64,000 bases of DNA from Halorubrum trapanicum. Lineage in GTDB: Archaea > Halobacteriota > Halobacteria > Halobacteriales > Haloferacaceae. This document shows, one piece after another, positions 1 through 64,000 of the stretch. The notes below the pieces were generated by a model, which saw only the letters and a list, made by a program, of their open reading frames with translations, did no database searches and was not told the origin of the DNA. The translations under genes and the position numbers were made by a program. The DNA lies in NCBI RefSeq assembly GCF_017873555.1, contig NZ_JAGGKE010000004.1:1-64000 (forward strand). The letters run 5' to 3'. How positions within the stretch are numbered: position 1 is the stretch's first letter; each line of letters starts with the position of its first letter.

Positions 1-100
1 GCCCCGCCCCCCCCGCGCCCCCCCATGCGACCCCCCCCCCCCCCCCCCCCCCACCCCCCCCCCCCCCCCCCCCCCCGGGGGGGGGGGGGCCGGGGGCCCC
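1..100. repeat. Low-complexity poly-C/poly-G tract
   Basis: Almost pure C runs switch to a G run at about 77-90 and end in mixed G/C just before a conserved repeat block. A second poly-C tract near 55.86-56.02 kb sits at the same place inside another copy of the repeat. Nothing coding is supported; the proline-rich frame across it is a composition effect. It may be an assembly or base-calling artefact at a hard GC palindrome rather than true sequence. Confidence 0.8.
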
Positions 101-160
101 CGCGACTCCCTCGCGCGTGCGACTCGCGCCCTTCGGGCGCTCGTCGGCACGCGCCGACCA
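101..160 (+). repeat. Hairpin repeat copy R1 (partial, distal end)
   Basis: This is the distal part of the composite repeat described at 55.6-56.1 kb. It has block D, GCGACTCCCTCGCGCGTGC, at 102-120, then a hairpin with arms GCGCCC (126-131) and GGGCGC (135-140) around TTC, then GCACGCGC (147-154), which pairs with GCGCGTGC (113-120). The upstream part is hidden by the poly-C tract or lies outside the window. The remaining bases to the end of gatB hold no gene. Confidence 0.75.
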
Positions 161-268
161 CGTCGTTCTTTCTAAGCTGTCGTCGCCGCTGCTCGCGTCT
201 GTTTAAATGCCACATCGCCGCCGTCGATCCGATTCGTCCGCTCCCGAAACCGTTCGACATCGACCGCC

Positions 269-1756
269 TCAGCCGTCCAGCTCCTCGCGGAGCAGGCCGT
301 TCACCTGTCCGGGGTCGGCGCTGCCGCCGGTTTCCTGCATCACCTGCCCGACGAGGAAGTTGATCGCGCCCTCGTCGCCGTCGTGGTAGTCGCTCACGGC
401 GTCGGGGTTCTCGTCGATGGCGGCCGCGACCGCGGCCTCGACCTCGCCGCTCTGGGCCTTGCCGAGCCCCTCGCGCTCGATCACCGTCTCGGGGTCGTCG
501 CCCTCGTCGAGCATCTCGCGGAGGACGACCTCCTCGGCGTTCTTCACGGTCAGCTCGTCTGCGGCGACCAGCTCGATCAGGCGCGTGAACTCGTCGAGCC
601 GGCCTTCGACGTCCGTAATCTGCATCTCGCGGTAGTTGAGCTCGCCGAGCAGGTTGTCTGCGACCCACGTCGCCGCCAGGTCGGGGTCGAACTCGCTCGC
701 CACGTCCTCGAAGAAGTCCGCGACCGCCTTCGTGGAGGTGAGCTTCGAGGCGGCCTCGCGGTCGAGTCCGTACTCCTCGCGGAAGCGCTCGCGGCGGGCG
801 TCGGGCAGCTCCGGGATCGCGATCTGTTCCTTCCAGTCGGCCACCTCCAGGGCGGGGAGGTCGCCCTCGCGGAAGTACCGGTAGTCCTTCTCGGCCTCCT
901 TCGAGCGCATCCCGACGGTGACGCCGCGCGACTCGTCCCAGTGGCGGGTCTCCTGTTCGATCTCGCGGCCGCGCCGGAGGACGTTCTCCTGTCTGGTGAC
1001 CTCGTAGGCGAGCGCCTGCTCGGCGCCCTTGTGACTGGAGATGTTCTTCACCTCCGCGCGGCTCACCTCGTCGAGGGCCGCGTCGTCGATCGTCCCGTCG
1101 TCGGCGACGTGCTCGGCGGGGACGAGCGAGACGTTGGCGTCGACGCGCAGGCTCCCGTCGCGGCCGGGGTCGAACACGCCGAGGTACTCCAGCACCTCCT
1201 CGAGCTTCGCGAGGAACGCGCGCGTCTCGGCCGGCGAGCGGAAGTCCGGCTCCGTGACGATCTCCATGAGGGGCGTGCCCGCGCGGTTGTAGTTCACCAG
1301 CGTGTGGGTCGCCGAGTCGATGGAGCCGCCAGCGTGCTGGAGGCTCCCGGGGTCCTCTTCGAGGTGCGCGCGGGTGATCCCGATGGTCCGCGGGTCGCCG
1401 TCGACGCGGACCTCCAGCTCGCCCGACTGGCAGATCGGCGCGTCGTACTGGGTGAGCTGGAAGTTCTTCGGGAGGTCGGGGTAGTAGTAGTTCTTCCGGT
1501 GGAAGGTGGTCGTCTCGGGGATGTCGGCGTCGATCGCCTTCCCGATCTTCACGGCGGCCTCGACGGCGCCCTCGTTGAGGACGGGGAGCGCGCCCGGCAG
1601 CCCGAGGCAGGTCGGGCAGGTGCGCGTGTTCGGCTCCTCGCCCTCGGCCGGCTCCGTCGAGCAGCCGCAGAAGATCTTCGTGTCGGTCTCGAGCTGGACG
1701 TGGACCTCCAGCCCGATCACGACTGTCCGGTCCGCCGTCGCGGCCTGCGTGCTCAT
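269..1756 (-). CDS. gatB: Asp-tRNA(Asn)/Glu-tRNA(Gln) amidotransferase subunit B
   Basis: GatB is the kinase/transamidase subunit of the GatCAB complex, which phosphorylates Asp or Glu mischarged on tRNA-Asn or tRNA-Gln and converts it to the amide. The 495-residue product has the family-typical length. It opens with the motif GLEVHVQLETDTKIFCGCS, followed by the second cysteine pair in TCPTCLGLPG, which forms the zinc site. A KNYYYPDLPKNFQLTQ segment near residue 90 and the helical C-terminal YqeY-like tail are also present. The start is the ATG at 1756. gatA and gatC are not in the window. It diverges from pyrE across about 150 bases. Confidence 0.97.
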   Translation of the reverse strand: MSTQAATADRTVVIGLEVHVQLETDTKIFCGCSTEPAEGEEPNTRTCPTCLGLPGALPVLNEGAVEAAVKIGKAIDADIPETTTFHRKNYYYPDLPKNFQLTQYDAPICQSGELEVRVDGDPRTIGITRAHLEEDPGSLQHAGGSIDSATHTLVNYNRAGTPLMEIVTEPDFRSPAETRAFLAKLEEVLEYLGVFDPGRDGSLRVDANVSLVPAEHVADDGTIDDAALDEVSRAEVKNISSHKGAEQALAYEVTRQENVLRRGREIEQETRHWDESRGVTVGMRSKEAEKDYRYFREGDLPALEVADWKEQIAIPELPDARRERFREEYGLDREAASKLTSTKAVADFFEDVASEFDPDLAATWVADNLLGELNYREMQITDVEGRLDEFTRLIELVAADELTVKNAEEVVLREMLDEGDDPETVIEREGLGKAQSGEVEAAVAAAIDENPDAVSDYHDGDEGAINFLVGQVMQETGGSADPGQVNGLLREELDG

Positions 1757-1872
1757 TACCGGCTCGTTGTGAGCGGGCCGCCTAAATCGTGTCGGGACGA
1801 CCGGCGCGACGGATCCGGGGAAGCACCCCCGCGGTCCGCGGGGGCGCCGCCGGTCCGCTGCCGCGTTCCGAC

Positions 1873-1884
1873 CCGTTTATTGTC
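1873..1884 (+). promoter_or_regulatory. TATA-like box upstream of pyrE
   Basis: The motif CCGTTTATTG lies about 25-30 bases before the ATG at 1906. This is the usual spacing for a leaderless haloarchaeal transcript and supports that start over an in-frame start further upstream. Confidence 0.5.
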
Positions 1885-1905
1885 GGCGGCGGCCCTTCTC
1901 GGCGT

Positions 1906-2454
1906 ATGACCGACGACGACCGACGACGCGAGCTGATCGCGGCGCTCACCGCGGCCGACGCCGTCCGGTTCGGCGAGTTCGAGCTGTCTCACGGCGGCAC
2001 GAGCGACTACTACGTCGACAAGTACCTCTTCGAGACCGACCCGGCGGCGCTGACGCTCGTGAGCGAGGCGTTCGCCGCCCGGCTCGCCGACACAGACGCG
2101 AAGCTGGCGGGGGTCGCGCTGGGCGCGGTGCCGCTGGTGGCCGTCACGGCCGCGGAGCTGGGCCGCCCGTACGTCATCGCGCGCAAGCAGGCGAAGGAGT
2201 ACGGCACGGGCAACCGGATCGAGGGGCGGCTCGACGAGGGCGAGGAGGTCGTCGTCATCGAGGACATCGCCACGACGGGGCAGTCCGCGGTCGACGCGGT
2301 CGAGGCGCTCCGCGAGGCGGGCGCGACCGTGAACCGCGTGCTGGTCGTCGTCGACCGCGAGGAGGGCGCCGCGGAACTGCTCGCCGACCACGACGTGGAG
2401 CTTGCGTCGCTGCTCACGGCGACGGAGCTGCTGGCGGAGCGGGACGGGGAGTAA
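1906..2454 (+). CDS. pyrE: Orotate phosphoribosyltransferase
   Basis: PyrE transfers the phosphoribosyl group of PRPP to orotate, giving OMP in pyrimidine synthesis. From the ATG at 1906 the protein is 182 residues, a normal archaeal size. The substrate-side segment [18 protein letters not shown] is near residue 20. The type I PRTase PRPP loop, [13 protein letters not shown], lies at about residues 111-123, with the flexible loop [11 protein letters not shown] before it. The open frame extends upstream to 1789, but the TATA-like box at 1873 and the family length argue for the internal ATG. It converges with the MoxR gene. Confidence 0.95.
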
Positions 2455-2484
2455 GGGAATTCTGTCGGTCGCGGCCACGACGAC

Positions 2485-3447
2485 TCAGGCCTCCGGCGCG
2501 TCCACCGTCGGCACCGCGATCCGGTCGAGCACGTCGGCGATCACGTCGCGCTCGTCCACGTCGTTGACGGCCGCGTCCGGCGTCAACACGAGTCGGTGCG
2601 CGAGCGTCGGCTCCGCGACGCGCTTCACGTCGTCCGGCGTGACGAACTCCCGCCCGGCGATCACCGCCGCCGCCCGCGCGGTCTCGAAGAGGCGCTGGGT
2701 GCCGCGCGGGGAGACGCCGGCCTCGACGCGGCGGTCCTCGCGGGTCGCCCGCGCGAGCGCCGCGGCGTAACGAAGCAGGTCGTCGTCGACCCGGACCGAC
2801 TCGGGCACCTCCCGCAGCGTCGCCACGGCGTCGGGGTCGAGGACGCGGTCGACGGTCGGCGACTGCTCGACACGCCCGGCGCGGCGCCGGAGCAGCTCCA
2901 GCTCGCCCTCCTCGTCGGGGTAGCCGATCGAGGTCTTGATCGTGAACCGGTCGAGCTGGGCCTCCGGCAGCGGGAACGCTCCCTCGCTCTCGACGGGGTT
3001 CTGCGTCGCGATCACGTAGAAGGGGCTGGGGAGGTCGTGGGTCTCGCCGTCGACGGTCACCTGTCCCTCCTCCATCGCCTCCAGCAGCGCCGCCTGCGTC
3101 TTCGGCGGCGCGCGGTTGATCTCGTCGGCCAGCACGACGTTCGCGAAGATCGGGCCGGGCGAAAACGAGAAGGAGCCGTCGCGCTCGTCGAACACGTTGG
3201 TCCCGGTGACGTCGGCGGGCAGGAGGTCGGGCGTGAACTGGATCCGCGAGAACTCCAGGCCGAGAGCGGTCGCGAACGAGCGCGCGGAGAGGGTCTTTCC
3301 GGTGCCGGGCACGTCCTCCAAGAGGACGTGGCCGCGGGCGAGGATGCCGAGGGTGACGCGGTCGAGGAACTCGCGGTCGGCGACGACCGCGCCGCCGACC
3401 TCGTCGACGACGCGGGCGCAGGCGTCGGCCGCTTCGGGGACGTCCAT
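2485..3447 (-). CDS. MoxR-family AAA+ ATPase
   Basis: A 320-residue AAA+ ATPase of the MoxR group, chaperone-like ATPases that usually assist metal insertion or assembly of protein complexes. Walker A is EDVPGTGKT at about residues 44-52. Walker B with the MoxR signature is LADEINRAPPKTQAALLEAM, followed by sensor 1 in VIATQNPVE and the arginine region LPEAQLDRF. MoxR genes are normally followed by DUF58 and von Willebrand partners; here pyrE converges on it and no partner is present. The start is the ATG at 3447; the longer open frame runs back through tRNA-Ser and is rejected. Confidence 0.93.
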   Translation of the reverse strand: MDVPEAADACARVVDEVGGAVVADREFLDRVTLGILARGHVLLEDVPGTGKTLSARSFATALGLEFSRIQFTPDLLPADVTGTNVFDERDGSFSFSPGPIFANVVLADEINRAPPKTQAALLEAMEEGQVTVDGETHDLPSPFYVIATQNPVESEGAFPLPEAQLDRFTIKTSIGYPDEEGELELLRRRAGRVEQSPTVDRVLDPDAVATLREVPESVRVDDDLLRYAAALARATREDRRVEAGVSPRGTQRLFETARAAAVIAGREFVTPDDVKRVAEPTLAHRLVLTPDAAVNDVDERDVIADVLDRIAVPTVDAPEA

Positions 3448-3579
3448 ACCGCCCGCACGGGAGCCGGGCCGAAAAGCGTTGTCGGCGGCGGCGATGTCGC
3501 CGGCCAAGAGGCCCCGGACCGCGGGTCGTCCGAAAGCGATCGAAACGCATAACAGCGGAACCGGCCAACGTCGAAGCGA

Positions 3580-3664
3580 GCCGAGGTAGCCTAGCCTGGC
3601 CAAGGCGGTAGATTCGAAATCTACTGTCCATTCGGACACCGGAGTTCAAATCTCCGCCTCGGCG
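3580..3664 (+). tRNA. tRNA-Ser (anticodon CGA)
   Basis: The 85-base sequence folds as a type II tRNA. The acceptor stem is GCCGAGG with CCTCGGC and discriminator G. The anticodon stem GTAGA/TCTAC closes the loop TTCGAAA, placing anticodon CGA at 3615-3617. A long variable arm (TGTCC/GGACA) follows, and the T arm is CGGAG, TTCAAAT, CTCCG. The long variable arm and CGA anticodon identify tRNA-Ser reading UCG. No intron is seen and the CCA end is not encoded. Confidence 0.97.
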
Positions 3665-3692
3665 CTTCTCTCAGTCTCGTTCGGCGAGCGGC

Positions 3693-3770
3693 GCCGCCGT
3701 CGCGTTCGCCTTCGCCGCCGTCGCGTTCGCCTTCGCCGCCGTCGCGTTCGCCTTCGCCGCCGTCGCGTTC
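3693..3770. repeat. 21-bp tandem repeat, about 3.7 copies
   Basis: The unit GCCGCCGTCGCGTTCGCCTTC repeats perfectly from 3693, 3714 and 3735, with a partial fourth copy from 3756. It fills the gap between tRNA-Ser and the stop codon of the convergent polyprenol kinase-like gene. A multiple-of-three unit with the codon-like composition of its neighbours suggests slippage in former coding sequence or a length-variable spacer. Confidence 0.85.
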
Positions 3771-3781
3771 TCCGACGCCCG

Positions 3782-4405
3782 CTACCCGACCAGCGACGCC
3801 GCGAGGAACATCCCGCTCGCGGCCGCGGGCGGAATGGTGAGGTTGTCGTCGACGGCGACGCCGCGGATGAGCGGCGGTAGCCCGTCGGCGACCGCGGCGG
3901 GAATCGCGCCCGCGAGCGCGACGATCACGCCCGGGTCGGGACCGAACTCGGGGATCGCGTACGGGACGGCGATCCCGAAGCAGACGAACACCATCGCCGC
4001 TACCACGGAGAGCCGCTTCGGCTCCGTCGCCGCGTTCTCGCCGAGACCACCGCTTATCGGGTCGCCGACGGAGAGCATCCACATCGCGGGCACGGCGAAC
4101 ACCGGCGCGAAGACCAGCGCGGTGGCGGCCATGCTCACCTGATACAGCGCGTAGCCCGCGATCCCGTCCGCCTCGTACTCGCGGACGAGGGCGTCGTACA
4201 GCGGGTCGAGCGGTCCCGCGGAGCCGGAGAGGCGCAGCGCTTCGAGCACGGCCGCGACCGCGACGCTGGCGATCAGCAGCCGCCCGGTCGTCTCCCACGA
4301 GATCCACCCCAACAGGAACGGGACCGGGTACAGCGTGCCGCTGGCGTGGACCAGCCGGCGCTCGAACTCCACGCGCTCGCGCCACGCCGCGGCCGGGAGC
4401 GTCAC
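3782..4405 (-). CDS. Polyprenol/dolichol kinase-like membrane protein
   Basis: A 207-residue integral membrane protein resembling the dolichol/phytol kinase (SEC59/VTE5, CDP-alcohol related) family, which phosphorylates isoprenoid alcohols using a nucleotide triphosphate. Family-like segments are ERRLVHASGTLYPVP near residue 20, VGDPISGGLGENAATEPKR in the middle and VAVDDNLTIPPAAA near the C-terminus. Several hydrophobic segments are consistent with 5-7 helices. It begins at a GTG four bases after the glyS stop, so it is probably translated from the same message. A role recycling polyprenol carriers for glycosylation is inferred from family, not shown. Confidence 0.75.
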   Translation of the reverse strand: MTLPAAAWRERVEFERRLVHASGTLYPVPFLLGWISWETTGRLLIASVAVAAVLEALRLSGSAGPLDPLYDALVREYEADGIAGYALYQVSMAATALVFAPVFAVPAMWMLSVGDPISGGLGENAATEPKRLSVVAAMVFVCFGIAVPYAIPEFGPDPGVIVALAGAIPAAVADGLPPLIRGVAVDDNLTIPPAAASGMFLAASLVG

Positions 4406-4409
4406 GCCC

Positions 4410-6212
4410 TCAGTTCCCCGCGGTGTCGACGTCCGTGTCGACCGCGTCGTACCGGTCGGCGACGGACGCGAACGGCTCGCCCCCTCGCAGCGCGGTCAGC
4501 TCGTCGGCGAGCTCCGCGACCGGGATCCGGACCTGCGCCGCGGAGTCGCGCTCGCGGAGCGTGACGGTGTCCGGCCCGTCGGCCTCGACGCCGTCGCGGT
4601 CGACCGTGACGCAGAACGGCGTGCCGACCTCGTCCTGCCGGCGGTACCGGCGGCCGATCGAACCGGAGTCGTCGTACGCGACCGCCAGCCCCGCCGCCCG
4701 CAGGTCGGCCGCGGCCTCGTCGGCCAGCGCGGTGAGGCGGTCGTCGTTCGTGACGAGGGGGAAGACGGCGGCGTCCTGCGGCGCGACCTCGGGCTCTAAG
4801 GAGAGGTAGGTGCGCTCCTCGCCGTCGACCTCGTCCTCGCTGTAGGCGTGCGCGAGCAGCGTCTGGACGGTGCGGCCGACGCCGAAGGAGGGTTCGACGA
4901 CGTGCGGGGTGATGTGTTCGCCGCTCTCCGTCACCTCCTCGACCGAGAAGTTCGCGACGCCGGCGTCGACTTCGTGGGTCTCCGCGCCGTCGCCCTCGCC
5001 GACCGTCACCGCGACGGTCTCGCCGTCGAAGGCGTCCGGGTCGCGCTCGGCGAGCGTTTCGAGCGCGTCCGCGACCGCGGCGGCGTCGCCACCGAACTCC
5101 GGCCCCAGCACGGACATGTCGGGGTCGACGGTCGCGCGCTCGACCGTCTTCGGCTCGTCGTAGCGCTTGAACACGGTGAACGCGTCGTCGCCGTGCTCGT
5201 CGTGCTTCGAGAGGTCGTAGTCGCCGCGGTAGGCGAAGCCGGCGATCTCGATCCAGTCGCCGTCGACCTCGCTCTCGGCGTCCCAGCAGTCGGCCGCGTA
5301 GTGGGCGCGCTCGCCCGCGAGGTGCTGGCGGAACCGGAACCGGTCGAGGTCGACGCCGACGCGCTCGTACCACTCCTGCGCGACGCCGAGGTAGTAGCCG
5401 ACCCACGGGGAGCCGATGACCCCCTCGTCAACGGCTTCACCGACCGTCGTGTCGAGGTAGTCGCCGTCGTCGGCCTCCTGCTCGGTCGCGGGGTACAGCC
5501 GGACCTCGACGTCGCGCACGCGGTCGAGCGGCGGCTCGTCTTCCTCGGGGTCGATGAACTGCTCGAGCTCGGCCTGCGTGAACTCGCGGAGGCGGAGCAG
5601 GCCGCCGCGCGGCGAGATCTCGTTGCGGTAGGCCGGGCCGATCTGGGTGATCCCGAACGGGAGGTTCCCGCGGGCGTACTCCTTCAGGCGCGGGAACTCG
5701 ACGAAGATCCCCTGCGCCGTCTCCGGGCGGAGGTAGCCGGGCTGGGCGTCGCCGGGACCGATGTCGGTCGCGAACATGAGGTTGAACGCCTCGACCGGCT
5801 CGCCCGCCAGCGGCGTGCCGCAGGCGGGGCAGGCGATCTCCGCCTCGGCGATGAGGTCCTCGACCTCCTCGCCGGGGAGCGCCTCGGCGTCCTCGATCTC
5901 GGTGGCGTCCTCGACGAGGTGGTCGGCGCGGTGGGACTCGCCGCACTCGGGGCACTCGACGAGCATGTCGTCGAACCCCTCCAGGTGGCCGGAGGCCTCG
6001 AACACCGGCTCCGGCATCACCGTCGGCGCCTCGATCTCGCGGTTCCCCTCGCGGATGGTGAACCGGTCGCGCCACGCGTCCTCGACGTTCCGCTTGAGGG
6101 CGGCCCCCTGCGGGCCGAAGGTGTAGAAGCCGGCGGTGCCGCCGTACGCGCCGTTCGACCCGAAGAAGAACCCGCGGCGCTTCGCGAGCTCGGCGAGCGC
6201 GTCCGCGGCCAT
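4410..6212 (-). CDS. glyS: Glycyl-tRNA synthetase
   Basis: A class II, alpha2-type archaeal/eukaryotic glycyl-tRNA synthetase of 600 residues that charges tRNA-Gly in the cytoplasm. The N-terminal substrate segment RGFFFGSNGAYGGTAGFYTF is followed by a short insertion carrying CPECGESH and CPACGTP, a likely zinc-binding pair. Class II motif 2 is FGITQIGPAYRNEISPR. Motif 3 lies in EPSFGVGRT, and the C-terminal anticodon-binding domain includes GSIGRRYRRQDEVGTPFCV. The ATG at 6212 directly abuts the stop codon of the CBS-domain gene, so the genes form an operon. Confidence 0.97.
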   Translation of the reverse strand: MAADALAELAKRRGFFFGSNGAYGGTAGFYTFGPQGAALKRNVEDAWRDRFTIREGNREIEAPTVMPEPVFEASGHLEGFDDMLVECPECGESHRADHLVEDATEIEDAEALPGEEVEDLIAEAEIACPACGTPLAGEPVEAFNLMFATDIGPGDAQPGYLRPETAQGIFVEFPRLKEYARGNLPFGITQIGPAYRNEISPRGGLLRLREFTQAELEQFIDPEEDEPPLDRVRDVEVRLYPATEQEADDGDYLDTTVGEAVDEGVIGSPWVGYYLGVAQEWYERVGVDLDRFRFRQHLAGERAHYAADCWDAESEVDGDWIEIAGFAYRGDYDLSKHDEHGDDAFTVFKRYDEPKTVERATVDPDMSVLGPEFGGDAAAVADALETLAERDPDAFDGETVAVTVGEGDGAETHEVDAGVANFSVEEVTESGEHITPHVVEPSFGVGRTVQTLLAHAYSEDEVDGEERTYLSLEPEVAPQDAAVFPLVTNDDRLTALADEAAADLRAAGLAVAYDDSGSIGRRYRRQDEVGTPFCVTVDRDGVEADGPDTVTLRERDSAAQVRIPVAELADELTALRGGEPFASVADRYDAVDTDVDTAGN

Positions 6213-7061
6213 CTACAGCCCCTCCAGCAGGTCGACGTCCCGGACGATCCCGTCCAGGTCCGTGCCCGAGACGAGCGGGACCTGCTCGATGTCGTTGCTG
6301 ATCAGCTCCTGGGCGACCTCCTTGGCCGTCCGCGTGGCGTTGACAGTGACCAGGTCCTCGGTCATGAAGTGGCGGACCGCCTCCGCGGGAAGCTCGACGT
6401 TCCGGGTGGGGAGATAGCGCGCGCCGGTCGCCTTGATCCCCTCCCAGGACCACTCCGAGTCCTCCTCGGCGATCGAGTCGCCGGTGCTCGCCTCGCCCTC
6501 GACGACCCGGGCGACCTCGAGGATGTCGACCTCGGTGAGCATCCCCGCGACCGCGGCGTCGTCGTCGAGGACGACCGCGTACGGGACCCCCGAGAGACCG
6601 ATCTCCCGCTCGGCGACCGGCAGCGGCGTCCCCGTGTGGGTCGCGTTGACCGCGCTGGTCGCCAACTCGCCCACGGGCGTCTCGCCGTCGACCTCGCCGC
6701 GGGCGATGGCCCGAACCACGTCCGTGACCGTGAGGATCCCGACGAGCTCGTCGCCGTCGACCACGGGGAGCCGCCGCGACTCCTCGGCGGCCATCGTCCG
6801 TGCGGCGTCGACGATGTCGTCGTCGGTCCCGACAGTCGGCACCTCGCGCATCAGCAGCGCGAGCTGGTCTTCGTCCGGCTGGTCGATCAGGTCGTCGCGC
6901 GTGACCAACCCGCGGTACACCTCGTCGCCGTCGACGTCTTTCACGACCGGCACCGAGGAGAACCCGTACTCTTGGATGTACTCCAACACGTCGTTCCGGC
7001 TCCCGGGAATCTCGACGACGACGAGCTCCGAGCGCGGCGTCATGGCGTCTGCGACGTTCAT
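6213..7061 (-). CDS. Protein with four CBS domains
   Basis: A 282-residue soluble protein made almost wholly of CBS repeats, two Bateman modules in tandem. Repeats begin at about residues 1 (DAMTPRSELVVVE), 70 (LMREVPTVGTDDDIVDAA), 130 (TSAVNATHTGTPL) and 225 (HFMTEDLVTVNATRTAKEVA). CBS pairs bind adenosine nucleotides or similar ligands and report energy state. No catalytic domain is attached. It is the first gene of an operon with glyS and the polyprenol kinase-like gene. What it regulates cannot be told from sequence. Confidence 0.9.
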   Translation of the reverse strand: MNVADAMTPRSELVVVEIPGSRNDVLEYIQEYGFSSVPVVKDVDGDEVYRGLVTRDDLIDQPDEDQLALLMREVPTVGTDDDIVDAARTMAAEESRRLPVVDGDELVGILTVTDVVRAIARGEVDGETPVGELATSAVNATHTGTPLPVAEREIGLSGVPYAVVLDDDAAVAGMLTEVDILEVARVVEGEASTGDSIAEEDSEWSWEGIKATGARYLPTRNVELPAEAVRHFMTEDLVTVNATRTAKEVAQELISNDIEQVPLVSGTDLDGIVRDVDLLEGL

Positions 7062-7296
7062 GCCCGTCTTTCAGCGTGACACCTCTTGTATACTGCGAAG
7101 GTGTGCGGAGAGCGATGGCGTGTCACGGACATCCACGCGCGACCCCGGATCGGTCGCGCCGCGCCGGACCGCGAGCCGATGAGAAACCCGACACGTTTCG
7201 GCGGATCGTCGCCCACGAGGCGGGTTTTCAGGAGATACGTCGGTCGGCAGTCCCCGGAATCACCGATATGACGGCCAGTTCCGTCTGGGTTCGCAA

Positions 7297-7327
7297 CTCT
7301 TATACGTACTGTGAACTATTCACAACC
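7297..7327 (+). promoter_or_regulatory. TATA box plus perfect inverted repeat before the 73-residue gene
   Basis: CTTATACGT at about 7298-7306 is spaced for a leaderless transcript starting near the ATG at 7328. Between them lies a perfect inverted repeat, TGTGAA (7310-7315), CTA, TTCACA (7319-7324). A symmetric site between TATA box and start is where a dimeric repressor would block initiation. Confidence 0.55.
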
Positions 7328-7549
7328 ATGTCACGGAGTTCCACTCCTTGGGACGACCCGGACCCCGACCGCCGCCGGACGGCGCTGCCGACGGACCCGG
7401 CGCTCGACGCCGGCGACGCGCCGGACGTGATGGCATCCATCGACTCCTCGTCGTCGCGACCGGAGCTCGTCATCGCGGACGTCTCGCGGGAGGACGCGTG
7501 GGTGTCGGTCGACGAGACCAACGCGACCGTCCTCGAGGAGTGGTGTTGA
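7328..7549 (+). CDS. Small conserved-type haloarchaeal protein, unknown function
   Basis: From the ATG at 7328 the product is 73 residues, acidic, without cysteine ligands beyond one terminal cysteine and without a membrane segment. The C-terminal half (PELVIADVSREDAWVSVDE) looks like a small beta-rich domain; the N-terminal half is proline- and aspartate-rich. I do not recognise a family with certainty. The reading frame continues upstream, but the TATA box and inverted repeat at 7297-7324 make the internal ATG the likely start. The gene stands alone and is followed by a T-rich stop signal. Confidence 0.7.
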   Translation: MSRSSTPWDDPDPDRRRTALPTDPALDAGDAPDVMASIDSSSSRPELVIADVSREDAWVSVDETNATVLEEWC

Positions 7550-7573
7550 GCCGCGCCGGTCGCTGACGGACCG

Positions 7574-7587
7574 AATTTTCTTTTCCC
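7574..7587 (+). terminator. T-rich terminator
   Basis: The tract AATTTTCTTTTCCC follows the stop codon at 7549 in the otherwise G+C-rich gap before the convergent panE gene. Short U-rich tracts terminate archaeal transcription. Confidence 0.45.
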
Positions 7588-7612
7588 GCCGTAGCGCCGC
7601 CGCGCTCCCGGT

Positions 7613-8509
7613 TCACCGAAGCCCGCGCGCCGCCTCCCAGCCGCGGATCAGCGATCCGATCGTCCGACACGTCGGCACCGTCACGCCGTGCCGGTCCGCC
7701 CGGTCGGTGACGGCGTCGTAGACGGCGTCCACCTCGGTCCGCCGGTCGTTCGCGACGTCCTCGCGCATGGACGACCGGTTGGCGGCGGTGTCGGCGGCGA
7801 CGCGCTCGACGGCGGCGACCGCGCGGTCGTCGGGGAGGTCGACCCCGACAGCGCGGGCGACGCGGGCCGTCTCGCGGGCGGCCTCGCGGGATATCTCGCC
7901 CGCGGGCCCGTCGAGCGTCGGGCCGTTCTCGGTCCGCGCGAGCGCGGAGGGCCCGTTGATCCCGGCGTTGACCGCGAGCTTCTCGAAGCGGCGCATCGGC
8001 ATGTCCTCGGCCACGACCGTCTCGATGCCGGCCGCTTCGAAGGCGGCCCCGATCCGCGCGGCCGGCGCGCTCGCGCCGCCCGAGAGCGCCCCGACGACCA
8101 CCTCGCCGACGCCGGTACAGGTGACGCGGCCCGGCTCGGCGAACCGGGCGCCGTAGCTGGCGGTGCCGGCGAGCACCGTCGCGTCGAGCGCGGCGACCAG
8201 CCGCTCCTCGGTGAGTCCGTTCTGGAGCGAGCAGACCGCCTCGTACTCGCCGGTCGCGAGCGCTCGGGCGGCCGCGTCGGTGTCGTACGCCTTGGTCGTG
8301 ACCAGCGCGAGGTCGGCCGCGCGGTGCGTCCCGTCGGTGAGCGCGCGCGGCGTGACCCGGACGTCTACCTCGCCGTCGATCCGGAGTCCGTCCTCGCGAA
8401 TCCGCCGCATGTGCGGGTCGCGACCGACGAGCGTCACGTCGTGTTCGCGCGCCAACAGCCCGCCGGCGAGGCTCCCGAGCGCGCCGGCACCGTAGACGAG
8501 CACCTCCAT
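7613..8509 (-). CDS. panE: 2-dehydropantoate 2-reductase (ketopantoate reductase)
   Basis: A 298-residue NADP-dependent reductase that converts ketopantoate to pantoate in CoA synthesis. The N-terminal Rossmann motif GAGALGSLAGGLLA is at residues 7-20. The conserved asparagine is in SLQNGLTEE, and the catalytic lysine lies in FEKLAVNAGINGPSAL near residue 175. The C-terminal helical domain carries the acidic segment RRTEVDAVYDAV, where most homologs have a glycine after the second acidic residue. Length is typical. The ATG at 8509 is clear. The adjacent threonine synthase-like gene is on the same strand, 82 bases upstream. Confidence 0.9.
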   Translation of the reverse strand: MEVLVYGAGALGSLAGGLLAREHDVTLVGRDPHMRRIREDGLRIDGEVDVRVTPRALTDGTHRAADLALVTTKAYDTDAAARALATGEYEAVCSLQNGLTEERLVAALDATVLAGTASYGARFAEPGRVTCTGVGEVVVGALSGGASAPAARIGAAFEAAGIETVVAEDMPMRRFEKLAVNAGINGPSALARTENGPTLDGPAGEISREAARETARVARAVGVDLPDDRAVAAVERVAADTAANRSSMREDVANDRRTEVDAVYDAVTDRADRHGVTVPTCRTIGSLIRGWEAARGLR

Positions 8510-8591
8510 ACAGGGACGAACGGTCGCCGACAGAAAAGGGGTGCCGGTGGGGTGCGGTCCGCCGTCTCGGACGCCGACGACTCCGGCTGGG

Positions 8592-9791
8592 TCAGCCTTT
8601 CAGTCCGCTCCCGGTCAGGGGCACGACCACGTCCTCGTCGGGAGCGACCTCACCGCGCTCGCGGAGCGTCCGCAGCGCCGCGGGCGCGACCGCGCAGGTC
8701 GGTTCCGTGTCGAAGCCGGCGGCGTGGAGGCGGTCGAGCTCGCGCGTCGCGGCCGCCTCGGTGACCGCGAGCGCGTCACCGCCGGTCGCGTCGATCGCCT
8801 CCCGGATCTCGCGGTCGCGCACCGGCTCGGCGATCTGGATCCCGTCGGCCGCGTCGTTGACCGCTCCCGTCGGATCGGCCGCCTCCGGCCCGTGAAGCGC
8901 CCGCACTATCGGCGCGACGCCGGCCGCCTGCGCGCCGTAGAGCCGGGGGACCGAGTCGATCCACCCGGCGCGTTCGAGCCGGCGGAACCCGCGGTAGGCG
9001 CCGAGGAAGAGCGTGCCGTGGCCGAGCGGCGTCACGACGGCGTCGGGGGCCTCGAAGCCGCGCTGGAGTGCGATCTCGTACGCGACCGTGGCGGTCCCCT
9101 CGAAGAACGCCGGATTCCAGGCGTGGCTGGCGTACCAGGCGTCGGTCCGCGACGGATCCTCCGCATCGGCGCCGAGCGCAGCGACGCACGCGTCCGTCAC
9201 GTCTCCCCGGCTCCCCTCGATCCGGACCGGGTCGGCGCCGGCGCGGCGGATCGCGCGGAGCTTCGACTCCTTCGCGTCGGCGGGGACGTAGATCTCGGCT
9301 GCGATCCCGGCGCGGGCGGCGTAGGTCGCGATCGCGGCGCCCGCGTTGCCCGAGGAGTCCTCGACGACGCGCTCGACGCCCAGCTCGCGGGCCCGAGTCA
9401 GCGTCGCGGTCGCGCCGCGGTCCTTAAACGAGCCGGTCGGGAAGACGTACTCCAGCTTGAACGACGCGTTCCACGGGGGAGCGTCGTTGTCTCGGGCGGC
9501 GCCGTCCCGCCTCCCGTCCGCGTCGACCAGCGGCGACATCCCCTCGCCGAGCGTCACGCGGTCGCGGGGGTCGTCACCGACCGCGAGCAGGTCGTCGAAC
9601 GCCCACAGGCCGTCGCGCGCGTCGAACGAGGCGGGGTCCGGCGCCGCCCCTTCGGGCGTCGGCGGGTCGGCGAAGTCGAGCGGGGCGCCGCACCGGCAGC
9701 GCCAGCGGTCGCGGTACGTCCCGCCGCACTCGGGACAGCGAAGTCGGCGGGAAGCGCTCGTCCTCCGCTCCGGAGGGTCGGCGTCCCGCAT
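8592..9791 (-). CDS. thrC: Threonine synthase-like PLP enzyme
   Basis: A 399-residue fold type II PLP enzyme, most like archaeal threonine synthase, which makes threonine from O-phosphohomoserine. An N-terminal zinc ribbon, CPECGGTYRDRWRCRCG, lies at about residues 19-35. The PLP lysine is in FPTGSFKDRGATAT, the phosphate-binding segment in VVEDSSGNAGAAIA, and the C-terminal loop ends VPLTGSGLKG. Haloarchaea carry several paralogs, so the substrate is likely but not certain. Its ATG shares one base with the TGA of the aspartoacylase-like gene upstream (TGATG), so the two are probably translationally coupled. Confidence 0.85.
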   Translation of the reverse strand: MRDADPPERRTSASRRLRCPECGGTYRDRWRCRCGAPLDFADPPTPEGAAPDPASFDARDGLWAFDDLLAVGDDPRDRVTLGEGMSPLVDADGRRDGAARDNDAPPWNASFKLEYVFPTGSFKDRGATATLTRARELGVERVVEDSSGNAGAAIATYAARAGIAAEIYVPADAKESKLRAIRRAGADPVRIEGSRGDVTDACVAALGADAEDPSRTDAWYASHAWNPAFFEGTATVAYEIALQRGFEAPDAVVTPLGHGTLFLGAYRGFRRLERAGWIDSVPRLYGAQAAGVAPIVRALHGPEAADPTGAVNDAADGIQIAEPVRDREIREAIDATGGDALAVTEAAATRELDRLHAAGFDTEPTCAVAPAALRTLRERGEVAPDEDVVVPLTGSGLKG

Positions 9792-10747
9792 CAGTACTCG
9801 TCGACGTTGGTCCCGATCGAGCAGACGTACTCGCCGGCGGCCACCTGCGGGAGCCGTCGCGTGCGCCAGAAGACGCCATCCGCGTCGGCGGTCACGCGGC
9901 CCTCCAGGGCGCCGAAGGTGTCGGTCACCTCGAACAGCACGTCGCCGGCCGAGACGCGCTCGCCGAGTTCGCGCTCGAAGCGGACCAGCCCGCCCGCCGG
10001 CGAGCCGTACTGGTCGAAGCCGCGGGCGCGCGTCTGCGATTCGAGGTCGGTGTCGCCGTCGAGGAACCCGTAGTGGCGGAGCACGTTGAACACGCCCTCG
10101 ACGCCGTACCGGATGGACTCCTCGTCCCAGCCGACGCAGCCGCCCAGCTCGGGGTCGACGGTCGGGATACCGTGTTCGGGACCGGCCCGGGCGAGCTGTC
10201 CGTCCGGTCCCTTGATGTCGAGGACGTGGCCGCAGCCGAAGACCTTCGCCAGCTCCAGGCAGTCGCCGTGGAGGCGGTGGCGGACGCCGCAGCGTACGCG
10301 GGTCTCGTTTATCATCCGGCTCGTCGACCCCTGGTGGAGGTCGAGGATGTAGTCGGCGCGGGTGGCGATCTGGAACGTCTCGTGGGCGATCCGCTCGCTG
10401 GTCGTCCCGTCGGCGTCGCCCGGGTAGCCGCGGTTCATCTTCCGGTCGTCGACCGGGTTCCGGTGTTCCGCGGCCTGGAACGCGAAGTGGTTCACGATGC
10501 CGACGACGAGGACGGAGCCGGACAGCTCGGCCGGATCGATCCGCGGGACGACGCGGTTGACGACGCCCAGCCCGTTCAGTTCGTCGCCGTCGCTCACCGC
10601 TTGGACGTACAGCGTCGGCCCGTCGGCGGCGCCGTTGATCGCGGCGACCGGCAGCCGGACGGGACTCCCGTCCCGCATCTCCCCCACCTCGAGACGGCCC
10701 GTGTCCGTCTCGCCGGGGGAGGCGCGGGCCGTTCCCAGCGTTATCAT
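9791..10747 (-). CDS. Succinylglutamate desuccinylase/aspartoacylase-family protein
   Basis: A 318-residue protein (ATG at 10747) of the zinc carboxypeptidase-like deacylase family. The metal-site region normally reads H-G-(D/N)-E; here it is SDGDELNG, so the first histidine ligand appears to be aspartate, while the glutamate and the later histidine (ILDLHQGSTS) are kept. A C-terminal beta-barrel follows, around GGLVRFERELGERVSAGDVL. It overlaps the threonine synthase-like gene by one base. The substrate is unknown; hydrolysis of an N-acyl amino acid or a similar amide is inferred. The frame extends 32 codons further upstream, but the ATG gives the family-typical N-terminus. Confidence 0.75.
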   Translation of the reverse strand: MITLGTARASPGETDTGRLEVGEMRDGSPVRLPVAAINGAADGPTLYVQAVSDGDELNGLGVVNRVVPRIDPAELSGSVLVVGIVNHFAFQAAEHRNPVDDRKMNRGYPGDADGTTSERIAHETFQIATRADYILDLHQGSTSRMINETRVRCGVRHRLHGDCLELAKVFGCGHVLDIKGPDGQLARAGPEHGIPTVDPELGGCVGWDEESIRYGVEGVFNVLRHYGFLDGDTDLESQTRARGFDQYGSPAGGLVRFERELGERVSAGDVLFEVTDTFGALEGRVTADADGVFWRTRRLPQVAAGEYVCSIGTNVDEY

Positions 10748-10898
10748 TACGCGGAGGTGGGACGGCCGGGACTTTATCGGTTCGGTCCGCGGCGATCCGA
10801 CCGACACAAGCTTTATCGCCGCTATCGCACTACGGAGTGGCACGCACTACCGCGGCGCCGGTCCCCGCATTCCCCGACGACCGCCGCGGCGATTTCCA

Positions 10899-13034
10899 AT
10901 GAGCATCGACATCGACCCGCTGCGTGAGGCCGACGGGATAACCGTCACCGACCACATCGAGAACACGCAGTTCGAGGTGTACACCGACCGCCCCGTCGAC
11001 CCGCGCCCGCGCCCCGAGTCGGACCACTACTTCCCGGTCGACGCGGGCGTCGCGGTCGAGACCGGATCGATCGAGATCCCCCGCGTCGCGGTCGTCGAGA
11101 CGCGGGCCGGCGACGGAACGCTCCTCACTCACGGGGACTGTTACACGATGCCGGACGGGACGTACCACGTCGGTATCAACCCGGCACCGACGAAGCTCTA
11201 CCTCTCGTTCGAGTCCGGATTCTCCGTCTCGACGACCGACCGGACCACCCGAATCGACCTCGACACGCCCGGTAGCGTCGCTCTCGGGTTCCGGTCGCTC
11301 CATCAGACCCCGGCGGGGACGATCACCACCCCGACGGACCCGGAGTCGCTGATGGACGCCGTCTCGCTGCTCGGCTCCGCGCTCCAGACCACCAGCCCGG
11401 AGCGGTCCTTTCCGACCCTGCGGGGACACCCGCCGCTGATCGAGCCGGGCGAGGAGTTCCGCGTTCCTGACCGGGTCGAGCCGGTCGAGGGCGGGATCCG
11501 GATCGTCGTCCCGCCCGAGTACCGCTACCTCTATCCGGTGGTCTCGCTGGCGTACTACTTCGCGGCCGAGGTGGTCCCGGGCGACGCCCCGCGGATCGAA
11601 GGGAACGGCTGGACGTACCCGCTCGAACCGGGGTTCGAGGCGCGGACCGCGGCGGTGCTCAGGCAGTCGTTCCACATGGACTGTCTCGTCCGCACGGAGG
11701 GGTTCTACCCGGTCGACCTCCACGAGCGCGAGACGACCGACCTCGACCTCGACTGGGGGCGGCTGTACGACCTCCCGCTCGCCGAGCGGCTCGGCGAGTA
11801 CCTCGACGTGCCGTTCGAGGCGGTCGAGCCGGAGTTACCGCAGTGGACGCTGACGACGGACGTCCGTCCCGACCCGGAGAACGTGGAGATGCTCCCCTTC
11901 GTCGCCGGGGAGCTGTCGGTCGTTCGCTCGCCGGAGACGGTCACGCCGGTGGACGACGACGAGGGCGTCGGCGTCGGCTTCTTCGGCGGCGCGGACCGGA
12001 GCGCTCCGCAGGCGACGAGGCGGGAGATCCCGGCCGACGGCGTCGAACTCGATGGCGGCGAGTTCGTTCGGGGCGGCGCGAGCGCGGGCGCCGCGAGTGC
12101 GAGGACCACCCGCGGCGCGGGCGCTTCCGCGGACCGCGGCGCCGTCTCGGCTCAGTCCGAGTTCGTTCGGCCGGAGCCGGTCGACACCGTCGAGCACGCG
12201 TGGGTCGGCGACGGGGTTCCCCTCGACGCGAACAAGGCGACGCTCGACGCGTACCACCGCCGGCTCGAAGCGGGGCAGGTCGAGCAGTCGCGGATCTCGG
12301 TCCTCGTGGTCTGTAACGACGAGCAGATGCGCGAGGAGGGCGACGTCGCCGACCTCTACGGACTCCGCGACATGGTCCAGTTCGACATCGAGGTGCGCCA
12401 CGACCTCTCGCGCGAGGAGATGCGCGACGCCCTCGCGTCCGACGTCGACTTCCTCCACTACATCGGCCACGTCGACGACCGCGGGATGCAGTGCGCCGAG
12501 AGCTACCTCGATCTGACCGACGAGGAGCTCGAAATCGGTGTGAGCGCCTTCCTGCTCAACGCCTGTCAGTCCTACCAGCAGGGCGAGGCGCTCGTCCACC
12601 GCGGCTCGCGCGGCGGCATCGTCACCCTCTCCGACGTGGCGAACTCGCCCGCGACGACGCTCGGCCGGATCATCGCCCGCCTGATGAACAGCGGGTTTAA
12701 CCTCCGGACCGCGCTCCACGTCGCGAAGCGGGAGCTGATCACTGGTCAACAATACACCGTCGTTGGCGACGGAGGGACGACGATTTGCCAGAGTCGGAGT
12801 GGATCTGTGGTCGTGCTCGACATTTCGAACAGGTCTAGCGATTCGTGGGAGTTAACTGCGGAAATGTTTCCGAACGGCCCCTATGGGAAGGGGTCCCTTA
12901 CAAAGATAAACATGTCAGGAGAAACAGGCAATCACTACATCCCCACAAAAATATTTATAAAATCTGTTCAAAAAATAAACTTAAGAGTTTCCTTGAACTT
13001 GAGACAGTACCAATTTTTATTGACGATGAATTAA
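10899..13034 (+). CDS. CHAT-domain caspase-like protease, C-terminus frameshifted
   Basis: A 711-residue protein starting at ATG 10899. Residues 1-350 are a beta-rich region of unknown fold. A Gly/Ala/Ser-rich linker lies near 365-415. A CHAT (caspase-like, clan CD) peptidase domain occupies about 440-640. The catalytic histidine is predicted at H524 in FLHYIGH and the cysteine at C556 in LLNACQSYQQG. After about residue 640 base composition turns strongly A+T-rich. The frame ends at 13034, yet the -1 frame gives a more family-like tail (SFLELETVPIFIDDELTWSD) ending at 13063, so one A seems lost from the run near 12970. It converges on a 43-residue membrane peptide gene. A role in regulated proteolysis or defence is inferred. 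Confidence 0.85.
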   Translation: MSIDIDPLREADGITVTDHIENTQFEVYTDRPVDPRPRPESDHYFPVDAGVAVETGSIEIPRVAVVETRAGDGTLLTHGDCYTMPDGTYHVGINPAPTKLYLSFESGFSVSTTDRTTRIDLDTPGSVALGFRSLHQTPAGTITTPTDPESLMDAVSLLGSALQTTSPERSFPTLRGHPPLIEPGEEFRVPDRVEPVEGGIRIVVPPEYRYLYPVVSLAYYFAAEVVPGDAPRIEGNGWTYPLEPGFEARTAAVLRQSFHMDCLVRTEGFYPVDLHERETTDLDLDWGRLYDLPLAERLGEYLDVPFEAVEPELPQWTLTTDVRPDPENVEMLPFVAGELSVVRSPETVTPVDDDEGVGVGFFGGADRSAPQATRREIPADGVELDGGEFVRGGASAGAASARTTRGAGASADRGAVSAQSEFVRPEPVDTVEHAWVGDGVPLDANKATLDAYHRRLEAGQVEQSRISVLVVCNDEQMREEGDVADLYGLRDMVQFDIEVRHDLSREEMRDALASDVDFLHYIGHVDDRGMQCAESYLDLTDEELEIGVSAFLLNACQSYQQGEALVHRGSRGGIVTLSDVANSPATTLGRIIARLMNSGFNLRTALHVAKRELITGQQYTVVGDGGTTICQSRSGSVVVLDISNRSSDSWELTAEMFPNGPYGKGSLTKINMSGETGNHYIPTKIFIKSVQKINLRVSLNLRQYQFLLTMN

Positions 13035-13059
13035 CTTGGAGTGACGAGTTTATTATCGA

Positions 13060-13191
13060 TTAAGGACCAGGGTTCGTAGCGGCCATGTTTGCTGCCGCGG
13101 GCGCCGCCTGCGTCAACAGCAGGAGGGCGGTGAACAGGACGCCGGCCATCTTCGGGTGCTCTGCCACGTAATCTGCCACACTTTCGTGCAT
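13060..13191 (-). CDS. 43-residue hydrophobic peptide facing the CHAT gene
   Basis: This short gene reads from ATG 13191 to TAA 13060. The product has a charged N-terminus (MHESVADYVAEHPKMAG), a hydrophobic segment (VLFTALLLLTQAAPAAA) and a short polar tail ending TNPGP. It could be a single-pass membrane peptide or a short exported peptide with a signal-like core. Proteins of the form YLAEHP.M.G.LF recur in haloarchaea as I recall them, but I could not search. Its stop codon overlaps the frame-corrected end of the CHAT gene (13063) by four bases, tail to tail. The AT-rich flank upstream, with several TATA-like motifs, may hold its promoter. Confidence 0.7.
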   Translation of the reverse strand: MHESVADYVAEHPKMAGVLFTALLLLTQAAPAAANMAATNPGP

Positions 13192-13412
13192 ATTCGAAAA
13201 GTATCAGGATAAATAAATATTGAGATTGTTCTGCGGTGAGAAGATAGAGATATTTGAAATAAGGTAAGACTGTATTAAATAGATTTAACGGCTGAAAGCC
13301 GGATATCGGCCACACCGGATAGGCCCGAAAGTCCGTGAGTCATCGCGAACTGTCGCGCTCGCTCGGTCGAGGACCCCGTTTTTTCACCGCCGAGCGCGGA
13401 GGTGGGGTCGCC

Positions 13413-13661
13413 ATGACCGACATCGAGTCCACGATCCGAGCGGCGTTCGAGCACACGGAGTACGACCTCGGCGACGTCGCGGTCAACCGCCGACAGGTCC
13501 GCGTGCCGGTGATACAGGAGGGCGCCGACCCCGACGCGCTCCGAGCGGTGATAGAGGAGGCGCTCGGCGCGGACGCGCTCGCCGCCGTGACCGTGACCAC
13601 GGAGCGGATCGCCGGCGAGGACACCGTCGGGACCGTCGTGTCGTTCCGATATCGGGACTGA
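13413..13661 (+). CDS. Small conserved-type haloarchaeal protein, unknown function
   Basis: The ATG at 13413 gives 82 acidic residues with a predicted alpha/beta pattern: an N-terminal helix (TIRAAFEHTEYDL), a strand with RQVRVPVIQ, a helix around DPDALRAVIEEALG, and two C-terminal strands ending TVVSFRYRD. There is no signal peptide, membrane helix or cysteine motif. It resembles small cytoplasmic haloarchaeal proteins without known function. It stands alone just after the A+T-rich patch and has returned to normal high G+C composition. Confidence 0.75.
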   Translation: MTDIESTIRAAFEHTEYDLGDVAVNRRQVRVPVIQEGADPDALRAVIEEALGADALAAVTVTTERIAGEDTVGTVVSFRYRD

Positions 13662-13760
13662 GGCGACCGCCGAGGGGTTCCGGGTCGGCGCCGCGAGACC
13701 GACCCCCCACCGCGACGCGGTACGATTAACAGGTCGGTACCCGTACACAGGGATCACACG

Positions 13761-14558
13761 ATGACGGCCGAGGACGGACACGACGGCGCACAGTACCTCG
13801 CCGGCTCGCCCGTTCGGGTCGCGATACTCCGGGCGCTACGCGAGAACCCGCAACGCCCGGCAGAGTTGACCGGCGCGGTCGACGCGACCCGAACGACGGT
13901 CCAGCGGATCCTCGCGGGGTTCCGCGAGCGGGACTGGGTGGTGAAACGGGACGCCGCCTACCGGGTGACGCCGACCGGAGAGCGCGTCCACGAGGCGTAC
14001 GAGACGCTCCTGACGGAGGTCGAACGCGGCGACCGCTACGGGCGGTTCGCCGCGACCGTCGAGCGCGTCGGCGCCGACTTCCCAGCGGCGGGACTCCCCG
14101 GCAGCGACCTCACCGTCGCGTCCGACCAGAATCCGCTGGCGGCCGTCGACCGGCTCACGGAGCTGCTCCACGAGAGCTGCGGCAGCGAGATTCGGGCCGT
14201 CTCTCCCGTCGTCATCCAGCCGTTCAACGAAGCGGCGGCCGCGGCGCTGGACGACGGCGCGAGCGTCGAACTGGTCATCGATCGCGACGTGGTCGACGCC
14301 TCGGTCGCGGAGTTCGAACCGGCGACCGACCGCGCGCTGGACGACGACGCCGCCGAGGTGTACGTGAGCGCCGAGCCGATCGAGTACGGGCTGTTTCGGT
14401 GCGGCGACGTGGCCTGCGTGACCGCGCACGACGAGCGGAACAACCCCCGATACGTGCTCGAATCGACCGAGGCAACGGTCGTCGACTGGGTCGACGAGAC
14501 GTTCGCGGCGCTTCGAGACGACGCGTCGAAGCTCTCCTCGGTCGTCGAACGCGCCTGA
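13761..14558 (+). CDS. Winged-helix transcriptional regulator with FilR1-like sensor domain
   Basis: A 265-residue regulator. Residues 1-85 form an ArsR/TrmB-like winged helix (SPVRVAILRALRENPQRPAE, then TRTTVQRILAGFRERDW). Residues 120-255 match the haloarchaeal domain also seen in FilR1-type and HVO_A0261-type regulators, with the pattern ELLHESCGSEIRAVSPVV and the turn YGLFRCGDVACVTAHDE. Such proteins are usually autonomous transcriptional switches with unidentified ligands. An A+T-rich GATTAACAGG lies about 35 bases upstream. No obvious target gene is adjacent. Confidence 0.85.
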   Translation: MTAEDGHDGAQYLAGSPVRVAILRALRENPQRPAELTGAVDATRTTVQRILAGFRERDWVVKRDAAYRVTPTGERVHEAYETLLTEVERGDRYGRFAATVERVGADFPAAGLPGSDLTVASDQNPLAAVDRLTELLHESCGSEIRAVSPVVIQPFNEAAAAALDDGASVELVIDRDVVDASVAEFEPATDRALDDDAAEVYVSAEPIEYGLFRCGDVACVTAHDERNNPRYVLESTEATVVDWVDETFAALRDDASKLSSVVERA

Positions 14559-14576
14559 GAAGGGTGGCTGCGCTCC

Positions 14577-14726
14577 CTACGCGTCGTCGCTCGCGGCGCT
14601 CTCGTCGGCGGTAGCCGCATCGGCCGTCGCGTCGTCGTCCGGATTCGCGTCGTCGTCGTCCGGATCGAAGTTCGCGGGCACGACCGTCGGGTGGTCGATG
14701 CCGACGGAGGGCGTTGTGGCGCTCAT
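14577..14726 (-). CDS. 49-residue acidic protein, hypothetical
   Basis: The frame from ATG 14726 to TAG 14577 encodes MSATTPSVGIDHPTVVPANF followed by a tail built almost only of Asp, Ala, Thr, Ser and Glu. The N-terminal 20 residues look like a short conserved peptide motif; the rest is disordered. Codon use matches the neighbours and a short A+T-rich element (AAAAATTA) lies about 35 bases upstream on this strand. There is no recognised family, and it could be a non-coding gap with chance coding potential. Confidence 0.5.
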   Translation of the reverse strand: MSATTPSVGIDHPTVVPANFDPDDDDANPDDDATADAATADESAASDDA

Positions 14727-14755
14727 GGCTCTAAGAGACGATACGCGACGCTGAC

Positions 14756-14805
14756 CCTAAAAATTACCCATAGGCATAACGCATCCGGCCGCGGGCGGTG
14801 GATGC
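14756..14805 (-). terminator. Possible hairpin/T-rich terminator after ppa
   Basis: Reading leftward from the ppa stop, the arms GCATCC (14781-14786) and GGATGC (14800-14805) can pair around 13 bases, followed by a U tract (TAATTTTTAG on the minus strand near 14757-14766). The same A+T tract could instead be the promoter of the 49-residue gene. Confidence 0.4.
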
Positions 14806-14823
14806 GCTCGGGTTATACCGCCG

Positions 14824-15357
14824 CTACGCGACCTGCTCGTCGTAGAGGTCCTGCGCGTGCTCGATCGCGTCCTTGGCCGCCGCCTTGTCCTCCCAGCCGA
14901 GCGTTTCGACCTCCTTACCGGCCTCGAGGTTCTTGTAGGTCGCGAAGAACTCGTCTATCTCGTCGAGGATCTGCTGGGGGATGTCCTCGAGGTCCTCGAT
15001 GTGATCGAACCGGGGGTCCTCGGTCGGCACCGCGATCACCTTGTCGTCCTGCTCGCCGTCGTCGTCCATCTTCATCAGCGCGACGGGGCGGGCCTCGACG
15101 ACGCAGCCGGGGAACGTCTGGTCTTCGACGAGCACCATCACGTCGAAGGGGTCCTCGTCGTCGTAGTACGACTGCGGGATGAAGCCGTAGTCGTACGGGT
15201 AGTGGACGTTCGAGTGGAGCACGCGGTCGAGGACGACGCCAGGGACGTCCTTGTCGTACTCGTACTTGTTCCGCTCGCCTTTGAGACACTCGACGACGGC
15301 GTAGATCTCGTCCGGCGCGTTCGGTCCCGTCTCGAGATCTTCCCAGAGGTTGACCAT
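14824..15357 (-). CDS. ppa: Inorganic pyrophosphatase
   Basis: A family I soluble pyrophosphatase of 177 residues that hydrolyses PPi to drive biosynthesis. The start is ATG 15357 (MVNLWEDLETGP). The active-site signature DDEDPFDVMVLVED carries the metal-binding aspartates, the KYEYDK segment is near residue 31, and HYPYDYGFIPQSYY follows. The later acidic segment IEDLEDIPQQILDEI completes the family pattern. The open frame continues upstream to 15819, but that part lacks family similarity. Confidence 0.96.
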   Translation of the reverse strand: MVNLWEDLETGPNAPDEIYAVVECLKGERNKYEYDKDVPGVVLDRVLHSNVHYPYDYGFIPQSYYDDEDPFDVMVLVEDQTFPGCVVEARPVALMKMDDDGEQDDKVIAVPTEDPRFDHIEDLEDIPQQILDEIDEFFATYKNLEAGKEVETLGWEDKAAAKDAIEHAQDLYDEQVA

Positions 15358-15703
15358 GTGTCCGTTGATGCGTCGATGGCGGCCAAAGTCCTTTCGGGAT
15401 CCAGCGATTCGCCCGCGGTCGAGGTCGTAACCGCGCGAGACCGGCGTCAGCCGTCCGAAACCCCTCGAACGACCGATCCGGTCGGTTTCGATCGGGAGTC
15501 GAATCCGGGACCACGCCGACAGATCGTCGGCGTATCCGGCGGGAACGGAATCGATCGGTCGAACGCCTCGTGCCGCCGGATCGTCCGGGCGTCCGCCGAT
15601 AGCGCGTGGATACCGGGGGATCCGGACGTTCGTCCGGGATGAAGCATCGCAACGATCGTGAATGTTGAGAAAGACTATAAGTTCGGGTTCCTTCTTAGCA
15701 CCT
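15358..15703. other. 346-base intergenic region between divergent ppa and PadR genes
   Basis: No gene is supported here. On the plus strand GACTATAAGTTC at about 15673-15684 is a TATA box 25-30 bases before the PadR start, consistent with a leaderless transcript. The rest is G+C-rich with short GGTCGGTTTCGATCGG-like dyads but no convincing RNA structure or reading frame. Confidence 0.6.
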
Positions 15704-16054
15704 ATGTCAGAGGCACAAACAGTCACTGATGAATCGACGGCCGCAAGCGATCTCACGGCGTTCCAACAGAACATCCTCACGATCCTGGCCGAGGAGCCGA
15801 TGTACGGTCTCGCCATCAAGCGGGAGCTGGAGGCGTACTACGGCTCCGAGGTGAACCACGGCCGCCTGTACCCCAACCTCGACGACCTCGTCGACCTCGG
15901 GCTGGTGGAGAAGAGCGAACTGGACAAGCGGACGAACCAGTACGAGCTGACCGACGAGGGCCACGACGTCGTCCTCGGCCAGATCGAGTGGGTCCTCGAC
16001 CGGTTCGTCACCGACGAGACGCGCGGCGACGAGGTCCGCGAGCTGCTGGAGTAA
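15704..16054 (+). CDS. PadR-family transcriptional regulator
   Basis: A 116-residue winged-helix regulator of the PadR family. The DNA-binding core is FQQNILTILAEEPMYGLAIK, then the recognition segment GSEVNHGRLYPNLDDLVDLG with the family-typical NHGRLYP variant. The wing is DKRTNQYELTDEG, and a short C-terminal dimerisation helix follows. Haloarchaea carry many near-identical PadR paralogs. The start is supported by a TATA box at about 15675. The operator is unknown. Confidence 0.9.
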   Translation: MSEAQTVTDESTAASDLTAFQQNILTILAEEPMYGLAIKRELEAYYGSEVNHGRLYPNLDDLVDLGLVEKSELDKRTNQYELTDEGHDVVLGQIEWVLDRFVTDETRGDEVRELLE

Positions 16055-16157
16055 GCGGACCCTCCGATCCCGCGCGGCCGGACGGCACCGAACCCGACAG
16101 AACACTTTTGGCACACGGCGCGGCGAAAGCCGCGTTTCCTCGTTCTCCGAGCCGCCG

Positions 16158-16931
16158 CTACGCCGGACCGTCGCCGTCGGGACTATCGCCGTCGGCGTCG
16201 TCCGGACCGTCGCCGTCGGCCGAATCCTCGATCTCGGCGGGCTCGTCGACGCCGGCGGCGACCGACTCGATCACGGACAGCGACTCGTCGACGGCGTCGA
16301 GCTGCTCGTCGGTCGGCCAGCCGTTCCGAACCAGGTACTCCTCGCGGAACTCGGCGCGCATCTCCGGGGTGGCGTCGTCGACCGGGCGGACGTAGTGGTT
16401 GCTCATGAACGCCGCGAACGTCTCCGCGGTCCGCGCGTGGATCTCGGCCTCCCGCTCGGCGACCTCCTCGGCGACGGTCTCGTTGTACGCGGCCACCTCG
16501 CGGTACCGGTCGGCGTCGCCCGGGCCGGAGAGCGACACCTCGACGGCGCGGTCGGTGTCCTCGACCCGGTCGAGTTGGACCGTCCCGTCGTCCATCCACT
16601 CGTCGGGGTACAACACGAGCGCGTCGTCCTCGTCGCGGACGCGCGCGGTGTAGCCGTACTCGGCCGCGAGCGCGTCGCGCCGCTCGCGGTACTGGTCGGC
16701 CGCCTCCTCGATCTCCGGCGTCGGCTCGGCGGACTCCGCCTCGCGGGCGAGCCGCGTGAGCCGCTCCGCCTCGTCGACCGCCTCGACCGGCACGTCCGGG
16801 ACGCGGTCGTCGTCGCGGTCGGGGGCCTCCGCGTCGGCGGACTCGTCCGTCTCCTCGTCTTCCTCCGCGGCCATCATCTCTCGCGCCCGTTCCTTCGCCC
16901 ACTCCGGCGGGTCGTCGTCAGTTCGCGTCAT
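16158..16931 (-). CDS. Conserved-type haloarchaeal protein encoded with RNase HI
   Basis: A 257-residue highly acidic protein. The first 65 residues and the last 35 are low complexity (Asp/Glu/Ala, with a DGDGPDDADGDSPDGDG tail). The central part, residues 66-220, is helical with YRERRDALAAEYGYTARVRD and an ETFAAFMSNHYVRPVDD motif. No enzyme motif is recognised. It starts 14 bases inside the end of rnhA on the same strand, so the two are co-translated; a role linked to RNA/DNA hybrid processing is only inferred from that. Confidence 0.75.
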   Translation of the reverse strand: MTRTDDDPPEWAKERAREMMAAEEDEETDESADAEAPDRDDDRVPDVPVEAVDEAERLTRLAREAESAEPTPEIEEAADQYRERRDALAAEYGYTARVRDEDDALVLYPDEWMDDGTVQLDRVEDTDRAVEVSLSGPGDADRYREVAAYNETVAEEVAEREAEIHARTAETFAAFMSNHYVRPVDDATPEMRAEFREEYLVRNGWPTDEQLDAVDESLSVIESVAAGVDEPAEIEDSADGDGPDDADGDSPDGDGPA

Positions 16932-17514
16932 CGAGTGCCTCGTTCGCCAGATCGTCGGCGCGCTCGTTTATCTCCCGCGGTACGTGCGCGATCGACCAGC
17001 GGTCGAACCGCTCCAACAGCTCCCGGGCGCGGACCCGCCGCTCGCGGAGCTCCGGGTCGTTGGCGTCCCACTCGCCGCGGACCTGCTTGACGGTGAGCTG
17101 GGAGTCGCCGCGGACGTCGACCGCGTCGAAGCCGTACTCGTCGGCCGCCTCCAGCGCGCGGATCAGCGCGGCGTACTCGGCCTGGTTGTTCGTCACGCGG
17201 CCGATGCGCTCGCCGCCCTCCGCGACGACCCCGTCGGAGGTGACCAGGCACCAGCCGACCGCGCCCGGACCGGGGTTCCCGCGGGAGGCGCCGTCGAAGT
17301 AGACGTGTGCGCGGCCGCCGCCGTCGCGGAGCAGGGCGGTGAGCCGCGTCGGGTCGCTCCCCTGAACGACGACCTTGTCGTCGTACGCGACCGCGACGGC
17401 CCCCTCGCGCTCGGCCCGCCACCGCTCGTGGGGCGTGTTCCCCTCGTCGATCCGGACGCCCGCGTCCGCGAGGCGCTCGCGCGCGGCGGCCGGGTCGCAG
17501 TCGATCGTCGGCAT
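16918..17514 (-). CDS. rnhA: Ribonuclease HI family protein
   Basis: A 198-residue archaeal type 1 RNase H that cuts the RNA strand of RNA/DNA hybrids. A 65-residue N-terminal extension precedes the catalytic domain. The first catalytic aspartate is in VYFDGASRGNPGPGAVGW, the glutamate in NNQAEYAALIRAL, the second aspartate in VRGDSQLTVKQVRG and the last in NERADDLANEAL. All four carboxylates of the DEDD site are present. The start is ATG 17514; it overlaps the next gene by 14 bases. It diverges from the molybdoenzyme locus. Confidence 0.9.
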   Translation of the reverse strand: MPTIDCDPAAARERLADAGVRIDEGNTPHERWRAEREGAVAVAYDDKVVVQGSDPTRLTALLRDGGGRAHVYFDGASRGNPGPGAVGWCLVTSDGVVAEGGERIGRVTNNQAEYAALIRALEAADEYGFDAVDVRGDSQLTVKQVRGEWDANDPELRERRVRARELLERFDRWSIAHVPREINERADDLANEALDDAN

Positions 17515-17629
17515 TCGTCCGGGTTCCGCGCCCGGCGGACAAAGAGCTGTCCGTCCGCCGTCGAAGGAAAAAAGGCCGAATATATGAGGCACAGACGACA
17601 GGGGCGGCGCGTCCCTCGATCGACGCGCA

Positions 17630-18097
17630 GTGACCACGTCGAACGCCGATCCGACCCGAGCGGACGACGCGTCGACCGCCGAGCGGGCCGAGTCGGACCT
17701 GTTGACCGGTCTCGCCGCCGTCCGAGAGCGACGCGGCACGGTCACCGTCGCCTGCCGCTACCGGTGCGCGACCGGGACGGCGTTCGGCGGCGAGTGGCGG
17801 GGCGTTCCGGTGGGACCGCTCCTCAACGACGCGCCGCCGGAGACGACCCACCTCCGCGCCGAGTCGGCGGACGGGTACCGGGCGCACGTCGCGGTGCGGA
17901 AGGCGCTGGACGCCGTCGTCGCGACGGAGCGCCTCGACGGGCCGGCTGACGGGCTGCCCCGGCTCGTCGAACCCGATTTCGACAGTTCGCGAACGGTGCG
18001 GGACCTCTCGGCGCTCGTCCCCGTCGCGCTTTCGGCCGACGCCGACCCGGAGACCGCGGTGGTCCGCGATGACCGAGCGGAGACGGGCGACGAGTGA
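17630..18097 (+). CDS. Molybdopterin oxidoreductase domain-like protein, first gene of the molybdoenzyme locus
   Basis: A 155-residue protein with GTG start at 17630. The core, RCATGTAFGGEWRGVPVGPLL followed by APPETTHLRAESADGYRAHV, resembles the small sulfite-oxidase-type molybdopterin domain (the part that reads WRGVPL..LL in SUOX enzymes). It lacks most of that fold and the molybdenum-ligating cysteine context is unclear, so it may be a cofactor-handling or non-catalytic relative. It is followed directly by mobB. A TATA-like GAATATATGAGG lies about 50 bases upstream. Confidence 0.6.
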   Translation: MTTSNADPTRADDASTAERAESDLLTGLAAVRERRGTVTVACRYRCATGTAFGGEWRGVPVGPLLNDAPPETTHLRAESADGYRAHVAVRKALDAVVATERLDGPADGLPRLVEPDFDSSRTVRDLSALVPVALSADADPETAVVRDDRAETGDE

Positions 18098-18118
18098 GAC
18101 GTGACGAGTGAGAGACCG

Positions 18119-18174
18119 ACGAACCCCACGAGAACGACCCATGAACCCCACGGAGAACGACCCATGAACCCCAC
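18119..18174 (+). repeat. 22-23-bp direct repeat at the mobB start
   Basis: Nearly identical units run from 18121 and 18143, with a partial third from 18166. Each unit contains GAACCCCACG, then AGAACGACCCAT, so each supplies an ATG. Only the last ATG (18164) is in frame with mobB. Confidence 0.7.
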
Positions 18175-18865
18175 GGCCCGCGACCGAACCGCGACTGAGG
18201 ACGGAGCGCCGGCCGACGACTCGCGAGCGGCCGCCGACCGATCACCCGACGCCGACCCGCTGCCGGTCGTCGTCGGCGTCGCGGGACCGAGCGGCGCGGG
18301 GAAGACGACGCTCGTCGAGCGGCTGGTCGACACGTTCGCCGCGGAAGGGGAGCGCGTGGCGACGGTGAAATCGATCCACCACGCGATCGAGCCGGACGAG
18401 CCGGGGACCGACACGCACCGCCACCGGACCGCGGGCGCGGCGGCGACGGTCGGTATCACGCCGCAACACGCCTTCGAGGTCAGTCCGCACGACCCCGACG
18501 GGACCGGCCCTGACGGCGATGTCGGCGATGTCGACTTCGACGAGGAGGACGGCTCCGAGGAGGATGACGGCTCCGAAGAGATCGGCGGCGCCGACGCGCG
18601 GAAGCGGGCCGCGCTCCGCGAGGCGATCGACCGGTTCGCGGCCGCGGGCCACGACCTCGTGGTCGTCGAGGGGTTCGCCGAGGTACCGATCCCGACCGTC
18701 CTCGCGGGCGACGCCGACCTGGAGACGGTCGCCGGCGAGATCGTCGCCGAGGGTGACGACCCGTTCAACACGGTCCGCGAGGCGGTCCGCGACGTCGACC
18801 CGCCGGAATCGCTCGGCCAGCCGGACGCGGCCGAACCGAACGCGACCGACACCCACGACAAATGA
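18164..18865 (+). CDS. mobB: Molybdopterin-guanine dinucleotide biosynthesis protein B
   Basis: MobB is a P-loop GTP-binding protein that assists conversion of molybdopterin to the guanine dinucleotide cofactor used by DMSO-reductase-family enzymes. The Walker A motif GVAGPSGAGKTTLVERL is followed by the MobB-typical RVATVKSIHHAIEPDEPGTD and HRHRTAGAAA. An acidic insertion of about 30 residues lies mid-protein, before AAAGHDLVVVEGFAEVPIP. ATG 18164 gives 233 residues; a GTG at 18101 is also possible. Its stop overlaps the next gene by four bases. Confidence 0.9.
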   Translation: MNPTARDRTATEDGAPADDSRAAADRSPDADPLPVVVGVAGPSGAGKTTLVERLVDTFAAEGERVATVKSIHHAIEPDEPGTDTHRHRTAGAAATVGITPQHAFEVSPHDPDGTGPDGDVGDVDFDEEDGSEEDDGSEEIGGADARKRAALREAIDRFAAAGHDLVVVEGFAEVPIPTVLAGDADLETVAGEIVAEGDDPFNTVREAVRDVDPPESLGQPDAAEPNATDTHDK

Positions 18866-20613
18866 GCGACGACACGCGCGACGAGACGGAGGAACCGGAC
18901 GCGACGACCGACGAGGAGTCGCAGCGGGGGGCTGACGGGGACGCCGGCGACGGCGATGTCGCCGGCGGCCACGGTGACGGCGACGGCCACGACCACGATC
19001 ACGGTGACGGCCACGCTCACGGCGACGACGGCGGGCCGCCGGGCGTTGAGACCCGCGAGGCGCCGCCGACCGACGACCCGAACCGGAACTACCGGCCGAT
19101 CGACTTAGCGGAGACCGGGAAGGGCGCCCTGCCGCGGAACCACCCGGCGCTGGAGAACGATGCTGGCGGACCGCAAGGCGGCGGTTCTCCGCCGGGCGGA
19201 GCCGGTGGACCACCGGGTAGCGCTGGCGAGCCGCCGGGAAGCGGTGGCGGCGGACCGCCCGGCGGTGCCGCGGGACCGCAGGGGAGCGGTTCTCCGCCCG
19301 GTGGCGCCGGCGGGGCCGACCTGCCGGACGCCGAGCGGATCCAGAACCGGATGGTCCGCGAGATCCGGTCGATCGACACGCCGCGCGGCGACCCCGTCTC
19401 CGCCGAGGTGCTCGCGGACCTGACCGTCGGGGACGGCGTGGTGACGGCGACGCTCGACGCGGGCGGACTCGCCCCCGCGGTCGCGACCGCGGTCGGCGAG
19501 CAGGTCCGCGGGGCCGGGCTGGCGATAGAGGGCGTCGACCACGTCCGGATCGACAGTCCGGAGCGGAGCCGCGTCGAGGGGGAGCTCAGCCCCGAGGGCG
19601 TCGACCGCGTCCTCGCAGTCACCGGCGCGAAGGGCGGCGCGGGCAAGAGCACGGTGACGATCGCGCTCGCCCGCGCGCTCCGCGAGGCGGGACTCGACGT
19701 CGGCGTGTTCGACGCCGACTTCCAGGCGCCCGACCTCACCGAGTACCTCGGCGCGAGCGACCCAGTTGTCTCGACGCCCACGGGGCGCCCCTCGCCCGCG
19801 TACGCGGACGGAATGCGGATCGTGAGCATCGACCTGGTCTCCGGCGACCGCCCGACCGCGTGGCGCGGCGCGATGACCCACGACGCGCTCGCGGACCTGC
19901 TGGGCGAGGCCGTCTGGGGCGACCTCGACGTGCTCCTCGTCGACCTCCCGCCGGGCGTCGGCGACGTGGGCCACACCGTCTTCTCGCGGGTCCCCGTCGA
20001 CGGCGCGGTGGCCGTGACGACCTCCTCGGACGTGAGCGTCCGGAACGTCACCCGGACGATAGGCCTGCTCGACGCCCGCGACGTGCCCGTCGCCGCCGTG
20101 GTCGAGAACAAGGCCCGCGAGAGCGAGGCGGTCGGTGACGACGCGGCTGAGGGCGGGGAGGAGGCGGGAGGAGACGGCGAGCCGGAGGCAGAAACAGCGG
20201 GCGACCGCGACCCGACCGACCTCGTCGCCGAGGCGAACGGCGACCCGGCGCTCGTCTCGCTCCCGTTCGACGCCGCCCTCCGCGACCCCGCGGGGTTCGA
20301 GTTCGACGCGCTCGCGGACGCGACCGCGACCGGTCTCTCGGACCTCCGGGCCGCAGTGACGGGATTCCTCGACGACGCCGGGTCGGACGTGCCCGAGGAC
20401 GCCGTCGACATCAGCGGGCTGCCGGACCGGCTCCGCGAGCAGCAGGCGCTCATCGAGGCCGGGGCGGCCCCGGACGGCCCGCGGCCGCTCCTCGTCGACC
20501 GGGGCGACGACCGGGTCGGCGAGGCGCTCGACGACGAGTTCGCTGTCGACGTCGAACCGGTCGACGACGACCGGTCGGTGGTGCGCGTCGAGGGCGACGC
20601 CGGTTCGGCCTGA
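18862..20613 (+). CDS. Mrp/ApbC-type P-loop ATPase, cysteine-free, with His- and Gly/Pro-rich N-terminus
   Basis: A 583-residue protein. Residues 1-60 are acidic with a His-rich stretch (HGDGDGHDHDHGDGHAHG). Residues 100-155 are Gly/Pro-rich repeats around PPGGAGG. Residues 155-240 resemble the MIP18/DUF59 domain usually fused to Mrp. The ATPase follows, with deviant Walker A GAKGGAGKST and LLVDLPPGVGDV. Canonical Mrp proteins carry a CxxC after the ENM segment to hold a bridging Fe-S cluster; here that segment is ENKARESEAV and the protein contains no cysteine at all. Its location between mobB and the catalytic subunit suggests a maturation role other than ordinary cluster carriage. Confidence 0.85.
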   Translation: MSDDTRDETEEPDATTDEESQRGADGDAGDGDVAGGHGDGDGHDHDHGDGHAHGDDGGPPGVETREAPPTDDPNRNYRPIDLAETGKGALPRNHPALENDAGGPQGGGSPPGGAGGPPGSAGEPPGSGGGGPPGGAAGPQGSGSPPGGAGGADLPDAERIQNRMVREIRSIDTPRGDPVSAEVLADLTVGDGVVTATLDAGGLAPAVATAVGEQVRGAGLAIEGVDHVRIDSPERSRVEGELSPEGVDRVLAVTGAKGGAGKSTVTIALARALREAGLDVGVFDADFQAPDLTEYLGASDPVVSTPTGRPSPAYADGMRIVSIDLVSGDRPTAWRGAMTHDALADLLGEAVWGDLDVLLVDLPPGVGDVGHTVFSRVPVDGAVAVTTSSDVSVRNVTRTIGLLDARDVPVAAVVENKARESEAVGDDAAEGGEEAGGDGEPEAETAGDRDPTDLVAEANGDPALVSLPFDAALRDPAGFEFDALADATATGLSDLRAAVTGFLDDAGSDVPEDAVDISGLPDRLREQQALIEAGAAPDGPRPLLVDRGDDRVGEALDDEFAVDVEPVDDDRSVVRVEGDAGSA

Positions 20614-20832
20614 CGGTCGGCCCGCCGCGGTCGGCGCCGTCGTTCGGGACCCCGTCGATCGTTTAAGTGAATCACACCGAAGACGTTCACCAGACCTGTC
20701 ACGGTACAGGAACTGAAGGGCCGTTATAATCGCCGGGCGGTCCTCCGTCACGGATGCGATGACCTGGAACCGATCGGTCCGGTACGGGTGGAGAGGACCC
20801 GACGCCCCGGCGGTTCGGCGGGGGTGGTCCGG
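20614..20832 (+). promoter_or_regulatory. 219-base upstream region of the catalytic subunit gene
   Basis: Two TATA-like elements are visible: GATCGTTTAAGTG at about 20658-20669 and CCGTTATAATCG near 20720. A dyad with arms GTGAA (20667-20671) and TTCAC (20686-20690) overlaps the end of the first. The second TATA element would start a transcript with a leader of about 85 bases. Either could give the structural genes their own, perhaps oxygen- or substrate-controlled, promoter. Confidence 0.4.
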
Positions 20833-23800
20833 ATGAGTCGTGCCGACGACGAGGAGAGCGACGGCGAGGTCAGCCGGCGCGACGTGTTGACCGCGGCGGG
20901 CGCCGTCGCCGGCATCGGCGCCGCGGGCTACCTCGGCAGCACCCGTCTCACGATGGGTGACGACCCCGGGCCGTTCCCGGGCCGGCGGAGTCCCTTCGAG
21001 GCGTACCCGAACGCGGAGTGGGAGTCGCAGTACCGGGAGGTGTGGAGCCGGGACGACTCCTTCATGCTCACCTGTACGCCCAACGACACGCACAACTGCT
21101 ACCTCGAAGCCAGCGTGAAAAACGGGCAGATCACGCGGCTCGGTCCCTCGATGAACTACGGCGAGGCGACCGACCTCCAGGGGAACCAGGCCTCCCAGCG
21201 CTGGGACCCTCGCGTCTGTAACAAGGGGTTGGCGATGGTCGAGCGGTTCTACAGCGACCGGCGCGTCCAGGCCCCGATGGTCCGCGAGGGCTTCCGCGAG
21301 TGGGTCGAAGAGGGCTTCCCGCGGAACCCCGACGGCTCCATGCCCGAGGAGTACGCGAACCGCGGCGAGGACGCCTTCGTCGAGGTCGACTTCGACGAGG
21401 CGTACGAGCTGGCGGCGAAGACACTCGTCGAGCTGGCGACCCACTACTCCGGCGAGTCGGGCGCGAACAGCCTGCTCGAACAGGGGTACGACGAGCGCAT
21501 CGTCGAGGAGATGGACGGCGCCGGCGTCCGGTCGATGAAGTTCCGCGGCGGGATGCCGCTGCTCGGCCTGATCAAGCTGTTCGGCCAGTACCGGAACGCC
21601 AACTCGATGGCGCTTCTGGACAACTACGTCCGCGACGTCGACGAAGAGGAGGCGGTCGGCGCGATGGGGCTGGACAACTACTCGTTCCACACCGACCTGC
21701 CCCCGGGCCACACGATGGTCACGGGCCAGCAGACCGTCGACTTCGACCTCGCGAACGTCGAGCACGCCGACCAGCTCGTCGTCGCGGGGATGAACTACCT
21801 CACCTCGAAGATGGCGGACTGCCACTGGCTCACCGAGGCCAAGGTGAAGGGGACGAAGCTCACCGGCGTCTTCACCGACTACAACGCGACGGCCTCGAAG
21901 TGCGACGAGGTCGTCACGGTTCGGCCCGCCACCGACTCGGCGCTCTTCCTCGGCGTCGCCCGCGAGCTGATCGAAAACGACCGCTACGACCCCGAGTTCG
22001 TCCGGGCGAACACCGACCTGCCGCTGTTAGTTCGGATGGACGACACCCGCCTGCTGCGCGCGAGCGACGCCTTCGCGGACTACGAGCCGGCCGACCTAGA
22101 GAAGACCGAGACGGTCGGCGACGACGGCGACCGGCCCACCGCCGGCCGGACCGACATCGCCGAGCAGGTGATAGACGAGCAGCTCCGCGACGAGTGGGGC
22201 GACTTCGTCGTCCGCGACGAGGAGACCGGCGAGCTGGAGCCGGTGACCCGCGACGACGTCGGCGACGACTTCGACGTGTCCGCGACGATCGAGGGGAGCT
22301 TCGAGGTCGAGCTGGCCGACGGCGAGACGGTCAAGGTGCGGACCGTCTTCGACCTCATCCGCGAGCACCTCGCGGAGACGTGGGACCCCGAGGGCACCGC
22401 CGAGGTGACCGGGACCCAGCCCGAGGCGGTCGAGAACCTCGCGACCGACATCGCCGACAACAAAGAGGAGACGCTGATCCTCACGGGGATGGGACCGAAC
22501 CACTACGCGAACGCGGACCTGAAAGACCGGGCCGTGTTCCTCGTGGCGTCGCTCACGCGCAACGTCGGCTACCAGACCGGCAACGTGGGGTCCTACTCCG
22601 GGAACTACCGGGCCGCCTACTTCAACGGACTCGAACAGTACACGAAGGAGAGTCCGTTCGACATCGAGTCCGACCCCGACGCCGAGGCGACCGTCGACCA
22701 GCGGTACGGCATGCACTCGGCGCACTTCTACACCAACCTCGACAAGCCGCTGAAGGTCGACGGCGAGTACTTCCAGGGCGACTCGCACATGCACACGCCC
22801 ACGAAGTCGATCTGGGTGTCGGGGTCGAACTCCATCCTCGGCAACGCGAAGGGGGCCTACAAGATCATCGAGCGGATGCTCCGGAACGGGAAGATAGAGG
22901 CGTTCTTCACCAACGAGTGGTGGTGGACGATGACCTGCGAGTACTCGGACATCGTCTTCCCCGCCGACTCGTGGGCGGAACACCACGTCCACGACATGAC
23001 CGCCTCGGTCACCAACCCCTTTATCACGACGATGCCCAAGACGGGGATCGACCGGATCTACGACACCCGCAACGACGCCCAACACTACCAGGGCGTCGCC
23101 GAGAAGCTCGCGGCGATCACCGGCGACGACCGGTTCGAGGCGTACTGGCAGTTCATCGACGAGGAGGAGCACCGCGCGAAGCCGTACCTTCAGCGGATCG
23201 TCGACCACTCGAACACGGTGACGGGGTACGACGTCGAGAACCTGCTCGAAGACGCCCGCGAGGGGACGCCCGCGATCATCATGACGCGGTCGTACCCGAA
23301 ACACGTCGGCAACGAGCAGACGCTCGACGACGACCCGTGGTACACCAAGACCGGCCGGCTGGAGTTCTTCCGCGAGGAGACGGAGTTCACCGAGGCCGGC
23401 GAGAACATCCCGCTCCACCGGGAGCCGATGGACGCGACGCCGTACGAGCCGAACGTCATCGTCGACGACAGCGACAGCCCGGTGATCGACCCCGAGACGC
23501 CCGAGGACCGCGGGTGGGACGGCGACGAGGTCGAAGACAGCAACGACCGCCAGGTGCGGAACGTGGTCCGGTCGCCCGACGAACTGACCGACAGCAGCCA
23601 CCCGCTCAACGACCTCGACGAGGGGTACGAGTACGTGTACATGACGCCGAAGTACCGCCACGGCACCCACTCGTTCGGCAGCGACCTGCCGAACATCGCG
23701 GTGTGGTGGTCGAACTTCGGCGACATGAACCGGAACGACCAGCGGCAGCCGTACTTCGGCGAGGGGTACATCGAGATGAACCCCGCCGACGCGCTCGCGG

Positions 23801-24357
23801 AGGGGCTCACCGACGGCGACTACGTGTGGGTCGACGCCGACCCGCAGGACCGCCCGTACCCCGACTGGGAGGAGAGCGACGACTCCTACGACGTCGCCCG
23901 CGCGATGATGCGCGTCCGGTTCCAGCCGAGCCTCCCGCAGGGCGTCACCCGCAGCTGGATGAACGTGACGAACGCCTCCCACAAGTCGGTCGAGGCGACC
24001 GAGAGCCGCGACGACGGGATGGCGAAGGCCGAGGACACCAACTACGTCGGGATGTACCGGCAGGGCGGCCACCAGTCGGCGACGACGACGTGGCTCCGCC
24101 GCACGTGGCTCACCGACACGATGCCGCGGAAGAACCTCGCCGGGCTCAACCTCGACCACGGGTTCGAGCCGGACGTCCACGCCGCCAACGGCGCCCCGAA
24201 GGAGGCGTTCGTGAAGGTCGAGAAGGCGGAGGACGGCGGCGTCGACGGCGAGGGCGACTGGCGTCCGGTCGAGGAGGGCGTCCGCCCGACGAACGAGGAC
24301 GAGCGCATGGAGAGCTACCTCGACGGCGGCTTCGTCGGCCGCTCCGAGTCCGACTGA
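20833..24357 (+). CDS. Tat-exported type II DMSO-reductase-family molybdopterin oxidoreductase, catalytic subunit
   Basis: An 1174-residue catalytic subunit starting at ATG 20833. A Tat signal, SRRDVLTAAGAVAGIGAAGY, indicates folded export across the membrane. The FS0 region reads LTCTPNDTHNC with a later DPRVC, so the ligand positions are C-x3-D-x3-C and a distal C; the second position is Asp. NarG-group features include YSGNYRAAYFNG and NEWWWTMTCEYSDIVFPADS. The product groups by appearance with nitrate, (per)chlorate, selenate, dimethyl sulfide and ethylbenzene enzymes. The substrate cannot be assigned. No heme b gamma subunit or membrane anchor is encoded nearby. The electron-transfer subunit follows after 66 bases. 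Confidence 0.88.
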   Translation: MSRADDEESDGEVSRRDVLTAAGAVAGIGAAGYLGSTRLTMGDDPGPFPGRRSPFEAYPNAEWESQYREVWSRDDSFMLTCTPNDTHNCYLEASVKNGQITRLGPSMNYGEATDLQGNQASQRWDPRVCNKGLAMVERFYSDRRVQAPMVREGFREWVEEGFPRNPDGSMPEEYANRGEDAFVEVDFDEAYELAAKTLVELATHYSGESGANSLLEQGYDERIVEEMDGAGVRSMKFRGGMPLLGLIKLFGQYRNANSMALLDNYVRDVDEEEAVGAMGLDNYSFHTDLPPGHTMVTGQQTVDFDLANVEHADQLVVAGMNYLTSKMADCHWLTEAKVKGTKLTGVFTDYNATASKCDEVVTVRPATDSALFLGVARELIENDRYDPEFVRANTDLPLLVRMDDTRLLRASDAFADYEPADLEKTETVGDDGDRPTAGRTDIAEQVIDEQLRDEWGDFVVRDEETGELEPVTRDDVGDDFDVSATIEGSFEVELADGETVKVRTVFDLIREHLAETWDPEGTAEVTGTQPEAVENLATDIADNKEETLILTGMGPNHYANADLKDRAVFLVASLTRNVGYQTGNVGSYSGNYRAAYFNGLEQYTKESPFDIESDPDAEATVDQRYGMHSAHFYTNLDKPLKVDGEYFQGDSHMHTPTKSIWVSGSNSILGNAKGAYKIIERMLRNGKIEAFFTNEWWWTMTCEYSDIVFPADSWAEHHVHDMTASVTNPFITTMPKTGIDRIYDTRNDAQHYQGVAEKLAAITGDDRFEAYWQFIDEEEHRAKPYLQRIVDHSNTVTGYDVENLLEDAREGTPAIIMTRSYPKHVGNEQTLDDDPWYTKTGRLEFFREETEFTEAGENIPLHREPMDATPYEPNVIVDDSDSPVIDPETPEDRGWDGDEVEDSNDRQVRNVVRSPDELTDSSHPLNDLDEGYEYVYMTPKYRHGTHSFGSDLPNIAVWWSNFGDMNRNDQRQPYFGEGYIEMNPADALAEGLTDGDYVWVDADPQDRPYPDWEESDDSYDVARAMMRVRFQPSLPQGVTRSWMNVTNASHKSVEATESRDDGMAKAEDTNYVGMYRQGGHQSATTTWLRRTWLTDTMPRKNLAGLNLDHGFEPDVHAANGAPKEAFVKVEKAEDGGVDGEGDWRPVEEGVRPTNEDERMESYLDGGFVGRSESD

Positions 24358-24423
24358 CGCCCGCGAGCCGCGACGCTGCGGAACCGCGACCACAGAACGA
24401 CACCACCACACCAACTCAGACCA

Positions 24424-25614
24424 ATGGCAACCGTCTACAACTGGCAGATCGGCCGCGAGATGGAGTATCCCTACGCCGAGAACCGCCCGGACCGACAGTG
24501 GGGGGCCGTCTTCGACCTCAACAAGTGTATCGCGTGCCAGACGTGTACGCTCTCGTGTAAGACCACCTGGACCCACGGCGAGGGGCAAGAGCACATGTTC
24601 TGGAACAACGTCGAGTCGAAGCCGTACGGCGCCCACCCGCTCGGCTGGGACCAGGAGATCTTAGACCGGCTCGGCGTCCAGGAGTGGGGCTCGGACGGCG
24701 TCTACGACGGCGACACCATCTGGGAGGCCAACGACGTCGACTGGGAGGAGACCAGCCCGACCGAGGAGCACATCGCCAACGAGGGGTACGTCGAGGGATA
24801 CATGCCGGAAGACCAGGACTGGGCGCACCCGAACCTCGGCGAGGACGAGCCGGCGGGCGAGGCGTTCGCGGGCGACACCCACATCGAGGGGGAAGAGCAC
24901 CCGATGTGGTTCTTCTATCTCCCGCGGGTGTGCAACCACTGTACGTACGCGGGCTGTGCCGGCTCCTGTCCCGTTCAGGCGATCTACAAGCGCCAGCAGG
25001 ACGGGATCGTCCTCATCGACGAGGAGAGCTGTCAGGCGCAGCTCCAGTGCGTCCAGGCGTGCCCGTACAAGAAGTCGGTGTTCAACCAGGCGAAGGGGAA
25101 CTCCCAGAAGTGCGTCGGCTGTTACCCCAAGGTCGAGCAGGGGCGCGTCCCGCAGTGCTTCGAGAACTGCCTCGGGAAGATCCGCCAGCACGGCTGGGTG
25201 AACCCGCCGGAGGAGGCGGACCCGACGAACCCGATCGACTACCTCGTCCACGAGGCCGAGGTGGCGCTGCCGCTGTACCCCCAGCTCGGCTTGGAGCCGA
25301 ACGTCTACTACATCCCGCCGATCAACGTCCCGGACGACTACCTCTACCAGATGTTCGGGCCGGGCGTCGAGGAGGCGAAGGCGACGTACCGCCGCGCCCG
25401 CGACGGCCGCGCCGAGGAGCGGAAGCTCCGCGGCCTGCTCCACCTGATGGGCAGCACGGAGTGGCGCATCGAGGAGTTCGAGGTGACCGAAGACCGGGCG
25501 ATCGGCTACGACGAGAACGGCCGCACCGTCGCGAAGGTGCCGATGGAGGAACCGCGCGCCGAGCGACCCAAGTTCGAGCAGGGCGTCGACGCCTACCGGC
25601 TCGACGTGACGTGA
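24424..25614 (+). CDS. Four-cluster Fe-S electron-transfer subunit (NarH/PcrB/DdhB/SerB-like)
   Basis: A 396-residue beta subunit that passes electrons to or from the molybdenum subunit. Four cysteine groups are visible: CIACQTCTLSCK near residue 39, CNHCTYAGCAGSCP near 175, CQAQLQCVQACP near 205, and CVGCYP with CFENC near 235-255. The segments WNNVESKPYG and EPNVYYIPP match the type II DMSO-reductase-family beta subunits more closely than classical NarH. It has no signal peptide and presumably travels with the Tat-tagged catalytic subunit. It sits between that subunit and the chaperone gene. Confidence 0.92.
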   Translation: MATVYNWQIGREMEYPYAENRPDRQWGAVFDLNKCIACQTCTLSCKTTWTHGEGQEHMFWNNVESKPYGAHPLGWDQEILDRLGVQEWGSDGVYDGDTIWEANDVDWEETSPTEEHIANEGYVEGYMPEDQDWAHPNLGEDEPAGEAFAGDTHIEGEEHPMWFFYLPRVCNHCTYAGCAGSCPVQAIYKRQQDGIVLIDEESCQAQLQCVQACPYKKSVFNQAKGNSQKCVGCYPKVEQGRVPQCFENCLGKIRQHGWVNPPEEADPTNPIDYLVHEAEVALPLYPQLGLEPNVYYIPPINVPDDYLYQMFGPGVEEAKATYRRARDGRAEERKLRGLLHLMGSTEWRIEEFEVTEDRAIGYDENGRTVAKVPMEEPRAERPKFEQGVDAYRLDVT

Positions 25615-25626
25615 TCACCCAGACCG

Positions 25627-26748
25627 ATGACCGACCACACCGACGACGAGACCGAGACCGGCGCGCGTGTCGACGACGAGTCCGCGGTCGGCGACGAGTC
25701 CGCGGCCGCCGGCTGGGACGCGGACCTCTCGCCCGCCGCCGAGCGGGACGTCCACCGGGGGCGGCTCTACGAGGCGCTCGCGACCGCGCTCGACCGCCCG
25801 CGGGCGACCGCGGCCGACGCGGAGCGCGATCCGGACCCGACCGTGCTTGGCGAGGTCATCGCGGAGGCGGCCGCGGAAATCGCCGACGGCGACGCCGACG
25901 AGGGCGACGCCGAGCGGGCCGATAGCCGGCGGGAGCTGCTCGACGCCGCCGCCGCGGTCACCGACCGCCTCCCGGACGATCCGACCGAACTCGAACGCAC
26001 GTTCGCCCGGACGTTCGGGGTCGAGACCGACGGCGCGGTCGACCGCTACGAGGTCGCGTACGCGCCCGGCGGCGTCACCGTCAACACGGACCGAATGGCC
26101 GACGCGGCCGGCTTCTACCGGGCGTTCGGCCTGGAGAACGCCGGCGGGGCGCGCGACCGCGCCGACGCGGTCTCCGTCCAGCTGGAGTTCTGTTCGCACC
26201 TCGCGGCCCAGCGCGCGTACCTCCGCGAGACCGGCGACGAGACGGGCGCCGAGCGCGTCACCGAGGCGACGGCCGCGTTCCTCGAGGACCACGTCGGCCG
26301 GTGGGTGCCGCGGTTCGCGGCCGACGTCCGCGAGGCGGCCGACGGGGGACCGTTCCCCGCGCTCGCGGACGCGCTGGGGGCGTTCGTCGACCTGGAAACC
26401 GAGCGGTTCGGCGTCGAACCCGAGGTCTTCGAGGAGCAGCCCGACGGTCCCGTCGAGAGCCTGACGGGCGTCGACACCGACGCCGACGGCCGGCTCGACC
26501 TGCGCTGCGGCACCGGCGGCAACGGGTCGAGCGCGAGCGAACCGAACGACCACCCGGCCGCGACCGGCTGCGGCGCCGCCGGCCGCGAGAACTTCACCGG
26601 CTCGCCCGGCCAGCGCGCCGCGCCGCCGGGAGAGACGCCGAAGCCGCCGAGCGAAACCCCTGACGCGGACGCCGGGGGCGCCGCCGACGCCGCCGAGGAC
26701 GAGACACGGACGTCCGAGGGGCTGCCGAGCGAGCCGCCGTCGAACTGA
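25627..26748 (+). CDS. TorD/DmsD-family molybdoenzyme chaperone
   Basis: A 373-residue protein that starts 12 bases after the Fe-S subunit gene. Residues 45-260 form the helical TorD-like fold, with RLYEALATALDRP, LERTFARTFGV, the YEVAYAPGG loop and a VQLEFCSHLAAQ helix. These chaperones bind the catalytic subunit and its Tat signal until cofactor is inserted. Residues 1-40 are acidic, and the last 110 residues are a low-complexity Gly/Pro/Ala/Glu tail with an isolated CG..CGAAG. The tail is longer than in most relatives and of unknown use. Confidence 0.85.
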   Translation: MTDHTDDETETGARVDDESAVGDESAAAGWDADLSPAAERDVHRGRLYEALATALDRPRATAADAERDPDPTVLGEVIAEAAAEIADGDADEGDAERADSRRELLDAAAAVTDRLPDDPTELERTFARTFGVETDGAVDRYEVAYAPGGVTVNTDRMADAAGFYRAFGLENAGGARDRADAVSVQLEFCSHLAAQRAYLRETGDETGAERVTEATAAFLEDHVGRWVPRFAADVREAADGGPFPALADALGAFVDLETERFGVEPEVFEEQPDGPVESLTGVDTDADGRLDLRCGTGGNGSSASEPNDHPAATGCGAAGRENFTGSPGQRAAPPGETPKPPSETPDADAGGAADAAEDETRTSEGLPSEPPSN

Positions 26749-26826
26749 CCGCGGCACCAGGGATTGTCACACCCTCACATAGTAACGAACTTTTAAGTTA
26801 AACCATTTCGATAGCATATAAATGCG
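26749..26826 (+). promoter_or_regulatory. A+T-rich promoter of the TFB gene
   Basis: The short gap after the chaperone gene is strikingly A+T-rich, with ACTTTTAAGTTAAACC near 26787-26803 and a later GCATATAAATGCG around 26814-26826 adjoining the ATG at 26827. The first element has TATA spacing for a leaderless start. GCATATAAATGC is close to a palindrome. Confidence 0.55.
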
Positions 26827-27822
26827 ATGACACGGCCCACCCGGCAACGGGATCACGACCGGCAGCGCGTGGGGGACGAGGACGCCGAGGAAGACGCGAT
26901 CGACGTCGAGGAGGTCGAGGACGTCGACGAACTGGATCCAGAGGACTTCGATCCGGAGGATCTCACCCGGACGGCCGACGGGGAGTTGATACACGAGGAG
27001 ACGGGAATGATCATCGAAGACGAACAGATCGATCCCGGCCCGGAGTGGCGCGCGTTCAACCACTCGGAGCGACAGGAGAAGTCGCGCGTCGGCGCCCCGA
27101 CGACGAAGACGATGCACGACAAGGGGTTGACGACGACGATCGACTGGAAGGACAAAGACGCCTACGGGCGCTCCATCTCCTCGAAGAAGCGGTCGCAGAT
27201 GCACCGCCTGCGCAAGTGGCAGGAGCGCATTCGGACGAAGGACGCCGGCGAGCGTAACCTCCAGTTCGCGCTCTCGGAGATCGACCGCATGGCCTCGGCG
27301 CTGGGCGTCCCGCGGTCGGTGCGCGAGGTCGCCTCGGTCATCTACCGACGCGCGCTCAACGAGGACCTGATCCGGGGGCGGTCCATCGAGGGCGTCTCCA
27401 CGGCCGCGCTGTACGCAGCCTGCCGAAAGGAGGGGATCCCCCGGAGCCTCGAGGAGATCTCGGAGGTCTCGCGGGTCGACCGCAAGGAGATCGGCCGGAC
27501 CTACCGGTACATCTCCCAGGAGCTGGGCCTGGAGATGCGACCGGTCGACCCGAAGAAGTACGTCCCCCGGTTCTCCTCGGAGCTGGAGCTGAGCGAGGAG
27601 GTCCAGTCGAAGGCCAACGAGATCATCGAGACGACCGCCGAACAGGGACTGCTCTCCGGGAAGTCGCCCACCGGCTACGCGGCGGCCGCCATCTACGCGG
27701 CCTCGCTGCTCTGTAACGAGAAGAAGACCCAGCGCGAGGTCGCCGACGTCGCGCAGGTCACCGAGGTCACCATCCGGAACCGGTACCAAGAGCAGATCGA
27801 GGCGATGGGGATCCACAGTTAG
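26827..27822 (+). CDS. Transcription initiation factor TFB without zinc-ribbon cysteines
   Basis: A 331-residue TFIIB homolog that joins TBP at the promoter and recruits RNA polymerase. The two cyclin-like repeats are intact ([18 protein letters not shown] near residue 150; [17 protein letters not shown] near 262), and the B-reader region [20 protein letters not shown] is conserved. The N-terminal zinc ribbon is not. Where most TFBs have CPEC and CxxC, this protein has DPED and LIHEETGMI, so no cysteine is present in the first 140 residues. An acidic stretch ([16 protein letters not shown]) precedes it. It is probably one of several TFB paralogs. Confidence 0.93.
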
Positions 27823-27921
27823 CGACGCCGACGCGGTCGGTCTCCTCTCGGTTCCCTTCTCGTCTGATCCCTTTCGCTCGCCGGAAACGTTCAAGCCGCC
27901 GCGCCGCCAACGTCGATCCGA

Positions 27922-29247
27922 ATGCGGCTCGACGAGTTCATCGAGTTCGAGGCGAACGAGCGCGCCGAGCGGCGGCGCCTCGCCGCGGAGAAGGACTACG
28001 GCATCCTCGATCACCTCGACTCCTTCGAGCGGCGCTTCGACGAGCACGTCTCCGACGACGCGGTCGTCGGCAGCGTCTCCCCCTCCATCTTCGTCGGCCG
28101 CGCGGACTACCCGAACGTCTCGACCGGGCTGCTCTCGCCGGTCGGCCGCGAGGAGCGCGCCGCGAGCTTCGAGACCTCCGCGGCGTGGTACGACGAGGGC
28201 GTCTCGATTTCGGACGTGTTCGACCGACGGACCAGCCTGCTCAACTCGACGCGCGGGGTCGACGTGGCGGACGCGGGCGCGACGGGCGGGGTGAAGGCGG
28301 TCGGCGGCGACGGGCCGGCCGAGAGCGTCCACGACGCGTGGAACGGCTGGCTGGGGGTCCAACGCGAGGTCGCCATCGCGGACCGCCCGGTCGACGTGGA
28401 GATCGGACTCAACGGGACCCCGGATCTCGACTTCGATATCGGGACGGAGGACATCAAGACCCCGACCGGCCCGCGCGCCGCGGCCCGGACCGCCGACCTC
28501 GGCGAGAATCCGCACGTCCCCCGGCCGGTGAAGAAGACGCTCGAAGACGACGACTGGCGCGCGGAGGGGGCGATGACGTACCTCTACCGCCGCGGGTTCG
28601 ACGTGTACGAGATCAACACGATCCTCTCGGCGGGCGCGCTCGGACAGGGCGAGAACCGCCGGCTCGTCCCGACGCGCTGGTCGATAACCGCCGTCGACGA
28701 CACGGTCGGGCAGTTCCTCCGCGGGTCGATCCGCGACAATCCGACGATCGACCGGATCGAGGTCCACCGCAACGAGTACCTCGGCAACGCCTTCTGGGTG
28801 ATCCTCGTGCCGGGGCAGTGGGAGTACGAGCTGGTCGAGATGAAATCGCCCGGCTCGATCTGGAACCCCGACCCCGAGGCGGGGGTGTACCTCGCGGCCG
28901 CCAGCGAGGGCCGCGAGGGGCGAACCGGCTACGTCGAGGAGACGGCGGGCGCCTACTACGCGTCCCGGCTGGGCGTCCTCGAACACCTCGACGACCGCGG
29001 GCGGCAGGCGAAGGCGCTCGTGTTGCGTCACGTCTCCGACGACTACTGGGGACCGGTCGGCGTGTGGCAGGTGCGCGAGGCGGTCCGGAACGCCTTCGAG
29101 GGCGAACTCGGGACCGCGGAGACGTTCGGCGAGGCGGTCCGCGGCGTCGCCGAGCAGCTCCCCGTCTCGCTCGGTCGACTCCGGCGGAAATCGACGATGG
29201 CGGCCGGGCTTCAGGCGAACCTCGCGGACTTCGTGGACGCGGACTGA
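27922..29247 (+). CDS. nreA: DNA repair protein NreA
   Basis: A 441-residue archaeal Nre-family protein. Family features include SPSIFVGRADYPNVSTGLLSP near residue 55, the VPTRWSITAVDDTVG segment near 255, and the GVWQVREAVRNAF helix near 375. In haloarchaea NreA works in repair of DNA alkylation damage and contacts PCNA through a C-terminal PIP motif; here QANLADFV, six residues from the end of the core, fits that motif. No classical nuclease site is evident. ATG 27922 is preceded by a short gap after the TFB gene. Confidence 0.92.
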   Translation: MRLDEFIEFEANERAERRRLAAEKDYGILDHLDSFERRFDEHVSDDAVVGSVSPSIFVGRADYPNVSTGLLSPVGREERAASFETSAAWYDEGVSISDVFDRRTSLLNSTRGVDVADAGATGGVKAVGGDGPAESVHDAWNGWLGVQREVAIADRPVDVEIGLNGTPDLDFDIGTEDIKTPTGPRAAARTADLGENPHVPRPVKKTLEDDDWRAEGAMTYLYRRGFDVYEINTILSAGALGQGENRRLVPTRWSITAVDDTVGQFLRGSIRDNPTIDRIEVHRNEYLGNAFWVILVPGQWEYELVEMKSPGSIWNPDPEAGVYLAAASEGREGRTGYVEETAGAYYASRLGVLEHLDDRGRQAKALVLRHVSDDYWGPVGVWQVREAVRNAFEGELGTAETFGEAVRGVAEQLPVSLGRLRRKSTMAAGLQANLADFVDAD

Positions 29248-29308
29248 ACCGGCAGGCGGCGACGGTCAGTTATAAACGGCTGTGGAATCGGTGTCGTCTA
29301 TTTATAAA

Positions 29309-29572
29309 GAGAGATGCGGTGGCGCGCGCCTCCGAGCGCCCGAAGGGCGCGAGGAGCGCGTGCGAGGGAGTCGCGGCCGTTTAAAAACGGCCGCGACGAG
29401 GCTGGGGAGGCGTGAGGCTGCGGTCGCGGTCGGGCGGGACTCAAAGGGGCAGTCGCGAGGGCGAAGCACGCCGACGTAAGCACCGTAGCGAGTGAGCGGA
29501 GCGAACGAGCGAGGCGCGCAACGAGGCGCGCGAGCCCTCGCGGCTGGGGCTTTGGCGGTGGTCACCGCCGAT
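29309..29572 (-). repeat. Hairpin repeat copy R2
   Basis: This copy lies in minus orientation. On the plus strand, in order, it has a hairpin GCGCCC/GGGCGC around GAA (29336-29350), block D reversed, a 12-base-arm palindrome (29371-29382 with 29385-29396, spacer AA), block C reversed, block B reversed (29435-29452), a stem CGCGAGGGC (29454-29462) with GCCCTCGCG (29534-29542) enclosing a 41-base core (29473-29513), then block A reversed (29541-29560). A+T-rich TATTTATAA and CATTTATAAG lie just outside both ends. No gene is supported between nreA and the rubredoxin-like gene. Confidence 0.85.
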
Positions 29573-29694
29573 CCGCAGTTATCCATTTATAAGTGAGCAA
29601 CTGGGGATTCGACGGTGTCGGCCGTAGGAGAGCCCGGCTGTCAGTAACCGACCGACCGGTCAGTACCGCCGGCTCTATCCACCGACACGTCGTA

Positions 29695-29991
29695 TCAGTC
29701 CTCGGCCCAGTAGTACAGGTCCTCGCGGGGCGCGTCGCAGTTGGGGCAGTTGTCCGGAAGCTCCTCGCCGATCTCGCCCATCTCGCCGCACTCCCAACAG
29801 CGCCACATCACGTAGGCGGTGCCGAACACGTCCCGGGCGTCGGTCAGCGCCAGCGGATCTGAGCCGGACGGCGAGGAGACGTAGAAGCCGTCGTCGTCGA
29901 CGCCGCGGACTGACCCGAGCTTCTCGCCGTCCTCGTCGTACACCGATTGGCCGATGCTCACGTCGGCGAATACGGGTTCTTCGGAGGCCAT
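29695..29991 (-). CDS. Rubredoxin-like zinc/iron-knuckle protein
   Basis: A 98-residue protein from ATG 29991. Residues 1-60 form a small beta domain with VYDEDGEKLGSVRGVDDDGF, reminiscent of a PRC-barrel fold. Residues 63-98 hold a rubredoxin-like knuckle, WRCWECGEMGEIGEELPDNCPNCDAPRE, with two CxxC pairs that can bind one iron or zinc. It is likely a small redox or metal-binding protein in the cytoplasm. It is flanked on both sides by hairpin repeats in opposite orientation, and its promoter carries an inverted repeat. Confidence 0.88.
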   Translation of the reverse strand: MASEEPVFADVSIGQSVYDEDGEKLGSVRGVDDDGFYVSSPSGSDPLALTDARDVFGTAYVMWRCWECGEMGEIGEELPDNCPNCDAPREDLYYWAED

Positions 29992-30008
29992 GCGCGACAG
30001 TACGTGTT

Positions 30009-30028
30009 TATCACTTATAATTGTGATA
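30009..30028 (-). promoter_or_regulatory. Inverted repeat overlapping the TATA box of the rubredoxin-like gene
   Basis: The arms TATCAC (30009-30014) and GTGATA (30023-30028) enclose TTATAATT, a good TATA box about 25-30 bases upstream of the ATG at 29991 on the minus strand. A dimer bound here would occlude TBP, which suggests repression of the rubredoxin-like gene. Confidence 0.55.
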
Positions 30029-30104
30029 GTTGGTGGCGCGACACACACACCGGAGAGCGATGGCAGCGACTGATCGTGCCGACGACTGATCGGTTGTGGA
30101 CATC

Positions 30105-30575
30105 TCCGAAGCCCCAGCCACGAGGACTCGATGCGCTCGCTGTCGTTCGAGACGCCGAAGGCGTCTCGTGATGACGAGAGAGCTTTGCTCTCTCGAACCA
30201 CGGTCCTCGGCGCTCACTCCGTTCGCGCCTGCGGTCCTTGCGTCGCGCGTCTTCGTCCTCGCGGCAGCGAGACGCTACGCGTCTCTGGCAGCCGGCGGCT
30301 TCGCCGCCGGCGACTGCCCCTTCGAATCCCGCCCCGTACAGCACCTCACACCTCCCCAGCCTCGTCGGCCTCCCTCCGCTTCGCTCCGGTCGGCCGACTC
30401 CAGCGAGGGACCGGAGGTCCCTCTGGCAGCCGGCGCGTAGCGCCGGCGACCTCGCGCGTGCCGACGAGCGCCCTGCCGGGCGCTCGCAGGCGCGCAGGGA
30501 GGCGCGTTGCGCCTCTTGCAGCCGGCGGCAGAGCCGCCGGCGACGCCACCGCACAGCAGACCGGTGGCTCCGGGG
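30105..30575 (+). repeat. Hairpin repeat copy R3 with a dense hairpin array
   Basis: This is a plus-orientation copy. Block A (AAGCCCCAGCC) is at 30109-30119. The outer stem CGAGGAC (30121-30127) pairs with GTCCTCG (30255-30261). Block B is at 30312-30332 and block C near 30336-30367. At least nine perfect short hairpins lie within it, at 30149-30167, 30175-30195, 30269-30285, 30291-30311, 30405-30423, 30429-30447, 30465-30486, 30499-30515 and 30521-30541, with 7-9-base arms and 3-4-base loops. All arm sequences differ except 30291 and 30521, which share arms but not loops. No coding sequence is supported. Confidence 0.85.
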
Positions 30576-30633
30576 TGGCGATTTAATCAGACGACGAACC
30601 AAAAATCGACGCAGAAGCCCGAAAACGACCGCT

Positions 30634-31629
30634 TCAAGCGACCGGCGTGCGCTCGACGACGGTGCCGTCGACGGTCGGGTACTGCTCGACGATTTCTCCC
30701 TCCGCCAAGTCGCCGTCCTCGACCATCTCCTCGAGGAGCCACCACGCGACCTCGACGTGGTCGGATTTGACGGTGTAGAACTCCTCGGGGACGCCGAGCG
30801 CCTCGAACCGGTCGGCGTCGGCGAACGCCTTCCCGTAAACGAGCGTGCCGTCGTCGGTCACCTCGTCGAACTCGCGGCGGATGTTCTTCGCCATCCGCTT
30901 GAGGCGGTTGCGGTGTTGGGCGGCGTCTTTGAACACGGAGGTACAGAAGTACACCTGCTCGTGGCTCGCCATCTCCTCGAGGATGGCGTCTTTCGACCCC
31001 TCGACCGCGGACATGTGGCCCTCCTGCAGCTCGAACCCCTCTTCTTGCATCCGGCGGTAGTTGCCGTCGGACATCTCGAACTCGTTGATGTTACAGAACT
31101 CGGCGGCGCCCTCGTCGAGGAACTCCACGAACTCCGGCTCCGCGCGGATGCCGGGGATCTCGAAGGCGGGCGTGAGTCCCTCCTCGCGGGCGATATACAG
31201 GATCTCCTCCCACTCGGTGCCGTGCATGTCGCCCCACAGCTCCACCGGCGGGTGGAAGCGGATCTCGTCGAGTCCGGCCTCCGAGAGGCGGCGCATGTTC
31301 TCGCGGCCGCCCGTGATCCCGGTGTAGAGGTGGGTGTGGTGGTCCTCGCCGAACTCGTCTTTCAGCAGTTCGAGGAACCGGGTCGTCTTCGCCATCGCCT
31401 CCTGCGGCTCGCCGCCCGTGATCGAGGTGCCGAGCGCGCTCATGCGCTTGGCCTCCTCGATCACGTCCGCGTCGGACTCGACTTTCCGCTCGTTGGCGTA
31501 CACGTCGGTGACGTTCTTCCGGTTCTCTCCGAGGGGGCAGTAGAAGCAGTCCCGCTGGTCGCAGTACCCGTAGACGAAAAGCACCATCTTCCCGCCCTTG
31601 GCGCACTGTTCACAGCCCTTGGAGATCAT
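30634..31629 (-). CDS. Radical SAM protein
   Basis: A 331-residue radical SAM enzyme. The cluster-binding cysteines are in YCDQRDCFYCPLGENR near residue 24, a CX4CX2C spacing rather than the usual CX3CX2C. A further CEQCAKGGK pair lies at the very N-terminus. SITGGEPQEA is the SAM-binding GGE segment and IRFHPPVELW follows. The C-terminal third has YFCTSVFKDAAQHRNRLKRM. It resembles uncharacterised archaeal radical SAM proteins; the reaction and substrate are unknown. The start ATG 31629 is immediately before the CEQC motif. The gene stands alone. Confidence 0.85.
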   Translation of the reverse strand: MISKGCEQCAKGGKMVLFVYGYCDQRDCFYCPLGENRKNVTDVYANERKVESDADVIEEAKRMSALGTSITGGEPQEAMAKTTRFLELLKDEFGEDHHTHLYTGITGGRENMRRLSEAGLDEIRFHPPVELWGDMHGTEWEEILYIAREEGLTPAFEIPGIRAEPEFVEFLDEGAAEFCNINEFEMSDGNYRRMQEEGFELQEGHMSAVEGSKDAILEEMASHEQVYFCTSVFKDAAQHRNRLKRMAKNIRREFDEVTDDGTLVYGKAFADADRFEALGVPEEFYTVKSDHVEVAWWLLEEMVEDGDLAEGEIVEQYPTVDGTVVERTPVA

Positions 31630-31786
31630 CTACCCCTCTCTACCGGCCGCGGCCCCAAAAAGCGTCCGAACCGCGCGGTCCCGGGAGAGCCGTTAGCACG
31701 GGGGCGGATTCAGCGATTCGACCGCCCGCCGAGCGGCGACCGGGCTGAACACAAAGTATGTACCCCCGCCACCGAGACGTGGAGCC

Positions 31787-32509
31787 ATGAACACCGGTGA
31801 GACGTTCGATTCCGCCGACGAGAACCGCTCGACGACCGACGCGACCACCCGTCGAGGCGCGCTCGGACTCGCGGGCGCCGTCGGACTCGCGAGCCTCGCC
31901 GGCTGCACCGCGCTCGACGTCGCCACCGGCGGCGAGCCGGCGGCGTTCGCCGCCGGCACCGCGACGGTCGGGGACGCCACCCTCTCGGAGAGCGGCTACC
32001 AACTCAACGAGGTGTCCGACGAGACGCTCTCTCGGGAGGTCGAGGTGGGCGGCCAGACCCGCGAGGTGCGCGTGACGAACACCGTCGCGGAGTACGACAA
32101 GGCCGTCGAGCTGTTCGGCGAGCGCTACCAGGCCGCCGTCTTCGCCGCGGTGACGACGCCGCAGATCCGGGTGCTCGGGCAGGCGCTCAACCCGATCGCC
32201 GAGCTGAGCACCCGTGAGCGCGCCGACCTCATCCTGAGCCGCTACGAGGGCGTCGGCGACCTCGAACGCGGGTCGGAGTACTCGACCGAGGTGCTCGGCT
32301 CCGACGCCGCGGTCGTCGTGTACACGGCCGACGGCGAGATCGAGGGGACGGGTGCGAGCACCGAGTTGGAGCTTCACATCGGCGAGCCGGTCGGCGTCGA
32401 GGACGACTTCGTGCTCCCGCTCGCGGCGTACCCGGCCGCGTTCAGCGACGGCGAGAACGTCCGCCGGATGATGAACGGGATCGAACACGAACCGAACGAG
32501 GAGAACTAA
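31787..32509 (+). CDS. Tat-exported lipoprotein of the DUF6517 type
   Basis: A 240-residue secreted protein. The N-terminus has a twin-arginine motif (TTRRGALGLAG) and a lipobox LASLAGC at about residues 36-42, so it is probably exported folded and lipid-anchored outside the cell. The mature part is beta-rich with YQLNEVSDETLSREVEVGG and IRVLGQALNPIAELSTRERA. The match to DUF6517 is from memory of similar haloarchaeal lipoproteins. Its function is unknown. A weak TATA-like element (ACAAAGTATGT) is about 35 bases upstream. Confidence 0.8.
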   Translation: MNTGETFDSADENRSTTDATTRRGALGLAGAVGLASLAGCTALDVATGGEPAAFAAGTATVGDATLSESGYQLNEVSDETLSREVEVGGQTREVRVTNTVAEYDKAVELFGERYQAAVFAAVTTPQIRVLGQALNPIAELSTRERADLILSRYEGVGDLERGSEYSTEVLGSDAAVVVYTADGEIEGTGASTELELHIGEPVGVEDDFVLPLAAYPAAFSDGENVRRMMNGIEHEPNEEN

Positions 32510-32670
32510 CGGCGCTCGCCGGACGCTGCTGTCCCGCGGAGAGCGCCGCCGCGCCGGGGCGACGCGGCCGCGTGTGTCGACGCGGCCGCTTGCGCCGACG
32601 CGGTCGCCGGATTCGCGGAACCACGAAGCGAGCCGAAAACATATGCCGTCCCCCCGCGTAGCCTCGAACG

Positions 32671-33780
32671 ATGCTGCTCGTCCTCTGCGTCGACCTCGAC
32701 GACGACCTCGGTCGGAAGACGGGGATCCCCACGCCCGTCATCGGCGCCGAGGACGTCACCGAGGCCGCGGTCGCGCTCGCGACCGCCGACCCAGAGGACT
32801 CCGACGTGAACGTGCTCTTCCAGGGCGTCAACGTCCACGACGAGCTCGCCGCCGAGGGCGAGGCCGTGGAGGTCGCGGCCGTCACCGGCGTCGACGGTCC
32901 CGACGTGAAGGCGAACCGCGCGGTCGGCCAGGAGGTCGACCGCGTGCTCGCCGAGCTGTCGACCGGCGAGGAGGTGTCCGCGGTCGTGATCACCGACGGC
33001 GCCCAAGACGAGTCCGTCCTCCCCGTGATCCGATCGCGGATGCCGATCGACGGGATGCGCCGGGTCGTTGTCCGGCAGGCGCAAGACCTCGAATCGCTCT
33101 ACTACACGATCAAGCAGGTCCTCGCCGACCCGGAGACCCGCGGGACGATCCTCATCCCGCTCGGCGTCCTCCTTTTGATCTACCCGCTCGTCGTCGTCGC
33201 GAACCTCTTCGACGTCGCCGGCGCGGCCGTACTGGGGATCCTCTCGGGCGTGGTGGGTCTCTACTCGCTGTTCCGCGGGCTGGGACTCGAAGAGAGCGTC
33301 GACGGCGCCGCGGAGAGCGTCCGCAACGTCCTCTACACCGGCCGCGTGACGCTCGTCACCTACGTCGTCGCGCTCGCCTTGGTCGTCGTCGGCGGCGTTC
33401 AGGGGGTCGATACGGTCGACGCCGTCCGCGGCGTCCAGGGCGGCTCCCTCGCGGCCGGCACCGCGCTCGCGGCGTTCGTCCACGGGTTCGTCCAGTGGCT
33501 CAGCGTCGCGGGCGTCACCTCCAGTCTCGGCCAGATCACCGACGAGTACCTCGCCGGCCGGTTCCGGTGGCGCTACCTCAACGCGCCGTTCTACGTGGTG
33601 TCCATCGCCGTCGTGTTGTTCGCGGTCTCCGGGTTCTTCCTCCCCGACGCGCCCGGAGTGACGGCGCTCGGCCTCTCGGAGCTGGCGATGGCGCTCGCGG
33701 CCGGAACGCTCATCGGCGTGTTGAGCACGCTCGCGTTCGCGGTCGCGGAGTCGCAGCTCCCGTCGGCTGAACCGGTGTGA
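32671..33780 (+). CDS. DUF373 family membrane protein
   Basis: A 369-residue archaeal membrane protein. Residues 1-150 form a soluble alpha/beta domain starting LLVLCVDLDDDLGRKTG and containing VVITDGAQDESVLPVIRSR. The rest has about six hydrophobic helices, beginning ILIPLGVLLLIYPLVVVANL. DUF373 proteins are common in archaea and uncharacterised. Start ATG 32671 is within 10 bases of an A+T-rich ACATATGCC, which may be part of the promoter. It is not in an obvious operon. Confidence 0.9.
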   Translation: MLLVLCVDLDDDLGRKTGIPTPVIGAEDVTEAAVALATADPEDSDVNVLFQGVNVHDELAAEGEAVEVAAVTGVDGPDVKANRAVGQEVDRVLAELSTGEEVSAVVITDGAQDESVLPVIRSRMPIDGMRRVVVRQAQDLESLYYTIKQVLADPETRGTILIPLGVLLLIYPLVVVANLFDVAGAAVLGILSGVVGLYSLFRGLGLEESVDGAAESVRNVLYTGRVTLVTYVVALALVVVGGVQGVDTVDAVRGVQGGSLAAGTALAAFVHGFVQWLSVAGVTSSLGQITDEYLAGRFRWRYLNAPFYVVSIAVVLFAVSGFFLPDAPGVTALGLSELAMALAAGTLIGVLSTLAFAVAESQLPSAEPV

Positions 33781-33843
33781 GGTGAGGAGAGCCAGCGAGA
33801 GAAGAGCCGGCGAGAGAAGAGGCGACGAGAGACGGTGACGACG

Positions 33844-34911
33844 CTACCGCGGCGTCCAGGAGTCGCACGCCTCCATGTCGTCCATCAGCTCGTCGTAGTG
33901 CGCGCAGTAGGGGCGCATCCCGTCGTCGGTCCGGACGTAGTCGAACTTCGCGCAGTTACCGCAGTAGGTGTCGCCCGGCCCGTCGCGCGCGGACGGGGAT
34001 CCGGGGGAGGGCGCGGACTCCGGCGCCGCCGGCGACGACGGCCCGTCCGTCGGGCTCGCGTCGTCGAGCGGCGAGGTGATGTCGGTGTCGGCGCTGCCGC
34101 CGTCGCTCACGCCCGGCGAGCCGGGACCGCTCGTTCCGGAGCGGGTCGTCCCGCTCGATCGCCCTGCTGCGGCGTTCGACGGTCCGGAGTCGGCCGGCGC
34201 TGCGGACGAACCGTCCGACGGTCCGGAGTCGGTCGGCGTTGCGGGCGAACCGTCCGACGGGGAGCCGGGTCCACCTCGCGACGGGGCGCTCCCGGAGTCG
34301 CCCGCGGGGCGGTTCGTCTGGGTCTCGACGTCGCCGTCCGGGGTCCCGCCGAGGAGCCCGACGCCGCCGCGGCTGCCCAACTGGTCGCGGGAGACTTCGA
34401 CGACCCTCGTCTCCCCCTTGTGGGTCACCTCCATCGTGACGGTGCCGCCGGGGTCGTTGCGGGTCTTGAAGTTCGCGACGCCGACAAACACGCTCCACAG
34501 CGTCGTCGCGGCGCCGAGGAAGTAGACGCCCGCGGTCGGGAGGGTGAGGTCGGTCAGCTCCGGGCGCGGCCCGCCCACCCACTGCTGGGGGTACGCGTGC
34601 GCGAACAGCGCGACGCCGAGACACATGACGGCCGCGCCGACGACCGCCGCGGCGTAGGTGCTGCGGTCGGCCGGGAGGACGGCCATCACGCCGAGCAGTA
34701 CGAGCGGGACGCCGACGCCGCCGAGGACTCCGCCGACCTCTCGGGCCGTGCCCGCGGAGTAGCCCGCCGGCAGCACCACCTCGGCCGCCACGAGGATGCC
34801 CGCGACGACGAGCAACGCGCCCGCGACGAACGAACCCACACCGAGATAGAGCCGACGCGGGTCGACCCCGGAGCGTCCCCGTCCGCCGTACGCTTCCGAG
34901 AGACTGGTCAT
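33844..34911 (-). CDS. Membrane protein with long disordered linker and C-terminal cysteine motif
   Basis: A 355-residue protein. Four hydrophobic segments lie in residues 20-155 (first LYLGVGSFVAGALLVVAGIL). A short beta domain follows (VTMEVTHKGETRVVEVSR), then about 120 residues of Ser/Pro/Gly/Asp-rich linker with repeats such as TDSGPSDGSS. The C-terminus carries YCGNCAKFDY and YCAHYDELMDDMEACDSW, a possible zinc site. It resembles a haloarchaeal DUF7139-type family; the function is unknown. Start ATG 34911. Confidence 0.8.
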   Translation of the reverse strand: MTSLSEAYGGRGRSGVDPRRLYLGVGSFVAGALLVVAGILVAAEVVLPAGYSAGTAREVGGVLGGVGVPLVLLGVMAVLPADRSTYAAAVVGAAVMCLGVALFAHAYPQQWVGGPRPELTDLTLPTAGVYFLGAATTLWSVFVGVANFKTRNDPGGTVTMEVTHKGETRVVEVSRDQLGSRGGVGLLGGTPDGDVETQTNRPAGDSGSAPSRGGPGSPSDGSPATPTDSGPSDGSSAAPADSGPSNAAAGRSSGTTRSGTSGPGSPGVSDGGSADTDITSPLDDASPTDGPSSPAAPESAPSPGSPSARDGPGDTYCGNCAKFDYVRTDDGMRPYCAHYDELMDDMEACDSWTPR

Positions 34912-35016
34912 AGGCGGGGTACGTCGTCCACCGTGAAAACAGTACGTCAGACGATCACGGATCGCGGGCGACCGCGACCGAGGACTGCGGGCGAAACGGG
35001 CGGGACGACGCCCGGT

Positions 35017-36077
35017 TCAGACGAGCGCGTCCACGTCGACGTGGTCGCCGAGCAGCTCGGCCATCCGGTCGACCGTCCGCACGTCGCGCGTGCGGCCGCC
35101 GCGGACGATCTCCTCGGCGCGGTCGATGGCGGTGACGGTGTCGGTGTTCACCGCCAGCACGGGCTTGCCGGCGTCCGCCGCCTTGCCGAGCACCGCGCCC
35201 GAGGGGCGGTGGCCGCCGGTGAGGACGAGACAGGCCACCCCGGAGGCGTCGAGCGCCGCGGTCTGGACGTCCGCGCGGTCGCCGCCGGTGATGACGGCGG
35301 CGTCGCGGGCGCGCCGGAAGTAGCGGAGCGCCTCGTCGCCGCCCATCGCACCGACGAGGAAGCGCTCGACGAACGCGTCGGTGGGCGCGTCGGTGAGCAG
35401 TTCGGCGCCCAGCTCGTCCGCCAGCTCGCCGACCGTGACGCCCGCCAGCTCCTTCTCGTACGGGAGCGCGCCGAACACCGTGATCCCCTTCGATTCGAGG
35501 AACGGGATCCCGTCCTGGTCGAGCGACTCAAGGCGTCGTCGGACACCTTGTTGAACACGACGCCGGCGAGGCGGTCGCCGAACGCGTCGGCGGCCGCCAG
35601 CACCTCGTCGAGGTCGTTCGGCGAGCCGTACTCGGCGACGAGGACGACCCGCGCGTCGAGCAGCTCCGCGACGTCGACGTCGGTCAGGTCGACGACGCCG
35701 CCGGTGGTCCAGCTGCCGCCGCCCTCGACGAACACCCGGTCGTGGTCGGCCGCGATCGCGTCGTACTCCTCGCGGATCCGGTCGCGTAAGGCGTCCGGGT
35801 CCTCCGTGCCGCGGATCGCGCCCTCGACGAACGTCGGCGAGTAGACGACCGGCTCCATCTGGTGCATCTCGGCGTCCAAGCCGAGCACCTCGCGGGCGAG
35901 CATCGGGTCCTGATCGAGCGTCTTGCCGACGTTCGACTGGAGCCGGGTGCCCTTCGGTTTCATGTAGCCGACGCTGCGGTCGCGCTCGGCGGCGAGCCGC
36001 GCGAGGGCGACGGTGATCGCTGTCTTTCCGGCGCTGTCTCCGGTCGCGGTGACGAGTGTGGTGGGTGTGTCAGTCAT
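35017..36077 (-). pseudogene. BioD-like/DRTGG phosphotransacetylase-type protein, frameshifted
   Basis: Two frames give one recognisable protein. From ATG 36077 the N-terminal P-loop domain (TATGDSAGKTAITVALA) reads through KGTRLQSNVGKTLDQDPML to VVFNKVSDDAL. A frame change near 35529 leads into the C-terminal DRTGG domain, VFGALPYEKELAGVTVGELA. Adding one base restores a continuous 353-residue frame, and the expected SDDALESLDQDGIPFLES reads through. A G on the coding strand seems missing from GCCTTGGAGTC. The gene overlaps the acyl-CoA synthetase gene by eight bases, a conserved pairing in haloarchaea as I recall it. It may be an assembly error rather than true loss. Confidence 0.85.
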
Positions 36078-38244
36078 CGGTGGGTTCCTCCGCGTCGAGC
36101 GGCTTCGGGTCGGTCTCCGCGTCGGTCTCCGGCGGGTCGAGCGCCTCCGGGTCGACGGTGAGTCTCACGTCGACGGCGGCGGCGTTCGTGCCGCCGTCGT
36201 CGTCGGGCAGTGCGACGAGGGGGTTGATGTCGAGTTCGAGGACGGCCGGGAAGTCGGTGACCAGCTGCGAGAGCCGGCCGATCGTCTCGATCACGGCGTC
36301 GACGTCGACCGGGTCGCGGCCGCGGGCGCCCCGCAACAGCGGCGCCGACTGGATCTCCTCGGTCATCTCGCGGGCCTCCGGCTCCGAGACGGGCGCGACG
36401 CGGAAGGTGGTGTCTTCCATCACCTCCACGAAGATGCCGCCCAGCCCGAACATCAGCAGCGGGCCGAACTGCGGGTCGCGGTTCATCCCGACGATGGTCT
36501 CGACGCCGTCGTCGAGGTCGACCATCTCCTGTACCTGAACGCCGAGCACGGTCGCGTCCGGCTGGTAGTTGCGCGCGCGGGTGATCAGGTCCTCGTAGGT
36601 GTCGGCCACGTCCGCGTCCGCGACGCCGACGGCGACGCCGCCGATGTCGGACTTATGCAGGATGTCCGGCGAGACGATCTTCATCACCACGTCGCCGTCG
36701 ACGCCTTCGGCGACCTCGCGGGCGCGCTCCGGCGAGTCGACGATCTCGCCGTCCGGCGTCGGGATGCCGTACGCGTCGAGCAGCTCCATCGCCTCGACGC
36801 CCAAGCGGTTGTCGTCGCGGTCGCGAACCGTGCCGAGGATCTCGCGGGCGCGCTCGCGGTCGACGTCGAACGACATCGGCTCGGCGTACTCCCGGGCCTT
36901 GATGTCGCGGTAGGTCGCGAGCGTCGCGAGGCTGTCGATGGCGCGCGCGGGGTCGAAGTAACAGGGGATCCCCTGCGCCTGGAGCTGCTGTTTCGGCTCG
37001 CGGGTCCGGTCGCCGCCCATCAGACAGGCGGCGACGGGCGCGTCCATCTCCTCGCTGACCGCCTCGATGGCGTCCGCGAGGTCCGCGAAGTCGATCGTCG
37101 CCGTCGGCGCGGCCAACACGAGGGCGGCGCCGACGTTGTCGTCGGCGACGGTGATCTCGAGCGCCTCGCGGAACCGGTCGACGTCGGCGTCGCCGATCAC
37201 GTCGACCGGGTTGTGGATGTTCGCCTCGCCGGGCATCGACTCGGCGAGCCGATCGGTCGTCTCCCCGGTGAACGACGCCATGTCGAGGTCGGCGTCGCCG
37301 ACCGCGTCGGTCGCCATCACGCCGGGACCGCCGGCGTTCGTGACGATGGCGACGCTGTCGGTGTCGGGAAGCGGCTGGCTCCCGAGGATGCCCGCGGCGT
37401 CGAACAGCTCGTCGACCGACTCCGCGCGGATCACCCCGGCCTGGTCGAGACCGGCCTCGTACGCCTTGTCGGAGCCGGCGAGCGTCCCCGTGTGCGAGGA
37501 GGCGGCCTGCGCGCCCGCGCTCGTCCGCCCCGACTTCACCGCGACGATCGGGGTGTCTTGGGTCGTCTCGCGGGCGGTCTCGATGAACTCGCGGCCGTCC
37601 TCGATCCCCTCGAGGTAGCCGATGATCACGTCTGTCTCCTCGTCGGCCCCCCAGTGGTCGACGAAGTCCGTCTCGTCGAGGACCGCCTTGTTGCCGAGCG
37701 AGACGACGTCCTTGAACCCGATCCCGTTGTCGTTGGCCCAGTCGAGGACCGCGGTGACGAACGCGCCGGACTGGCTCATAAAGGAGAGTCCGCCCGGGAG
37801 CGCGTTCTCCGGGCCGAACGTCGCGTTCATCCCCGAGGGAGTCGACATGATCCCCAGGCTGTTGGGACCGACGAGGTTCAGGTCGTACTCGTCGGCTATC
37901 TCCGCGAGGCGACGCTCCCTCGCCGCTCCGTCCTCCCCCGTCTCGCCGAACCCGGCGGTGATCACGACGACGTTGCGCACCCCGGCCTCGCCGCACGCCT
38001 CGATGGCGTCCAACACGATAGACGGGGGGACGACGACGACCGCGACGTCGGCGTCCGCGTCGGCGACGTCGTCGACACAGGGCGTGTCGAGCACCTCGTC
38101 GTAGTTCGGGTTGACGGGGACCGTGTCGCCGTCGAAGTCGTCGAGGAGATTCGACGTGACGGCGCGCCCGACGGCGCCCTCGCGGGCGGTGGCGCCGACG
38201 ACGGCGACCCGGTCCGGGTCGAACAGCTCATTGAGCGTACCCAT
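36070..38244 (-). CDS. ADP-forming acetyl/acyl-CoA synthetase (single-chain ACD)
   Basis: A fused alpha-beta acetate-CoA ligase (ADP-forming) of 724 residues, which makes ATP from acyl-CoA in archaea. The N-terminal CoA-binding domain has VAVVGATAREGAVGRAV. The ligase domain holds the phosphohistidine region SSHTGTLAGSDKAYEAGL. The C-terminal ATP-grasp domain has VVMKIVSPDILHKSDIGGV, FGLGGIFVEVMED and ELDINPLVA. ATG 38244 is used; a TTG one codon upstream is less likely. The acyl substrate range is unknown. It is co-transcribed with the frameshifted DRTGG gene. Confidence 0.92.
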   Translation of the reverse strand: MGTLNELFDPDRVAVVGATAREGAVGRAVTSNLLDDFDGDTVPVNPNYDEVLDTPCVDDVADADADVAVVVVPPSIVLDAIEACGEAGVRNVVVITAGFGETGEDGAARERRLAEIADEYDLNLVGPNSLGIMSTPSGMNATFGPENALPGGLSFMSQSGAFVTAVLDWANDNGIGFKDVVSLGNKAVLDETDFVDHWGADEETDVIIGYLEGIEDGREFIETARETTQDTPIVAVKSGRTSAGAQAASSHTGTLAGSDKAYEAGLDQAGVIRAESVDELFDAAGILGSQPLPDTDSVAIVTNAGGPGVMATDAVGDADLDMASFTGETTDRLAESMPGEANIHNPVDVIGDADVDRFREALEITVADDNVGAALVLAAPTATIDFADLADAIEAVSEEMDAPVAACLMGGDRTREPKQQLQAQGIPCYFDPARAIDSLATLATYRDIKAREYAEPMSFDVDRERAREILGTVRDRDDNRLGVEAMELLDAYGIPTPDGEIVDSPERAREVAEGVDGDVVMKIVSPDILHKSDIGGVAVGVADADVADTYEDLITRARNYQPDATVLGVQVQEMVDLDDGVETIVGMNRDPQFGPLLMFGLGGIFVEVMEDTTFRVAPVSEPEAREMTEEIQSAPLLRGARGRDPVDVDAVIETIGRLSQLVTDFPAVLELDINPLVALPDDDGGTNAAAVDVRLTVDPEALDPPETDAETDPKPLDAEEPTDD

Positions 38245-38333
38245 CAACGCGGGAGTACGCGAAGCGTCGGCTTAAGATCGGTGGGAGGTTCTTCGAAATC
38301 GGAGTCAACGATGAACGATCGATCGGGTTTCGG

Positions 38334-40073
38334 TCAGGGGTCCGTCGATCCCGACGGCGGGTCGGGGGCGGCGTCGGCGTCCTCGGACTCGGGGGCCGAG
38401 GCGGACTCAGTGACCGTCCCGTCGGCAGCGTCTACCGCGTCGGACTCGGGGGCCGAGGCGGACTCGGCGACCGTCCCGTCGGCGGCGTCTGTAGCGCCCG
38501 ACTCGGAGCCGACGGCTTCGGAGCCGGCGGCCGTCGCCGTCGGCCCGCCGTCCGGTTCGACCGACGGCGGGCTGACCTCCGGGGTCGCCCGGCGACCTCG
38601 GTCCGCCACCGAGAAGGCGGGGTCGCAGTCGGCGTCGGGGACGCTGATCGTCACCTCGTTGCCGTCGGCGCCGGCGTCGAACGCGAGGTCGCCGCCGGAG
38701 CGGTCCGCGATCCAGTAGACGAGCCACAGCCCCATCCCGCCGGTGTGTCTGAGGTCGTCCATCTTCCACCGATCGGTGATGGGGTCCCGCTCGGCCGGCG
38801 GGATCGGCGGCGCGTTGTCCCGGACCGCGATCTCGACGCGGTCGGCGGGGGCGGTAACCTCGATCTCGACCGTCGGCGTCGCCTCCGCGTGCTCGATCGC
38901 GTTCTCGATCAGCTCGGCGATCGCGTAGTCGAGCTCGGAGTGCGTGAACGCGCGCACGTCGGGGGAACAGGAGACGGAGACGTCGGCGGCTGCCTCGCTC
39001 GCGTCCCCGACGGCGTCCGCCACCGCGCTCTCGACGAGCGGGGCGACGCGGAGCGGCTGGGGCGGCTCGTGTTGCCGGAGGAGGTCGATCACGCCGCGCT
39101 GCTTTTCGGCGGTGGTCAACAGGTCGTTGGCGACCCGGCGGACCGTCTCCGCGTGGTCGATCAGGTCGGCGGCGAGCTCGGCCAGATCGGCGTCGGAGGG
39201 GCGGTCGTCCGCCGTCGGCTCCGTCGACGCCGCGGCGACGGACTCGGTGACCCGGTCGACGATCCGCTCCGCGGTGCCGTCGACGATGTTCATGTCGTTG
39301 CGGATCGTGTGCCGGAGCAGGTTGTCCATCACCGTGAGCTGGCGCTCCCGGCGGTACTCGTCGGTGACGTCGCGGGCGAAGCCGGTGACCGCGACGACCG
39401 CGCCGTCCTCCGTCACGGGGCGCGCGGGCACCCGGGCCCAGGTGGTCCGCCCCTCCTGTGACCCGATCCGGTAGTCGAGGTTCGTCGGCTTGCCGGCGGA
39501 GAGCCGCTCCATCGCGCGCTCGACGTCCGGTCGGTCGTCCGGGTGGACCGCCTCCAAGAACGACTGCGGTCGTTGTTCGAGCGTTTCGGGGTCGATTCCG
39601 AACACGGACTCGACCGCGCCGTTGACGAACAGCAGTTCGCTCCAGTCGGCGCTGAACATCCACAGCACGTCCGGCGAAGTCGAGGCGATGGTCTCCAGGC
39701 GCCGGCGGGACTCGACCTCGAGGGTGACGTCGCGAGAGCTCAGCGCGTAGCCGTCCAGCCCGGTCTCCGCGGGCGGGAACACCCGGCTGCGGAACCACAC
39801 CCAGTCGCCGTCGGCGGTCTGGTAGCGGTACTCCAGCGCGGCGTCCGGCGGCGTGCCGTCGGCGACGAGGGCGTCGAACGCGGCGCGAACGCGGTCGGCG
39901 TCGTCCGGGTGAACCAGATCGAACGCGTCCGTCCCGACCAGGTCGTCGGGGTCGAACCCGAGCAGGTCGCGCGTGGCCGCGTTGAGGTACCGGAACCGTC
40001 CCGCCTCGTCGATCACCGCGATCTTGTCTTGCGCGAGATCGATGAGGGTCTCTGGCTCCGGCGAGCGAGACAT
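38334..40073 (-). CDS. Cytoplasmic PAS-PAS sensor histidine kinase
   Basis: A 579-residue kinase with no membrane segment. Two PAS/PAC modules cover about residues 8-125 (DLLGFDPDDLVGTDAFDLVH) and 130-245 (VLWMFSADWSELLFVNGAVE). The H-box is LLRHTIRNDMNIVDG near 255. The N-box is AELIENAIEHAE near 400 and the G-box DLRHTGGMGLWLVYWIAD near 460. The final 100 residues are disordered and contain a duplicated unit (DAADGTVAESASAPESD and a near copy), matching a direct repeat in DNA around 38390-38490. No response regulator is encoded nearby. The ligand is unknown. Confidence 0.92.
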   Translation of the reverse strand: MSRSPEPETLIDLAQDKIAVIDEAGRFRYLNAATRDLLGFDPDDLVGTDAFDLVHPDDADRVRAAFDALVADGTPPDAALEYRYQTADGDWVWFRSRVFPPAETGLDGYALSSRDVTLEVESRRRLETIASTSPDVLWMFSADWSELLFVNGAVESVFGIDPETLEQRPQSFLEAVHPDDRPDVERAMERLSAGKPTNLDYRIGSQEGRTTWARVPARPVTEDGAVVAVTGFARDVTDEYRRERQLTVMDNLLRHTIRNDMNIVDGTAERIVDRVTESVAAASTEPTADDRPSDADLAELAADLIDHAETVRRVANDLLTTAEKQRGVIDLLRQHEPPQPLRVAPLVESAVADAVGDASEAAADVSVSCSPDVRAFTHSELDYAIAELIENAIEHAEATPTVEIEVTAPADRVEIAVRDNAPPIPPAERDPITDRWKMDDLRHTGGMGLWLVYWIADRSGGDLAFDAGADGNEVTISVPDADCDPAFSVADRGRRATPEVSPPSVEPDGGPTATAAGSEAVGSESGATDAADGTVAESASAPESDAVDAADGTVTESASAPESEDADAAPDPPSGSTDP

Positions 40074-40176
40074 ACGGTGTAGGTTCGCGAACGGACCTAT
40101 AACGTTGACCGTGTGATTATCACGTTCGAAAAGGAGCGTCGCACGGCGTGACGCCGGTGGTCTCCGCGGTCGGCGG

Positions 40177-40563
40177 TCAGTCGGCCGAGACGCCGGGGGC
40201 GTCGAGCGCGACGGCGAGCGGGTCGGTCCCGTCGCCGTCGACCGCGAGCGTGACGCCGTCGTCGCCGAGTTCGACGGCGGCGTTCGCGGCGTCGCGGACG
40301 TACTCGGCGGCGTGGTCGCCGTCCGGGTCGAACCTGACCCCCTCGGCGAGCAGCGGCGTCTCGCTTAACAGCTCGACCTTCCGGTAGGCGGTCGAGAGCG
40401 CGATGTCGCAGTCCTCGGCCAGCTCGCTCGTCGTCTTCGGCGTCGCCGCGGCCGCGAGGATCGCCCGGCAGTCGCCGTCGGCGAGCGCCTCGAACGTCGC
40501 GTCGAGCGCCGCGTCCGCCTCGGTCGTCGTCGTGCCGTCGGTCGCGCGCGCGGGTCGTTTCAT
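40177..40563 (-). CDS. ArsR-like winged-helix regulator
   Basis: A 128-residue protein beginning at ATG 40563. The winged helix spans about residues 20-85: LDATFEALADGDCRAILAAA, then TTSELAEDCDIALSTAYRKV and ETPLLAEGVRFD. The C-terminal third (GDDGVTLAVDGDGTDPLAV) is a short acidic strand region. It is divergent from the Bat-type regulator gene. A TATA-like GTATATAC lies only about 10 bases before the start, closer than normal, so the true transcript may begin elsewhere, for instance from GGTATAAAACC around 40616-40626. Confidence 0.85.
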   Translation of the reverse strand: MKRPARATDGTTTTEADAALDATFEALADGDCRAILAAAATPKTTSELAEDCDIALSTAYRKVELLSETPLLAEGVRFDPDGDHAAEYVRDAANAAVELGDDGVTLAVDGDGTDPLAVALDAPGVSAD

Positions 40564-40678
40564 ATCTGTATATACCGGCTCCAGCCCCCCGAACGGTGAC
40601 CCATCATATGCTGGGGGTTTTATACCGCGGCGCCGCGCCCGCCAACGTTTTTGCCCGGGACGGGTACGGACGAACGAG

Positions 40679-41311
40679 ATGGGATCGGGAATCCGGGCGG
40701 AGGTCTCGCTGCCGACCGCGCTGTCCCCGTTCGACGGCGTCGTCGACGGAGCGACACCGGTCACCGGCGTCTCGCGGTGTACGCCCGCGGACGACCGCGA
40801 GCGCCTGGTCGTGGAGTTCATCGCGGACGCCGACCTGTCGGTCCCCGAGGAGGTCGAGGTCGTCTTCGACTACGGCGGGCGCGCGGCCTACCGGTTCGAG
40901 GCGACGGTCGATCCGGACTCGCCGTTCGCCGTCCTCGACCGCCACGAGACCCCCGTCTCGGAGGCGGTGATCCGCGACGGGCGGCTCCGGCTCACCTTCC
41001 ACGCGAGCGACCTGCCGACGCTGCGGTCGGTGTTGGAGGCGTTTCGCGAGGGGTGTCCGGAGATGGAGGTGTTGCGCTTGCTCCAGTCGACGACGACGCC
41101 GACAGAGTCGGACCTGGTCACCGTCGACCGGAGCGAGCTGACGGAGCGCCAGCGCGAGGTGCTCGCGGCAGCCTACGAGGCGGGGTACTTCGACCACCCG
41201 AAACGGGCCAACGCCGGCGAGGTGGCCGAGTCGCTGGGCATCGGCCGGTCGACGTTCACGGAACACCTCGCGGCCGCCCAGCGGAAGCTGTTCGGGTCGC
41301 TGCTCGACTGA
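40679..41311 (+). CDS. Bacterioopsin-activator-type HTH regulator
   Basis: A 210-residue protein from ATG 40679. Residues 1-150 form the beta-rich N-terminal domain typical of Bat-type proteins (RLVVEFIADADLSVPEEVEV; SEAVIRDGRLRLTFHASDLP). The C-terminal HTH-10 domain has ELTERQREVLAAAYEAGYFD followed by NAGEVAESLGIGRSTFTEHL. Members regulate bop and many other haloarchaeal genes. It is divergent from the ArsR-like gene. The open frame extends upstream but that part is the antisense of the ArsR gene. Confidence 0.92.
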   Translation: MGSGIRAEVSLPTALSPFDGVVDGATPVTGVSRCTPADDRERLVVEFIADADLSVPEEVEVVFDYGGRAAYRFEATVDPDSPFAVLDRHETPVSEAVIRDGRLRLTFHASDLPTLRSVLEAFREGCPEMEVLRLLQSTTTPTESDLVTVDRSELTERQREVLAAAYEAGYFDHPKRANAGEVAESLGIGRSTFTEHLAAAQRKLFGSLLD

Positions 41312-41375
41312 TCGCGTTCCGACGCCCCGAGAATCCGAGTCCCGTTTGATGAGCGTGGGGATCGTACACACAGCC

Positions 41376-41534
41376 ATGACGCCCACACCGACGCACACCT
41401 TCGTCTGCCCGGAGTGTCGGCGCTCGATCGAGGTGGACGACGCGATGCGAGCGACGCTGCTCGAAACGGGCTGCGTCGTCTGCGGCGCGCCGGTCACCGA
41501 GGAGGACATCGGCGGCGCGCCGGCGCTCGGGTGA
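41376..41534 (+). CDS. Small zinc-ribbon protein
   Basis: A 52-residue protein from ATG 41376 with two cysteine pairs, FVCPECRRSIEVDD and GCVVCGAPVTEED, spaced for a treble-clef or zinc-ribbon fold. The remainder is short and polar. Haloarchaea carry many such single-domain zinc proteins, several of which affect growth, motility or biofilm when deleted, but no role is known for this one. It follows the HTH regulator by 64 bases on the same strand. Confidence rests on the motif and on codon use. Confidence 0.8.
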   Translation: MTPTPTHTFVCPECRRSIEVDDAMRATLLETGCVVCGAPVTEEDIGGAPALG

Positions 41535-41669
41535 GGTCCCTCGCGGTCCCCGCTCCGAACCGCCGCGTGTCGCGTCCGTCACGTCTCGACTCATCGCGTC
41601 CCCGTCTTCTCGCGTCCGGTCCCGCGTCGTCTCGTGCCCTTTATGCCGCCGTGCGAAGAAATTCGGGGT

Positions 41670-42125
41670 ATGCCGACGAACAGCGAGGTCGAGATGTCGC
41701 CGGCCGAGGTGGACGCGCTCCTCTCTCGCCACGAGACGGGCGTACTCGCGCTCGCGCGCGACGACGCGCCGTACGCCATCCCGATCTCCTACGGATACGA
41801 CGCGGACGACCGCGCCCTGTACCTCCGGCTGGTGTCGACGCCCGACAGCGAGAAGCGCGAGTTCCTCGCGTCGACGCCGCAGGCCCGGATCGTGGTGTAC
41901 GAGGACGAAGCGGACGAGTACGCAAGCGTCGTCGGCGTCGGCGCCCTCGAACGGGTCGACCTCGACGAGCTCACCCCGGAGACGATCGCGCAGTACGGCG
42001 AGGCGCAGCGCCCCCTCTTCGAGATCTGGGCCGACGACAAGCCGGACCTCGACATCGAGCTCTACCGCTTCGAGCCCGAGAAACTGACCGGGCGCACGGT
42101 CGTCGTCGAGCGCGACGAGGAGTAA
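41670..42125 (+). CDS. Pyridoxamine 5'-phosphate oxidase-family flavin-binding protein
   Basis: A 151-residue split-barrel protein from ATG 41670. The N-terminal VDALLSRHETGVLALARDDA and YAIPISYGYDADDRALYLRL are the family opening. The segment VYEDEADEYASVVGVGALER forms the second half of the barrel. Such proteins bind FMN or F420 in dimers and reduce or sense small molecules; the substrate is unknown. There is no obvious operon partner. Confidence 0.88.
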   Translation: MPTNSEVEMSPAEVDALLSRHETGVLALARDDAPYAIPISYGYDADDRALYLRLVSTPDSEKREFLASTPQARIVVYEDEADEYASVVGVGALERVDLDELTPETIAQYGEAQRPLFEIWADDKPDLDIELYRFEPEKLTGRTVVVERDEE

Positions 42126-42141
42126 GGAGTCACAACGTCGT

Positions 42142-42552
42142 TCAGCGCCAGACAGTCGACTCAGTCACGAACTCCTCGTCGTTGGTGACGATCGCTTCAG
42201 TACCCCGGACGCGATGGTTGGCGATAAGCAGCGCGTCGTGGAGGGTGTATTGGTCGATCAGACTCCCATACACCGCGAGGTCGTGGTCGTCGCTCGGAGC
42301 GATCCGTACCGGTCCGTCGGTGACGAGTCCACGTAACACCGCGTTCGGCGTCGTGTCGACCCCGACGCCTGCGATCGACTCCTTGTTGACCGCGGTCCAG
42401 ATCGCCTCGCTGACGGCGACTGTCGGCGCCTCGACGATGTCGACACCGCGCTCGGCGCGTTCGAACACGTCGTCGGCAGCGGACGGCAGGCTGTCGACGA
42501 GGTACCGAGCCATCGCGACGCCATCGACGGTGTAGCGGGTCACGGCTGCCAC
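42142..42552 (-). CDS. PIN-domain toxin (VapC-like)
   Basis: A 136-residue PIN-domain protein, a predicted ribonuclease toxin. The conserved acidic residues lie in YTVDGVAMARYLVD (first Asp), APTVAVSEAIW (Glu), YTLHDALLIA (Asp) and VTNDEEF (Asp). The most upstream start is GTG 42552, which overlaps the AbrB-like gene by 13 bases; a second GTG nine bases later is equally possible. The pairing with AbrB rather than a ribbon-helix antitoxin is common in archaea. Confidence 0.88.
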   Translation of the reverse strand: MAAVTRYTVDGVAMARYLVDSLPSAADDVFERAERGVDIVEAPTVAVSEAIWTAVNKESIAGVGVDTTPNAVLRGLVTDGPVRIAPSDDHDLAVYGSLIDQYTLHDALLIANHRVRGTEAIVTNDEEFVTESTVWR

Positions 42553-42818
42553 TCGCTTCGACGCTTCTCACGGATCTCGGCTTCCATCTCCGCGGCCATC
42601 TCCTCACGCTTCGCTTCGGAGACGTCCTCGTCGACGAGCATCCCGCGGCCCGCCGACCCCGTCGCCTTCCGGACGCGAATTCCGTCGTCAGTCTTCTCCC
42701 AGCGAATTTCGTCGCCTTCCTCCAGTCCGAACTCCTCGCGGAGCGCTTTCGGGATCGTCACCTGTCCCTTCCGCGTGATACGGGTCGTTCGATCGTCGCT
42801 TTCGCTGTCAGTACTCAT
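42540..42818 (-). CDS. AbrB/MazE-type antitoxin
   Basis: A 92-residue protein from ATG 42818. The swapped-hairpin AbrB domain is RITRKGQVTIPKALREEFGL followed by EEGDEIRWEKTDDGIRVRK. The C-terminal helical arm (SEAKREEMAAEMEAEIREKR) probably wraps the PIN toxin. It should neutralise the toxin and repress the operon. Repeated GTACT motifs in front of it are candidate operators. Stop and toxin start overlap. Confidence 0.9.
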   Translation of the reverse strand: MSTDSESDDRTTRITRKGQVTIPKALREEFGLEEGDEIRWEKTDDGIRVRKATGSAGRGMLVDEDVSEAKREEMAAEMEAEIREKRRSEWQP

Positions 42819-42850
42819 GCGAAGTACTACGCACTGTACTACATTAAATA
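42811..42850 (-). promoter_or_regulatory. Repeated GTACT motifs in the antitoxin promoter
   Basis: GTACT occurs at 42811, 42824 and 42836, the last two within direct copies of GTACTAC (42824-42830 and 42836-42842). Spacing of 12-13 bases is close to one helical turn. A+T-rich ATTAAATAC next to them (42844-42852) serves as TATA on the minus strand. The arrangement fits autorepression by the AbrB-like antitoxin. Confidence 0.5.
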
Positions 42851-42907
42851 CACCGAGTGTTGAGCGACGGTCGCAGATGGGCAGTATCGAGTCGATCAGG
42901 ACCACAG

Positions 42908-43102
42908 TCAAACGTCCGAGAGTGACGTTAGCCCGTCTCGATCCGCGTCCTCCAACTCCTGAAAACGTCGTTCGAGGTCGCGTCGTCGGCGCTGCTGTGC
43001 GAGTTGCTTCAGTAGGTCGTCGTACGTCTGGCCCGGTTCCTTGAGCTCGTGGAGCACCTTCCGAGTTTCCTCGGTTACCGGAACGTGTTCGTCCGCCGGC
43101 AT
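42908..43102 (-). CDS. Small antitoxin-like protein without a matching toxin
   Basis: A 64-residue protein from ATG 43102: EHVPVTEETRKVLHELKEPG, then TYDDLLKQLAQQRRRRDLER and an acidic tail. It matches the layout of VapB-like or DUF7557-type archaeal antitoxins, in which an N-terminal DNA-binding strand is followed by a helix that contacts the toxin. The toxin gene expected just downstream is absent; instead the AbrB/PIN pair follows after 90 bases. It may be an orphan or may serve the same PIN toxin. Confidence 0.75.
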   Translation of the reverse strand: MPADEHVPVTEETRKVLHELKEPGQTYDDLLKQLAQQRRRRDLERRFQELEDADRDGLTSLSDV

Positions 43103-43237
43103 AGTTCTGGACGGACTACAGGGCAGACAGTTGTAACAGTTATCCCGGATCCCGACTCTCGGTGAGATTCTATCCGAACGCGCTCGCCGGGTGTCGTACC
43201 GGGATCACGAGCGCCGCCGCTGGCCAAGCGAGGCGCG

Positions 43238-43277
43238 ATAAAGAAAAACCGCGTGTGGGTCGGCCCGCGAGGGCCGA
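43238..43277 (-). terminator. Hairpin plus T-rich terminator of the surface glycoprotein gene
   Basis: Downstream of the stop codon at 43317 the arms TCGGCCC (43260-43266) and GGGCCGA (43271-43277) pair around GCGA. On the minus strand a T tract follows (GGTTTTTCTTTATC, about 43238-43251). This resembles an efficient terminator behind a strongly expressed gene. Confidence 0.6.
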
Positions 43278-43316
43278 TAGTTCGAAGCTACGAGTCGCGA
43301 CCGTTAGGCAACGATG

Positions 43317-46313
43317 TTACTCGTTGCGGCGGGTCGCGAGCAGCGCAGCGGCGATGAGGGCAACGAGCGCGACGAGCGCACCGAAGCCGGGCGTTCCGTC
43401 GTCGGTGGAGTCGTCGGTACCGTTACCGTCGCCACTGGAGTCGTCTCCGGTGGAGTCGTCCCCGCTGGAGTCGTCACCGGTGGAGTCGTCTCCGCTGGAG
43501 TCGTCACCGGAGCCGTCGTCGCCGGCGGCTTCGATGGTCAGCGTGCCAGTGGCCTCATCGTCGTCGGTCGCGACGCCGTGCGTGTAATCGCCGGCTTCGA
43601 GACCGGACGTGTCGGCCGTGAACTCGACGGTCGTGCTGTTACCACCCGCGAGGGTGACTTCAGTCGTGTCGAGTTCGTCGCCGTCGAGCGTGAGCGCGAC
43701 GGTCTGGGTGGCCTCCTCGCTGCCGGTGTTCTCGATCGTCGCCGAAACGTCGACCGAGTCACCAGCAGTCGCGGTGGCCTGTTCGGGGTTCAGTTCGGAC
43801 ACTTCGAGGAAGGCGGCCTGGCCGACTTCTTCGACCACGGTACCGTCTTCCTCAGCGTCGAAGGTGGACTGCTGCGCGGTCACGGTGAACGTGTCGTTCA
43901 CCGAGGCGTCGCTCAGGTCGAGACCCGTTGCCTCGAATGTGCCGTCAGCCTGGACGGTCACGCCTTCAGCGGACTGGACGAAGCCGGGCGAGACACCAGA
44001 GTCGGAGCGCACGCGCACCGTGAACTCCTGACCGGGCGCGACGTTCGTCGTGCCCGTGATGGACTGGTTCTCAGCGGCCTGGACTTCGACCGGCGTGTCG
44101 AATTCGCCCGTCGCGTCCTGGTACTCGAACGTCGCCGTGGCGGTCTCGTAGAACTCGGAGAGGTCGCCGTCGGCGTCGTCAAGCTCGTCCTCGTCGGGGT
44201 CGAGCAGGCGCGGGTCCTGAACCTGGACGCGGACCTCGAAGGCGTCCTCGTCGGCGATCGACTCGCTGCCGAGGTCGAGGTTGTCCTGGTCGAACGCGAT
44301 GTAGTACGAACCCTCAGTCGAGATGACGCTGATGTCGCCGTCATCGAACATCGACGTGATGTCAGCGGTCTTGCGCTGCGAGTTCGGCGCGGTGGTGTCG
44401 GCCGTCTGCCGGATGCGCAGGTCGACAGCACCGTTATCGACTAGAGTCTCGAGGTCGCCGTTCAGTTCGAGGGCACCCTCGAGTCCGGTCGCAGTAAGCT
44501 CGTGGATGAGGACGTCGCCCTCAGCCAGCGAACTCGTCTCGATGACGGTATCGTTCTCGACACCGTTTGTGATGTCCTCGACGTTCTCGACATCCTCGAA
44601 GACGTCATCCGAGGTGGTCCACAGCTGGAAGTCCTCGACAGAGCGCTCTTCGAGTTCGAGGTCGCCCACCGAGTCGGAGTTACCCTTGGCGGTCTGGACG
44701 AAGCTCGTGTCGCTAATCTCGAACGGGTACGTACCCGCCGCGAGCATGTTTTCGAGGTTGGTCTCGCTCTCGTTCACGAAGCTGACTGACGCGTCACTGT
44801 CCTGGTCGGCCAGGAACACAACGTCGCTGCCGGAGACGTTAGATGAAGTGGTGTTGCCAGCGATGTAGGTGTTGAAGCCGACCGTGACGTTGTCCTCGCC
44901 GTCGGCGTCGACGGTGACGTTGGTCTCGTAACCAACCTCATCGTCGTCACCGATTGTGAGGTACGCCATGTCCCGGTCGCCCTGGAAGTTGATCGTGATG
45001 TTCGCAACGTCACCGCGCTGCTCGGTCACGAAGCTCTCCTCGAAGGTGATGTCACCCTCGGGCGCTTCGACAACATCGAAATCACCGGTCTGGGCACTAA
45101 TACCCGAGTTATCATCGGTGACGTTGATCGTGTAGGTATCCGTCTCGCTGACGGTCCCGAAGTCGACCTCCGCGTTACCGTCGGAGTCGATCTGAGCGTT
45201 GAGATCGTCAACGACGTCACCGTCACTGTCGATGAGTTCCGCGGTGATGGGGCGGTTGATTTCGTCAGCCGTGACCGACGCAGTCACGTTGTCGTTGGTC
45301 GTGAACTCGTCCTCGTCGCTCTCGACTCCGAGGCCGAGGTCGCCAAGCTCAATGACTCTCTCAACGTTACCGTTGGTGACGTTGTAGTCACCAGTTTCGA
45401 GGCCATCAGTATCGAACACGTAGACCTGACTGTTGACGCCAGTTCCACGGGTGACACCAGTGCTGGGCCCCTCAATATCGATCGAGTCGCCTTCATTGGC
45501 TTCGAGAGCAATGTTCTCTCCGGAGAGCGCATCAACGGTGGAGGCGTTGGACGTCGTGTCGACCGACGTCGGCGCGAACGTGACGTCAAAGTCGTCGTCG
45601 CTCACGCTGTTTCCGGCGAGATCGGTAACGCCGCCCTCAATGGAGATGTTCTCCACGTTGTTGTAAGGCTGACCGGTCGGAACAAGCACCTGACCGTCAA
45701 TCCCTTCGACAATTCCCGAATTGACGTCAACGGTAGTTCCGTTAGCGAGGTTGATGTCGGCCTCAGCATTACTCTGAGTGACAACGACATCATTGTCGTA
45801 GGCGACCTCAACTACGACGCTACCGTTGAGGGCGCTGTCGTAGTGAGTCGCCTTCCGCGGGTCGTCACTCGTGTCGTCGATGGTCAGCTGAACATTGGTG
45901 TCAAAGGAACTGTCACCGTCATTCAGCGAGGCGTTCTCGTAGGCGTAGACATCGTAATCGCCTTCCCCGAGGTCGTCCGTTTCGAGGTCACCGACAGCAA
46001 TGTCAGAGGCTCCACCAGTGTAACCCGTGGCGGTGATGTTTGCCTCACCAGTGTCGAACTCACCGTTCCCGTTTTCGTCAACGAAGACGAAGAGTCCGGG
46101 AGTGTCTGCATCTGTATCATCTACCTGTACGCCTGTAAGATTGTTTCCAGACTGGATAGCGTAATCGGCGTCGTCGCCGTTACCAATATCCAGGTTGGAA
46201 CCAGCCGCCGCGGCGGGAGCCGCAGCGAATCCAACTGCGACCATGGAGACAACCATGACCGCCGCGAAGAAGACTGCGTTAGCCTTCTTGCGTGTGGTAT
46301 TGTCGTTTGTCAT
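43317..46313 (-). CDS. csg: S-layer-type surface glycoprotein with PGF-CTERM anchor
   Basis: A 998-residue secreted protein. Residues 1-45 are a Sec signal (KKANAVFFAAVMVVSMVAVG, cleavage after AAPAAAAG). The long acidic ectodomain contains many N-X-S/T sequons (for example NNLTG, ANITAT, NVTVDADGEDNVTV, NTTSSN) and repeated Ig-like strands. A Thr/Ser/Asp-rich repeat linker (DDSSGDDSTG repeated) follows, then TPGFGALVALVALIAAALLA and ATRRNE, the tripartite PGF-CTERM signal processed by archaeosortase A with lipid attachment. This is the architecture of the haloarchaeal cell-surface S-layer glycoprotein. ATG 46313 is preferred to the start ten codons upstream. Codon use is less G+C-rich than neighbours. 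Confidence 0.9.
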   Translation of the reverse strand: MTNDNTTRKKANAVFFAAVMVVSMVAVGFAAAPAAAAGSNLDIGNGDDADYAIQSGNNLTGVQVDDTDADTPGLFVFVDENGNGEFDTGEANITATGYTGGASDIAVGDLETDDLGEGDYDVYAYENASLNDGDSSFDTNVQLTIDDTSDDPRKATHYDSALNGSVVVEVAYDNDVVVTQSNAEADINLANGTTVDVNSGIVEGIDGQVLVPTGQPYNNVENISIEGGVTDLAGNSVSDDDFDVTFAPTSVDTTSNASTVDALSGENIALEANEGDSIDIEGPSTGVTRGTGVNSQVYVFDTDGLETGDYNVTNGNVERVIELGDLGLGVESDEDEFTTNDNVTASVTADEINRPITAELIDSDGDVVDDLNAQIDSDGNAEVDFGTVSETDTYTINVTDDNSGISAQTGDFDVVEAPEGDITFEESFVTEQRGDVANITINFQGDRDMAYLTIGDDDEVGYETNVTVDADGEDNVTVGFNTYIAGNTTSSNVSGSDVVFLADQDSDASVSFVNESETNLENMLAAGTYPFEISDTSFVQTAKGNSDSVGDLELEERSVEDFQLWTTSDDVFEDVENVEDITNGVENDTVIETSSLAEGDVLIHELTATGLEGALELNGDLETLVDNGAVDLRIRQTADTTAPNSQRKTADITSMFDDGDISVISTEGSYYIAFDQDNLDLGSESIADEDAFEVRVQVQDPRLLDPDEDELDDADGDLSEFYETATATFEYQDATGEFDTPVEVQAAENQSITGTTNVAPGQEFTVRVRSDSGVSPGFVQSAEGVTVQADGTFEATGLDLSDASVNDTFTVTAQQSTFDAEEDGTVVEEVGQAAFLEVSELNPEQATATAGDSVDVSATIENTGSEEATQTVALTLDGDELDTTEVTLAGGNSTTVEFTADTSGLEAGDYTHGVATDDDEATGTLTIEAAGDDGSGDDSSGDDSTGDDSSGDDSTGDDSSGDGNGTDDSTDDGTPGFGALVALVALIAAALLATRRNE

Positions 46314-46500
46314 TGTGTGTTGTGTTGTTCTGCGTCGCGACACCCGTGCTTTGTCCGCGTCTGGGTCGCCCGTCCATCGCTCGCACCGACAGGATCAGCA
46401 ACGTACGACCGGACTTGACCCGGATTACTCACAGATGGTATCGCATTCTGCCTGCGGGTAGGGCTGCGACCTATCCTTTTAGCGTTCGGTATAAATGCTT
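46314..46500 (-). promoter_or_regulatory. Promoter and long 5' leader of the surface glycoprotein gene
   Basis: GGTATAAATGC at about 46488-46498 is a good TATA box on the minus strand (GCATTTATACC). A start about 25 bases downstream would give a leader near 150 bases, unusual in haloarchaea, where most messages are leaderless. The leader ends in a run of ACACA-type repeats just before the ATG. Confidence 0.6.
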
Positions 46501-47129
46501 TGTGGGGTACACAAATGTATGACAACGCGTCTCATACACAGTAGGCGGCCTGAGACGCCTATTCTCAAGATTGATGCGAACGAGTGTCGGGCGGTCCGAG
46601 AGCGGTGTCGACGGGGTAGCGAACCGAAACGCCTAACGGGATACTGCGATCAGGTCTGATCGGGCCTTCCGCCCTTCAGGCGACTTGGAACCGGTTCTTG
46701 GTAGGGGCCGTCCCCGTCGTCTGCGATTCGATACCCAACCCGGTGGCGCCGGCGTGTCTCCTCTGACCCGTCCCCTCACCGCCGGCGTCCCCACCGGTTT
46801 TGCGCTTCGTCCGTCTCGTCCGTCTCCTCGAACGCGGCCTCGGCGGCCTCGGCCCACGAACCGAGTTGATGGTGTGTTCGCGGGCGCGTGCGTGTGACTC
46901 GCTTCGCTCGAACGGGTCTCGGCCGGTTCGGTGCGAGTAAACTACGAGTCGCGGTCTCGGCGTCGAGGTCCGCGCCGAACCCCTCGGCGAGTCCGAACTC
47001 TTCGCCCGGCTCGTCGGCAGGAATACTCGTCAGTAGCGGTAGTAACTATATAATTCTGGTGTCGGCGAACTATTTAGTTTGACGGGCCGACGTAGCAGCG
47101 GACTCGTGTGAAATGCGGGTCCCGTCGCC
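46501..47129. other. 629-base gap with no supported gene
   Basis: The stretch includes A+T-rich parts near 46500-46560 and 47040-47085 and a G+C-rich middle. A minus-strand frame around 46790-46870 reads GSWAEAAEAAFEETDETDEA with typical haloarchaeal composition but has no start and ends quickly, so it may be a decayed gene fragment. Near 46660-46680 the dyad GGGCCTTCCGCCC lies next to a TCAGGCGA segment. No RNA gene was recognised. Confidence 0.5.
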
Positions 47130-47867
47130 TCAGTCGGCGCCCGTTCCCGCCGCCGTGTGAGACGCGGGCTGGCCCGTATCGGTACCGGCATCGCCCGTGG
47201 ACTCCGCCTCCGCCGCCAGCGTCTCCACGTTCGCGAAGACGAAGCCCGCGAACCCGACCCGGAGCAGGAGGTCGAGGTACTCCAGCGTCACCGCCGCGGT
47301 GAACGCGTCGAACAGCCCGGCGATCTGGAGCATCGCCCACGCGATGAGCACGCCGAACGCGAACAGCGCGAGGTTCCGCGTCTTCTTATAGAACAGCTCG
47401 CGTTCGGGGGGCCGGCGCGCGGCCGCGCTCGCCACCGGCCCGAAGAACAGCCCGACCAGCGTCACGTACCCGACGACGATACCGAGGGTGCCCGCCAGCG
47501 AGAGCGTCCCCTCGAACACCTCCGCGAAGTCGTAGCCGAGTCGCATCGCGACGGTGATCGCGACGATACCCCCGACGTATCGGCGGCTCACGCCCGCGAC
47601 GAACGCCGTGAACCCGAACAGGAACGGGTACGCCACGTAGTCGGTGAGCAGCTGCCCGGCCTCCAGCGTACCGCTCCCGACGCTGAACGTCCCGATCCCG
47701 GCACCCCACGTCCCGATCCCGACGCCCGCGAGCGCCACGACCGCGACGAACGGGTAACAGTACCGGCGCAGCTTCGCGGGCTTGCGGCGCGCGAGCGCGA
47801 ACAACACCACCGCGGAGACCGCGTAGATCCCCGCCGACGCGAACCGCACCGTCGACAGCTCAATCAT
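47130..47867 (-). CDS. Opsin-fold membrane protein lacking the retinal lysine
   Basis: A 245-residue seven-helix protein related to sensory rhodopsins. Family landmarks include FYKKTRNLALFAFGV before helix F and EYLDLLLRVGFAGFVFANVE in helix G. In retinal opsins this last segment reads LDLVTKVGF, so the Schiff-base lysine is Arg203 here. Helix C has QLLTDYVAYPFLF where sensory rhodopsin II has the RY..DW counterion region, which is not kept. It should not bind retinal covalently. It starts eight bases inside the transducer gene, the same order and coupling as htr-sop operons, so it probably partners that transducer as a receptor for something other than light. Confidence 0.85.
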   Translation of the reverse strand: MIELSTVRFASAGIYAVSAVVLFALARRKPAKLRRYCYPFVAVVALAGVGIGTWGAGIGTFSVGSGTLEAGQLLTDYVAYPFLFGFTAFVAGVSRRYVGGIVAITVAMRLGYDFAEVFEGTLSLAGTLGIVVGYVTLVGLFFGPVASAAARRPPERELFYKKTRNLALFAFGVLIAWAMLQIAGLFDAFTAAVTLEYLDLLLRVGFAGFVFANVETLAAEAESTGDAGTDTGQPASHTAAGTGAD

Positions 47868-49503
47868 CGGCGCTCACCTCCGCGTCGCCGCCCCCGATCG
47901 ACTCCGGCGGGGCGCTCTCCCCCGCCTCGGCGGTCGCAGTCTCGGCGTCCGCCCCGACGGCGTTCCCCGCCTCGGCGTCCGCCCCGGCCGCCTCCGCGTC
48001 CGCACGCGTCTCGAACTGGGCGAGCCGCTCGGTGAGCGACGCGGTCCGCTCCGAGAGCGCCGTCGCCGTCTCCGCGAGGTCGCCGACGGTCTCGGCGGTG
48101 TCGTCCGCGGTCTCCGCGAGCGACCGCGCGCGGTCCGCGGCGTCGGTGGCGGAGCCGTGGACGGCCTCGACGCGCGCCGCGACCGACTCGATCCCCTCGG
48201 CGCCCTCGTCGGTCGCGCGGGCGATGTCGCCCATCGCCACGTCGACGTCCTCGACGGTCCCGGTCAGCTCCTCGATCGCGTCGCCCGCCGCGCGCACCGC
48301 CGCGGTCGTCTCGTCGAGCTCCGTCATCGTCCGGTCCATCTCGCCGGCGACCGCGGACACGTCCTCGGTCACCTCGCCGATCGTCGCCTCGATCTCCGTC
48401 GTCGACGCGCGCGTCTCCTCGGCGAGCCCCTTCACCTCGTCGGCGACGACCGCGAACCCGTCGCCGTCGCCGCCCGCCCGCGACGCCTCGATTGAGGCGT
48501 TCAGCGCGAGGATGTTCGTCTGCTCGGCGATGTCCGCGATCACGTCGGTCGTCTCCGCGACGCCGTCCATCCGGTCGTCGAGCCCGGCCACGAGACCGTC
48601 GAGGTCTTCCAGGAGGTCGCCGATCGCGACGATCGCCTCGACCGCCTCGGTCGCCCGCCGTTCGCCCTCATCGCCGAGCTCGGCCGCGGCGCTCGCGTCG
48701 CCCGCCACCTCGTCGGTGGTGGAGGCGATCTCCTCGACGGTCGCCGAGAAGTCGTCGGTGTCGGCGGCCGTCTCGCGCAGCCGGTCGGTCTGTGCGTCCA
48801 GCTCGTCGGCCAGCGCGCGCATCTCGTCGGCCACCTCCGCGTTCATCCCGGCGACCGCGTCGGCCTCCGCGGCCATCTCCTCGCTCGTCGCCTCCACGTC
48901 GCCCGCGAACGCCTGAATGTCCTCGATCGTCGTCGAGAGCCCGCCGGTCATCTCGTTGTACGCCGCCGTGATGCGCTCGATCGCGTCGACCTCGCTGCCC
49001 TCGTCGAGCCGGCGCGTGAGGTCGCCCTCGGCGGCGTCCTCCATGGCGCCGCCGATCTCGTCGGCCCGATCGATGAGGGTGCCCGACAGCGCCTCGGCCT
49101 CCTCGCGGGCCGACTCGGCCTCGGACTGCGCCCGCTCGGACTCGGCGACCGCGTCCCGGAGCGACCGCCGCGTCTCGTCGAAGGCGTCGAACAGCCGCCC
49201 GATCTCGTCGCGCCGGTCGGAGGTCGCGCGCGCGTCGAACTCGCCGCGTCCGACCGCCTCGGCCGTCTCCGTCAGCCGCCGGAGCTCGACCGCGACGTTG
49301 CCGACGAGGACGATACCCAACAGTCCGAGGTTCAGCGTGACGACGACGCCGATCGACGTCAGCGCCGCCGTCGCGGCCGCCGGCGTCCCGACCGTCGCGA
49401 CGTGGCCCGCGAAGAGGGCGATGAAGCCGAGGGTCACGCCGAGCGTCAGGAGGACGGCCGCCCCGACCCGCCGGCCGTATCGCGTGGTGATCGCGTTCAG
49501 CAT
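47860..49503 (-). CDS. Methyl-accepting transducer (Htr-like)
   Basis: A 547-residue transducer. Two membrane helices lie in residues 10-70 (VGAAVLLTLGVTLGFIALFA and an ALTSIGVVVTLNLGLLGIVL segment), with only a short loop between them and no periplasmic sensor domain. A HAMP region follows (RRLTETAEAVGRGEFDARAT). The long signalling coiled coil has its tip at DIAEQTNILALNASIEASRA and GFAVVADEVKGLAEETR. The layout matches HtrII-type transducers that take their input from a membrane-embedded opsin. It should signal to CheA/CheW to steer the archaellum. The opsin-like gene overlaps its end. Confidence 0.93.
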   Translation of the reverse strand: MLNAITTRYGRRVGAAVLLTLGVTLGFIALFAGHVATVGTPAAATAALTSIGVVVTLNLGLLGIVLVGNVAVELRRLTETAEAVGRGEFDARATSDRRDEIGRLFDAFDETRRSLRDAVAESERAQSEAESAREEAEALSGTLIDRADEIGGAMEDAAEGDLTRRLDEGSEVDAIERITAAYNEMTGGLSTTIEDIQAFAGDVEATSEEMAAEADAVAGMNAEVADEMRALADELDAQTDRLRETAADTDDFSATVEEIASTTDEVAGDASAAAELGDEGERRATEAVEAIVAIGDLLEDLDGLVAGLDDRMDGVAETTDVIADIAEQTNILALNASIEASRAGGDGDGFAVVADEVKGLAEETRASTTEIEATIGEVTEDVSAVAGEMDRTMTELDETTAAVRAAGDAIEELTGTVEDVDVAMGDIARATDEGAEGIESVAARVEAVHGSATDAADRARSLAETADDTAETVGDLAETATALSERTASLTERLAQFETRADAEAAGADAEAGNAVGADAETATAEAGESAPPESIGGGDAEVSADD

Positions 49504-49677
49504 AGATAGTTCGTCCGTGGGGAACCAGATGCCCTATTTAGGAGTAAAGGCCAAATTACATGATTCGATAATTTGACGCGCGGGCAGCGACCGATGGACC
49601 GGACACGCCGAACCCCGAACGCCGGACCCGTCGACCCGAGGACCGATGTTTTTCCCGCGGCCGCGCCACCGGCGAGT

Positions 49678-50127
49678 ATGCCCAGCGTCAGCGACACGTA
49701 CATCGAGAACCGCCAGCGCGTCCAGCCCACCCACACGAACAACTACGCGTCGGCCCACGGGGGAAACGTCGTCAAGTGGATGGACGAGATCGGCGCGATG
49801 TCGGCGATGCGCGCCGCCGGCGAGACCTGCGTTACGGCCAAGATCAACGGGCTCGACTTCAAGCGCCCGGTGCCGCAGGGAGACACCTGCGTCATCGAGT
49901 CGTACGTGTACGCGGTCGGGCGGACGAGCCTCCGCACGCGGATCCGCGCGTACCGCGAGTCGCCGCGCACGGGCGAGCGCGAACTCACCACGGAGTCGTA
50001 CTTCGTGTTCGTCGCCGTCGACGCGGAGGGGACCCCCACGCCCGTCCCGGAGCTGGCGATCACGGGCGACCGCTGCCGCGAACTCCGCGACGAGGCGCTC
50101 GCGGCGGAGCCGGAGGAGGACCGATAG
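49678..50127 (+). CDS. Acyl-CoA thioesterase (hotdog fold)
   Basis: A 149-residue hotdog-fold protein from ATG 49678. TNNYASAHGGNVVKWMDEIG holds the conserved catalytic region (Asn/His and Asp/Glu), followed by TAKINGLDFKRPVPQGDTC and ELTTESYFVFVAVD. It resembles the YciA/BACH group, which hydrolyses medium- or long-chain acyl-CoA in the cytoplasm. An upstream in-frame start exists but lacks similarity. It is divergent from the transducer gene. Confidence 0.92.
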   Translation: MPSVSDTYIENRQRVQPTHTNNYASAHGGNVVKWMDEIGAMSAMRAAGETCVTAKINGLDFKRPVPQGDTCVIESYVYAVGRTSLRTRIRAYRESPRTGERELTTESYFVFVAVDAEGTPTPVPELAITGDRCRELRDEALAAEPEEDR

Positions 50128-50261
50128 AAAGCGCGGCGAACGCCGCCGGGAAATCTTGACTACAACCCTGCGGCGAGAGCGGTGTCTGTGATCGGCGTTG
50201 CGGTCAGATCACAACGAAAAACGGTAACACTGTTGAGTTCGCACCACAACAGACGAGACAG

Positions 50262-50569
50262 ATGCCCGCCACGGTCGTGTACCGGGAAGAGTCCGAGAAA
50301 CCGGACGGAAGTCGGTACGAGATGGTCGCGTGGCAGGTCCCGGAAAGCGAGGACTACCCGGAGGGGTGAAGTACAGCTTCCAGTACATGGACGCTGACGG
50401 CGACACGCCCCTCCGGTACGACAACGCGCCGCACCACCGAGACGTCGGACGACACCATCGACACACGCACGCGGGAGAAGTCACGAAACTGGATTTCACC
50501 GGTCTCGCCGACCTGATCACCGACTTCCAAGCCGAGGTGAACGACATCCATGACCGACGAACCAACTGA
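50262..50569 (+). pseudogene. TumE-like toxin gene, frameshifted
   Basis: From ATG 50262 the frame reads YREESEKPDGSRYEMVAWQV and then stops at TGA 50367. The -1 frame continues with VKYSFQYMDADGDTPLRYDN, HHRDVGRHHRHTHAGEVTKL and an ADLITDFQAEV helix to 50569. Restoring one G in the G run at 50363-50366 gives a 102-residue product of the DUF6516/TumE toxin type. The partner gene begins 20 bases before its end. The pair is otherwise intact, so either the toxin is inactive or the assembly has lost one base. Confidence 0.85.
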
Positions 50570-51017
50570 CACCGACACCGCCCACGGCGAATTTACCCCG
50601 GACCCAAACGACGCCGAGTACCCGTCGACGCTTCGAATCACGTCGCTGCCGGCGGAACAGGCACAGGCGACAGCGGTCGAGCGCGCCGAGCGCTGGGAGG
50701 ACGGCGAGGCGGTCCCGCACGTGGTCAACTTCGAGGACCGAACGGGACTTCGCCAGCTGCTCACAGACCGCCGAATGGAACTCTTAGAAGCCGTGATGGA
50801 GCGGCCGCCGGAGAGCATCCGCGCGCTGGCGGACCGCCTCGGCCGCGACGTCCACACCGTCCACGACGACCTGTCGCTGCTGGCCGACTACGACATCGTC
50901 CACTTCGAGGCGGACGGCCGCGCGAAGCGGCCGTCCGTGCCCTACGAGACGGTTCGGATCGAAGTCGAGTTCGGGCTGCCCCGCGGCGATGAGTCGGAAC
51001 CGGCCGCATCGGCGTGA
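50550..51017 (+). CDS. TumA-like HTH antitoxin
   Basis: A 155-residue winged-helix protein resembling the HVO_A0114-type putative DNA-binding family that accompanies TumE toxins. The HTH is at residues 70-120: RMELLEAVMERPPESIRALA, then RLGRDVHTVHDDLSLLADYD and IVHFEADGRAKRP. The N-terminus is acidic and variable. It overlaps the toxin gene by 20 bases. It presumably represses the operon and neutralises the toxin. Confidence 0.88.
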   Translation: MTDEPTDTDTAHGEFTPDPNDAEYPSTLRITSLPAEQAQATAVERAERWEDGEAVPHVVNFEDRTGLRQLLTDRRMELLEAVMERPPESIRALADRLGRDVHTVHDDLSLLADYDIVHFEADGRAKRPSVPYETVRIEVEFGLPRGDESEPAASA

Positions 51018-51030
51018 CGGCCGTCCGAGA

Positions 51031-51873
51031 TCAGTAATCCCCGAGCACGCCGAGCCGCCGTGCCCGCCGGGTCGCCAACTGGAAGACGAGGTAGCCGCCG
51101 ACCAGGTAGCCGAGCGCGACCGCGACGAGGAGCGCCAGGTCGGCGGGCGGGAACTCCCACAGTCGGATCCCGTCGACCATCGCGCGCTGAAGCATGGCGC
51201 TGCCGTGCGCTAAGGGGAGGACGCGCGTCCACGGCAGGTCGAAGACGGGCGCCGAGATCAGCGCGACGAAGCCGAACTGTAGCAGGTTGAGCCAGCTGCC
51301 GATCCGCTTGTACAGCACCGTCACCCCGCCGGCGGCGAACCCGAGCCCGAGGACGGACGTGATCGAGAGTCCCGCGACGGCGACCACCGTGAGCGGCGCG
51401 AGGTTCAGCCGCGTCCCGGTCGCGAGGAGCATGACCGCGAGGATCACCGCGCTCGTGAGGAACGTCCGAACCACCTTCGCGACCCCCTTCAGCAGCGCGA
51501 CCGGCGCGAAGCCGAACGGGGTGGTGATGTGGCGTTCGAGGGTCCCCCACTGTACTTCGCTGCCGATGTCGTTCGACACCGACGAGTACGCGCCGACCGA
51601 CAGCGTCCACAGGAAGTAGCCGACGACGATTCCCTCGATCGAGTCCGTCAGCGCCTGCCCCGCGAGCAGCTGGCCGCCGAGGAACAGCGCGGCGAAGAAG
51701 AACAACGACACCACGATCCCCCCGATCGCGTTGGCCGGGTAGCGCACGAATATCAGGAACTCCCGGTAGAGCACGGCCCGCGCCAGGTGATAGTAGGTGG
51801 CCGGGCGGGGGGCGTCGTCGATCGCCGCCCCGTCTCCGGTCGACGCGTCCCCAGCCGACGCGTCAGCGCTCAC
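51031..51873 (-). CDS. ABC-2 type exporter permease
   Basis: A 280-residue membrane protein with six hydrophobic helices after a 30-residue acidic N-terminus. The family segment VQWGTLERHITTPFGFAPVA lies between the second and third helices. It starts at GTG 51873, overlapping the ATPase stop codon by four bases, so the two subunits are translationally coupled. The substrate is unknown; related exporters move drugs, lipids or antibiotics. Confidence 0.9.
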   Translation of the reverse strand: MSADASAGDASTGDGAAIDDAPRPATYYHLARAVLYREFLIFVRYPANAIGGIVVSLFFFAALFLGGQLLAGQALTDSIEGIVVGYFLWTLSVGAYSSVSNDIGSEVQWGTLERHITTPFGFAPVALLKGVAKVVRTFLTSAVILAVMLLATGTRLNLAPLTVVAVAGLSITSVLGLGFAAGGVTVLYKRIGSWLNLLQFGFVALISAPVFDLPWTRVLPLAHGSAMLQRAMVDGIRLWEFPPADLALLVAVALGYLVGGYLVFQLATRRARRLGVLGDY

Positions 51874-52934
51874 GAGGACTCACCCCCGGCCGCGGCGCTC
51901 GGCACGGTTCCGGTGCGGTCGAGGAACACGTCTTCGAGGTCGGGCTGAACCGTCCGGATGTCCGAGACGGTGACCCCGGCCGCGCGGAGCGCGTCGGTCA
52001 GGTCGTAGATCCGGTCGCCGCCCGCGACGACCGTCACCGCGGGCGGGTGCGCGTCGCGGTCGACGTCGACGACCTCGAACGCCTCGCGGAGACCCGCGAC
52101 CGTCTCCCGATCGAGGTCCGGACTCGCCACGCGGACGACGTCGCGGTCGGTCCCGCCGAGCAGCGCCTCGACGGTGTCGTCCGCGACGACCCGCCCGTTC
52201 GACAGCATCACGACCCGGTCGCACACCGCCTCGATCGTCGTCATGTCGTGGCTGCTGACGACGATGGTGAGCCCCTCCTCGGCCGCGAGCCGGCGCAGCT
52301 CCGCCCGGAGCGTCCGCGCGCTCTCGACGTCGAGTCCCAGCGTCGGCTCGTCGAGGAAGACCAGCTCGGCGCCGCCCGCAAGCACGCTCGCCAGCGACAC
52401 CTTCTGTTTCATGCCGCGAGAGAGGTCTCGAACCGGCGTGTCCGCCTTGTCGGCCAGATCGAGCCGATCGAGCAGGCGGTCGTGCCGCGCCGCCACCGAG
52501 TCGGGGTCGACCCCGCTTATCGTCGCGAAGTAGCGGAGGTTCTCCCGGACGGTGAGCCGCCAGTAGTCGTTTCGCGCGCCCTCAAGCATCGCGTCCACGT
52601 CGGCGTACGCCGCCCGCCGGCCGTCGCGCACGTCGGTGCCGAACACCCGCACCGACCCCGCGTCGGGGATCACGATCCCCAGCGCGCACTTGATCAGCGT
52701 CGTCTTGCCCGCGCCGTTCGGCCCGAGGAGGCCGACGACCGACCCGCGCTCGACGGTGAGGCTCACGTCGTCGACCGCGGTCACCGCGTCGTCGCCGTCG
52801 CCGAACCGCTTCGTGAGTCCCTCGACCGCGAGGGCCGGGGGAGGGGATCGCTCCGGTGTCGACTCGTCGCGTGCCGCGTCCGTGTCGTCGCGCTCGCGGG
52901 GACCACCGCGCGCGCTCGTCGCGCTCCGTGCCAT
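51870..52934 (-). CDS. ABC transporter ATP-binding protein
   Basis: A 354-residue ATPase. An acidic 35-residue extension precedes the nucleotide-binding domain. Walker A is GLLGPNGAGKTTLIKC near residue 75, the signature is DLSRGMKQKVSLAS near 170, Walker B is LVFLDEPTLGLDVES, and the switch histidine is in VSSHDMTTIEAVC. The C-terminal 90 residues form the accessory domain of drug-exporter ATPases (DVVRVASPDLDRETVAGLRE). It works with the adjacent permease. Confidence 0.93.
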   Translation of the reverse strand: MARSATSARGGPRERDDTDAARDESTPERSPPPALAVEGLTKRFGDGDDAVTAVDDVSLTVERGSVVGLLGPNGAGKTTLIKCALGIVIPDAGSVRVFGTDVRDGRRAAYADVDAMLEGARNDYWRLTVRENLRYFATISGVDPDSVAARHDRLLDRLDLADKADTPVRDLSRGMKQKVSLASVLAGGAELVFLDEPTLGLDVESARTLRAELRRLAAEEGLTIVVSSHDMTTIEAVCDRVVMLSNGRVVADDTVEALLGGTDRDVVRVASPDLDRETVAGLREAFEVVDVDRDAHPPAVTVVAGGDRIYDLTDALRAAGVTVSDIRTVQPDLEDVFLDRTGTVPSAAAGGESS

Positions 52935-53006
52935 CGCCTCCCGGTACGCGCCGACGGGGGATATATCCGCGCTCGCCGGCGACGGCGGACGGCGCCCGGC
53001 GACGCG

Positions 53007-53951
53007 TTACCCGCCGTCGGCGCGGACCGACGGCGTCGCCGCGCGGTCGGCGCGGGCGATCCGGTCGTGCTCGGCGGGCGGTGTCGCGGCGCGGTCGGGG
53101 TGGAGACACGCGAACAGCGCCTCCAGCGAGTCGACGAGCCGGTGGCTCGGGCGGTTGAACAGGCCGTTGCCGTCGACCGCGTAGGCGCGGTCGTCGGCGA
53201 CCGCGCGCAGCTCGTCGAAGCCGGGGCGGGCGGCGAGGTCGGCGACCGCGTCGCGGGCGCGCTCGCGGTCGAACCCGCAGGGCGCGACGACGAGCACCTC
53301 GGGGTCGGCCGCGCGGACGTCGTCCCACGCGACCGGCTCGGAGGGACCCTCGGGCTGGAAGGAGGGGTCGCCGCCCGCGAGTTCGACCATGTCGCGCACC
53401 CAGTGGCCCGCCCGGATCGGCGGGTCCGTCCAGTCGAGGACCGCGGTTCGGGGGCGGCCCTCGGCGGCGACCGCGCGCTCGGCACGCTCGCGGACCGCGT
53501 CGACGCGCTCGCGGCAGTCGGCGCGGAGGGCGCTCGCGGCCGCGGCTTCCCCGACCGCCTCGCCGATCCGCACCACGTCGTCGAGGGCGTCAGCGAAGGA
53601 GTGCGGGTCGCAGGCGAGCACGTCCGGTTCGGGGTCGAGGCGCGCGGCGGCCGCGCGGACCTCGCTCGCGTCGACCGCGCAGACGTCGCAGGTCGCCTGC
53701 GTGACGAGTAGGTCGGGTTCGAGGGCCGCGAGTCGCTCCTCGTCGAGTTCGTAGACGGCGCCGTCGACCTCGCGCATCTGCTCGTCGATGTCGGCGGCCG
53801 AGCGGTCCGCGTGGTCGACGACCGTGCTCGTCAGCGTCGGTCGCTCGCGGGCGGCCGGCGGGTGGTCGCAGCTGTGCGACACGCCGACCGGCTCGACGCC
53901 GAGCGCGAACAGCGTTTCCGTGGCGGAGGGCAGCAGGGAGGCGACGCGCAT
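53007..53951 (-). CDS. BtuF-like cobalamin-binding-fold protein
   Basis: A 314-residue helical-backbone binding protein of the BtuF type. It opens RVASLLPSATETLFALGVEP with SHSCDHPP, and includes LEPDLLVTQATCDVCAVD and VLDWTDPPIRAGHWVRDMVE. There is no signal peptide or lipobox, so it probably acts in the cytoplasm, unlike transporter-linked BtuF. It may bind a corrinoid or another metal chelate. No transport genes adjoin it; the ABC pair upstream is of the exporter type. Confidence 0.85.
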   Translation of the reverse strand: MRVASLLPSATETLFALGVEPVGVSHSCDHPPAARERPTLTSTVVDHADRSAADIDEQMREVDGAVYELDEERLAALEPDLLVTQATCDVCAVDASEVRAAAARLDPEPDVLACDPHSFADALDDVVRIGEAVGEAAAASALRADCRERVDAVRERAERAVAAEGRPRTAVLDWTDPPIRAGHWVRDMVELAGGDPSFQPEGPSEPVAWDDVRAADPEVLVVAPCGFDRERARDAVADLAARPGFDELRAVADDRAYAVDGNGLFNRPSHRLVDSLEALFACLHPDRAATPPAEHDRIARADRAATPSVRADGG

Positions 53952-54092
53952 GGGCGGACCAAGGCGCTCGGCCGACTAAAGTGAGGGGTCCCGCGCGGCG
54001 GGGTCAGGCGTGACGGCGGCGTCCGGCGGGGGCCGGCGCGGCGACGGGGTCAGGCGTGGCGACGGCGTCCGGCGCGGCGACGAGGGGCGGCG

Positions 54093-55127
54093 CTACGCGG
54101 GCGACTCCCCCGGCGCGCTCGGCGCGAACCAGTAGCCGTAGCCGAACGGCACGAGACCGGTGACCACGCCGAAGGCCACCGCGAGCGGCCCGAATATCAG
54201 CCCGACGACCCCGAGCGCGCCCGCGATCGCCGCCGTGGCGAGCAGTCCGATACCGACCGTCACGCCGGCGAGCGCGAGCCACCGTCGTTGGGCGGCGAGC
54301 ACGCCGGCGACGACGCCGGACGCGACGACGGCCGCGCTCGCGGGACCGGTGACGAACCGGGAGGGCGACCCGCTCTCGAACAGCGCGGTGCCGACGAGCG
54401 CGACCGGGAGCGCGAACGCGGCGACCGCGGCGGCCCGGCGCGCGGTCAGGAGGCGGTCGCGCGTCGGCTCGCGGTAGCGGTACGCGAGGAGACCGAGCGC
54501 GACCGCGACGTACCCCCGCCCGACCGGCGTGAGGGCGAAGCCGAGGGCGGCGCCCGCGATCTGGACGAGGACGGCGGCCTCGTTTTCGAGCGCGACGGCG
54601 TAGTACGCACCGTCCCGTTCGTACAGCCCCGGCCGGACGGTCGAGTCGGTCACGGTCCCCTCGTCGATGGCCGTCCGCACGCCGGGCGACGCCGCAGCCG
54701 CCGGGCGCGCAACCGCGTCGAACACCGTCTCGGGGTCGGTCTCGCCCATCTCGATCGTCGCGTTCGTCGTGTCGCCGCGCGTCGACAGCGACCACTCGTA
54801 GTAGGTCCCGTCGTACGCGACGTACGGGGAGTCGACGCCGTCGAGCGCGATGTCCAACTCGGGGGAGAGCGACCCCTCGAACGACCCGGTCGCGGCGGCG
54901 GTCCGGACCGGCCCCCGGTACTGGTCTTCGGTGCCCGAGAGGTGCTCGTCGAGGTCGGAGACGTTACGCGACGCGCTCGCGACCAGCGCCGGGTCGTCGC
55001 CGGGTTCGACGGCCGTCGCCTCGTAGGTGATCTCGGTCCCGTCGACCGTGGCGTGGAAGGCGAAGCTGAGACCGAGACCGACGACGAGGAGCGCGAGGAT
55101 CGCAAGGGTGCGGATGGAGGGAGACAC
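54093..55127 (-). CDS. Integral membrane protein, unknown function
   Basis: The likely start is GTG 55127, giving 344 residues that begin SPSIRTLAILALLVVGLGLS. Residues 30-180 form an extracellular domain with polar strands (DLDEHLSGTEDQYRGPVRTA; AYDGTYYEWSLSTRGDTTNA). After that come six or more hydrophobic helices from VQIAGAALGFALTPVGRGYV to the end. An N-terminal extension of 106 residues in the open frame is arginine-rich and antisense-like, and is excluded. No family is recognised. A short duplicated sequence (GGTCAGGCGTG units) lies downstream at 54001-54060. Confidence 0.75.
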   Translation of the reverse strand: MSPSIRTLAILALLVVGLGLSFAFHATVDGTEITYEATAVEPGDDPALVASASRNVSDLDEHLSGTEDQYRGPVRTAAATGSFEGSLSPELDIALDGVDSPYVAYDGTYYEWSLSTRGDTTNATIEMGETDPETVFDAVARPAAAASPGVRTAIDEGTVTDSTVRPGLYERDGAYYAVALENEAAVLVQIAGAALGFALTPVGRGYVAVALGLLAYRYREPTRDRLLTARRAAAVAAFALPVALVGTALFESGSPSRFVTGPASAAVVASGVVAGVLAAQRRWLALAGVTVGIGLLATAAIAGALGVVGLIFGPLAVAFGVVTGLVPFGYGYWFAPSAPGESPA

Positions 55128-55266
55128 GGGCGAGGATAACCGAAAAGCGACCGTAAAGCTGTGGGTCGGACGGCAGCGAAGACCGCGAGACCGCGCCGTC
55201 GCTCTCGGTCGTGGAGCGGCGCGCGATAGAAAGTCGGGGTTCGAGGCGGGGTCGCGCCCGACCGCG

Positions 55267-55440
55267 TCAGTCGTCGGCCGGGGCGCGCGGTTCGGCCGGG
55301 GGTTCGGCTTCCTCCGTCTCGCCCGCCGGCTCGTCGACCGCGTCGACATCGAGAAGTTCGTCGCGTTCGTCCGCCTCGTCGGCCCGGTGACGCGCCTGAA
55401 TCTCCGTCCACGTGCGCGCCTCGTCGTAATGATGGCACAT
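55267..55440 (-). CDS. Small haloarchaeal protein of MCHHY type
   Basis: A 57-residue protein from ATG 55440 beginning MCHHYDEARTWTEIQARHRA and ending in an acidic, Pro/Glu-rich tail. Very similar N-termini (MCHH followed by an aromatic residue and RTW) recur in haloarchaeal genomes as short proteins of unknown function. The Cys-His-His cluster could bind a metal. It lies between the membrane protein and the hairpin repeat. Confidence 0.75.
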   Translation of the reverse strand: MCHHYDEARTWTEIQARHRADEADERDELLDVDAVDEPAGETEEAEPPAEPRAPADD

Positions 55441-55617
55441 GACAACAGGCGACAAGGACTTTGGCGTACTAAAGGTTACGCCGATACCGTCGAAATCGAA
55501 CGTTTGAGAGGTTCTGTATTCGGTCCGTCAGAGTACGTCTCAACGGCGTCCGGTCCTGCGATGTCCGCTGACTCCGCGGCCGCTCGGGTATAAATCGGTG
55601 TCAGCAGATCGACGGCG

Positions 55618-56140
55618 ACTACCGCCAAAGCCCCAGCCGCTCGGCGATACGGGATCTGTGACTCCGTGGCGAACACCGCCAAAGCCCCAGCCGGGAGGGC
55701 GGCGCAGGCGACGGAAGCACCGGAACGAGTGAGCGGAGCGAACGAGTGAGGAGCACAGCGAGTGTGCGCCGCCCTCCCGGCTGCCCCTTTGAGTCCCGCA
55801 CAGCACCGCAACCGCACCTCACACCACCCCAGCCTCGTCGCGGGGGCCCGCGGCGCCCCCCCCCCCCCCCCCCCGGGGGTCCCCCGCCCCCCCCCCCCGC
55901 GGCCCCAGGGGCCCCAAGTGCCACCCGCCACCCGCCCCCCGCGGGGCCGCAGGCCCCCCCCCCCCCCCCCCCCACCCCCCCCACCCCCCCCCCCCGCCGG
56001 GGGGGGGGCGCGGGCGCCCCCCGCGACTCCCTCGCGCGTGCTGTCGCCGGCGGCTTCGCCGCCGGCTGTCAGAGAGACCTTCGGTCTCTCACTACTCGCG
56101 GCCGCCTTCGGCGGCCACTCGGAGGCACGCGCCAGCATTT
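55618..56140 (+). repeat. Hairpin repeat copy R4 with internal poly-C tract
   Basis: This is the longest plus-orientation copy. Block A (ACCGCCAAAGCCCCAGCC) occurs twice, near 55621 and 55674. A perfect 16-base stem, CCGGGAGGGCGGCGCA (55691-55706) with its complement at 55765-55780, encloses the 41-base core (55710-55750). Block B follows at 55781-55799 and block C at about 55799-55843. A poly-C/G tract then runs from about 55845 to 56022. Block D is at 56023-56041. Three hairpins (56046-56066, 56072-56090, 56100-56116) follow, then GCACGCGC (56125-56132), which pairs with 56034-56041. Bases 55441-55617 and 56141-56188 hold no gene. Confidence 0.85.
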
Positions 56141-56188
56141 AAAAATTGGTTCAGTAGAGTCAGCGCGGAAGACGGCTTTCGCGGCCGG

Positions 56189-57241
56189 TCAGGCGTCGCC
56201 GTGCGGCTTCACCAGCACCTTGATCGCCTCGCGCTCGTCCATCATCCGGTACCCCTCCGCGACCCCGTCGAGACCGACCGTCTCGGTGAAGATCGGTGCG
56301 GGGTCGAGCGTCCCCTGAAGCACGTCGGCCATCAGCTCCTCGGCGTACGCGCGGACCGGGGCGACGCCGCCCGCGAGCGTCACGTTTTGACCGAACATCC
56401 CGAACACGTCGAGTCCCTCGTCTTCGACGCCGTAGGGGACCCCGACGTACCCGATCGTGCCGCCGGGGCGGACGACGTCGATGGCGGTGTTCATCGCGCT
56501 CGCGGCGCCGACGCACTCCATCACGTGGTTCGGGCCGCCGTAGGTGAGTTCTCGAATTCGCTCGACGACGGCCTCGCCACGCTCGGAGACGGTCTCCGTG
56601 GCGCCGAACTCCGCGGCGAGTTCGAGCCGGTCCTCGTGGTGGCCGACCGCGATGATCCGCTCGGCGCCGATCCGGCGGGCCGCGAGGACGCCGCAGAGTC
56701 CGACCGCGCCGTCGCCGATGACGGCCACGGTCGACCCCGCCTCGACGCCCGCGCTGACGGCCGCGTGGTGGCCGGTGCCCAGCACGTCGGTCAGGGGGAG
56801 CAGCGAGCGGAGCGTCTCCTCGTCGTCCGCGTGGCGGTCGGGGACGCGGACGAGCGTGCCGTCGGCGTGGGTCGACCGGACGTACTCGCCCTGGCCGCCG
56901 CCGTTGTCGCCGCCCCACGAGTCGCCGTGCTCACAGGAGGTGTGGAGTCCCTTCCGGCAGAACTCGCACTCCCCACAGGAGATTGCGAACGGGGCGAGCA
57001 CGCGGTCGCCGGGGTCGACGGAGGTCACGTCGTCGCCCACCTCTTCGACGATCCCCATCGGCTCGTGGCCGACCGGGGATCCCGCGTCGCGGTCGCTGTC
57101 CCCGCGGTAGAACCAGAGGTCGGAGCCGCAGATCGCGGTGTGGGTCACGCGGACGATCGCGTCGGTCGGAGACTCGATCTCGGGGCGGGGTCGCTCTTCG
57201 ACGCCGATCTCGCCGGGTCCGTTGAAAACGGCTGCGCGCAT
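56189..57241 (-). CDS. Zinc-dependent medium-chain alcohol dehydrogenase
   Basis: A 350-residue MDR-family dehydrogenase. The catalytic zinc site includes CGSDLWFYRGD and GHEPMGIVEEVGDDV. The structural zinc loop has the four cysteines of CGECEFCRKGLHTSC. The Rossmann motif is VAVIGDGAVGLCGVLAARR. The substrate is probably an alcohol or a glutathione-independent aldehyde; it cannot be fixed from sequence. The start is ATG 57241. It directly follows repeat R4 and is downstream of, on the same strand as, the BASS transporter. Confidence 0.92.
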   Translation of the reverse strand: MRAAVFNGPGEIGVEERPRPEIESPTDAIVRVTHTAICGSDLWFYRGDSDRDAGSPVGHEPMGIVEEVGDDVTSVDPGDRVLAPFAISCGECEFCRKGLHTSCEHGDSWGGDNGGGQGEYVRSTHADGTLVRVPDRHADDEETLRSLLPLTDVLGTGHHAAVSAGVEAGSTVAVIGDGAVGLCGVLAARRIGAERIIAVGHHEDRLELAAEFGATETVSERGEAVVERIRELTYGGPNHVMECVGAASAMNTAIDVVRPGGTIGYVGVPYGVEDEGLDVFGMFGQNVTLAGGVAPVRAYAEELMADVLQGTLDPAPIFTETVGLDGVAEGYRMMDEREAIKVLVKPHGDA

Positions 57242-57293
57242 GGGATCCGCTACCGGCGCGCGTCACAAAAGGCCGCGGGTCGGGCGTGAAGAC

Positions 57294-58280
57294 TCAGTCC
57301 GCGCCGACCGAGGGGTCGTACTCGGAGATCGGCTCGCCGTCGATCCGGGTGAAAAGCGTCGCCAGCGCCGGGCCGCTCACGTTGTGCCAGACGCTGAACA
57401 GCGCCGGGATCAGCGCCGCGATGGGATCGAAGAAGGCGGTCGCGAGCGCGACGGCCAACCCGCTGTTCTGGAGACCGACCTCGAACGCGCACGCCCGGGC
57501 GCGGTCCTCCGCCATCCCGGTCAGCTTCCCGACTCCGTAGCCCGCGCCGAGACCGAGCCCGTTGTGGAGGACGACGGCGACGGCGACCAGCCCGCCCGCG
57601 GTGAGGATGTTCTCGACGTTGAGACCGACGACCGCGGCCACGATGGCGACGATGGCGATCACGCTGATCGCGGGGAACACGGAGAGACCGACCTTCGCCG
57701 CGGTCGGCGCGTAGCGGTCGAGGAGGAGCCGGAGCGCGAGTCCCGCCACGACCGGGACGAGCACGACCCAGATGATCGTCTCCGACAGCTGCGCGAAGGT
57801 GACCGAGATCTGTTCGCCGGCGAGCGCGACGATCCACGCCGGCATCACGAGCGGGGCGGCGATCGTCGTCACCGTCGTGATCGTCACCGACAGCGCCACG
57901 TCGCCGCGTCCGAGGTAGGTCATCACGTTCGAGGCGGTCCCGCCCGGCGCCGCGCCGACGAGGATCAGCCCGATCCCGACCTCCCACGGAAGTCCGAGGA
58001 CGACGACGAGCGCGTACGCCAGCGTCGGCATGACGAGCCACTGCGCCGCAGCGCCGATCGCCACGTCTCGCGGGCGCTCGACGATGCGTCTGAAGTCCTC
58101 GGGCGTGAGCGTCAGCCCCATCCCGAGCATGATCACCCCGAGCAGCGGCGTGATGTAGTCGCCGATCGGCGTGAACGCCGACGGCGAGTACAGCGCGGCC
58201 GCGGAGGCGACGAGGACCCAGAGGACGAAGTACTTGCTCGTGAACTCACCAACCCGTTCGAGCCGGTCCAGTGCGGTCAT
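57294..58280 (-). CDS. Bile acid:sodium symporter (BASS) family transporter
   Basis: A 328-residue membrane protein with about nine or ten helices. Family motifs include PLLGVIMLGMGLTLTPEDF, the crossover segment LILVGAAPGGTASNVMTYLG, and FEVGLQNSGLAVALATAFFD near the C-terminus. Prokaryotic members import organic anions such as pantoate, pyruvate-type acids or sterols with sodium. The substrate is unknown. The gene lies 52 bases before the alcohol dehydrogenase gene on the same strand. Confidence 0.9.
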   Translation of the reverse strand: MTALDRLERVGEFTSKYFVLWVLVASAAALYSPSAFTPIGDYITPLLGVIMLGMGLTLTPEDFRRIVERPRDVAIGAAAQWLVMPTLAYALVVVLGLPWEVGIGLILVGAAPGGTASNVMTYLGRGDVALSVTITTVTTIAAPLVMPAWIVALAGEQISVTFAQLSETIIWVVLVPVVAGLALRLLLDRYAPTAAKVGLSVFPAISVIAIVAIVAAVVGLNVENILTAGGLVAVAVVLHNGLGLGAGYGVGKLTGMAEDRARACAFEVGLQNSGLAVALATAFFDPIAALIPALFSVWHNVSGPALATLFTRIDGEPISEYDPSVGAD

Positions 58281-58377
58281 CCCGTCGGCGTTCTCGCGAC
58301 CGACTGAAAGGGACTACAGTTCGGGCAATGTTCTCCGTCCCGCGGTATCGTCCGCACTTGCCGGATCGCCGTCGCGG

Positions 58378-59583
58378 TCAGTCGTCGCCGTCGGCTGTCG
58401 GCGGCGTGTCGTCGTCGGCTGTCGGCGTCGGCGTGTCGTCGTCGGCTGTCGGCGGCGTGTCGTCGTCGGGGGCGACGAGGTCGTCACTCGCGGGGACCCC
58501 CGCCGTCTCCTCAACGCGCTCGAATAGGATCCGAACGACCTGCCCCTCGCCACTCGACTCGAAGGAGAGGTCGGCCTCGGAGCGGTCGACGACCCACTGA
58601 ACGAGCCACAGGCCCAGCCCGTCGGTGTGACGCATCGAGGTCTCGTAGCCGCGCCGGATCGTCTCGACGGTCTCCGCCGGGATCCCCGGCCCGTCGTCGG
58701 CGACGCGGAGCGCGACGCCGTCGTCCACCCGGCAGATCGACACCGAGACCCGCGGCGCGTCGTCGCCGCCGTGGACCACCGCGTTCTCGATCACCTCCGA
58801 GGCGACGGCTTCGGTGAGGGGGTGCGCCCGGACCCGGCACGTCTCCGCGGCGGGAGCGTCGAACTCGGCGTCGGGATGTTCGGTCCCGAGCCGCTCTATC
58901 GCGCCGTCGACGACCTCGACGAGGTCCATCTCCGCCTCCACGTCGCCGGGACCGTCGGGACCCTCGGAGCCGATCACCGCGCCGATGTGGCGGGCGTGCT
59001 CGCTGACCGACAGCAGCCGGTCGACGTTCTCTTCCACGACGGCGGCGCTCTCCTCGCCGTCGTCGACGCGCTCGGCGAGGAGTTCGACTCGCCCGCTGAC
59101 GACCGTCATTGCGTTCCGGATGTTGTGACGGAGCACGCGGTTCAACACCGTGAGCTGGGCGTTCGCCCGCTCGACCTGGTCCTGCGCGCGCTGCTGGCGC
59201 GCGTCGGTCAGCCCGAACGCGAGTCCGAACACCGACCCGATCGACGCCGCGCCGGCGATGACGACGACCGGTCCCTCCGGCGGCGGGCCTTGGCTCATCT
59301 CGTAGGTGACGAAAAGCAGCGCGACCGCGCCGAGCGTCAGCGCTCCCAGCGCGCTCCATCCGGTGACGCGGAGGGTGTACGCCGGCGAGATCGGCGAGCG
59401 AGCGACGGGGACCGTCGCGGCGACGACGAGCGCGCTACAGGCGATGGGGACCACCGCGCCGCTCACGATCGCGACGGGGTCGGTCATCGCCGACAGCGAG
59501 ACCAGGTGATACGCGAGCGGGACGAGACCCACGGCCGCGAGCAGCCCGAGTTCCGCGGCGTTTCGGAGCCGTGTGGTCCGCAT
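58378..59583 (-). CDS. Membrane sensor histidine kinase
   Basis: A 401-residue kinase. Four or five hydrophobic helices cover residues 10-135 (GLLAAVGLVPLAYHLVSLSA; GPVVVIAGAASIGSVFGLAF). The H-box is LNRVLRHNIRNAMTVVSGRV near residue 150. The N-box is SEVIENAVVHGGDD, and the G-boxes are VADDGPGIPAE and HTDGLGLWLVQWVVD. The C-terminal tail repeats DDDTPPTADDDTPTPTADDD. No response regulator is adjacent. The small or absent extracellular domain suggests sensing inside the membrane. Confidence 0.9.
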   Translation of the reverse strand: MRTTRLRNAAELGLLAAVGLVPLAYHLVSLSAMTDPVAIVSGAVVPIACSALVVAATVPVARSPISPAYTLRVTGWSALGALTLGAVALLFVTYEMSQGPPPEGPVVVIAGAASIGSVFGLAFGLTDARQQRAQDQVERANAQLTVLNRVLRHNIRNAMTVVSGRVELLAERVDDGEESAAVVEENVDRLLSVSEHARHIGAVIGSEGPDGPGDVEAEMDLVEVVDGAIERLGTEHPDAEFDAPAAETCRVRAHPLTEAVASEVIENAVVHGGDDAPRVSVSICRVDDGVALRVADDGPGIPAETVETIRRGYETSMRHTDGLGLWLVQWVVDRSEADLSFESSGEGQVVRILFERVEETAGVPASDDLVAPDDDTPPTADDDTPTPTADDDTPPTADGDD

Positions 59584-59785
59584 TGATCTCCCGGTCTCCG
59601 TCGCTGGAAGTTAACCGTTTGCGACGCGGTATCAACTCGAAGAATCGGGGGCGACAAGCCGGGACGCGGGATCGGCGACGAGAACGCCGGGAGACGCCGC
59701 GAACCGCGTTCGACGGGTCGCGGGCCCGCGGATACGTTTTCCATCTTTGAAATTATCCTCGAGTGGGAGAAAATAACGCTTAAAT

Positions 59786-59877
59786 CGACCGGTCGGCCAC
59801 CCGCCGATCGAACGATGACGCGGAGACGAGAGGGCGGTGCCGCGACGGACCGATCGGGACGGAGCGCCGAGCCGTGA
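59786..59877 (+). other. Promoter and 20-codon leader frame ahead of the secretion ATPase
   Basis: CGCTTAAATCG at about 59788-59798 is TATA-like, 25 bases before an ATG at 59815. That ATG opens a 20-residue frame (MTRRREGGAATDRSGRSAEP) whose TGA at 59875-59877 overlaps the GTG start of the secretion ATPase. It may be a leader peptide that delivers ribosomes to the ATPase start, or simply the 5' leader. Confidence 0.45.
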
Positions 59878-62309
59878 GCGACGGAGCGACCCTCCGGATC
59901 GTCGACGAGTCGGACGACGACCCGGGCGGCGCGGTCCCCGCGCCGGTGCCGCCGGACGACCCCGAGGCGTGGTACGCGCCGGACGTCCGGGCGCAGTACG
60001 AGGCCGCGCCCGGCGTGGTGGCGACGGTCCGCGAGCGCGACGGCGGGCGGTTCGGCTACGACGTCCGCGAGCCGCCGCTGTCGGCCGACGACGAGCGCGC
60101 GCTCGACCGCGTCCGCGAGCGCTTCTCCGCGGTGCGCCACCGCCGCCCGCTCACGCGGGTCGGCGTCGTCGAGCGCGCCGAGAAGGGGTTCGAGGCGAAG
60201 TACGCGGGAGCGATAGAGCGGCTGGTCGACGCGAGCGCAGCCGCGCGCCGCCGGATAGATTACCACGCGCTGCGGGAGTTCCGGCTGCTCGGCGAGCTAA
60301 CGCCGGTCGCGCTCGACGACCGGATCGCGGTCGCGGACGTGGGCGACGACCGCGAGCTGGTGGTCCACACCGAGACGTTCGCGCCGCTGGAGACCGGGAT
60401 CGACGCCGACGCCGACTACGTCGAGCGGGTGGCCGCCGAGCGGCTCGCGCAGTACGCGGTGGAGTTCGCCGGACTCGCTATCGAGGTGGTCGTCTACCGC
60501 GAGCGGCTGCTCGGGTCGGACGCGTTCGAGACGAAGTACGCCGTGTTGGAGCCGGACCTGTTGCCGGGCGACGAGGCGCTCATCGAGGAGTGTAAATCGC
60601 GGATCTGGGAGACGACCGTGAGCGACGTGATCGAGGACCGCGAGTCGTTCGTCGCCGCCCGCGCCCGCCGGTTCCTCTCGCGGCGGCTCACCGCGCGCAA
60701 CACCCGCGCGTGGCTCGACGCCGCGGCCCACCGGGCGAAGGCCGCGCTCGCGGACCGGGGGCTGGCCGCGCCGCCGGTCGACTCGCGGTACGCCCGCGAC
60801 CGCCTCGACGACCTCGCGTACTACGTGCTTCGCGACTTCGTCGGCGAGGGGATTCTGACGGTGCCGATCCGCGACCCGCACCTCGAGGACGTGGAGGCGA
60901 ACCGCGTCGGCGAGCGCGTGAAGGTCGTCCCGCGCGCGTCGGTCCTCTCGGGGACGGGCGGCGAGACGGGCGAGACCGGCGCTTCCGACGGCGAGGGCGA
61001 CGCCCCCGAGGCCGGCGAGCGCGTGCCGACGAACCTCGCGTTCGACGACGAGCCGACGTTCGTCAACGTCGTCACGGGGATCGCCGCCCGCGACGGCACC
61101 GAACTCAACGCCTCGACGCCCTCCGCGAAGGTGAACCTCGAACTCGACGGGGTGCCACAGACGATCCGGTGTGCGGTGGCGCTGCCGGTCATCTCCGAGG
61201 GCGGCCCGCACGTCTCGATCCGGAAGCAGCGCGCGGACGCGCTCACCCCGGTCGACCTGATCGAGCGCGGCACGCTGTCGGTCGACCTGGTGACGCTACT
61301 GTGGCTGCTGTACGAGCACCGCGGGGTCGTCCTCTTCGCCGGCCCGACCGGCGTGGGGAAGACGACGCTGCTCAACGCCCACACGCCCTTCATCCCCTTC
61401 GACGCCCGCCCGGTCTCCGTCGACGAGGGGTCCCGAGAGGTCCGGCTTCCGCACGAGACGGGCGTCTCGCTCACCACCCGCGACCACGAGGACGCGTACA
61501 AGTCGGTGGGGATGGCGGAGCTGATGACCGAGGCGAACTACCTGAATCCGGACGTGGAGGTCATCGCCGAGATCAACACCCACGAGAGCTTCGAGACCTT
61601 CGCGGAGAGCCTGAACACCGGCCACGGGGTGATCGGGACGACGCACGCGGAGGACGTCGAAGCCCTCGTCAACCGCCTGCGCGAGCGCGACCTGCCCGCG
61701 CGCCTGCTCCGCGAGGTCGACCTCGTCGTCTTCCCGCGCCGGGTCGACGGCGAGCGCTACGTCTCCCGGGCGATCGAACCGCTCTCCGAGACCGCGTACG
61801 AGGGACTCGGTCCGGAGGCGAAGCGAAGCCCGACCGGCGACCCGAAGCGGGGCGGCGCCGGCGTCGTCGAGACCGGCGCCGAGTCCGTCCGGTACAACAC
61901 GGTCGCCTGGCGCGACGGCGACGGGGCGTTCCGGTTCCCCGGCGCGCCGGGCGGCGACGGTGACGAAGGGGTCGCGGCGGCCGGCGCGGCCGGATCGAGT
62001 GACGCTCCGGGCGACGGCACCGACACCGGTCCGCGGTTCCGCGTCTTCGACCGAATTGCGAGCCGGACCGACCGCGACCGGGAGACCGTCGCCGCCGAGT
62101 TCGCCTCGAAGCGGCGGTACGTGGAGTATCTCGTGCGCGACGGCGTCGACGACCCGGACGCGCTCTTCGAGTTCCTCGCCGACCTGCGCACCGACGAGGC
62201 CGCGACCGTCGAGCGCGCCGCCCGGACGATGGACCGCGACGGCGACGGGAACGGGGGGCGGGACGCGCCGGACGAGGGGAGCGACTCCCCCGAACGGAGG
62301 GGGCCGTGA
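59874..62309 (+). CDS. Type II/IV secretion system ATPase (archaeal TadA/PilB-like)
   Basis: An 811-residue GspE-superfamily ATPase that powers assembly of a type IV pilus-like filament. Residues 1-330 form the archaeal N-terminal domains (ELVVHTETFAPLETGIDADA; YYVLRDFVGEGILTVPIRDP). Walker A is VLFAGPTGVGKTTLLNAHTP. The Asp box carries RPVSVDEGSREVRLP, Walker B is PDVEVIAEINTHESF, and the His box is GHGVIGTTHAEDVEALVNRL. The C-terminal 130 residues are low complexity with a helical end. The start is GTG 59874. Its stop overlaps the platform gene by four bases. Confidence 0.93.
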   Translation: MSDGATLRIVDESDDDPGGAVPAPVPPDDPEAWYAPDVRAQYEAAPGVVATVRERDGGRFGYDVREPPLSADDERALDRVRERFSAVRHRRPLTRVGVVERAEKGFEAKYAGAIERLVDASAAARRRIDYHALREFRLLGELTPVALDDRIAVADVGDDRELVVHTETFAPLETGIDADADYVERVAAERLAQYAVEFAGLAIEVVVYRERLLGSDAFETKYAVLEPDLLPGDEALIEECKSRIWETTVSDVIEDRESFVAARARRFLSRRLTARNTRAWLDAAAHRAKAALADRGLAAPPVDSRYARDRLDDLAYYVLRDFVGEGILTVPIRDPHLEDVEANRVGERVKVVPRASVLSGTGGETGETGASDGEGDAPEAGERVPTNLAFDDEPTFVNVVTGIAARDGTELNASTPSAKVNLELDGVPQTIRCAVALPVISEGGPHVSIRKQRADALTPVDLIERGTLSVDLVTLLWLLYEHRGVVLFAGPTGVGKTTLLNAHTPFIPFDARPVSVDEGSREVRLPHETGVSLTTRDHEDAYKSVGMAELMTEANYLNPDVEVIAEINTHESFETFAESLNTGHGVIGTTHAEDVEALVNRLRERDLPARLLREVDLVVFPRRVDGERYVSRAIEPLSETAYEGLGPEAKRSPTGDPKRGGAGVVETGAESVRYNTVAWRDGDGAFRFPGAPGGDGDEGVAAAGAAGSSDAPGDGTDTGPRFRVFDRIASRTDRDRETVAAEFASKRRYVEYLVRDGVDDPDALFEFLADLRTDEAATVERAARTMDRDGDGNGGRDAPDEGSDSPERRGP

Positions 62310-64000
62310 GCCGGCGCCGCGCGAGCGGAGCGGTCGAGGCGGGCACCGACGAGACGGCCGCGGACGAGACGGACGCGACCGGCGCGCTCGCGACGGGCGG
62401 CCGGCTGGCGGTCGTCGACCGCGTCTGCTACGCGCTGTTCGCGCGGCACGCGAGCGACCGGCGGCACGACGCCGACCGGAAGCGGTACCGCGGGACCGCG
62501 CTCGACACCGGCTTCGAGACGTACCTCGCGCGGGCGTACGGTCTCTCGTGGGTCGTCGCGGTCGCGGTCTTCTTCCCGGCGCTGGTCGTCGCGGCCGGCG
62601 CGGCCCCCGCGGTCGCGGCCGCGGTCGAGGCCCGGTTCGGCGCGGCGCTGCTCTCGTCGGGACCGACGGCGACGCCCGCGCCGACGCCCGACTCCGTGGG
62701 CCCGCTCCGGACGGACCGGGCCGCGCTGCTCGTCGCGATCGCGGTCGCGCTCCTCGCGAAGCGCGCGACCGTGGCGGCCGCCGGGCTTCACCTCCGGTGG
62801 GTGGTCGCCACGCGGCGGACCGACATCGAGCGCACCCTCCCCGGGGCGGTGCGGTACCTCGAACTGCTCTCCTCGGGGAGCGACGAGCCGCGGGCGATGC
62901 TCCGGAAGGCGGCCGACGGCGACGCGTACGGCGGCACCGCCACCTCGCTGCGGAAGGCGCTCAACGCCGCCAAACTCGCCGGGAGCCTCGACGAGGGGCT
63001 GCGGCGGGTCGCGCGCGACACGCCCTCGCGGGAGCTGCTCGCGCCGTTCCTCCTCAAGTTCCGGAAGCACGCCGCGACCGGCGACGAGGCGCTCTCGGCG
63101 TTCCTCGCGACCGAGCGCCGGATGCTCTCGCACCGGCAGGACCGCGCCCGGAAGCGCGCCCGGCGGTTCCTCGAACTGCTCACGGAGCTGTTCGTCGCCG
63201 TGCTGGTGTTGCCGGCGCTGCTCGTCATCGGCGCGACCGCGCTGTCGGTCGTGATCCCCGAGCTGCTCCCGCCCGTCTCCACCCCGGTCGGCGTGGTGCC
63301 GACCCGGGCGGTCGTCCTCTACGGGGCGGTCGCGTTCCTCGTCGCGTTCGGGCTGGCGGCCGCGGTCGCGGTCGGCACGCTCCGGCCGCCGAGCCAGCGG
63401 GCGAGCTACGAGGTCCCGACGAGTCCGCGGGCGGTCCTCGCGACCGCCGGGCGCAACCCCGCGAGCACGGGGGTCGTCGCCGCGGGACCGGCGGTCGCGC
63501 TCGCGGCCTGGCTCGCGGTCGCGGGCTACACGCTCGTCAACGTCGCCCTCCTCGGCTACGCCGCGTTCGCGGTGCCGGTCGGACTCGTCGCCGCGCGGCG
63601 CACCCGGATCGACGACGCGAAGGACCGGGAGCTGGCCGACTTCGTCCACGCCGTTTCGGGCCACGTCGCGCAGGGGCGCCCGCTCGCGGCGGCGGTCGAC
63701 GCCGTCGCGCGCGACGTCGACCTCGGCGTCCTCGACGACGACGTGACGGATCTCGCGTTCGCGCTGCGGTCGACGACCGCGACCGAGGGCGTGACCGGGG
63801 AGGTGTCGGATTCGGTCGGAGGGGCGGTTGCGGACGGGTCGACCGCGGTCGACGTCCGCGGCGCCGCCATCGAGCGGTTCGTCGACCGCGTGGGGACCCC
63901 CCTCGCCGCCGGGACGCTCGGACTCGTCACGGGGGCGCTGAACGCCGGCGGCGACGCCGACGCCGTCTTCGAGACGCTCCGCATCGAGGTCGGGCGGCTG
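62306..64000 (+). CDS. Type II/IV secretion platform protein (TadC/PilC-like), truncated by window end
   Basis: The frame opens at GTG 62306 (overlapping the ATPase stop as GTGA) and continues without a stop for 565 codons to the window edge. Features are an acidic N-terminal 40 residues, a membrane segment near 75 (WVVAVAVFFPALVVAAGAAP), then a T2SSF-type helical domain (RTLPGAVRYLELLSSGSDEP; LNAAKLAGSLDEGLRRVARD; FLLKFRKHAATGDEALSAFL) followed by membrane helices LVLPALLVIGATALSVVIPE. A second T2SSF domain is starting (RELADFVHAVSGHVAQGRPL). Two such domains are typical of archaeal PilC proteins, which anchor the pilus in the membrane. Confidence 0.93.
   Translation, partial: MSRRRASGAVEAGTDETAADETDATGALATGGRLAVVDRVCYALFARHASDRRHDADRKRYRGTALDTGFETYLARAYGLSWVVAVAVFFPALVVAAGAAPAVAAAVEARFGAALLSSGPTATPAPTPDSVGPLRTDRAALLVAIAVALLAKRATVAAAGLHLRWVVATRRTDIERTLPGAVRYLELLSSGSDEPRAMLRKAADGDAYGGTATSLRKALNAAKLAGSLDEGLRRVARDTPSRELLAPFLLKFRKHAATGDEALSAFLATERRMLSHRQDRARKRARRFLELLTELFVAVLVLPALLVIGATALSVVIPELLPPVSTPVGVVPTRAVVLYGAVAFLVAFGLAAAVAVGTLRPPSQRASYEVPTSPRAVLATAGRNPASTGVVAAGPAVALAAWLAVAGYTLVNVALLGYAAFAVPVGLVAARRTRIDDAKDRELADFVHAVSGHVAQGRPLAAAVDAVARDVDLGVLDDDVTDLAFALRSTTATEGVTGEVSDSVGGAVADGSTAVDVRGAAIERFVDRVGTPLAAGTLGLVTGALNAGGDADAVFETLRIEVGRL

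Follow-up and report, generated by a model that had tools for sequence, protein, structure and literature searches.

A convergent CHAT-type protease and small peptide gene in haloarchaea, with variable ends that diversify together

What relation, if any, does a cysteine protease have to the very small gene that meets it tail to tail? This question is raised by a locus of Halorubrum trapanicum, found in a stretch of 64,000 nucleotides (contig NZ_JAGGKE010000004.1, positions 1 to 64,000; here called the window). On its forward strand, a gene for a CHAT-type (clan CD) cysteine protease (10899..13034, with the ATG at 10899 and the stop codon ending at 13034) converges with a reverse-strand gene for a peptide of 43 residues (13060..13191). 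A sequence-only reading had noticed this pair, had linked its members by proximity, and had suggested that the hydrophobic peptide could be a substrate, partner, or inhibitor of the protease, in analogy to bacterial membrane effectors such as gasdermins. The tail-to-tail arrangement was confirmed, and the small frame was identified as a member of DUF7503 (PF24335; 73.4 bits against a curated cut-off of 27, E 1e-20). The first 80 nucleotides of the window, at the start of the contig, form a low-complexity C/G run that is probably an assembly artefact.

The protease consists of a conserved, beta-rich N-terminal domain (amino acids 1-344; 10899..11930), a catalytic CHAT domain (about amino acids 441-626; 12219..12776), and a hypervariable, AT-rich C-terminal domain (12777..13063), the putative specificity cassette. 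Its active-site residues H524 (12468-12470) and C556 (12564-12566), which the earlier reading had found intact, were invariant in 92 protease homologues. An AlphaFold2 model of the protein (mean pLDDT 88.8, pTM 0.89) matched separase (5fby, 1.5e-6), SAVED-CHAT (8tl0, 4.6e-6), and gingipain (5.4e-6) in a Foldseek search of the PDB. These proteins have the clan CD catalytic fold in common with the window protease, although whole-chain TM-scores were only 0.20-0.25. With a caspase/separase-type fold and a His-Cys dyad, the window protease is a clan CD cysteine peptidase. The CHAT label given by the earlier reading holds by fold and dyad but not by profile: the score against Pfam CHAT (PF12770) was 19 bits, below the curated cut-off of 24, and the assignment therefore rests on the first two. 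No sequence relatives were found in the PDB. The N-terminal 344 residues matched no Pfam family, and the model of this domain (pLDDT 94.1) had no PDB fold match at E <= 0.001; its invariant residues are D18, R169, L254, D261, R265, and W316. By reading, the protease lacks an obvious signal peptide.

The link that had been proposed from proximity proved to be real. Among the fetched haloarchaeal loci, 155 of the 157 DUF7503 frames were convergent with a close CHAT homologue, so that the small frame is conserved near other CHAT genes, the point on which the earlier reading had staked its proposal. Such a share greatly exceeds what chance would give. The median distance from stop to stop was about 5 bp, and many stops abutted or overlapped. 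The two exceptions were a locus with a gap of about 1 kb (L099) and one with a different arrangement (L139). A scan that started from the protease, covering 78 loci of named organisms in a set rich in Halorubrum, found DUF7503 in 73, always convergent on the opposite strand; 2 of the remaining 5 carried another peptide ending in -GP. Of 145 haloarchaeal genomes sampled, 120 had DUF7503 and 131 had the protease, Haloferax volcanii being among the carriers of DUF7503, and the pair kept the same layout in genomes from over 40 genera. When 197 genomes were sampled across the phylum, all DUF7503 matches fell in the window's own order, and the closest relatives of the window peptide in the named collection came from Halorubrum. 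Several pairs with different cores could occur within one genome.

The peptides themselves share a clear architecture. In the window, the conserved leader (codons 1-34; 13090..13191, reverse strand) contains an HP[RK]M motif, a hydrophobic segment, and a small-residue junction, and is followed by a variable core (codons 35-43, NMAATNPGP; 13063..13089, reverse strand), whose final GP is fixed in Halorubrum. Across 150 distinct DUF7503 peptides, we found an invariant leader proline, a hydrophobic stretch, a junction of small residues, and a variable tail. The peptide ended in GP in 143 of 157 cases, and most others ended in, e.g., GGTIS or GGSIY. Arg or Lys ahead of the hydrophobic stretch and an [AV]xA motif ahead of the core make the leader look like a membrane-targeting or export sequence, and where partners have a membrane segment, their orientation looks N-in/C-out. 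The codon-level constraint that the earlier reading had asked for was present: over 15 Halorubrum loci, pN/pS was 0.24 for the whole frame and 0.17 for codons 1-34. Within Halorubrum, the leader showed pN 0.041 and pS 0.244, codons 35-41 had a pN of 0.318, and the final GP showed no amino-acid change (pN 0) at a pS of 0.70. One locus (L149, genome G012) has a tandem pair of DUF7503 frames that share one core.

CHAT genes without DUF7503 often had another partner in the same position, likewise ending in -GP. The most numerous of these partners end in [VI]STY[GS]GP (e.g., -VSTYGGP), and no membrane segment is visible in them. Among close relatives, the core of this class changed only synonymously (pN 0.000), while pN/pS of the leader was 0.61, and an Arg directly preceded the core in 38 of 44 frames (a few loci having been fetched twice). 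The leaders of this class (e.g., L223-L228) are Arg-rich and fast-changing, which is unusual against the acidic proteomes of haloarchaea. In total, a partner was present for 208 of 240 CHATs (141 DUF7503 ending in GP, 13 DUF7503 with another end, 43 of the STYGGP type, and 11 other -GP peptides), a proportion inflated by the many loci that were fetched via DUF7503, and 32 of the 240 had no partner by the same test. As a background, 0.54% of unrelated frames end in GP. In two loci (L242 and L246), a candidate partner ending in TYSGP or EYRGP lies downstream of the CHAT gene on the same strand.

A third form of the peptide was found in Haloplanus, to which the genus of G080 was assigned on the grounds that L391, a named Haloplanus MAG, and L411 share one and the same peptide. 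Of the 12 genomes (species) of this genus, 3 carried the transmembrane DUF7503 form with one core each (SNGGGISGP in L407, GNSGAISGP in L409, and SNGAATSGP in L410), and 9 carried arrays of 2-14 copies of a core (L400-L406, L408, and L411). The array of L408 is partly masked, leaving its leader and copy number unread; none of the 8 arrays readable in full had a transmembrane leader. The 13 cores in L400 differed only synonymously (pN 0.000, pS 0.544), and pN was small in L403 (0.060) and L406 (0.030). In the 7 arrays that were tabulated, the joints between units read [YFMS][TN]AD, placing an Asp before each internal unit. These joints, and the Arg before the STYGGP core, look like cleavable junctions. 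Haloplanus arrays of near-identical cores are present in L183 and L184 as well.

Taken across these forms, conservation of the peptide lies in the 7-9 residues at its end, with -GP as the usual terminus. The sequences showed this core, rather than the membrane segment, to be the unit of selection, and the membrane leader to be replaceable. The suggestion of a gasdermin-like membrane effector finds no support, as the STYGGP class and the 8 fully read Haloplanus arrays lack a hydrophobic segment, whereas each copy of the core is retained. A membrane toxin or type I toxin-like peptide was also considered, and is weakened by the dispensable membrane segment.

The variability of the peptide core has a counterpart in the protease. 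Over 42-44 distinct Halorubrum loci, mean pairwise identity was 0.90 for the catalytic domain and 0.44 for the C-terminal domain, and GC3 was 0.52 in the C-terminal domain versus 0.93 in the catalytic domain. Along the locus, nucleotide identity started at about 0.88, lay at 0.38-0.66 for about 280 bp, and was back at 0.91 in the DUF7503 leader, while GC fell from about 0.67 to 0.41-0.55 across the variable stretch. The Halorubrum core and C-terminal domain form an AT-rich variable cassette, about 300 bp long and bordered by conserved sequence on both sides. Comparing two of these loci (L034 and L287), pN was 0.004 and pS 0.16 in the catalytic domain, against 0.39 and 0.85 in the C-terminal domain, and therefore allele replacement fits better than point mutation. 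In the window, GC drops to 0.33 within the segment for this domain, and the reading frame of the protease is shifted: compared with its Halorubrum sibling L047, a single nucleotide is lost in an A-run just after position 12970 (12970..12975, forward strand). Read in the frame of L047, the protease gene would run on to 13061-13063 and overlap the DUF7503 stop. The deletion is either a sequencing error or a recent mutation.

Within Halorubrum, core distances tracked C-terminal-domain distances when catalytic distances were controlled for (partial Mantel r 0.27, p 0.0002), did not follow catalytic-domain distances, and showed no link to an equally variable linker of the protease (r 0.04, p 0.27). 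The DUF7503 leader, in turn, followed the catalytic domain (r 0.60) rather than the C-terminal domain. The link between core and C-terminal domain was also seen in 139 loci from outside Halorubrum (r 0.27, p 0.001), and in genus g24 both pairs of loci with the same core had a common C-terminal type. The shuffles of the Mantel tests leave some relatedness in. Hypervariability of the C-terminal domain extended to g24, g34, g9, and g39, whereas the domain varied far less in g22, Haloferax, g21, g2, and Haloplanus. At STYGGP loci, where the core is nearly constant, this domain was 0.95 identical at a catalytic identity of 0.98. Over 11 groups, divergence of the C-terminal domain and of the core were correlated (rho 0.67, p 0.024); normalizing by catalytic divergence gave a rho of 0.82, in which the ratios share a denominator.

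Since core and C-terminal domain are adjacent in the DNA, linkage could be a source of their co-inheritance. The part of the C-terminal domain furthest from the core correlated with it at 0.265, versus 0.207 for the nearest part; the difference is small, and that the furthest part correlates at least as well counts against plain linkage. Residue-level covariation between core and protease was suggestive but not clean: the two strongest core pairs fell in the C-terminal domain, while many columns of the N-terminal domain were ranked as well. Together, the comparisons of loci showed that, as far as sequences can tell, the small gene constantly accompanies the protease, and that its core and the protease C-terminal domain diversify together as a cassette. 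That the peptide is a substrate or partner of the protease, as had been proposed, is still the kind of relation with the best support.

We consider it somewhat more probable than the reverse that the two genes form a dedicated pair of protease and propeptide, which works like agr and whose specificity diversifies by allele replacement. In this reading, the peptide core would be recognized by the protease C-terminal domain, and the invariant His/Cys site would cut the precursor at the junction between leader and core, with candidate cut points after the Arg of the STYGGP class, after the Asp that precedes internal array units, and after the [AV]xA of DUF7503. The short peptide set free may act as a strain- or species-specific signal or regulate the protease itself; signal, protease regulator, and part of an allorecognition switch are all three possible outputs of the released core. 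In the DUF7503 form, the core may end up outside the cell, given its export-like leader. As the CHAT protease has no signal peptide and these partners look N-in/C-out, an exported core would meet a cytosolic protease only before export or after re-import, a point against this reading. The convergent 3′ ends would bring the two recognition parts next to each other, and a single short recombination event could then replace both.

Several other explanations share part of this evidence. The intact peptide could instead restrain a harmful protease, as its self-specific inhibitor or tether, and the protease would be unleashed when the peptide is lost or mismatched after cell fusion. One-to-one cognate pairing with co-diversification fits such a safety catch, as do genomes in which several pairs differ in their cores, and the protease active site that is always intact. 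Haloarchaea, moreover, mate via cell fusion, which is more efficient within species (PMC5496957), and mating barriers still to be discovered have been invoked (PMC12186497). However, up to 14 cores separated by [TN]AD spacers resemble a precursor more than an inhibitor, and some CHAT genes lack a recognized peptide, and we regard this explanation as unlikely. We find it more doubtful again that the core is a pheromone matured by another protease and re-imported, with CHAT serving only as its intracellular receptor, as in Rap-Phr. The occurrence of several cognate pairs per genome, the C-terminal position of the core, and the signal-peptide-like [AV]xA junction of DUF7503 would all agree with this, but no export leader is visible in the STYGGP and array forms, and no peptide importer was found among the recurrent neighbours, the annotation of which was non-exhaustive.

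A gasdermin-like switch, in which CHAT cuts the small membrane peptide and thereby causes membrane damage, is suggested by a protease adjoining a hydrophobic peptide and by the occurrence of fungal CHAT-type proteases with gasdermins (PMC12881547). It is made very improbable by the STYGGP class and the readable Haloplanus arrays, which keep the core without a membrane segment, and by the partner, which matches DUF7503 only and no gasdermin family. Finally, the pairing could be functionally meaningless, an artefact of 3′ ends that lie in a recombination-prone or relaxed region. While the genes do abut and composition shifts at their 3′ ends, we hold this to be highly improbable: the layout recurs in genomes from over 40 genera, GP stays fixed despite high synonymous change, 13 arrayed cores show zero amino-acid change, and the STYGGP loci combine the same layout with a conserved C-terminal domain.

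The proposed protease-propeptide pair can be set beside several known systems. In agr, a hypervariable region spans the protease, precursor, and receptor genes and gives rise to specificity groups (PMC12312760). The haloarchaeal pair likewise combines a protease with a small precursor that has a core of 7-9 residues, and the two share a joint hypervariable segment. It differs in that a CHAT-type protease replaces AgrB, the core lies at the very C-terminus, the genes are convergent, and the system is archaeal; neither the window protease nor its neighbours matched AgrB, AgrC, or AgrA, recurrent neighbours having been examined in part. Rap-Phr and other RRNPP systems have multiple effector-peptide gene pairs per genome and a C-terminal core in a small precursor, and both of these features are found in the CHAT-peptide pairs. 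Here, however, the effector is a clan CD protease and not a TPR protein (no TPR match in Pfam was found for the window locus), the genes are convergent, and some precursors have no export leader. The multi-copy propeptide of yeast alpha-factor resembles the Haloplanus arrays in its tandem identical cores and short spacers, but the arrays are archaeal and without a visible secretion signal. Bacterial and fungal gasdermin-protease pairs combine a protease and its partner at one locus, and those of fungi serve allorecognition (PMC12881547). The likeness of gasdermin-protease pairs such as HET-Q1/HET-Q2 is limited to a protease beside a partner: in haloarchaea there is no gasdermin, the membrane segment is dispensable, and DUF7503 has about 43 residues. 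In addition, het-Q1 and het-Q2 are idiomorphs, unlike the matched CHAT-peptide pair on one chromosome.

In the open-access literature, we found no description of the pair, of DUF7503, or of CHAT-domain proteins in haloarchaea, a negative that carries little weight given this scope. The pair looks like a peptide-recognition system that has not been described before. If true, this would be a case of protease-peptide recognition with a specificity code readable from sequence, in a genetically tractable model, and a natural test bed for the co-evolution of proteases and peptides. More tentatively, and with a probability well short of even, haloarchaea may use it for peptide-based self-recognition, exchanging matched protease and peptide alleles as a cassette to tell kin from non-kin, in signalling or in the control of cell fusion. 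Such a system could also account for the caspase-like activity of H. volcanii, an orphan that is strong (LEVDase) and without a known gene (PMC3615174). Bearings on the gene behind this activity, and on how haloarchaea tell their own kind in cell fusion and mating (PMC5496957), are speculation.

With regard to its wider context, a phage origin of the locus was rejected, as 50,697 phage records contained no relative of the protease and none was confirmed in a scan of viral contigs. A defence island was rejected as well, as PADLOC gave no match to known anti-phage defence. In 58 loci, the CHAT gene is preceded upstream by a DUF7504 gene, almost without exception in the same orientation; the one in L215 (L215:171-1409), for example, also has HalOD1. 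DUF7504, with or without HalOD1, was rejected as a third component: none lies upstream of the window CHAT, and none of the 7 DUF7504 matches in the window genome is on the window's contig. L215 also carries two tandem CHAT genes, and L241 has two frames ending in TYSGP. A single genome (G124; L185, L190, L191, L193, and L197-L202) contains many divergent CHAT genes, several with -GP partners that include a hydrophobic stretch; in some of these partners, a few residues follow the GP.

Follow-up and report, generated by a model that had tools for sequence, protein, structure and literature searches.

The window (the whole 64,000-nucleotide stretch of DNA that was analysed) encodes an Mrp/Nbp35-type ATPase without the CxxC motif, in an operon with a molybdoenzyme that resembles nitrite oxidoreductase (NXR). 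The protein belongs to a clade spanning many genera in which, judging from trees and alignments, the CxxC loop was lost once, at the base. Walker A and switch II are intact throughout the clade, which is under purifying selection. We give about even chances to the reading that the window protein is a cytosolic ATPase dedicated to maturation of the NXR-like molybdoenzyme, i.e., that it has kept its nucleotide switch, lost Fe-S carriage and acts as a gate for the loading of cofactors or for folding. What nucleotide hydrolysis contributes in Mrp/Nbp35 proteins is described as still unclear (PMC6345978), and a selected clade with the ATPase and without the cluster site, with CxxC-bearing sister clades and unchanged Fe-S ligands in the client enzyme, is a natural experiment on what the ATPase does.

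The protein and its cassette

The gene (18862..20613; forward strand, as are all features given here) starts with ATG and encodes 583 aa with no cysteine, which confirms the count in the preliminary description. The upstream MobB gene ends at 18865, its stop sharing the four bases ATGA with the start of the Mrp gene, and this overlap supports the start and hence the His-rich N-terminus as well. The match to PF10609 (Mrp/NUBPL ATPase) has an E-value of 1.4e-46 and covers residues 247-417 and profile positions 2-174 of 246, with the CxxC region falling in the unmatched portion of the profile. The Mrp Walker motifs are kept, as had been claimed: the deviant Walker A GAKGGAGKST (residues 255-264; 19624..19653) carries the GKGGhGK[ST] signature of Mrp/Nbp35 carriers, with A for the first G of the consensus as given in PMC6345978, and switch II/Walker B DLPPGVGD (residues 361-368; 19942..19965) is intact. 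Switch I FDADFQAPD (residues 283-291; 19708..19734) retains DAD and has APD in place of GPN. An acidic loop (residues 417-466; 20110..20259) replaces the CxxC loop, and in an AlphaFold2 model of the core (residues 151-583, from a 42-row family alignment; mean pLDDT 85, pTM 0.73) this replacement is of low confidence, with low pLDDT over much of its length.

A further domain lies on each side of the ATPase. The N-terminal one, at about residues 156-240 (19327..19581), had been called MIP18-like, and this assignment holds through the relatives and the model: PF01883 (MIP18/DUF59) matches 39 of the 42 aligned family members and an N-terminal alpha/beta domain is visible in the model, but the window protein itself has no PF01883 match at E<=0.1. 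The C-terminal one (residues 509-583; 20386..20610) is a degenerate DUF2249 domain recognised with hhalign, which links the DUF2249 domains of NAR-linked homologs to the C-termini of the CxxC-less proteins at a probability of 98%. DUF2249 domains are TusA-like in nature. All six NAR-linked homologs match PF10006, as do 7/42 family members, and the window protein does not itself match PF10006 at E<=0.1; the NDHDP core of DUF2249, seen in most NAR homologs, is gone from the window-type domain. The modelled C-terminal domain had no significant match in the PDB (best E 0.065, with SepF and TusA-type domains among the weak matches), and the link to DUF2249 therefore comes from comparing profiles.

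The cassette reads MobB–Mrp–alpha–beta–chaperone, all on one strand and with Mrp as the second gene, and together with the PF10609 match these genes bear out the description of the protein as an Mrp-type ATPase encoded within a molybdoenzyme operon. MobB (18101..18865, with a possible start at 18164; PF03205, TIGR00176) is preceded by a short PF00174 (Oxidored_molyb) protein (17630..18097), a homolog of which is found close to Mrp at some NAR loci and by itself at the present site in one relative. After Mrp come the alpha subunit, of an NXR-like type in the type II DMSO-reductase family (20824..24357; Tat-type N-terminus, FS0 CTPNDTHNC), a 4Fe-4S dicluster beta subunit (24424..25614; 15 Cys) and a NarJ/TorD-like type II enzyme chaperone (25627..26748; PF02613, TIGR03482), followed on the same strand by TFB and then NreA. 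The source genome (G000; 3.08 Mb in 30 contigs, with haloarchaeal marker proteins, e.g., NreA_Halo and RNaseHI_Halo) also has two canonical CxxC Mrp paralogs (L001 and L002).

RNase HI and TFB are adjacent without the cassette in 11 of 12 same-genus genomes, and in the twelfth, G004, a Tat-type ORF and a PF00174 gene occupy the site, with MobB, Mrp and the enzyme absent. At E<=1e-150, alpha was found in no other genome of the same genus or family among the 392 surveyed, and MobB had no match in the 8 same-genus genomes listed besides the source genome. Since the cassette is absent in relatives, it was most simply acquired by horizontal gain; loss in all relatives would be a less simple account.

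Loss of the CxxC loop across a clade

A lack of Cys is by itself ordinary, and thus weak as evidence. Among 359 gene calls (20 stretches of the same genome plus the window), 117 proteins have zero Cys (9/33 in the 500-700 aa class), and with Cys making up 0.59% of the sampled residues the Poisson probability of finding none in 583 aa is about 0.03. The absence of CxxC at the expected place from all 27 clade members (some of which are near-copies, i.e., not 27 independent witnesses), in a family defined by CxxC, is far from chance, and it agrees with the earlier claim that this protein cannot bridge a cluster in the usual way through CxxC.

Mrp homologs were surveyed in 293 genomes of the order and alpha loci in 392 genomes, and named loci with their flanks were added from GTDB contigs; 14 named loci, taken as duplicates of genome-survey loci because their contigs are equally long, were counted once. 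Three Mrp groups adjoin three kinds of alpha subunit, which we call A1, A2 and NAR. At A1 loci, where beta is 73-79% identical to the window beta, this search of homologs and neighbourhoods (a check suggested in the preliminary description) found a CxxC-less Mrp within the fetched stretch of 26 of the 28 distinct A1-type alpha loci, window included. One exception (L119, in genome G232) has its CxxC-less Mrp elsewhere in the genome (L043), and in the other (L124) alpha begins 462 bases from a contig end. A2 loci (beta 63-65% identical) have a CxCC Mrp in 12/15 cases; two of the remaining three are in genome G182, whose CxCC Mrp (L171) lies elsewhere, and the third (L134) is truncated where its contig stops. 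NAR loci, with beta 41-43% and alpha 25-29% identical to the window's, were collected via their Mrp, so their linkage is no independent count. CxxC is present in 12/12 aligned A2-clade proteins and in five of the six NAR Mrp in the alignment (CxC in the sixth), and further NAR loci (L205-L210) have CxC. Sister clades in related loci, as the trees place them, retain Cys motifs.

The CxxC-less branch comprises the window protein, L062, 24 other A1 proteins and L043, with 26 of these 27 beside the same molybdoenzyme type. Its support was 100/99 in a 47-row tree, and it was retained at 100/98 after removing the loop and switch I columns and adding other NAR rows (this second tree excluded L061 and L133, which have long branches, and seven near-duplicate rows). 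Two separate losses, one in the window protein plus L062 and one in the rest, could in principle be joined by long branches, and both end branches are long (0.47-0.48); a topology with window and L062 outside A1 plus A2 was nonetheless rejected (p-AU 0.009), leaving this alternative unsupported. In eight close CxxC-less pairs dN/dS is 0.07-0.24, vs. 0.09-0.21 in four CxxC-bearing A2 pairs. The preliminary description had proposed that CxxC homologs in the same loci would point to local decay in this strain. Such homologs do exist at the same kind of locus, i.e., the A2-clade proteins, but a single basal loss across the clade and dN/dS in this range exclude decay in one strain.

Walker A (KGGxGK[ST]T) and switch II (DLPPG[IV]G[DE]) are kept in 27/27 members, and in all 27 [AS]P replaces the GPN of switch I. 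DAN replaces DAD in 25/27, with DAD found only in the window protein and L062. In MinD, the residue that serves hydrolysis (D40) is the second Asp of the DxD in switch I; in the DAN members hydrolysis may be weak or absent, and an ATP-driven cycle is perhaps not general in the clade. These changes bear on the idea of a relic that is decaying slowly and is kept through its operon position, which would account for the disappearance of CxxC, of the DUF2249 core and, in most members, of the switch I Asp. Purifying selection, the intact Walker A and switch II, and the orphan copy L043, which one genome retains outside the operon, all argue against a relic, and we hold it to be the least probable of the readings considered.

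The His-rich "tail" of the preliminary description is real in composition (7 His in residues 37-53; 18970..19020) but is N-terminal rather than a tail, and it sits inside a Gly/Pro/Asp-rich low-complexity N-terminus. Bacterial HypB proteins can be His-rich, and the stretch might by analogy deliver a metal (e.g., Ni, Zn, Cu or Mo). In favour of this are its density (none of the 359 sampled proteins has a denser His window, and one other equals it) and the role of HypB, a fold relative, in nickel insertion. The stretch is, however, private to the window protein: L062, its nearest relative, lacks it, as do the other CxxC-less proteins, and a few CxxC-bearing NAR homologs carry a short His-bearing spacer at a different position. 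It looks like a drifting low-complexity segment, at most accessory, and the proposal that it is the metal-binding mechanism was not upheld; we rate delivery through it as very unlikely.

The NXR-like enzyme and the MobB site

By alignment score, the window alpha resembles the nitrite oxidoreductase NxrA far more than NarG. Its best PDB match is NxrA 7b04_B (750 bits over residues 55-1171), with 152 bits to perchlorate reductase and 99-105 bits to NarG chains; the haloarchaeal NAR alpha L055 scores 426 bits to NxrA and 274 to perchlorate reductase. Both FS0 (CxPNDTHxC) and the Asp of HTDLPPG in the window alpha align with NxrA and PcrA, and Asp198 of PcrA is given as a Mo ligand in PMC8301774. 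Alpha and beta would form a molybdoenzyme of NXR-like type, which may oxidise nitrite or reduce nitrate.

Reviews of haloarchaeal denitrification note that Natrialbaceae NarG sequences are longer and that two species have an odd FS0 pattern (PMC8400030, PMC8301774), and such oddities would fit NXR-like proteins filed as NarG. Co-occurrence with NarG was searched in 34 of the 35 alpha-bearing genomes (G096, which is 61% complete, was left out) using only the L055 type: two genomes (G047 and G154) also hold an L055-type NarG at 76-83% identity, and the other 32 gave no match to this type. A haloarchaeal enzyme apparently filed as NarG in reviews can be marked as NXR-like, with a proposed maturation gene of its own.

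The client's cluster ligands are the same on either side of the CxxC loss. FS0 is C[TRQ]PNDTH[NH]C in A1 and A2 alphas alike (NxrA has CSPNDTHAC), and the Cys count of full-length beta subunits is 15 or 16 at loci of either kind; this comparison omits two loci with a partial beta (L057 and L124), two whose coverage misses the alpha N-terminus (L069 and L132) and L123, which was set aside as its 20 Cys arise from a stop-to-stop frame overreading. We therefore rejected the idea that CxxC was lost along with a client cluster, and the client still needs its clusters. Since alpha has a Tat-type N-terminus, its cofactors must be inserted inside the cell.

The unchanged client ligands also bear on whether the window protein is a half-partner in Fe-S delivery, which pairs with a CxxC Mrp paralog or holds a cluster via non-Cys ligands or client cysteines. 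The retained MIP18-like plus ATPase architecture of Fe-S carriers, the client's Fe-S motifs and the canonical paralogs are what one would expect of such a partner. Against it, the clade has no conserved Cys column (the best reaches 13/27), 8/27 cores are entirely without Cys, and the place of the CxxC loop is taken by a variable stretch that is modelled with low confidence in the window protein. We consider a half-partner unlikely.

MobB is found no more than 7 kb from alpha in 21/28 loci of the CxxC-less type (window included), 2/15 A2 loci and 0/6 NAR loci, which might suggest that CxxC was lost when MobB joined. We rejected this, as MobB proximity is a site effect. In Natrialbaceae, MobB is found repeatedly at a particular place in the chromosome, beside putative molybdate-type transporter genes (identified only from the starts of their ORFs), and in genus g25 the NAR operons, whose Mrp has CxC, are at this same MobB site in 6/6 fetched loci (L205-L210), so MobB linkage is no evidence on CxxC loss.

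A proposed maturation role and its relatives

Compared with known structures using VIA-align, the model is closest to ApbC 8zkc (Z 28.6, 3.0 A over 243 residues), followed by 5aun, the ATPase-type HypB of Thermococcus (Z 25.9 with 33% identity across 230 residues), and Cfd1 (Z 25.0), with MinD and NifH at about 20-22 and FleN also a structural relative. With the Mrp/Nbp35/ApbC carriers (e.g., ApbC 8zkc, L001 and L002) the window protein shares the fold, the deviant Walker A and the MIP18-like domain; it differs in lacking CxxC, in the change of GPN to APD, in its extra C-terminal domain and in being bound to an operon. HypB of Thermococcus kodakarensis (3vx3, 5aun) has the same Mrp/MinD-type fold and, like the window protein, no CxxC at the equivalent place. 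It serves metalloenzyme maturation, as is proposed for the window protein, in its case with HypA in the nickel/hydrogenase pathway, whereas the window gene is in a molybdoenzyme cassette, and its 248-residue chain has neither a MIP18-like nor a DUF2249-like domain. The likeness to HypB is one of fold and a single missing motif, and Z values of about 20 are common among P-loop ATPases of this class. Thermococcus Mrp-type HypB aids nickel insertion, and PMC7055735 describes no nickel site identified in it.

The maturation ATPase reading is favoured because the parts for a nucleotide-driven dimer are kept and those of a cluster carrier dropped, the same subtraction as in HypB. The linkage between the CxxC-less Mrp and the NXR-like enzyme on which it draws is, at the level of gene neighbourhoods, a genomic association. 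In outline, the clade shares ancestry with the haloarchaeal nar-operon Mrp–DUF2249 proteins and has lost the CxxC loop once, and with it presumably the carriage of an Fe-S cluster. Its members would form a nucleotide-driven dimer whose MIP18-like and DUF2249-like ends may bind the NarJ-like chaperone and the alpha/beta complex in its apo form, gating or proofreading cofactor loading or folding before Tat export, and the client's Fe-S clusters would be supplied by the two canonical CxxC paralogs or by other carriers.

Given the precedent of the CxxC-less Thermococcus HypB, it is reasonable, and by analogy possible, that the window protein delivers a metal or the Mo cofactor, as had been suggested. 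A more specific version is that the clade is an Mrp carrier turned Mo-cofactor insertase or gatekeeper for NXR-like enzymes, i.e., a Mo counterpart of HypB, in which the switch moves the chaperone and the bis-MGD-loaded apoenzyme and most members (those with DAN) act as a binding switch without hydrolysis. We put this forward tentatively and think it less likely than not.

A regulator, or a nitrate or redox sensor, would use a MinD/FleN-like switch with the DUF2249-derived end controlling the operon or the enzyme. The structural relatives FleN and MinD suit this, DAN in 25/27 members would fit a non-hydrolysing switch, and the DUF2249 proteins DrpA and DrpB of Thermus are proposed nitrate sensors, as told in PMC11218638. 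Loss of the NDHDP core from the C-terminal domain weighs against a sensor, as do the MIP18-like domain and the arrangement of the genes, which suggest an assembly factor, and we find a regulatory role quite improbable.

In the open-licence literature we found no published report of a CxxC-less Mrp in molybdoenzyme operons or of NXR-type enzymes in Natrialbaceae, and likewise no earlier description of the CxxC-less clade, of its association with NXR-like enzymes or of the DAN change. What is known is the Mrp–DUF2249 protein of the Haloferax mediterranei nar operon (E6P09_17415), in print as a gene induced in denitrifying conditions (log2FC 3.60) and as a P-loop NTPase named iron-sulfur carrier with DUF2249 (PMC11218638), i.e., a protein and operon of the same kind, likened here by that description. 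The NAR-linked homologs that we examined have CxxC or CxC and a NarG of another subgroup, and trees, alignments and the hhalign comparison indicate that the window protein shares common descent and three-domain order with them. MrpORP of Desulfovibrio is likewise an Mrp ATPase fused to a second domain but, unlike the window protein, it retains CxxC and is reported to bind a [4Fe-4S] cluster (PMC6345978).

Molybdoenzyme type and cassette site

The molybdoenzyme encoded at 20824-25614 is, as judged from its sequence, NXR-like rather than NarG-like. When compared with the PDB, its alpha subunit is matched by the NxrA chain 7b04_B with 750 bits. A search limited to NarG of the L055 type (L055 being a haloarchaeal nitrate reductase alpha) did not find it in 32 of the 34 genomes which have an NXR-like alpha.

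The molybdoenzyme cassette spans window positions 17630-26748 and is flanked by RNase HI and TFB. This RNase HI/TFB site is empty in 11 of the 12 compared genomes of the genus, and in the twelfth it carries two small genes only.

Motif changes in related Mrp proteins

CxC replaces CxxC in Mrp proteins linked to nitrate reductase (NAR) loci from two genera (L059 and L205-L210), and the family's Cys motif is therefore changing in several lines. Two genomes, G154 (L206, 3309-6469) and G079 (L208, 1713-4972), have their L055-type NarG divided between two reading frames, due to either a frameshift or an assembly error.

Mrp proteins of the A2 group, which lie beside their own kind of alpha, retain CxCC (L054, L057, L060, L072, L126-L129, and other A2 loci), and in all 12 of 12 the switch II sequence DLPPGTGD is replaced by DMPAG[ST]DD. 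This is another kind of subtraction from the same ATPase than the CxxC loss in the window protein's clade.

Additional observations

A Dehalococcoidia contig (L078, 8857-15304) encodes an alpha/beta pair with 49-51% identity to the window's; its available stretch includes a chaperone gene, and no Mrp was seen there.

Elsewhere in the window's own genome, contig C13 encodes a two-domain multicopper oxidase (L173, 4389-5354), possibly a copper nitrite reductase. Within the window, G+C falls to about 60-65% at 42000-46500, a stretch that contains a large Thr/Ser/Asp-rich ORF (43317-45656, reverse strand).
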